Positions 1-18,898 of a stretch of 18,898 nucleotides of DNA are shown here, piece after piece. The stretch comes from Candidatus Nealsoniibacteriota bacterium (lineage in GTDB: Bacteria; Patescibacteriota; Minisyncoccia; Minisyncoccales; GWA2-38-27): assembly GCA_003559065.1 (NCBI GenBank), contig PWMZ01000034.1:1-18898 (forward strand). The letters run 5' to 3'. Position 1 is the stretch's first letter, and every line of letters starts with the position of its first letter. Position numbers and translations under genes: made by a program. The notes under the pieces were generated by a model. The model searched no databases. It was given only the letters and a program-made list of their open reading frames with translations, and was not told the origin of the DNA.

Positions 1-2397
1 TCCACAGCCATATGCCCTGGCTAAGCTAATATGAATTTGGTGATGATAACCCTCTACTCCATAGGCAACAAAGGCTCTTTCATCACAGGCTTTTGCTGCT
101 TTTATAATTTGTTCAGCATAATTTTTTTCATAAGGTTTGTCTAAGGCTATTTTAACGGCGTAAGATTTTTTATCTTGGCGACAATAAGGGCCTCCATAAT
201 GAGCGGAAACTCTCGCTTTTTGTTCGGTGGTGGAAGAATAAATAAAAGGATACTTACACTCTCCTCCATCTATATCATAAGCTCCTGTTATCCAATCACA
301 ATTCCCATTATAAAGATTAGGGTCGGTAATTCCGGAAATTCTTCCTATTCTCCCGTGGGTGTTTAGCCCCTTTAAAACGTTATCGGAAGCCTCTTGAAAA
401 TGTTGATGAACATCGAGAAAGTCTCGCATGCAAACTAATTGTCTTTTTAATGGCTCTGAAGCGTCTTGATACTCATTAGGATGTAAATCACATTCCCAGC
501 CTTGAGGACAGTTTACATTTTCTTCAACGTCGTCTCTGTAATCTTCTTTTATTTGGACAATATTCTTCTGGGAATCGCGCCAAGTTTCCGAAACGGGAGC
601 TGGTCTTGTTTGTTCTAAATCGGTACAGCAAAAAAAGTCTCTCGGGTTACAATTTAAAACACGTTCTCCTTCCGGACCGTAAGCATATTTAGCTTCCTTA
701 CAACTCAGGATGTCCCAAAAGGTTCCTTCAAAAGGAGTAGCACAAACATTTATTTTTTCTCTAATGTTTTTCAAATGATAAGCATAAGCCACTACTTCTT
801 CGTCTTCTTCTCCTTTTCTAACGATTGACTCTTCTTCCCCTAATAAAAAAGGAGTAAGATCAATCAATTTTTTAATATCTCTCAAAATATGAATAATTTC
901 ATCTTCTAGTTCTTTAATTCTATCTACCGTTATTTCTATGTCATCTCTTGGGCAAACTTTTCCAAAACAACCTCCTCCTGTTTGGAGGTTTTCTCCTCGA
1001 CAAAAAAGCATACAAACAATGGTACTACATCTGTTGTAACAAGGATTTGGAATTCCTCCGCACATTATAGTAACATCCCTTGAGTCACATTCGTTTACAT
1101 ATAGATTTAATTGCCCGATGGCAGCCGCTTTGTTTTCAATTAAAGGAATTAAACTTTCCATTTTAATATTTATCAAGCCAGCTATTTCTAGGGTTTTATC
1201 GGTTAACTCTCCTATGGGGACAGAAAAAGAACATTGCTTTTGAGTTAAAGGAGTGGCTCCGTAGGGATCGATAAACCTGGTTTCAAAAGGGGCCTCGTCC
1301 AGAATATTTCCGCCAACATCGGTATAAAAAGTGAAGGGGTCTTCGGAAGACCTTTCTTCTCCGTTTTCTAAATAGGGAACCCTTGGCCGAAGATAATTTT
1401 GTTGGAATAAAGGAACTTCTTTTACTCGCCAACTAAGTTCAGCAAGCTCATCTTTACGGGAAAAATGTTCCGATAAAGTAAAAAGGCTACTTTTTCCAAA
1501 AACCATTTCTTCAGAGCTTAAAATAACTTGATTTATTCTTTCTTGGTATTGGGCAACCAATTTTTTAATTTGAGGAGGGAACTCTAATAATTCTTCAATT
1601 TTCTCTTCATTTATATTTAAAACTTCATTCATATTTTTTCTTACTTCATCTCCATCTTGGTCTATTAAACAAACATCTCCCTGACAACCCTGAGGGTCAG
1701 ACCCACTTTCTGATTCGTCACAAATGGGCGTAAGATTACTAGCCATACATTCTTCAGATAGTTTTTTCAAATATTTATTTAAATCAGCTAAACGATAAAA
1801 GTTTTCTTCGTCCATATCAAAAATACTAGGAATATCTACTTCTATTTTTGCTGTTAAAAAGTCTTTTAATTCATTTCTTAGATCCTCAATTTTCCCCAGA
1901 GGTTGTCGTCCCTCTCCTTCAAAAGACCCGTCTTTTAACAAAACATATTCTATTGTTTTCCCTAAGGGGATTTCCTTAACAATTAGATCAGGTTCTTCTA
2001 TAGTGGGACGCTCGACAAAATGACCCGGGTAAAACTCAGAAGGAATTAATTCTTCTAAGTCGAGAAGTATTAGGTGAGGATTAATAGTATAAAAAATTAA
2101 AAAAGAAAATAATAATAGTAAAAAGCCCAATATTGCTGCCTTTATTCCTTTTTTGGCTTCTTTTGTTTTTGTTTCATTCCCAGCGGAAAAAAGATATTTG
2201 AAACCGGCCCAAAGAAGAACAAAAAAAATAATGGCACCGAAAATGCCAAAGGCGAAATTAAAAAGGTAAATAACATAATCTGGCAAAGCTGGGAGCTCTT
2301 GGTCTAGCCCAGGATATTCTACCTGTAATTCTAATGTCCTGTCGGCTAAGACAAAAAAAGGGAAAAAACTAAATATTATTAATAAAAGTTTTTTCAT
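1..2397 (-). CDS. Large Cys-rich exported protein with N-terminal VirB2/TrbC-like two-helix module (C-terminus outside the window)
   Basis: I read every triplet of this frame: 799 codons from ATG at 2397 to base 1 without a stop, so the gene is intact here and its end lies beyond the window. Residues 1-18 look like a signal peptide ending FFVLA. Hydrophobic helices at about 42-64 and 85-103 flank the loop GFKYLFSAGN, and the second ends near TINPHL. This is the layout of the pilin-like (VirB2/TrbC-type) proteins common in CPR genomes. Residues 110-799 are predicted exported. They hold 26 cysteines, the first at residue 217, clustered near 435-480 and 575-640, suggesting many disulfides. Near the end SAH (731-733), YAV (746-748) and H785/H786/H789 recall the SxH...AxD...HxH pattern of M15-type peptidases, but Lys749 stands where Asp is expected. 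The start overlaps ksgA by 29 bp; later starts would lose the signal peptide. The reading frame and exported architecture are firm; the function is inferred. Confidence 0.85.
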   Translation of the reverse strand, partial: MKKLLLIIFSFFPFFVLADRTLELQVEYPGLDQELPALPDYVIYLFNFAFGIFGAIIFFVLLWAGFKYLFSAGNETKTKEAKKGIKAAILGFLLLLFSFLIFYTINPHLILLDLEELIPSEFYPGHFVERPTIEEPDLIVKEIPLGKTIEYVLLKDGSFEGEGRQPLGKIEDLRNELKDFLTAKIEVDIPSIFDMDEENFYRLADLNKYLKKLSEECMASNLTPICDESESGSDPQGCQGDVCLIDQDGDEVRKNMNEVLNINEEKIEELLEFPPQIKKLVAQYQERINQVILSSEEMVFGKSSLFTLSEHFSRKDELAELSWRVKEVPLFQQNYLRPRVPYLENGEERSSEDPFTFYTDVGGNILDEAPFETRFIDPYGATPLTQKQCSFSVPIGELTDKTLEIAGLINIKMESLIPLIENKAAAIGQLNLYVNECDSRDVTIMCGGIPNPCYNRCSTIVCMLFCRGENLQTGGGCFGKVCPRDDIEITVDRIKELEDEIIHILRDIKKLIDLTPFLLGEEESIVRKGEEDEEVVAYAYHLKNIREKINVCATPFEGTFWDILSCKEAKYAYGPEGERVLNCNPRDFFCCTDLEQTRPAPVSETWRDSQKNIVQIKEDYRDDVEENVNCPQGWECDLHPNEYQDASEPLKRQLVCMRDFLDVHQHFQEASDNVLKGLNTHGRIGRISGITDPNLYNGNCDWITGAYDIDGGECKYPFIYSSTTEQKARVSAHYGGPYCRQDKKSYAVKIALDKPYEKNYAEQIIKAAKACDERAFVAYGVEGYHHQIHISLARAYGCG

Positions 2398-3151
2398 AAT
2401 TTTCAGTTAAATTGATCCAGTCTTTTAAACTTAGCCCCTCGGCCCTTATTTTAGGATTAATATTATTTTTCATTAACCAATAATTTATCTTTTCTTTATC
2501 TAATTTTAACACACTTTTTAAATTCTTTGCAAGTTGTTTTCTTGGATGAGCAAAGCCAGCTTTTACTAATTTGAAAAAAAGATCATAATTTATATTTTTT
2601 TTTGCCGGGATAATTTCTAGAATTGCTCCGTAAACCTTAGGGGCAGGGGAAAAAGATTTTTTAGAAATATAAGAAAGTATTTTGGGAACTCCTAAAGATT
2701 GAACCGAAAGAGCTAAAATATTCATTTTAGGTGGATTTTGGCAAATTCTTTGAGCTACTTCTTTTTGGACTATTAAAACCATTTTAGAAGGAGGGTTTTT
2801 ACTTGTTAAAAAATTTCTAATAATTAAGTTAGCTATATAAAAAGGAAGATTAGCTATTACTTTGTAATTTTTTTCTTCTATTTTATAATCAAGAATATCT
2901 TTGTTAATAATAGAAATATTTTTAAAGTCTTTAAGGGTCTTTTTTAAAACATTAATTAGTCTGGGGTCTTTTTCTACTGCAATTACTTTTTGACAACTTT
3001 GAGCTATCTCTTTAGTAAGAGATCCTGTTCCTGGCCCTACTTCTAAAACGATATCTTTTTTTTCGAGACCGGAAAGTTTAACAATTTTTTTTGTAAGACT
3101 TGGATTAAGTAAGAAATTTTGGCCTAAAGATTTTAAAGCTTTGATTTTCAT
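2369..3151 (-). CDS. rsmA: 16S rRNA dimethyladenosine transferase (RsmA/KsgA)
   Basis: Dimethylates the two adjacent adenines in the 3' terminal hairpin of 16S rRNA late in 30S assembly. At 260 residues it has normal family length. Visible motifs: KSLGQNFL (7-14), the SAM-binding loop VLEVGPGTG (35-43), acidic E60 at the end of strand 2, D85, and the catalytic NLPF (101-104). KsgA usually has NLPY there; Phe is the Erm-like variant. The C-terminal helical part keeps the FAHPRKQLAKNL and IRAEGLS signatures. The ATG at 3151 gives the expected N-terminus, 45 bp from the divergent peptidase gene. Its 3' end overlaps the next gene by 29 bp, so the two are almost certainly co-transcribed. RsmA rather than an Erm resistance methylase is favoured by full collinearity and the housekeeping setting. 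Confidence 0.95.
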   Translation of the reverse strand: MKIKALKSLGQNFLLNPSLTKKIVKLSGLEKKDIVLEVGPGTGSLTKEIAQSCQKVIAVEKDPRLINVLKKTLKDFKNISIINKDILDYKIEEKNYKVIANLPFYIANLIIRNFLTSKNPPSKMVLIVQKEVAQRICQNPPKMNILALSVQSLGVPKILSYISKKSFSPAPKVYGAILEIIPAKKNINYDLFFKLVKAGFAHPRKQLAKNLKSVLKLDKEKINYWLMKNNINPKIRAEGLSLKDWINLTENYEKTFINNI

Positions 3152-3196
3152 CTGCTCTTGACTTATTTTTTCCTTATTATAACATAAAAAAATATT

Positions 3197-4213
3197 ATGT
3201 TGAAAAGTAAAAAAGTAAAAAGATTCCTCGCTTTACTCTTTTTTTGTTTTTTTATTATTACTTTTGTTTTTCAAGCTAAAAAAAACACTCCGGAAGGGCT
3301 ATCTCCGAATATTCTGTTTGCATCTTTAAGCGATAGTTTTCTTGAGCGAGAAAACTTAATTATTTCTAAGCAAAGTTCTTACGAGCCCCTTCCTTTATTT
3401 TTAGTAGAAAAAAGTAGTGTTGTTGGGATAGCTAGTCCCGGTATCATGTCTTCTCAGGTTTTAGGGGCTTCAACCGGATATGGACCGACCGAAGGGGGCG
3501 TTGAAAACGAAATAAAAGAATACGTTGTTAAAGAGAGAGATACTTTGTCCGCTATTGCCTCTCAGTTTAATATTAAAACAGACACTATTCGTTGGGCTAA
3601 TGAAATTAGTGGAGATGGAATTCAACCCGGCCAAGAACTGATTATTCTTCCTACTGACGGAATATTGCACATTATTAAAAGGGACGAAACTTTGGGGGGG
3701 ATTGCCCAGAGGCACAAAGGATCAATCAAAGAAATCGTTGAATTTAATAATCTCGCCAATGCTGACGATGTTTTTGTTGGAGATATCATTATTATTCCAG
3801 GAGGAGAAAAACCCACCACCCCTCCAAGAGGAAGCAATTTAGCGGTAGCCCAAAGTTTTGTTTGTCCTACGAGCACTTGCCGAATTACCCAAGGACTACA
3901 CTATTTTAATGCTATAGACTTTGGAGAGCCCTGTGGTTCTCCAATTTATGCCGCCGCTTCCGGTACTGTTCAAAGAGTAGCCTATGGTTGGAATGGAGGA
4001 GCGGGAAATTTTTTAACTATCTTGCATAATAATGGGGTGGTAACTATGTACGGTCATATTCAGTCATCTCTTGTTTCTCCTGGGCAATATGTCTCTCAAG
4101 GGCAACAAATTGCCTTAGTGGGAGGGCAACCAGGAACACTAGGAGCCGGAATTTCCACTGGTTGTCATGTTCATTTTGATGTAAGAGGAGGAGCTAATCC
4201 TTTTGCTAGATAA
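3197..4213 (+). CDS. Membrane-anchored LysM-M23 peptidoglycan endopeptidase
   Basis: 338 residues. A basic N-terminus followed by a hydrophobic segment at about 10-26 acts as signal anchor. A low-complexity linker leads to two LysM repeats (about 109-152 and 157-201, with the RDTLSAIA and RDETLGGIA signatures), then an M23/LytM domain (about 218-338). Zinc-site residues visible are H235 and D241 in LHYFNAID, H287 in MYGH, and H324/H326 in CHVH. The spacing H-x5-D is longer than the classical H-x3-D, so assignment of the first ligands is uncertain. Predicted role: cleaving peptide cross-links in the wall, with LysM binding glycan. It is followed after 4 bp by a pilin-like gene, suggesting wall opening for a surface apparatus. 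No Shine-Dalgarno precedes the ATG. Confidence 0.9.
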   Translation: MLKSKKVKRFLALLFFCFFIITFVFQAKKNTPEGLSPNILFASLSDSFLERENLIISKQSSYEPLPLFLVEKSSVVGIASPGIMSSQVLGASTGYGPTEGGVENEIKEYVVKERDTLSAIASQFNIKTDTIRWANEISGDGIQPGQELIILPTDGILHIIKRDETLGGIAQRHKGSIKEIVEFNNLANADDVFVGDIIIIPGGEKPTTPPRGSNLAVAQSFVCPTSTCRITQGLHYFNAIDFGEPCGSPIYAAASGTVQRVAYGWNGGAGNFLTILHNNGVVTMYGHIQSSLVSPGQYVSQGQQIALVGGQPGTLGAGISTGCHVHFDVRGGANPFAR

Positions 4214-4217
4214 TATT

Positions 4218-4781
4218 ATGAAAAAAATATTTTTAATTTTAACTTTTTCTTTTCTGCCTCTTTTAGCCTTAGCTAATAATGGGCTAGTTCCTTGTGGCCC
4301 GGGAACTGACCAGCCCCGATGTCAACCTTGCCACTTATTTGAGCTGGCTAACAATATTATAAACTACCTTTTAGCTTTTATTATTCCTATATTAGCCCCC
4401 TTAATGTTAGTCTTAGGGGGGATTATTCTTATTGTTGCTTATATGAATCCTGACAAAGGACCCGAGTATGTTAAAACAGCCAGAGGAATTTTTAAAACTG
4501 TTGTTATAGGGCTGGTAGTAATATATACTGCTTGGATTATAGTTAGTCTATTTTTCCAAGTAACCGGATATATAACCTGGGACGGTTTTGGAGGAGACCG
4601 CTGGTGGCACATAGAGTGTGAGACCAATGGAGCTGACCCCGGTGCTCCAGCAAGAGTTTGTTCTTGGAGGATGGTTCATTCTTGCAGTGGTTCTCCAAGT
4701 TATCCTGTTGAGGCCTCTTCAGCAGAATGTGGGTCACAACCCCAAGGGAGTGGCCCTTGGTCTTGTTGTTGCAATCAATAA
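4218..4781 (+). CDS. Small Cys-rich type IV secretion pilin-like (VirB2/TrbC-type) membrane protein
   Basis: 187 residues starting at ATG 4218, 4 bp after the peptidase stop; a TTG 15 bp upstream is possible but would push the signal peptide inward. Residues 1-19 form a signal peptide ending LALA. Two hydrophobic helices (about 50-75 and 92-114) flank a short polar loop, MNPDKGPEYVKTARG, as in VirB2/TrbC-like pilins and the CPR pilin family. Ten cysteines lie outside the helices: three in the N-terminal segment (26, 35, 38) and seven in the glycine/serine-rich tail, which ends in a Cys-Cys-Cys run. This is the second protein in the window with this topology; the other is the large gene at 1-2397. 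Export and topology are well supported. Whether it assembles into a pilus, and whether it belongs to secretion, conjugation or DNA uptake, cannot be told. Confidence 0.85.
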   Translation: MKKIFLILTFSFLPLLALANNGLVPCGPGTDQPRCQPCHLFELANNIINYLLAFIIPILAPLMLVLGGIILIVAYMNPDKGPEYVKTARGIFKTVVIGLVVIYTAWIIVSLFFQVTGYITWDGFGGDRWWHIECETNGADPGAPARVCSWRMVHSCSGSPSYPVEASSAECGSQPQGSGPWSCCCNQ

Positions 4782-4786
4782 AGAAG

Positions 4787-4859
4787 GCCCTCATAACTCA
4801 ATTGGTAGAGTAGCTGACTCTTAATCAGTTTGTTCCAGGTTCGAGTCCTGGTGAGGGCA
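4787..4859 (+). tRNA. tRNA-Lys (anticodon CTT)
   Basis: Complete cloverleaf of 73 nt. Acceptor GCCCTCA pairs with TGAGGGC; D stem ACTC/GAGT; anticodon stem GCTGA/TCAGT with loop CTCTTAA and anticodon CTT at 4820-4822; T arm CCAGG/CCTGG with loop TTCGAGT; discriminator A4859. CCA is not encoded. The gene begins 5 bp after the pilin-like stop codon, so it is probably cut out of that mRNA. It reads AAG codons and, having C34, is not a substrate for the Elp3-type modification predicted nearby. Confidence 0.96.
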
Positions 4860-4880
4860 CTAAAAATTAATTATAAAAAT

Positions 4881-5825
4881 ATGAAAACAAAAGATATTTA
4901 CAATTTAGCAATTAAAATGGGGATAGAGTCTGATTTTAGGGGTGGAGAAAGAATTAAACAGAATCTTTCAAGAAAAAAGAAAGAATATGAAAAACTTTCT
5001 GACGAAGAAAAACAAACGTTTGACCAAGAGTCTTTGAGTAATCCTTTTTTAGATTCTAGGATTTTACATATAGCTCAAGATAAAGAAATCAAAAAGATCT
5101 TATTCGGTATTGACATGGAACCAGCTGAATTGTTGTTAGCCAAAGAACTAAAAGATATTGATTTGGTTATCTCTCATCATCCTTTAGGGATAGGTCTTTC
5201 TCACTTGGCCGACGTTATGGAGTTGCAAGCGGAAGTTTTAAATCAATATGGGGTGCCCATTAATATTGCTGAAAAATTAATGAAAGAAAGAATTTCCGAA
5301 GTAGCCAGGGGGATAAATTCCGTTAACCACCAAAGAACAGTTGATGCGGCCAAGCTTTTAAACTTGAATTTAGCTTGTTTTCATACCGTTTGTGATAATT
5401 TAGCAGCTAACTTTTTGAAGGAAAAAATTGAAGAAAAAGATTTTGAGAGAATAGGAGAATTGATGAATTTTTTAAAGACTATTCCGGAGTATAAAGAGGC
5501 TGATAAAATAGGAGCTGGCCCCAAAGTTTTTGTTGGCGAAAAAGATAACTATTGTGGCAAAATTGCTTTAACTGAAATTACTGGCGGGACGGAAGGTTCT
5601 TCTAAAATTTACGAAAAAATGGCCCAAGCAGGGCTGGGAACGGTTATTGGGATGCATGTTTCCGAAGAACATAAAAAAGAAGCTGAACAAGCTAATATAA
5701 ATATGGTTATAGCCGGCCATATATCCTCTGACTCTTTAGGGATTAATCTTTTTTTAGATCAATTAGAAAAAAAAGGAATTGAAATTATTCCTTGCTCGGG
5801 GTTAATTAGGGTTTCAAGGATTTAA
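4881..5825 (+). CDS. NIF3-like dinuclear-metal protein
   Basis: 314 residues from ATG 4881; in-frame upstream starts would lie inside the tRNA. The NIF3/YbgI family forms hexameric toroids with a dinuclear metal site; its biological reaction is unsettled (some members are labelled GTP cyclohydrolase I type 2, a name not to be trusted here). The metal-site pattern is visible: ISHHP with H99 and H100, D172 in HTVCD, and H280 in AGHISSD. The final ligand of the H-x3-E pair, normally Glu, is Asp284 here. An N-terminal stretch of about 70 residues, rich in Lys and Glu, precedes the core. The 3' end overlaps elp3 on the other strand by 20 bp. The family call is firm; the function is unknown. Confidence 0.88.
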   Translation: MKTKDIYNLAIKMGIESDFRGGERIKQNLSRKKKEYEKLSDEEKQTFDQESLSNPFLDSRILHIAQDKEIKKILFGIDMEPAELLLAKELKDIDLVISHHPLGIGLSHLADVMELQAEVLNQYGVPINIAEKLMKERISEVARGINSVNHQRTVDAAKLLNLNLACFHTVCDNLAANFLKEKIEEKDFERIGELMNFLKTIPEYKEADKIGAGPKVFVGEKDNYCGKIALTEITGGTEGSSKIYEKMAQAGLGTVIGMHVSEEHKKEAEQANINMVIAGHISSDSLGINLFLDQLEKKGIEIIPCSGLIRVSRI

Positions 5826-7335
5826 CCATATAGGTATCTTTCAATCTGTAACCTAGTTTTCTATAATAATCTCTTACTCCTACTCCGGAAATAACGGCTA
5901 TTTTGAAATAGCCTTTTTGGGCGGTCATTCTTTCTGCTTCTTTAATCATCTTTTTCCCTAAACCCTTGTGCTGGGCTGACAACAAGCTCTTTTTTTCTAA
6001 AGGATTAACTTTGCCAAAAGTATGAACCTCTCTTATTAAAGCAGCTTTTTTTAAAGTAGAAATAAAATGTTTTTTTTCTTCAGGTAATCTTAATCTTAAT
6101 AAACTATATAATTTAGTTTGGGATTTGTTTTCAAAAGATAAAAATATTTCTTTTCCTTTTGATGCCTGATATTCATTTTTAAAAAGGAAAAGTTTTTCTT
6201 TTAAATTATAATTTTCTTTTACCTCTCGGCACCTAATACAAGAACATTGAGCACCCTTTTTTTGTAAAATTTGTCTTAGGTTAGATATCTTTGTTGGCCC
6301 GGAAATTATTTGTCTTGAAGGAATATCTCTTACTAACCTTTGAATTCGACAATACAAAGGAATATCCGCTTTTATCTTAATTAGAAGGTCGGTTAATTCT
6401 TTTTCCGAATAATGGTGATATTTTTTTTCTTTCCAGAGTTTGTAAAGAGGAGCTTCTTTCAACAAAGCGCAAGGGTAGATTTTTAAAAGATCGGGTTTAA
6501 AATTGTCATTGTTGAAAACCTCTTTGAACATTTGCTCGTCTTTTTCAACATTTGAACCTAAGAGATTGGGCATTAAATGATAACAAATCTTAAAGCCCGC
6601 TTTTTTTAATAAACAGGTAGCTTTAATAACCTTTTCTCGATCGTGTCCTCTTTTATTTTTTTTTAAAACATCATCATAAATACTTTGGACTCCTAATTCT
6701 ACCCTGGTGACACCCAGTTTTCTCATTCTAATTATTTCTTTCTCGTTGATAAAATCAGGCCGAGTTTCTACAGTAATACCAATAATTCTTTGTTTTGCTT
6801 TTTCGTTTCTTTTTTGGGATTTTTCTAAACTTTTTTCTTGGTAATTGTTAGCAGCGGCAAAGCATTGGGTAATGAAATAAGTTTGATATTTCTTTTCCAA
6901 AAAAGACCAAGTTCCTCCCAAAATAATAAGTTCTATTTTGTCGGTAGGATGACCCGAGTTTTTTAGAGCTTGCAATCTTTTTTCAACCTGGGCATAAGGA
7001 TCAAAATTACAACCGATAGCTCTCATTACCGCCGGCTCGGTAGAAAAATAGCTTTTAGGCATTCCTTTTTCTTCCGGGCAAAAAATACATTTTCCTGGAC
7101 AAGGATAAGGTTTAGTTAATACTGAAACGACAACTATCCCCGACAAAGACCTAACTTTCCTGGTTATTAAAATGTTTTCTAGATAAGGGTCTGGTTTTTT
7201 ATTTTTCTTTTTGCAAAAAAGATGATATTCTTTTAATAAGTCGGCGTTAGAAGGCATAAGAGTTCCCCTCTTTTTGCATAAAGATCTTTTGAAAGCCTCT
7301 AACTCTTCCTTATTTTTAATTGATTTTAGTTCCAT
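5806..7335 (-). CDS. elp3: Elp3-family radical SAM/GNAT tRNA U34 modification enzyme
   Basis: 509 residues with both Elp3 halves. The radical SAM part carries C79-x3-C83-x2-C86 in PYPCPGKCIFCP for the 4Fe-4S cluster, the preceding SLSGIVVVSVL strand, LIILGGTW, and ELGVQSIYDDVL followed by RGHD. A CSCIRCREV segment matches the Elp3 zinc-binding region. The C-terminal acetyltransferase part shows the acetyl-CoA loop QHKGLG (455-460) and SGVGVRDYYRKLGY (483-496), a hallmark of the family. In archaea and eukaryotes Elp3 makes the 5-carboxymethyl group on wobble uridine; activity in this bacterium is inferred. No other Elongator subunit is in the window, as expected outside eukaryotes. The ATG at 7335 overlaps the start codon of a Trm9-like methyltransferase on the other strand. 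The 3' end overlaps the NIF3-like gene by 20 bp. Confidence 0.93.
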   Translation of the reverse strand: MELKSIKNKEELEAFKRSLCKKRGTLMPSNADLLKEYHLFCKKKNKKPDPYLENILITRKVRSLSGIVVVSVLTKPYPCPGKCIFCPEEKGMPKSYFSTEPAVMRAIGCNFDPYAQVEKRLQALKNSGHPTDKIELIILGGTWSFLEKKYQTYFITQCFAAANNYQEKSLEKSQKRNEKAKQRIIGITVETRPDFINEKEIIRMRKLGVTRVELGVQSIYDDVLKKNKRGHDREKVIKATCLLKKAGFKICYHLMPNLLGSNVEKDEQMFKEVFNNDNFKPDLLKIYPCALLKEAPLYKLWKEKKYHHYSEKELTDLLIKIKADIPLYCRIQRLVRDIPSRQIISGPTKISNLRQILQKKGAQCSCIRCREVKENYNLKEKLFLFKNEYQASKGKEIFLSFENKSQTKLYSLLRLRLPEEKKHFISTLKKAALIREVHTFGKVNPLEKKSLLSAQHKGLGKKMIKEAERMTAQKGYFKIAVISGVGVRDYYRKLGYRLKDTYMVKSLKP

Positions 7336-7984
7336 GAGAAAAAAATATGCTCAATATTTAATTAAAAAGACTCAAGCAGATTATAACTTGAATTCGGTTG
7401 ATTTTGCAAACGCGAGAAAATATTTACCTGATGACCTAAAAGAATTAGCCCAAATAGCTGAAGAAGGAAATAATGTTTTAGACGCTGGTTGCGGTACCGG
7501 CTATTTGTTTCCTGCCCTAAAAAAGACAAATTATGTGGGTGTTGATTTTTCTCAAAAGCTTATTAAAATAGCTGAAAAAAGATATCCTGAAGCTTCCTTT
7601 AAAAGAATGAATATTTTAAATTTACAATTTAAAGACAATTATTTTGACAAGGTTTTTTCTGTTGGCGTTTTACATCAAATACCTTCTTTCAAAAAAAGAC
7701 TAGAGTTTTTGAAAGAACTGAAAAGAGTTTTAAAAAAAGATGGAGTTTTGATAATTAGGGTTTGGAACTTATGGGAGAAAAAGAGAAAGATAATTCTAAA
7801 ATATTTTTTTCATCCCAAACTTGATTTTAAAGATATGTTTTTACCTAAAAACAAAATGTATTATCATGCTTTTACCTTGAAAGAACTGGAAAAATTAGTC
7901 AAAAAAGCCGGTTTTTCCGTTCAAAAAAGCTATGTCAAAGGCAAAGGAGTAAAATCTAACATTTATTTAGTTGCAGTTTTTTAG
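7334..7984 (+). CDS. Class I SAM methyltransferase resembling Trm9/ALKBH8 (wobble-uridine methylester enzyme candidate)
   Basis: 216 residues from ATG 7334; an upstream in-frame ATG at 7274 lies deep within elp3 and would add 20 unremarkable residues. Motif I VLDAGCGTG (48-56), acidic D71 after strand 2, FDKVFSVGVLHQIP (104-117) and RVLKKDGVLII (131-141) define a class I fold. Family-level hints of Trm9/ALKBH8 are the FANAR segment (24-28), the lone W after strand 5 (VWNLW, 143-147), and the late YYHAFTLKEL (176-185), which corresponds to the RYYH...EL signature of Trm9. Trm9 methylates cm5U34 to mcm5U34, the step after Elp3, and the gene is head to head with elp3. The fold is certain; the Trm9-like assignment is a motif and context inference. 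A generic UbiE-like small-molecule methylase remains possible. Confidence 0.8.
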   Translation: MRKKYAQYLIKKTQADYNLNSVDFANARKYLPDDLKELAQIAEEGNNVLDAGCGTGYLFPALKKTNYVGVDFSQKLIKIAEKRYPEASFKRMNILNLQFKDNYFDKVFSVGVLHQIPSFKKRLEFLKELKRVLKKDGVLIIRVWNLWEKKRKIILKYFFHPKLDFKDMFLPKNKMYYHAFTLKELEKLVKKAGFSVQKSYVKGKGVKSNIYLVAVF

Positions 7985-7999
7985 CTTTTGTGTTATTCT
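7971..7999 (+). promoter_or_regulatory. Putative sigma70-type promoter for rpsT
   Basis: TTGCAG (7971-7976), a 17-bp spacer, then TATTCT (7994-7999). The -10 ends 8 bp before the S20 ATG, so transcription would start about two bases before it, giving a nearly leaderless mRNA. The -35 lies in the 3' end of the methyltransferase gene. Each hexamer matches consensus at 4 of 6; no experimental support. Confidence 0.4.
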
Positions 8000-8007
8000 A
8001 TTTGCAT

Positions 8008-8271
8008 ATGCCAGTTACTAAATCAGCCAAAAAATCTTTGAGACAAAGTTTTAAAAGAAGAAAACAAAACTTAGTTTATAAAAGAAAATTGAAAAAACTT
8101 CTAAAAGAAGTTGATGTTTGTGTTTTAGAAAAAAATAAAGAAAAAGCGAAAGAGCTTTCACCCTTAATTTATAAAGCTTTAGACAAGATGGCAAAAAAAG
8201 GAATTTTGAAAGAAAACACCGTTGCTAGAAAAAAATCAAAGATTACTAAAAAGCTAAATTTCAGCGATTAA
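8008..8271 (+). CDS. rpsT: 30S ribosomal protein S20
   Basis: 87 residues, the usual S20 length, very basic. The N-terminus MPVTKSAKKSLRQS matches the S20 signature (normally SAxKRxRQ), and KGILKENTVARKKS near the end matches the G-x-(I/L)-(H/K)-x-N-x-A-x-R-K-x-S pattern. ATG 8008 is chosen because family members start just before PxxKSAxK; an earlier TTG would add six residues. S20 binds 16S rRNA at the bottom of the 30S body. The gene sits 23 bp after the methyltransferase and overlaps holA, on the opposite strand, by 18 bp at the 3' end. Confidence 0.95.
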   Translation: MPVTKSAKKSLRQSFKRRKQNLVYKRKLKKLLKEVDVCVLEKNKEKAKELSPLIYKALDKMAKKGILKENTVARKKSKITKKLNFSD

Positions 8272-9162
8272 AATTTCTAACCCTGCCTCCGGTTCTATTT
8301 TCCCCTGTTTAATACTAGTATCTATCAAAAATATTTTTTGATAGATTTTTTTTAAGTCATCCAAAGAAAATTTTATCAACAAAGGAGTGATTTTTTTAAT
8401 TACGAAAAAATGAAGGCCACTTTTTTTAAAAGAAAGATTTTTTTCTTCCAATTCTTTCAAAATGATCAAGTTTTTGAACTGATAACTAATCATTAAAAGC
8501 AGGTATAAAGGAGAGTCACCTTTTTCTAAATGATTTTGGAGTAATCTTAAGGCTTGAGATTTATCTTTTTGAGAAATGGCTTCTATTGTCTTGAAAACAT
8601 CTGATTTTGTTTCCCTATTAGTTAAAAGTAAGATTTCTTTTTCAGTAATTTTTTTAGAATAACTGGTTAATTTTTCTATTTCATTATTTACTTTCCAAAG
8701 ATCATTTGAGTCCACCAAAAGACTCAGAGCTTGACTGTCTATTTCTGCGCCCCTCTTTTTAATTTCTTTTTCAGCCCAATTTTTAATTTTATAAGGGGTT
8801 AAAAGATTGAATTTTTGATATTTAACATTTTTTAGTAAATAAGAAACCAAAGAATCTTTTTCATTTAACTTTTGATTTTCAGAAATCAAAATAATATTTT
8901 TTGATGAGATAAACTCTTCAACTTTTTGGAAAAAATCTTCTTTAAATTTTTTGTTTTTGAAAAGATTTTCCATTAAAATCAATTTTTTTTCTTCGAATAA
9001 AGAACTTTGAGAGTTTTTTTCTTTTAACTCTTTTAAAGAAGATTCTAGGCAATCTAAGTATACAAAACTAAGGCCGTTTTTTTCTTTTTTGTAATAGTCT
9101 AGGATTTCTTTTACTTTTTTTTTGAGCCTAAAATTATCTTCACCGTAGAAAAAAATAATCAT
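8254..9162 (-). CDS. holA: DNA polymerase III delta subunit (clamp-loader wrench)
   Basis: 302 residues. The N-terminus MIIFFYGEDNF is the typical HolA opening (a P-loop-like fold without a working Walker A). It is followed by LILMENLF, IILISE, the FNLLTPYKIKNWAEKEIKKRG linker region, DLWKVNNEIEKL, SDVFKTIEAIS and SPLYLLLMISYQFKNL, all positions conserved in DNA polymerase III delta. The subunit opens the beta clamp in the loader. The start at 9162 overlaps the mutM stop as ATGA, implying translational coupling; an upstream TTG would add seven residues. It is the last gene of the minus-strand run and converges on rpsT. Low overall sequence conservation is normal for HolA, so the call rests on pattern, length and context. 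Confidence 0.88.
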   Translation of the reverse strand: MIIFFYGEDNFRLKKKVKEILDYYKKEKNGLSFVYLDCLESSLKELKEKNSQSSLFEEKKLILMENLFKNKKFKEDFFQKVEEFISSKNIILISENQKLNEKDSLVSYLLKNVKYQKFNLLTPYKIKNWAEKEIKKRGAEIDSQALSLLVDSNDLWKVNNEIEKLTSYSKKITEKEILLLTNRETKSDVFKTIEAISQKDKSQALRLLQNHLEKGDSPLYLLLMISYQFKNLIILKELEEKNLSFKKSGLHFFVIKKITPLLIKFSLDDLKKIYQKIFLIDTSIKQGKIEPEAGLEILIAEI

Positions 9163-9950
9163 AGTTTTTGGCAAAAGGAGCAAAAATGACTACTCCTATT
9201 GTTTATTTTTATTCTTTCTATTTTTTTTTGACATCTTGGGCAGGGACGACCCTCTTTCCTGTAAACCTTTCTTTTTTGGTCAAAGGTTCCTTTTTCCCCT
9301 TGTAAGTCTTTATAGTCCGAAACACTAGCTCCTCTTAACTTTATTCCTTTCTTCAAAACTTGCTTTATATTCTTAAAAAGTATTTTTTTTTCAACTAAAG
9401 AGATATCTTTCAAAGGGTGGATTTTGCTTTCCCACAAAATCTCGTCGGCGTAAATGTTTCCTATACCTGAAATAATTTTTTGATTCATTAAAACTTTTTT
9501 TATATTTCCTTTTTTAGGTAAAATACCTTTAAATTCTTCAAAAGAAATTTCTAAAGGATCAGGCCCTATTTTAGAGAGAATTTCTGTTAATTCTTTTTTT
9601 GACAAAAGTTCAATCTTAGCAAATTTTCTCAGATCTGATAAAGCTAGCGTTTTTTTGTTATCAAGATAAAAAATTACTCTTAGGTATTGATTCTTAGGTA
9701 ATTGATCATAGAGCAAGTAACCGGTTAGTTTTAAATGAATCAGTAAGTAATAATCATTGGAAAGAGAAAAAATGAGGTTTTTCCCTTTTCTTTCTATCCT
9801 CTTTATTTTAGCTCCTTTTATTGTTTTTTTAAATATTTTAAAGTCTTTTTTTATAATTTTTTTAGTATCGGTCCAAAGACCAACAAAGGTCCGATTAAGG
9901 ACCTTTGTTAAATCTTTTCTAATTGTTTCTACTTCCGGGAGTTCAGGCAT
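9159..9950 (-). CDS. mutM: Formamidopyrimidine-DNA glycosylase (Fpg/MutM)
   Basis: 263 residues, close to the family's 270. The mature N-terminus PELPEVE carries the catalytic Pro2 and Glu3, and Lys57 lies in the RKGKNL strand. The helix-two-turn-helix is seen as NQKIISGIGNIYADEILW (156-173). A Cys4 zinc finger closes the protein (C237, C240, C257, C260) with R252 in the finger loop. It excises 8-oxoguanine and FaPy lesions and nicks by beta/delta elimination; the Fpg-type finger and N-terminus favour MutM over Nei. The start overlaps the upstream receiver stop by 8 bp and the stop overlaps the holA start (ATGA). Confidence 0.96.
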   Translation of the reverse strand: MPELPEVETIRKDLTKVLNRTFVGLWTDTKKIIKKDFKIFKKTIKGAKIKRIERKGKNLIFSLSNDYYLLIHLKLTGYLLYDQLPKNQYLRVIFYLDNKKTLALSDLRKFAKIELLSKKELTEILSKIGPDPLEISFEEFKGILPKKGNIKKVLMNQKIISGIGNIYADEILWESKIHPLKDISLVEKKILFKNIKQVLKKGIKLRGASVSDYKDLQGEKGTFDQKRKVYRKEGRPCPRCQKKIERIKINNRSSHFCSFCQKL

Positions 9951-10314
9951 CTAATTTCTCTTTTATTTTTTCTATAATTTGGTTTGGGGTATAATTAGCT
10001 TTAATTAAAAAGTCTTGAGCTCCCAAATTAGTTCCTTTATCAATTTCCTCTTTTTGTCCCAAATTTGAAAGAATAATAACTGGAGTTTGATTAAGCTTTT
10101 TGTCTTCTTTTATTTCTTTTAAAACATTGAAACCATCTATTCCTGGGAGAATAAGGTCTAAGAGAATTAAGTCGAACTTTTCTTCTTTTGCTTTTTTCAA
10201 CCCTTCTTCTCCGTCTATACCCTCAACAACCTCGTAGCCCTCCTCGGTTAGTTTCTGAGAGATTAATTCTCTTAGAAAAGAATGGTCTTCTATAATTAAT
10301 ATTTTTTTTATCAT
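9943..10314 (-). CDS. Stand-alone response regulator receiver (CheY-like), copy 1
   Basis: 123 residues, a single receiver domain with no output domain. Acidic pocket E9/D10, phospho-acceptor D53 in LLDLILPGIDGF, switch Ser83 in ILSNLGQ, and K105 in FLIKANYT. It lies 3 bp after its paralogue, with about 70% identity over 122 ungapped positions by hand alignment, so the pair arose by tandem duplication. At position 11 it has His where the other copy has Asp, possibly altering metal binding. Lacking a DNA-binding part, it should act by protein contact or phosphotransfer. The likely kinases are encoded just upstream in the same run. The 3' end overlaps mutM by 8 bp. Confidence 0.93.
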   Translation of the reverse strand: MIKKILIIEDHSFLRELISQKLTEEGYEVVEGIDGEEGLKKAKEEKFDLILLDLILPGIDGFNVLKEIKEDKKLNQTPVIILSNLGQKEEIDKGTNLGAQDFLIKANYTPNQIIEKIKEKLDA

Positions 10315-10317
10315 GTT

Positions 10318-10686
10318 TTAACTTAATGTTATATTTACTTTTTCAATAATTTGATTAGGAGTGAAGTGGGCTTTAATTAAAAAGTCTTGAGCTCCTAAGT
10401 TCATTCCTTTGTCGATGTCTTCTTTCTGTCCCAAATTAGAAAGGATAATAACCGGGGTTTTGGCAATTTCCGAGTCAGCTTTTATTTTTTCTAAAACCTT
10501 AAATCCATCTATCCCGGGGAGCATAAGGTCTAAAAGAAGTAGGTCGGGCTTTTCCTTTTTGACTTTTTCAAAACCTTCTTCGCCGTCTCCAGCCTGGATT
10601 ACTTCATAATCTTTTGCCGTCAATTTTTTAGAGATCAATTCTCTTAAAAATTGGTCGTCCTCTATAATTAATATTCTTTTTGCCAT
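10318..10686 (-). CDS. Stand-alone response regulator receiver (CheY-like), copy 2
   Basis: 122 residues from ATG 10686, which places the first strand RILIIEDD at the normal distance; an upstream TTG inside the kinase gene is unlikely. Acidic pocket E9/D10/D11, phospho-acceptor D53 in LLDLMLPGIDGF, switch Ser83, and K105 in FLIKAHFT. It has no output domain. Located 22 bp after the second kinase gene and 3 bp before its paralogue, so a kinase-kinase-receiver-receiver set is encoded together. Targets are unknown; similar single receivers in other bacteria act on motility or pilus machinery, and a PilB-type ATPase gene lies about 3.4 kb away, transcribed divergently. Confidence 0.93.
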   Translation of the reverse strand: MAKRILIIEDDQFLRELISKKLTAKDYEVIQAGDGEEGFEKVKKEKPDLLLLDLMLPGIDGFKVLEKIKADSEIAKTPVIILSNLGQKEDIDKGMNLGAQDFLIKAHFTPNQIIEKVNITLS

Positions 10687-10694
10687 ATGTAGAT

Positions 10695-10722
10695 ATTTTA
10701 TCTTATTTCTATTTTTTTGCAA
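10695..10722 (-). promoter_or_regulatory. Putative internal promoter for the two receiver genes
   Basis: On the minus strand TTGCAA (10722-10717), a 16-bp spacer, then TAAAAT (10700-10695). The -10 ends 8 bp before the receiver ATG, the same geometry and nearly the same bases (atctacat against atttgcat) as upstream of rpsT. It overlaps the end of the kinase gene and would give the receivers extra, almost leaderless transcription. Confidence 0.35.
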
Positions 10723-11695
10723 GAGGGAGGGAAAAGAAAAAAGTTGTTCCTTTGTTTTCGACTGACTGGAACCAAATTTTTCCTTTGTGAGCTTTAATTA
10801 TTTCTTTATTGATATATAGGCCCAAACCTGATCCTTCAGAGTCTGATTTCATAACATTTTTTGCTCTAAAAAATTTGCTAAAAATCTTTTTTTGCTGTTC
10901 TTTTGGAATTCCCAGACCGGTATCTTTAACTGAAACTGTTAAGTTTTTTTTGTCCGAGGTTAGTTTAATAAGAATACTTCCTCCTTTATCGTTATATTTG
11001 ATGGCGTTATCAATTAAGTTTTGAAGAACCAACTTTATTTTTTCCGGATCAACTACCGCTTCCAGACAAGAACCTTCTTTTTTGAAAGAAATATTAATTT
11101 CTTTTTCTTTTGCTTTTTCTTTAAATTGTTTTATATTTTCTTCAATCAGGCTGGCCAAATTGGTTGCGGTAGGTTTATAAACATATCTTCCTTCTTCAAT
11201 CCTAGATATGTTTAAAAGGTCATTAATTAATTCTACCATTTTTTCATTAACGGTATAAACTTTTTCTAAATATTTTTCTTGTTCTTTGTTTATCTTACCA
11301 AAACTTTCTTCTAAAAACATTTTTAAAGTCCACTTAATGGAAGAAATAGGGGTTCTTAGTTGATGGGCGACAATAGAAACGAATTCGTTTCTCATTTGTT
11401 TTACCATTTTTTCTTTAGTGATGTCTCGCAGAATAATTAATAAACCTTTTTTATTAATAAAGGAAGCTTCAATAGTTTTTCCATTTATTGTTACTTCTTT
11501 TTTAGAAAAATTAGTTAGCATTTCTTTTAAGGGTCCGGTTTTTTTTAGTTCTTCTAAATTTTTTCCTAAAATATTTTTTTTAGAAGTATTCAAAAATTTT
11601 TCTGCCTTTTTGTTTACTAAAACAAGTTCCTCTTTCTCATCCAGAAAAAGAATACCATCAATAAAATTAGTAATTATATTTTTTTCTTTTGTCAT
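10709..11695 (-). CDS. Soluble PAS histidine kinase, copy 1
   Basis: 328 residues without a membrane segment. A small PAS domain occupies about 5-92 (FIDGILFLDEKEELVLVNKKAEKF is its typical opening). A HisKA dimerisation domain follows with phospho-acceptor H111 in AHQLRTP, and then a complete HATPase: N box NLIDNAIKY, G1 DTGLGIP, F box FFRA, G2 GSGLGLYI. The architecture matches the neighbouring kinase and the phosphorylation blocks are nearly the same, so they are tandem paralogues. The cytoplasmic location implies an internal signal, redox or ligand, sensed by PAS; no cofactor residue is evident. The start follows the upstream kinase stop by one base (TAATATG), implying coupled translation. 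Confidence 0.93.
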   Translation of the reverse strand: MTKEKNIITNFIDGILFLDEKEELVLVNKKAEKFLNTSKKNILGKNLEELKKTGPLKEMLTNFSKKEVTINGKTIEASFINKKGLLIILRDITKEKMVKQMRNEFVSIVAHQLRTPISSIKWTLKMFLEESFGKINKEQEKYLEKVYTVNEKMVELINDLLNISRIEEGRYVYKPTATNLASLIEENIKQFKEKAKEKEINISFKKEGSCLEAVVDPEKIKLVLQNLIDNAIKYNDKGGSILIKLTSDKKNLTVSVKDTGLGIPKEQQKKIFSKFFRAKNVMKSDSEGSGLGLYINKEIIKAHKGKIWFQSVENKGTTFFFSLPLAKK

Positions 11696-11696
11696 A

Positions 11697-12821
11697 TTAA
11701 TAAAAATCTTTAGTTATAAATTCGTTAAATTTTTTTTTGACAGGAAGAGAAAAAGCGAAAAGGCTTCCTTTTCCTTCAGTTGATTTAAACCATATTTTCC
11801 CTTCATGGGCCTCTATAATATTTTTAGCAAAGTAAAGACCAAGCCCGACCCCTTCAGTGTGGGTTTGGAGAATATTTGAGCCCCGGAAGAAATAAGAAAA
11901 AACCTTGTTTTGTTGGTTTTGAGGGATGCCTAAACCGTTGTCCTTGAAAAAAATACTTATTTTTTCTTCTTTCTGTTCAAAATAAATTTCAATTTCTCCT
12001 TTTTTTAGAGTATATCTGATAGCGTTATCTAAAATATTTTCTATTGCCATTTTCATTTTTATTGGGTCTATCATTACTTTTGAGAGAGGGTCTTCGGGCT
12101 TTACAAAAGATAAGTTCAACTCCTTTTTTTCAATTCTTTCTTTATAATTTTTTATAATGTCCAAAATGAATTCTTCAATTTGGATTAAAGATGGTTGATA
12201 AAATTGCTCCCCTTTTTCTATTTTAGCAAAATCTAAAAGATTGTTAATCAAACTAATCATTTTATCATTTGTTTTATATGCTTTTTCAATAAGCTCTTTT
12301 TGCTCTTCAGGGGGCGTTTCTTGAGTTAGAAGCGTTGATAAAGACCATTTTATAGCGGAAGCTGGAGTTCGGAACTGATGGGCAGCTAAAGTAACAAAAT
12401 CTGTTTTTGCTTTTTCTAGCAATTTATCTTTACTAACATCTTTTAAAACAACGATTGTTCCTTTAAAACCTTTTTCAGAAAAAATAGGGATTATTGATAC
12501 TGAAAGAAAAAAACCTTTTTTAATCTGTAGGTCTTTTTCAAAAGGGTCTTCTTTTTTCTCGCCCAATAAAGGAATTAGATTTTTAAAACTTTCCAGTTGC
12601 CCTAGCTCTAGGGGCGACTTTCCTAGAATATCAACACCTTTTATTTGTAAAATATTTTCTGCTTTTGGGTTAACTAAAGATATTTTTTGTTTTTCGTCTA
12701 AAAGTAAAATACCGTCTGGAAAAAATTCAATAGAAGAAAAAAGTAGTTCTCCTTCTTGAAAAGAACTAAAAAAATCTTTATAAAAATTTTTAAAATCTTT
12801 TTTGTTTTTTTTAAAAAACAT
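11697..12821 (-). CDS. Soluble PAS histidine kinase, copy 2
   Basis: 374 residues, no transmembrane helix; a Lys/Phe-rich N-terminal segment of about 25 residues precedes PAS (about 28-130, opening with FFPDGILLLDEKQKISLVNP). HisKA carries H148 in AHQFRTP. The HATPase has ENILDNAIRY, DNGLGIP, FFRG and GVGLGLYF. The PAS core is longer than in the paralogue downstream, so the two may sense different cues while sharing the receivers. The ATG at 12821 lies 2 bp after the exonuclease stop. The location of a sensor pair inside a DNA-repair and replication operon is unusual, but the signal cannot be read from sequence. Confidence 0.93.
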   Translation of the reverse strand: MFFKKNKKDFKNFYKDFFSSFQEGELLFSSIEFFPDGILLLDEKQKISLVNPKAENILQIKGVDILGKSPLELGQLESFKNLIPLLGEKKEDPFEKDLQIKKGFFLSVSIIPIFSEKGFKGTIVVLKDVSKDKLLEKAKTDFVTLAAHQFRTPASAIKWSLSTLLTQETPPEEQKELIEKAYKTNDKMISLINNLLDFAKIEKGEQFYQPSLIQIEEFILDIIKNYKERIEKKELNLSFVKPEDPLSKVMIDPIKMKMAIENILDNAIRYTLKKGEIEIYFEQKEEKISIFFKDNGLGIPQNQQNKVFSYFFRGSNILQTHTEGVGLGLYFAKNIIEAHEGKIWFKSTEGKGSLFAFSLPVKKKFNEFITKDFY

Positions 12822-12823
12822 AA

Positions 12824-13675
12824 TTAAAAAAGCTTTAAATTTTCTGATTTTGAAAACCTTTCTACCAGACTTTTAAACCCCTTTTTTTCTAGCATTTTGA
12901 TAAGATTTTCTTTCTTGAAATGTTTTTGGCTGCACTTTTCAAGATCAAGCTTAATTGTAACATCCTTTTTTATTTCTGCCAATTCTTTAGACAAGAGGGC
13001 TTTCTTTTTTTCTTTGACCATCCCTTTTTTCATCAAACTTTCTAAAGAACGGTGTTTCTTTAAAAGCTTAATGGCAGTTTTCTCTCCAACCCCGCTAACT
13101 CCCGGTATATTATCCGAAGGGTCTCCTTTTAAAGCCCTAAAGTCAACTAATTGTTTTGGCTTTAATCCTTGATATTTTTTTTCTACCTCTTCCGGGTCGT
13201 ATAAGACAGCTTGTTTGACTCCTTTTTTTAGAATATAGGCTTTGGTTTTTTTGTTTACCAACTGTAACATATCGAGGTCTCCGCTGACGATAATTGTTTC
13301 TATATTTTTTTTATTTAAAAAATTAGCTATGGTTCCTAAAATATCATCAGCTTCATAGCCCTTTTTTTCCAATACTTTTATTTTAATTTCTCTAAGCATT
13401 TCTTTAGCTTCTTTAATTTGATCATAAAGTGCCTGGGGTGCTTTTTTTCTCTGGGCCTTGTATTGCTTATATTTTTTATGTCTAAAAGTAGGGGCAGGAT
13501 AATCAAAGGTAGCGATGATAAAATCAGGTTTTAATTCTTTCAGGGTTTTAAAAAATAAGAGCAGAAAACCGTAAATAGCGCCTGTCTCTTTTCCCTCTTT
13601 GTTTTTCAAAGGAGGCAAAGCATGGAAGGCTTTGTGTAATACGGCGTTGGCATCTATGATAATGGCTTTTTTCAT
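12824..13675 (-). CDS. Stand-alone 5'-3' exonuclease / flap endonuclease (PolA N-terminal type)
   Basis: 283 residues, only the exonuclease domain of DNA polymerase I; the polymerase part is not fused. Metal-site acidic residues lie at D8 (IIDAN), D58 (FDYPAPTFRH), E108/D110/D111 (GYEADDILG), D133/D135 (SGDLDML) and D185/D188 (KGDPSDNIPG). A helix-hairpin-helix follows (GVSGVGEKTAIKLL). It should remove RNA primers and 5' flaps. Stand-alone members such as E. coli ExoIX often lose part of the acidic cluster; here it appears complete, so it is predicted active. Its ATG overlaps the tsaE stop as ATGA. Confidence 0.92.
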   Translation of the reverse strand: MKKAIIIDANAVLHKAFHALPPLKNKEGKETGAIYGFLLLFFKTLKELKPDFIIATFDYPAPTFRHKKYKQYKAQRKKAPQALYDQIKEAKEMLREIKIKVLEKKGYEADDILGTIANFLNKKNIETIIVSGDLDMLQLVNKKTKAYILKKGVKQAVLYDPEEVEKKYQGLKPKQLVDFRALKGDPSDNIPGVSGVGEKTAIKLLKKHRSLESLMKKGMVKEKKKALLSKELAEIKKDVTIKLDLEKCSQKHFKKENLIKMLEKKGFKSLVERFSKSENLKLF

Positions 13676-14073
13676 TTAATGGTGATTTCTCTTTTATTTT
13701 TATCGATAATTTTAAAATTTAAGAACAAAGTATCTTTTGGTAAAATATCTTTTATTCTTTCGGGCCACTCAATGGCAATTAAATTTTTTTTAAGCATTTT
13801 TTTGAAGTCTAGGCCTAAAATTTCCCTAGAATCTTTGATCCTATAGCAATCGATATGAACAAAATAGTTCTTTTCAATCGGAAACTTTTTTAAAATTAAA
13901 AAGGTCGGGCTTAAAATTTTTTCTTTTACCCCCAGCTTTTCGGCATATCCTTTTAAAAAAGTTGTTTTTCCGGCACCTAGATCACCTTTTAAAGCTAAAA
14001 CCTTTGGAGGGTTCTTAGCGATTTTTTTACCGAAATTTTTGGTTTCCGTTGGACTTTTGGATAAAATTTTCAT
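13672..14073 (-). CDS. tsaE: tRNA t6A synthesis ATPase TsaE
   Basis: 133 residues from ATG 14073; in-frame codons further upstream lie inside the divergent pilB-like gene and are not used. P-loop GDLGAGKTT (30-38), SPTF (55-58), HIDCYR (73-78) and IEWPERI (101-107) are the TsaE signatures. TsaE hydrolyses ATP to recycle the TsaBD complex that adds threonylcarbamoyl to A37 of ANN-decoding tRNAs. TsaB, TsaC and TsaD are not in this window. It leads the eight-gene minus-strand run and shares a 43-bp intergenic region with the divergent pilB-like gene. Confidence 0.95.
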   Translation of the reverse strand: MKILSKSPTETKNFGKKIAKNPPKVLALKGDLGAGKTTFLKGYAEKLGVKEKILSPTFLILKKFPIEKNYFVHIDCYRIKDSREILGLDFKKMLKKNLIAIEWPERIKDILPKDTLFLNFKIIDKNKREITIK

Positions 14074-14095
14074 TTGACTATTACTTCTATATAAT
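14067..14095 (+). promoter_or_regulatory. Putative promoter of the pilB-like gene in the divergent intergenic region
   Basis: TTTTCA (14067-14072), a 17-bp spacer, then a perfect TATAAT (14090-14095), giving a leader of about 15 nt before the ATG at 14117. The same AT-rich core reads TATATTATA on the other strand, where it could serve tsaE, so back-to-back or shared -10 elements are possible in this 43-bp gap. Confidence 0.45.
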
Positions 14096-14116
14096 ATAGC
14101 ATAAAGATAAATATTT

Positions 14117-15409
14117 ATGAATGATAAAAAAAACATAGGGGAAGTACAGATTTCCCGAACAACCGTTAAAACCTTAAAAAAAGAAATAGAAAATCTCGAA
14201 AAGCTAAAAGAGAAAATTTCTGCTTCTTTAGAAAAAAGCACCAGTGAGCTTTTTGAAATTATTTTAATGGGAGCCATTATTTTAGGCGTATCCGATATTC
14301 ACCTTGAGCCAGAAGAAGAGCGAGCAAAGCTAAGGTTTAGGCTAGACGGTATTTTACAGGATGTTTTTATCTTTAATTTTAAAAATTACAAATCATTATC
14401 TTCTAGAATAAAAGTTTTGTCTAGATTAAAACTTAATGTTGAGAATAAGCCACAAGATGGAAGGTTTTCTATCGTCATGGAAGACCTAATAATTGAAATT
14501 AGATCTTCTTCTCTTCCAGCTGAAAACGGGGAAACCTTCGTTTTAAGAATTTTAAATCCTCAAAACCTAATCACCATTAAAGAGTTAGGGTTAAGTGGGC
14601 ACTTGGAAGAATCTTTTAACAAAGAAATTAAAAAACCCAACGGTATGATAATTGTTACCGGTCCTACCGGATCTGGTAAAACAACCACCTTATATGCTGT
14701 TTTAAAAAAAATTAACAATCCTGATGTTAAAATAATCACTATTGAAGATCCAGTAGAATATCATCTCGAAGGCCTTTCTCAAACCCAGGTTGACCCGGCC
14801 AAAGGATATACTTTCGCCAACGGTTTAAGGGCCTTAATGAGACAAGACCCCGATGTTATTCTTGTAGGAGAGATTAGAGACTTAGAAACAGCCGAAATAG
14901 CTATTCAAGCTGCCTTAACTGGCCACTTGGTTTTTTCTACCTTACATACTAACGACGCTGCCGGAGCAGTAGCCAGGTTGATTGATTTAGGGGTTAAGCC
15001 GGTTTCGATTGCCCCGGCTTTAAATATGGTAGTAGCTCAAAGGCTACCCAGAAGAGTTTGCAAAAACTGTACTAAATTAAAAACTGTTTCTTCGGAGGAG
15101 TTAGAATTGTTTAAAAAAGAGTTAGCTAACTTATCAATTGAAATTCCCAAGTTAGATAAAAAGACCAAAATTCCCAAAGCAATTGGTTGCAAAAAATGTA
15201 ACTCTACCGGATATAAAGGAAGAGTAGGTATTTACGAAACCTTTTTAGTAGATGGAGAAATGGAAAAATTCATTTTACAGGAACCCTCTATGACGGAAAT
15301 GCAAGACTTAGCGATTAAAAAAGGAATGGTTTTAATGAGAAAAGATGGCTTAATTAAAATTTTAGAAGGTTTAACAACCTTAGAAGAAATTGAGAGAGTA
15401 GTTAATTGA
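14117..15409 (+). CDS. pilB: Type II secretion / type IV pilus assembly ATPase (GspE/PilB family), short form
   Basis: 430 residues, against about 560 for typical PilB/GspE: the N-terminal MshEN-like domains are absent and only a Lys/Glu-rich coiled segment of about 45 residues precedes the ATPase core. Visible motifs: SDIHLEP, RFRLDG, Walker A GPTGSGKTTT (182-191), Asp box IEDPVEY, Walker B region DPDVILVGEIRD (244-255), His box LVFSTLHTNDA, and two CxxC pairs (C315/C318 and C358/C361) of the zinc finger that marks extension ATPases and is absent from PilT. It powers pilin polymerisation at the inner membrane. The platform protein PilC and type IV pilins are not in the window. The TGA stop sits at the edge of an inverted-repeat element. 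Confidence 0.93.
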   Translation: MNDKKNIGEVQISRTTVKTLKKEIENLEKLKEKISASLEKSTSELFEIILMGAIILGVSDIHLEPEEERAKLRFRLDGILQDVFIFNFKNYKSLSSRIKVLSRLKLNVENKPQDGRFSIVMEDLIIEIRSSSLPAENGETFVLRILNPQNLITIKELGLSGHLEESFNKEIKKPNGMIIVTGPTGSGKTTTLYAVLKKINNPDVKIITIEDPVEYHLEGLSQTQVDPAKGYTFANGLRALMRQDPDVILVGEIRDLETAEIAIQAALTGHLVFSTLHTNDAAGAVARLIDLGVKPVSIAPALNMVVAQRLPRRVCKNCTKLKTVSSEELELFKKELANLSIEIPKLDKKTKIPKAIGCKKCNSTGYKGRVGIYETFLVDGEMEKFILQEPSMTEMQDLAIKKGMVLMRKDGLIKILEGLTTLEEIERVVN

Positions 15410-15540
15410 ACTAGTGCTGAGGCTGGGGAGCCATTTGAAGTGTTGGAACTTAAAAATCAGAGCTTTTTCCGGGAGAGATTTCGCCGAAGCCAAACCATCC
15501 TTCAAAAAAAACCCCAGACACCCCAGCCTCAAAACTAGTT
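15409..15540. repeat. 132-bp inverted-repeat element, candidate structured RNA or small mobile repeat
   Basis: Outer arms AACTAGT (15409-15415) and ACTAGTT (15534-15540) pair over 7 bp. After a 2x2 internal loop TGAGGCTGGGG (15418-15428) pairs perfectly with CCCCAGCCTCA (15521-15531). Inside, TTTGAAG (15434-15440) pairs with CTTCAAA (15500-15506). The nested arms leave about 59 nt of inner sequence with further weak pairing. GC is about 46% by count, well above the flanking genes. It starts inside the pilB-like stop codon and ends 23 bp before ruvB. It is not a simple terminator (loop too large, no clean T run). No RNA family is recognised. Confidence 0.7.
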
Positions 15541-15563
15541 TATCATCCCCATTTTATACTTTT

Positions 15564-16568
15564 ATGGAAAACTTGTCAAGCCCCCTCAAAAAAAACGAAA
15601 ATGATAAGGTTCTTGATGCTACCTTGCGACCGAAAAAATGGAAAGAATATGTCGGCCAAGAAAACGTCAAGAGAAATCTTAAAATCATAATTAAAGCGGC
15701 TCTCCAAAGGAAAGAACCTTGCTGTGAACATCTTTTGCTTTACGGGCAAAGCGGATTAGGAAAAACTACCCTTGCTTATTTAATCGCCAAAGAAATGCAG
15801 TCTGATATTAAAATAGTTTCCGCTCCCTCTTTACAAAAAATAGGAGACTTGGCCGCTATTTTAACAAATCTTTCTTTAGGAGACGTTCTCTTTGTTGATG
15901 AGATTCATCGTCTGAGTAGATCTTGTGAAGAAATAATTTATCCGGTCTTAGAAGAATTTAGATTAAATCTAATAATAGGCAAAGGACCAATGGCCAGAAC
16001 AATAGACATTAATATTCCCAGGTTTACCTTTGTCGGAGCGACTACTAAAATGTCTTTATTAAGTGCCCCTTTAAGAAACAGGTTTGGCGGAACCTTTCAA
16101 CTAGAATACTATTTACAAAAAGATATTGAAGAAATAATTAAACAGTCCGCCTCTTTATTAGATATAAAGATAGATCAAGAGGCAATAAAAGTTTTAGCTA
16201 AATGTGCCAGATTTACTCCCAGAGTCGCTAACAGACTTTTAAAAAGAGCAAGAGATTTTGCCCAGGTTGAAGAAGACGGGATAATAAGTAAAGAAACGGC
16301 TGAAAAAACCTTGGAAATTTTGAAAATTGATAAAGTAGGGTTAGAAACCGAAGACAGAAAAATATTAAAAACAATTATAGAAAAGTTTAACGGTGGTCCG
16401 GTAGGCATTCAATCTTTAGCAGCTGCTACTTTGGAAGATCAAGACACTATTTTGGATGTTTACGAACCTTATTTAATGCAGTTAGGCTTTCTTAAAAGAA
16501 CTCCTCAAGGGAGAATGGTAACCAAGGCCGCTTATGAACACATGGGAATGAAAACACTTTTTAGTTGA
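15564..16568 (+). CDS. ruvB: Holliday junction branch-migration helicase RuvB
   Basis: 334 residues from ATG 15564. The frame stays open upstream to the pilB-like stop, but that part translates the inverted-repeat element and does not resemble RuvB. Evidence: LRPKKWKEYVGQ opening, Walker A 61-69, Walker B LFVDEIHRL (D112/E113), sensor 1 GATTK, arginine-finger region PLRNRFG, and the C-terminal winged helix ending LKRTPQGRMVTKAAYEHMG. Two departures from consensus: Walker A reads GQSGLGKTT, where RuvB normally has GPPGLGKTT, and PLRNRFG replaces PLRDRFG; the essential Lys, Thr and Arg remain. RuvA and RuvC are not in this window. TATACT lies 4 bp before the ATG, but no -35 accompanies it. Confidence 0.95.
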   Translation: MENLSSPLKKNENDKVLDATLRPKKWKEYVGQENVKRNLKIIIKAALQRKEPCCEHLLLYGQSGLGKTTLAYLIAKEMQSDIKIVSAPSLQKIGDLAAILTNLSLGDVLFVDEIHRLSRSCEEIIYPVLEEFRLNLIIGKGPMARTIDINIPRFTFVGATTKMSLLSAPLRNRFGGTFQLEYYLQKDIEEIIKQSASLLDIKIDQEAIKVLAKCARFTPRVANRLLKRARDFAQVEEDGIISKETAEKTLEILKIDKVGLETEDRKILKTIIEKFNGGPVGIQSLAAATLEDQDTILDVYEPYLMQLGFLKRTPQGRMVTKAAYEHMGMKTLFS

Positions 16569-16597
16569 AAAAAAATGAAATTCATATAAGATATAAT

Positions 16598-16948
16598 ATG
16601 TTATTTAAAAAGAAAAAAGAAAAAAGCCCGAAAGAGCTTTTGAGAGAAATAGAAAGTTTAAGAGAAGAAGTTAGTTTTTTGAGTTCTAAGGTAGAAAAAC
16701 TAACCAAAGAAAAAAAGTCCTTTATTCAACAAGTAGGGATAGTAAGATATAATCCTTTTTCTGAAATAGGAGGTAACCAGAGTTTTTCTCTAGCTGTTTT
16801 GGACGAAAAAAAAGATGGTTTTGTCATCACCAGCATTTATGCCAGGGAAGGAAACAGGGTTTATGCTAAACCAATTAAAAATAATTCTTCAGACCATACT
16901 CTGTCTGAGGAAGAAGGAAAAGCAATAAAATTATGTCAGAAAAAATAA
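16598..16948 (+). CDS. DUF4446 family protein of unknown function
   Basis: 116 residues from ATG 16598. An alternative TTG at 16565, overlapping the ruvB stop as TTGA, would add 11 residues. Residues about 8-45 are a charged coiled coil (KELLREIESLREEV onward). The second half carries the DUF4446 core: VGIVRYNPFSEIGGNQSFSLAVLD, then FVITSIYAREGNRVYAKPI, ending with LSEEEGKAIKL. Known relatives often have an N-terminal membrane helix, which is absent here. The 3' end overlaps infB by 16 bp, so translation is probably coupled. TATAAG (16585-16590) ends 7 bp before the ATG and could be a -10 for a leaderless message. No function is assigned. Confidence 0.85.
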   Translation: MLFKKKKEKSPKELLREIESLREEVSFLSSKVEKLTKEKKSFIQQVGIVRYNPFSEIGGNQSFSLAVLDEKKDGFVITSIYAREGNRVYAKPIKNNSSDHTLSEEEGKAIKLCQKK

Positions 16949-18396
16949 AAATACCAGTAGTAGTAGTTTTAGGTCATGTTGATCATGGGAAGTCCTCTAT
17001 TTTAGAGGCGATTAAAGATTTAAGAATAACTTCTAAAGAGTCAGGCGGGATTACCCAACATATCGGGGCCTATAAAATTGAAGAACACGGGAAAGAAATT
17101 ACCTTTATTGATACTCCGGGGCACGAAGCTTTTTGTGCTATGAGAAAAAGAGGAGCCTGTGCCGCCGATATTGCCGTCTTAGTAATAGCGGCCGAAGAAG
17201 GAATTAAAGATCAAACCAAAGAAGCTATTAAAAATATTCAAGAAAACAATATCCCCTTTGTTGTAGCTATTAACAAGGTAGATAAACCGGAAGCGGACAT
17301 AGAAAAAGTTAAAAGACAATTAGCGGAAAGAGAAATTTATCTTGAGGGGTCAGGAGGAAAAATTCCTTTCGTTGAAGTTTCTGCTACCGAAAAAAAAGGA
17401 ATAGATCATCTTTTAGAAATTATTCTTTTGTTAACTGAAATGGAAAACTTAAAAACAGAAACTAACTGTTTGGCCGAAGGAATAATAATAGAATCACATC
17501 TTGACAATAACAAAGGCCCGATAGCTACCTTGATAGTCCGAAAAGGAACCTTAAAACAGGGAGATTTTCTAGCAACTAAATTTGCTTTTGGAAAAGCGAA
17601 GGGTTTGGAAGATTTTCAAGGGAAACCGATTAAAAAAGCTCTTCCTTCCGACCCAGTAGCTGTTTTGGGGTTTGAAAATCCACCCAAAGCAGGAGAAATA
17701 TTTAAGGCTTATCATTCTTTGAAAGAAGCAAAAGAAAAAATAGAAGAGGAAGAAAAAAAAGAGGTTGATTTAGCTGATGGAAAAAACACCCTACCTTTGA
17801 TTATTAAAACGGATGTTTTAGGATCATTGGAAGCTATTACTCATATGATAGACCAAATCCCTCAAGAAAAAGTAAAGACTTGTATTTTAAAAGCGGAACC
17901 GGGTCAAGTGAATGAGTCAGATATCAGAAAAGCTAAAACTACTAATGCTAAAATTTTATGTTTTAAAACTAAAGCCAATAAGAAGGTTCAAGAATTAGCT
18001 AGGAGAGAAGGGATAAAAATATTAAAATTTGACGTTGTTTATGAACTTAAAGAAGCAGTAGAAAATGTTTTGAAGAAAATGTTAGAACCGGAAGTGGTGA
18101 AATCAGTGATTGGTAAAATTAAAATTTTAAAAGTCTTTAAAAGAGAAAAAAGTCGGCAAATTATTGGAGGGAAGGTTATCCAAGGAGTAGCCGGAAGAGG
18201 GGCCAAGGCCAGTGTTACCAGAAAAGAAGAAGAAATTGGCAAGGGAAAGATAAACACCCTTCAGCAAAACAAAAGGGAAGCAGATAATATCTCTAAGGGT
18301 TCGCAATGCGGTTTGTTATTAGAAAGTGATGTAGAAATAAAAGAAGGAGATGTTTTAAAATTATATACCGAAGAAAAGGTAAAAAAAGAACTTTGA
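16933..18396 (+). CDS. infB: Translation initiation factor IF-2, minimal form
   Basis: 487 residues, lacking the entire N-terminal extension: the G domain starts within 14 residues of the initiator Met. G1 GHVDHGKSS (14-22, Ser where Thr is usual), G2 GGITQHIGAY (38-47), G3 DTPGHE (60-65), G4 NKVD (114-117), G5 VSA. Domain II follows at about 185-275, domain III at about 292-385 (LPLIIKTDVLGSLEAI), and the fMet-tRNA-binding C-terminal barrel at about 395-485 (VFKREKSRQIIGGKVIQG, KINTLQQNKREADNISKG). It delivers initiator tRNA to the 30S and promotes subunit joining. A very short factor is in line with the reduced genome. It overlaps DUF4446 at its start and rbfA at its end (TTGA). Confidence 0.97.
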   Translation: MSEKIKIPVVVVLGHVDHGKSSILEAIKDLRITSKESGGITQHIGAYKIEEHGKEITFIDTPGHEAFCAMRKRGACAADIAVLVIAAEEGIKDQTKEAIKNIQENNIPFVVAINKVDKPEADIEKVKRQLAEREIYLEGSGGKIPFVEVSATEKKGIDHLLEIILLLTEMENLKTETNCLAEGIIIESHLDNNKGPIATLIVRKGTLKQGDFLATKFAFGKAKGLEDFQGKPIKKALPSDPVAVLGFENPPKAGEIFKAYHSLKEAKEKIEEEEKKEVDLADGKNTLPLIIKTDVLGSLEAITHMIDQIPQEKVKTCILKAEPGQVNESDIRKAKTTNAKILCFKTKANKKVQELARREGIKILKFDVVYELKEAVENVLKKMLEPEVVKSVIGKIKILKVFKREKSRQIIGGKVIQGVAGRGAKASVTRKEEEIGKGKINTLQQNKREADNISKGSQCGLLLESDVEIKEGDVLKLYTEEKVKKEL

Positions 18397-18734
18397 CTGA
18401 TCAAATAAGAGTTAAAAAAATAAACGAGCTGTTAAAAAGAGAAATAGGAAAAATTATTTCTCAAGAGTTGGATTTTGCCGATGTTTTAGTGACGGTGACT
18501 AAAGTAGACACTTCCTCAAATCTAATCCAAGTAAAAACCTATGTTTCTGTTTACCCTAAAAAAGAAGAGGAAAAAGTGTTTAATTTTTTGAACAGAAGTA
18601 TTTATTTTCTACAACAATCATTAAATAAAAGAATGAGAATAAGACCTGTTCCTAAGATAATATTTGAAAAAGAAACCGAAGTTGAAAAAGCTGCTAAAAT
18701 AGAGGAAACAATAGAAACATTAAAAAAGAAGTAG
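18393..18734 (+). CDS. rbfA: Ribosome-binding factor A (RbfA)
   Basis: 113 residues starting at TTG 18393, overlapping the infB stop as TTGA; no ATG fits, and the N-terminus then reads RVKKINELLKREIGKIIS as expected. The KH-type core continues with VLVTVTKVDTSSNLIQVKTYVSV and RMRIRPVPKIIFEKE, matching the family. The helix break, usually AxG, reads SIY here (LNRSIYFLQQSL), a clear departure. RbfA aids 30S maturation at the 16S 5' helix and is classically downstream of infB, as here. Its TAG stop is immediately followed by tRNA-Cys. Confidence 0.93.
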   Translation: MTDQIRVKKINELLKREIGKIISQELDFADVLVTVTKVDTSSNLIQVKTYVSVYPKKEEEKVFNFLNRSIYFLQQSLNKRMRIRPVPKIIFEKETEVEKAAKIEETIETLKKK

Positions 18735-18809
18735 GGCCAGGTAGCCAAGTAGCAAGGCAAGGGTCTGCAAAACCCTCATACGCGGGTGCAAATCCCGCCC
18801 TGGCCTCCA
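18735..18809 (+). tRNA. tRNA-Cys (anticodon GCA), CCA encoded
   Basis: Acceptor GGCCAGG pairs with CCTGGCC; anticodon stem AGGGT/ACCCT with loop CTGCAAA and anticodon GCA; T stem GCGGG/CCCGC; discriminator T18806, the cysteine identity base; encoded CCA 18807-18809. The T loop is TGCAAAT, not the usual TTCRANT, so position 55 (normally pseudouridine) is G. It begins at the first base after the rbfA stop, so it must be cut out of that transcript. Confidence 0.95.
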
Positions 18810-18810
18810 A

Positions 18811-18894
18811 GCCGCGGTGATGGAATGGTAGACATAAGGGACTTAAAATCCCTTGGGATTTTTTCCCGTGTGGGTTCGACTCCCACCCGCGGCA
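18811..18894 (+). tRNA. tRNA-Leu (anticodon TAA)
   Basis: Class II tRNA of 84 nt. Acceptor GCCGCGG pairs with CCGCGGC; anticodon stem AGGGA/TCCCT with loop CTTAAAA and anticodon TAA; a long variable arm with GGGA and TCCC around a T-rich loop; T arm GTGGG/CCCAC with loop TTCGACT; discriminator A18894. CCA is not encoded. It lies one base after the tRNA-Cys CCA. With U34 it is a conceivable substrate for wobble-uridine modification. Confidence 0.95.
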
Positions 18895-18898
18895 CAAA

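Follow-up and report, generated by a model that had tools for sequence, protein, structure and literature searches.

A head-to-head pair of elp3 and a Trm9-like methyltransferase gene as a candidate minimal cm5U/mcm5U pathway in Patescibacteria

In yeast and human, Elp3 and Trm9 carry out the first and the last step in making a mark on the decoding base of tRNA. The eukaryotic system consists of Elongator, with Elp3 as its catalytic subunit, and Trm9-Trm112 (ALKBH8-TRMT112). Residues R29, H115 and N271 of yeast Trm9 are described as influencing both kcat and the affinity for tRNA (PMC5372719). In archaea, a lone Elp3 occurs with a predicted Trm9. The same source lists HVO_2888 and HVO_1032 or HVO_0574 as Elp3/Trm9 of Haloferax volcanii, describes elp3 and a predicted Trm9 gene as clustered in Sulfolobus solfataricus, and gives Trm112 as present in archaea (PMC5372719). 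It has been reported that H. volcanii tRNA contains (m)cm5U34 (PMC6367351), and elp3 is mentioned for Thorarchaeia (PMC10849945). The bacterial MnmE/MnmG (MnmC) pathway shares the target, the C5 of U34. Elp3 is also known from a bacterium, Dehalococcoides mccartyi (DmcElp3, 5l7j), for which K77, K193, E386, H388 and Y441 are given as the KAT residues (PMC6367351, section 6). Only one report of in-vitro Elp3 activity preceded a 2026 paper, according to a passage of that paper (PMC13315578).

The window, which is the whole stretch of 18,898 nucleotides analysed, carries elp3 and a methyltransferase gene head to head, with overlapping ATG codons (Table 1). Both genes were confirmed where the initial annotation had placed them. 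The mechanical reading frame of the methyltransferase starts at a TTG at 7274, while the 30-member family alignment (own sequence included) begins at or near the ATG at 7334; the motifs FANAR, VWNLW and YYHAFTLKEL picked out earlier all lie inside the 216-aa protein that starts there. At the public locus L048 the matched parts of the two genes likewise touch (gap -1). The only RNA features in the window are three tRNAs.

Table 1. Features of the elp3-methyltransferase locus, in positions of the window
Feature	Position	Strand	Remarks
elp3	5806-7335	minus	509 aa; radical SAM and GNAT protein, predicted tRNA U34 carboxymethylating enzyme
Elp3 GNAT (KAT) half	5809-6198 (limits approximate)	minus	alignment with DmcElp3
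Elp3 zinc motif CxCxxC (C364, C366, C369)	6229-6246	minus	equivalent Cys in 6ia8 and 5l7j
Elp3 [4Fe-4S] motif CxxxCxxC (C79, C83, C86)	7078-7101	minus	aligned with C23, C27, C30 of DmcElp3 (5l7j)
Start-codon overlap, elp3 (minus) with methyltransferase (plus)	7333-7336		palindrome CATG
Trm9-like class I SAM methyltransferase	7334-7984	plus	216 aa, ATG start; PF08241
R28 (yeast Trm9 R29)	7415-7417	plus	R in 71/71 Elp3-linked sequences
SAM-binding motif I, VLDAGCGTG	7475-7501	plus	L49, D50, G52, C53 invariant in 30 (A1 alignment)
H114 (yeast Trm9 H115)	7673-7675	plus	H in 69/71 Elp3-linked sequences
M175-Y176-Y177-H178 (Trm9 R241-Y-Y243-H)	7856-7867	plus	R241 replaced by M
N209 (yeast Trm9 N271)	7958-7960	plus	N in 67/71 Elp3-linked sequences

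The Elp3 protein scored 558.7 bits against TIGR01211 (ELP3; cut-off 350) over residues 5-507, which makes it a full-length member of the family. Its best solved match is the Elp3 of Methanocaldococcus infernus (6ia8, 433.6 bits), and DmcElp3 is matched with 389.9 bits. The radical SAM cysteines, the zinc CxCxxC and the GNAT half were all seen in the alignment, in agreement with the earlier description of a full Elp3. Residues E436, H438 and Y490, all within the GNAT half, align with E386, H388 and Y441 of DmcElp3, and K133 and K249, outside the GNAT stretch, with K77 and K193. Judged by this alignment, in which the catalytic residues of the two bacterial proteins are identical, the Elp3 of the window retains every catalytic residue checked.

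By family profile, the closest characterised relative of the methyltransferase is Trm9/ALKBH8. The best PDB match of the profile (A1) is Trm9 (5cm2), with 79.2 bits and an E-value of 2.8e-21 over profile positions 25-215 of 230, spanning N-terminal, core and C-terminal parts. Level with it is the uncharacterised 1ve3 (79.0 bits, best stretch 32-167), and when the window protein was used as a single sequence Trm9 ranked third. Residues were counted in 79 of the 80 listed loci (the best 80 of 264), L097 being left out for a stop or frameshift. The counterparts of R29, H115 and N271 are present in 9, 4 and 18 of 51 background enzymes, against 71, 69 and 67 of the 71 Elp3-linked sequences. The counterpart of Trm9 R241 is Arg in 55 of these 71 and Met in the window, and that of Y243 is Tyr in 28 of them and Tyr in the window. 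The Trm9 affinity suggested by the initial annotation was supported by the family profile, with Trm9 as best solved match (level with 1ve3) and most of the tRNA-site residues kept.

The Trm9 reference set comprises 120 listed matches, of which the named ones are yeasts. Against a fungal-only Trm9 profile, proteins P0008-P0065 scored 57.6-108.2 bits and P0070-P0120 12.7-54.3 bits, all scored regardless of elp3 adjacency. Since the score of the window protein overlaps those of the best background enzymes and R241 is replaced by Met, the protein is regarded as a divergent member. In a quickly built tree with 86 rows, among them 36 of the 71 linked, 26 of the 51 background and 14 fungal sequences, the grouping with Trm9 has 87 SH-aLRT, but two background rows fall inside it. 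The relative P0014 already carries the JGI name TRM9, so the database may hint at Trm9 identity.

The two genes were followed across 60 genomes, namely that of the window and 59 relatives. Both were found in 39, neither in 16, elp3 only in 3 and the methyltransferase only in 2 (p=9e-10), the 41 methyltransferase orthologues being cut at E 2.1e-23. A looser cut-off of E <=1e-10, which includes weak paralogues, gave 40 with both, 7 with the methyltransferase only, 2 with Elp3 only and 11 with neither (p=5e-6). The genes are divergent and on one contig in 38 of the 39 pair-bearing genomes. At methyltransferase loci in public genomes (the best 80 of 264), elp3 is present in 72 of 80, divergent in all 72; the candidate phyla named among these loci are taken here to be Patescibacteria. 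The two samples overlap, as contigs of L048, L055, L056, L058 and L070 match in length those of G002, G023, G036, G032 and G021.

Counts in a phylum sample of 192 genomes rest on fixed E cut-offs. At E <=1e-28 the methyltransferase occurs in 46 genomes, all 46 with Elp3, which is present in 69 genomes overall (p=2e-27); in 40 of the 46 the genes share a contig and are divergent. With the cut-off of the search itself, E <=1e-20, which admits core-only matches, the counts were 49 with both, 15 with the methyltransferase only, 20 with Elp3 only and 108 with neither (p=2e-16). The pairing exceeds chance by far, and its recurrence in other CPR genomes was borne out in each sample. The next gene outward from the pair falls into many clusters, the largest holding 17 of 69 and 18 of 60, and among the flanking-gene clusters no third gene is bound to the pair as firmly (best 80 of 264 loci). 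Genome G012 has only a fragment of elp3, and an in-frame stop interrupts its methyltransferase gene; the head-to-head order is kept, an apparent case of joint decay.

Neither MnmE nor MnmG gave a match over cut-off in any of the 60 genomes, that of the window and the other pair-bearing ones included, while MnmA was found in 51 of the 60, again including the window's own. In the phylum sample MnmG occurs in 5 of 192 genomes. None of the five has Elp3 (p=0.16), and with this p value a mutual exclusion of Elp3 and MnmG was dropped as a claim. No Trm112 (PF03966) passed the cut-off in the window's genome (78% complete) or in any of the 39 pair-bearing genomes; the initial annotation had proposed a pathway lacking it. 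Among 14 control genomes, the same model gives a match over cut-off in 7. Trm112 as an overlooked partner was considered and rejected: PF03966 passes in 5 of the 60 genomes, in frames of 299-365 aa, and none of the five is pair-bearing. One of these five proteins was read (L044, genome G057), and it belongs to the class I methyltransferases, carrying a Trm112-like stretch at its N-terminus. As no Trm112 partner over the cut-off was found, the enzyme is termed Trm9-like rather than Trm9.

It is probable that the products of elp3 and the methyltransferase gene act one after the other in a single wobble-uridine pathway, leading from cm5U34 to mcm5U34 without Trm112 and in place of MnmE/MnmG. Elp3 would act alone, in the archaeal fashion, using SAM and acetyl-CoA to carboxymethylate U34 to cm5U. 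The Trm9-like enzyme would then methylate the cm5U carboxylate with SAM, giving mcm5U with no need of Trm112. The bacterial thiolase MnmA may join in, with mcm5s2U as the end product in some tRNAs, and the route would replace that of MnmE/MnmG, for which these genomes gave no match. The computable part of the initial annotation's minimal cm5U/mcm5U pathway is supported by gene identity, conserved pairing, co-occurrence, retained active-site residues and the lack of MnmE/G or Trm112 matches over cut-off; substrate, product, order of steps and independence of Trm112 we infer. The eukaryotic system shares the Elp3 catalytic subunit and the three methyltransferase tRNA-site residues. Unlike it, the bacterial genes are head to head, Trm112 gave no match over cut-off, a single-subunit Elp3 is expected and thiolation would be by MnmA. 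The archaeal system, known here from published descriptions rather than sequences, differs in that the present pair belongs to a bacterial phylum with MnmA and has no Trm112 match over cut-off.

A different product is one alternative, the methyltransferase working with Elp3 on U34 or another tRNA position and forming another ester or a ring or ribose methyl. The AlphaFold model (pLDDT 95.4) has a generic class I fold, which by itself does not settle the family, with the tRNA methyltransferase METTL6 at the head of the structural list, and this leaves room for such a product, as do the incomplete conservation of R241 and Y243 and the lack of a Trm112 match over cut-off. However, residues R29, H115 and N271 are nearly invariant, and the Trm9 match extends from the N-terminal through the C-terminal stretch, so that this reading appears unlikely. 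A similarly small chance is given to a Trm9 that still depends on an activator subunit too divergent for PF03966. Trm112 is described as required by yeast Trm9 and human ABH8 (PMC5372719), and pair-bearing genome G058 has a PF03966 match just under the cut-off (19.5 of 22 bits, in an open frame of 284 aa). Nevertheless, the model finds nothing over cut-off in the pair-bearing genomes while passing in half of the controls, and no third gene accompanies the pair as firmly.

The methyltransferase could also act on a small molecule or other substrate, with the head-to-head order merely an old shared promoter. Single-sequence matches to DVU1556-, UbiE- and BioC-type profiles point that way, although the listed ones are all below cut-off. 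A UbiE/BioC/MetW-type methylase was rejected, 25 of 34 NCBIfam models being listed, none of which reaches its cut-off (TIGR01934, for instance, scores 54.8 against 158.35). The pair stays together while its outer neighbours are shuffled, the methyltransferase is nearly restricted to Elp3 genomes, decay in G012 was apparently joint, and in some genomes that lack the methyltransferase another enzyme takes its place, all of which makes this reading very improbable.

To our knowledge, the enzyme converting cm5U to ncm5U has long been missing. Some genomes without the methyltransferase have elp3 adjoined by an asparagine-synthetase-like or a DUF7411 ATP-pyrophosphatase gene. Genome G157 carries an asparagine-synthetase-like gene, G057 and G017 carry a DUF7411 gene, and so do the archaea Haloferax volcanii and Methanosarcina acetivorans. 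It is tentatively suggested that the gene beside elp3 in Patescibacteria might set the fate of cm5U34, although the odds are somewhat against it. A Trm9-like enzyme (no Trm112) would lead to the ester mcm5U, or mcm5s2U with MnmA, whereas an ATP-pyrophosphatase that stands alone and is either asparagine-synthetase-like or of the DUF7411 (MJ0690-type) family would lead to the amide ncm5U. These ATP-pyrophosphatases would then be candidates for the missing enzyme, those with DUF7411 in archaea as well. This lead, its p values included, is post hoc; five of the six stretches with an ATP-pyrophosphatase supplied search queries, and all five rows of the A3 alignment come from the five genomes that the search returned. 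No papers with both ncm5U and asparagine synthetase were found in openly licensed PMC.

Among the matches listed from openly licensed PMC, no paper has an Elp3-Trm9 pair of bacteria or Patescibacteria in its title or the opening of its abstract. In the present genomes, many Patescibacteria have a Trm9-like gene linked to elp3. As many tiny uncultivated bacteria carry Elp3 and Trm9 relatives back to back, the mark is probably made in bacteria too, and by fewer proteins. If true, two small proteins would suffice for bacteria to form the mcm5 side chain typical of eukaryotes and archaea, perhaps in combination with thiolation of the bacterial kind. The Trm9-like enzyme may work without Trm112, the pair would offer a minimal system for studying Elp3, and the other neighbours of elp3 would provide a test for the ncm5U enzyme.

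As initially annotated, elp3 and the methyltransferase gene are divergent in the window (contig C46 of a 78% complete, 466 kb genome in 71 contigs). Their start codons overlap in a shared CATG. The window Elp3 scores 558.7 bits against TIGR01211 (cut-off 350). All of its Fe-S and zinc cysteines are kept in the alignment, as are the counterparts of K77, K193, E386, H388 and Y441 of Dehalococcoides mccartyi Elp3 (DmcElp3), whose KAT residues are listed in section 6 of PMC6367351. The DUF34/NIF3 ORF ends barely within the 3′ end of elp3.

Coordinates of the genes in the window and at loci (L) of other genomes (G), each numbered locally
Feature	Location	Strand	Remark
tRNA-Lys(CTT)	window 4787-4860		between T4SS-pilin-like gene and DUF34 gene
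DUF34/NIF3	window ORF 4830-5825; 4878-5822		PF01784
elp3	window 5806-7335	minus	TIGR01211
Methyltransferase	window 7334-7984	plus	divergent from elp3
Ribosomal protein S20	window 7990-8271
DNA polymerase III delta	window 8254-9183
Elp3 fragment and methyltransferase with in-frame stop	L154:2183-3199		G012; head to head
Class I methyltransferase with Trm112-like N-terminal stretch	L044:1489-2424		G057
DUF7411	L034:856-1458		G057
DUF7411	L151:4915-5517		G017
SLOG cluster4	L133:1877-2437		G080; PF18306
Asparagine-synthetase-like	L133:1054-1905, L143:4219-5034, L148:1636-2424, L140:1710-2513, L161:4334-4767		beside elp3

The window's own genome and 59 relatives were searched with the methyltransferase sequence and with the Elp3 profile at its cut-off, giving a methyltransferase orthologue in 41/60 and Elp3 in 42/60. 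Both genes occur in 39 genomes and neither in 16 (Fisher p=8.7e-10), an association which weakens to p=5e-6 when weak methyltransferase paralogues are included. Of the 39 pair-bearing genomes, 38 have the genes divergent on the same contig, where the gap between matched parts has a median of 24.5 bp, is ≤200 bp in 35/38 and reaches 3283 at most; in the 39th, G025, the Elp3 contig runs out inside a divergent methyltransferase fragment. Two genomes have the methyltransferase only: G048 carries the gene at a contig start, and G012 an Elp3 fragment head to head with a methyltransferase bearing an in-frame stop, which looks like joint decay of the pair but may reflect a sequencing error. The Elp3-only genomes are G024, where Elp3 begins at a contig edge, G017 and G057. 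At L153 of G015, elp3 was seen as two pieces only, with the methyltransferase absent nearby.

The pairing recurs in other CPR genomes. Among 192 evenly drawn genomes of the phylum, 69 contain Elp3 at E ≤1e-50, of which 67 pass the cut-off. All 46 genomes matched by the methyltransferase profile at E ≤1e-28 have Elp3 (p=2e-27), 40 of them with the two genes divergent on one contig. At a looser 1e-20, which admits core-only matches, 49 of 64 methyltransferase genomes have Elp3 (p=2e-16). A scan of public genome contigs, from which the best 80 of 264 methyltransferase loci were taken, placed Elp3 within the examined stretch at 72 of these 80, divergent in all 72 and mostly a few hundred bases away (2.1 kb in L114, 3.5 kb in L106). 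The titles of the 80 loci name Nealson-, Staskawicz-, Berkel-, Portnoy-, Gribaldo-, Campbell-, Moranii-, Magasanik-, Peregrini-, Falkow-, Buchanan- and Woesebacteria, other Patescibacteria/Parcubacteria, unclassified bacteria and one Nanoarchaeia bin. Among mechanically called genes at the same best 80 loci, the largest cluster past the methyltransferase covers 17 of 69 loci and that past Elp3 18 of 60; since the outer neighbours vary on both sides, conservation is limited to the pair and does not extend over a long block. The former cluster (L052 and 16 other loci) is SLOG/LOG-like by eye and a possible third partner, and in G080 a SLOG cluster4 gene separates elp3 from the asparagine-synthetase-like gene. 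The latter includes a DUF34/NIF3-like gene in L048.

The consensus of 30 methyltransferase family members contains DYNLIAEDFSRTR near the N-terminus, with PW...RYYHxF and NIYLIA near the C-terminus; the counterparts in yeast Trm9 (P0121) are VYNEIAPHFSQTR, VPW...RYYHLY and NWWVVA. In a comparison with solved structures, the family profile matched Trm9 of the Trm9-Trm112 complex best (5cm2, 79.2 bits, profile 25-215), in keeping with the initial annotation, but 1ve3 is level with it (79.0 bits, best stretch 32-167), followed by 3sm3 (75.9 bits, 37-222). Among protein matches taken irrespective of elp3 adjacency, a fungal-only Trm9 profile gave 57.6-108.2 bits to P0008-P0065, 32.7-64.0 to P0066-P0069 and 12.7-54.3 to the background enzymes P0070-P0120; the window's own clade (P0001-P0007) scores 43.7-56.2 bits, overlapping the top of the background. 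It has been reported that mutation of R29, H115, R241, Y243 and N271 of yeast Trm9 reduces tRNA affinity and kcat (PMC5372719). These residues are kept, respectively, in 71, 69, 55, 28 and 67 of 71 Elp3-linked sequences (from the best 80 of 264 loci) and in 9, 4, 7, 21 and 18 of the 51 background enzymes. The confident AlphaFold model of the window enzyme (pLDDT 95.4) superposes on Trm9 with an rmsd of 1.7 over 165 residues; many class I enzymes are equal or better by Z. In a quick tree of 86 rows, modestly supported branching nests fungal Trm9 among Patescibacterial sequences and keeps it apart from 24 of the 26 background rows. On the profile, residue, fold and tree results together, METHYLTRANSFERASE is named 'Trm9-like'.

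Neither MnmG nor MnmE is over cut-off in any of the 60 genomes, the weak matches covering short stretches (at best 22.6 bits against a cut-off of 524.85 for MnmG, and 49.1 against 252.6 for MnmE). The pathway was initially envisaged without Trm112, and the Trm112 domain, over cut-off in 5/60 genomes, is so in none of the 39 pair-bearing ones, the window's genome (78% complete) included; pair-bearing G058 has a match slightly under cut-off. A class I methyltransferase of G057 carries a Trm112-like N-terminal stretch (by eye and PF03966) and is a predicted fused activator arrangement. MnmA, the enzyme making s2U34, is over cut-off in 51/60 genomes, the copy of the window's genome being truncated by a contig end.

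Other enzymes are also found beside elp3. In G057 the divergent slot is filled by a 200 aa DUF7411 protein (PF24167, MJ0690 type, ATP-pyrophosphatase), and a relative 69% identical to it lies 617 bp upstream in G017, with one gene between. These are exactly the two DUF7411 genomes of the 60; the chance of both being among the three Elp3-only ones is 0.0017 (post hoc). DUF7411 also occurs in 3/14 controls, all of them Elp3-bearing (M. jannaschii, H. volcanii and M. acetivorans), while a fourth control has Elp3 alone. In the 192-genome sample, stand-alone asparagine-synthetase-type genes adjoin elp3 in G080, G116, G130, G157 and G200, with PF00733 in all four proteins scanned. The gene immediately precedes elp3 in the same direction in G130, is separated from it by one gene in G080 and is truncated by a contig end in G116, where the methyltransferase match lies on a different contig; in four of the five genomes a methyltransferase match is absent at 1e-20. 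Searching the other 187 phylum genomes with an alignment of the five proteins gave no close relative. One or other enzyme type occurs in 6/23 Elp3-only stretches (140 kb) versus 0/80 methyltransferase loci (722 kb; best 80 of 264; p=7e-5, post hoc).

Among solved structures, the asparagine-synthetase-type proteins best match asparagine synthetases and CarA (77-88 bits), with the thiolase TtuA far behind (26 bits), and DUF7411 best matches uncharacterised MJ0690 (3k32). The yeast enzyme converting cm5U to ncm5U is described as unknown in PMC3110198, and ncm5U has been reported in Thermoplasma (PMC5372719). Taken together, these points make amidation of cm5U by the elp3-neighbour ATP-pyrophosphatases a natural guess, with the DUF7411 enzyme of G057 and G017 as a candidate amidase. 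They may instead perform thiolation or another ATP-driven step. As neither enzyme was seen in 17 of the 23 Elp3-only stretches, the idea of a second neighbour does not account for all.

For the methyltransferase pair, recombinant archaeal Elp3 has been reported to make cm5U34 in vitro (PMC5372719, PMC13315578). We infer the order of the steps, the product and the absence of an activator. Acting after Elp3, the methyltransferase would use SAM to esterify the new carboxylate of cm5U, which by analogy with Trm9 is its most likely role.
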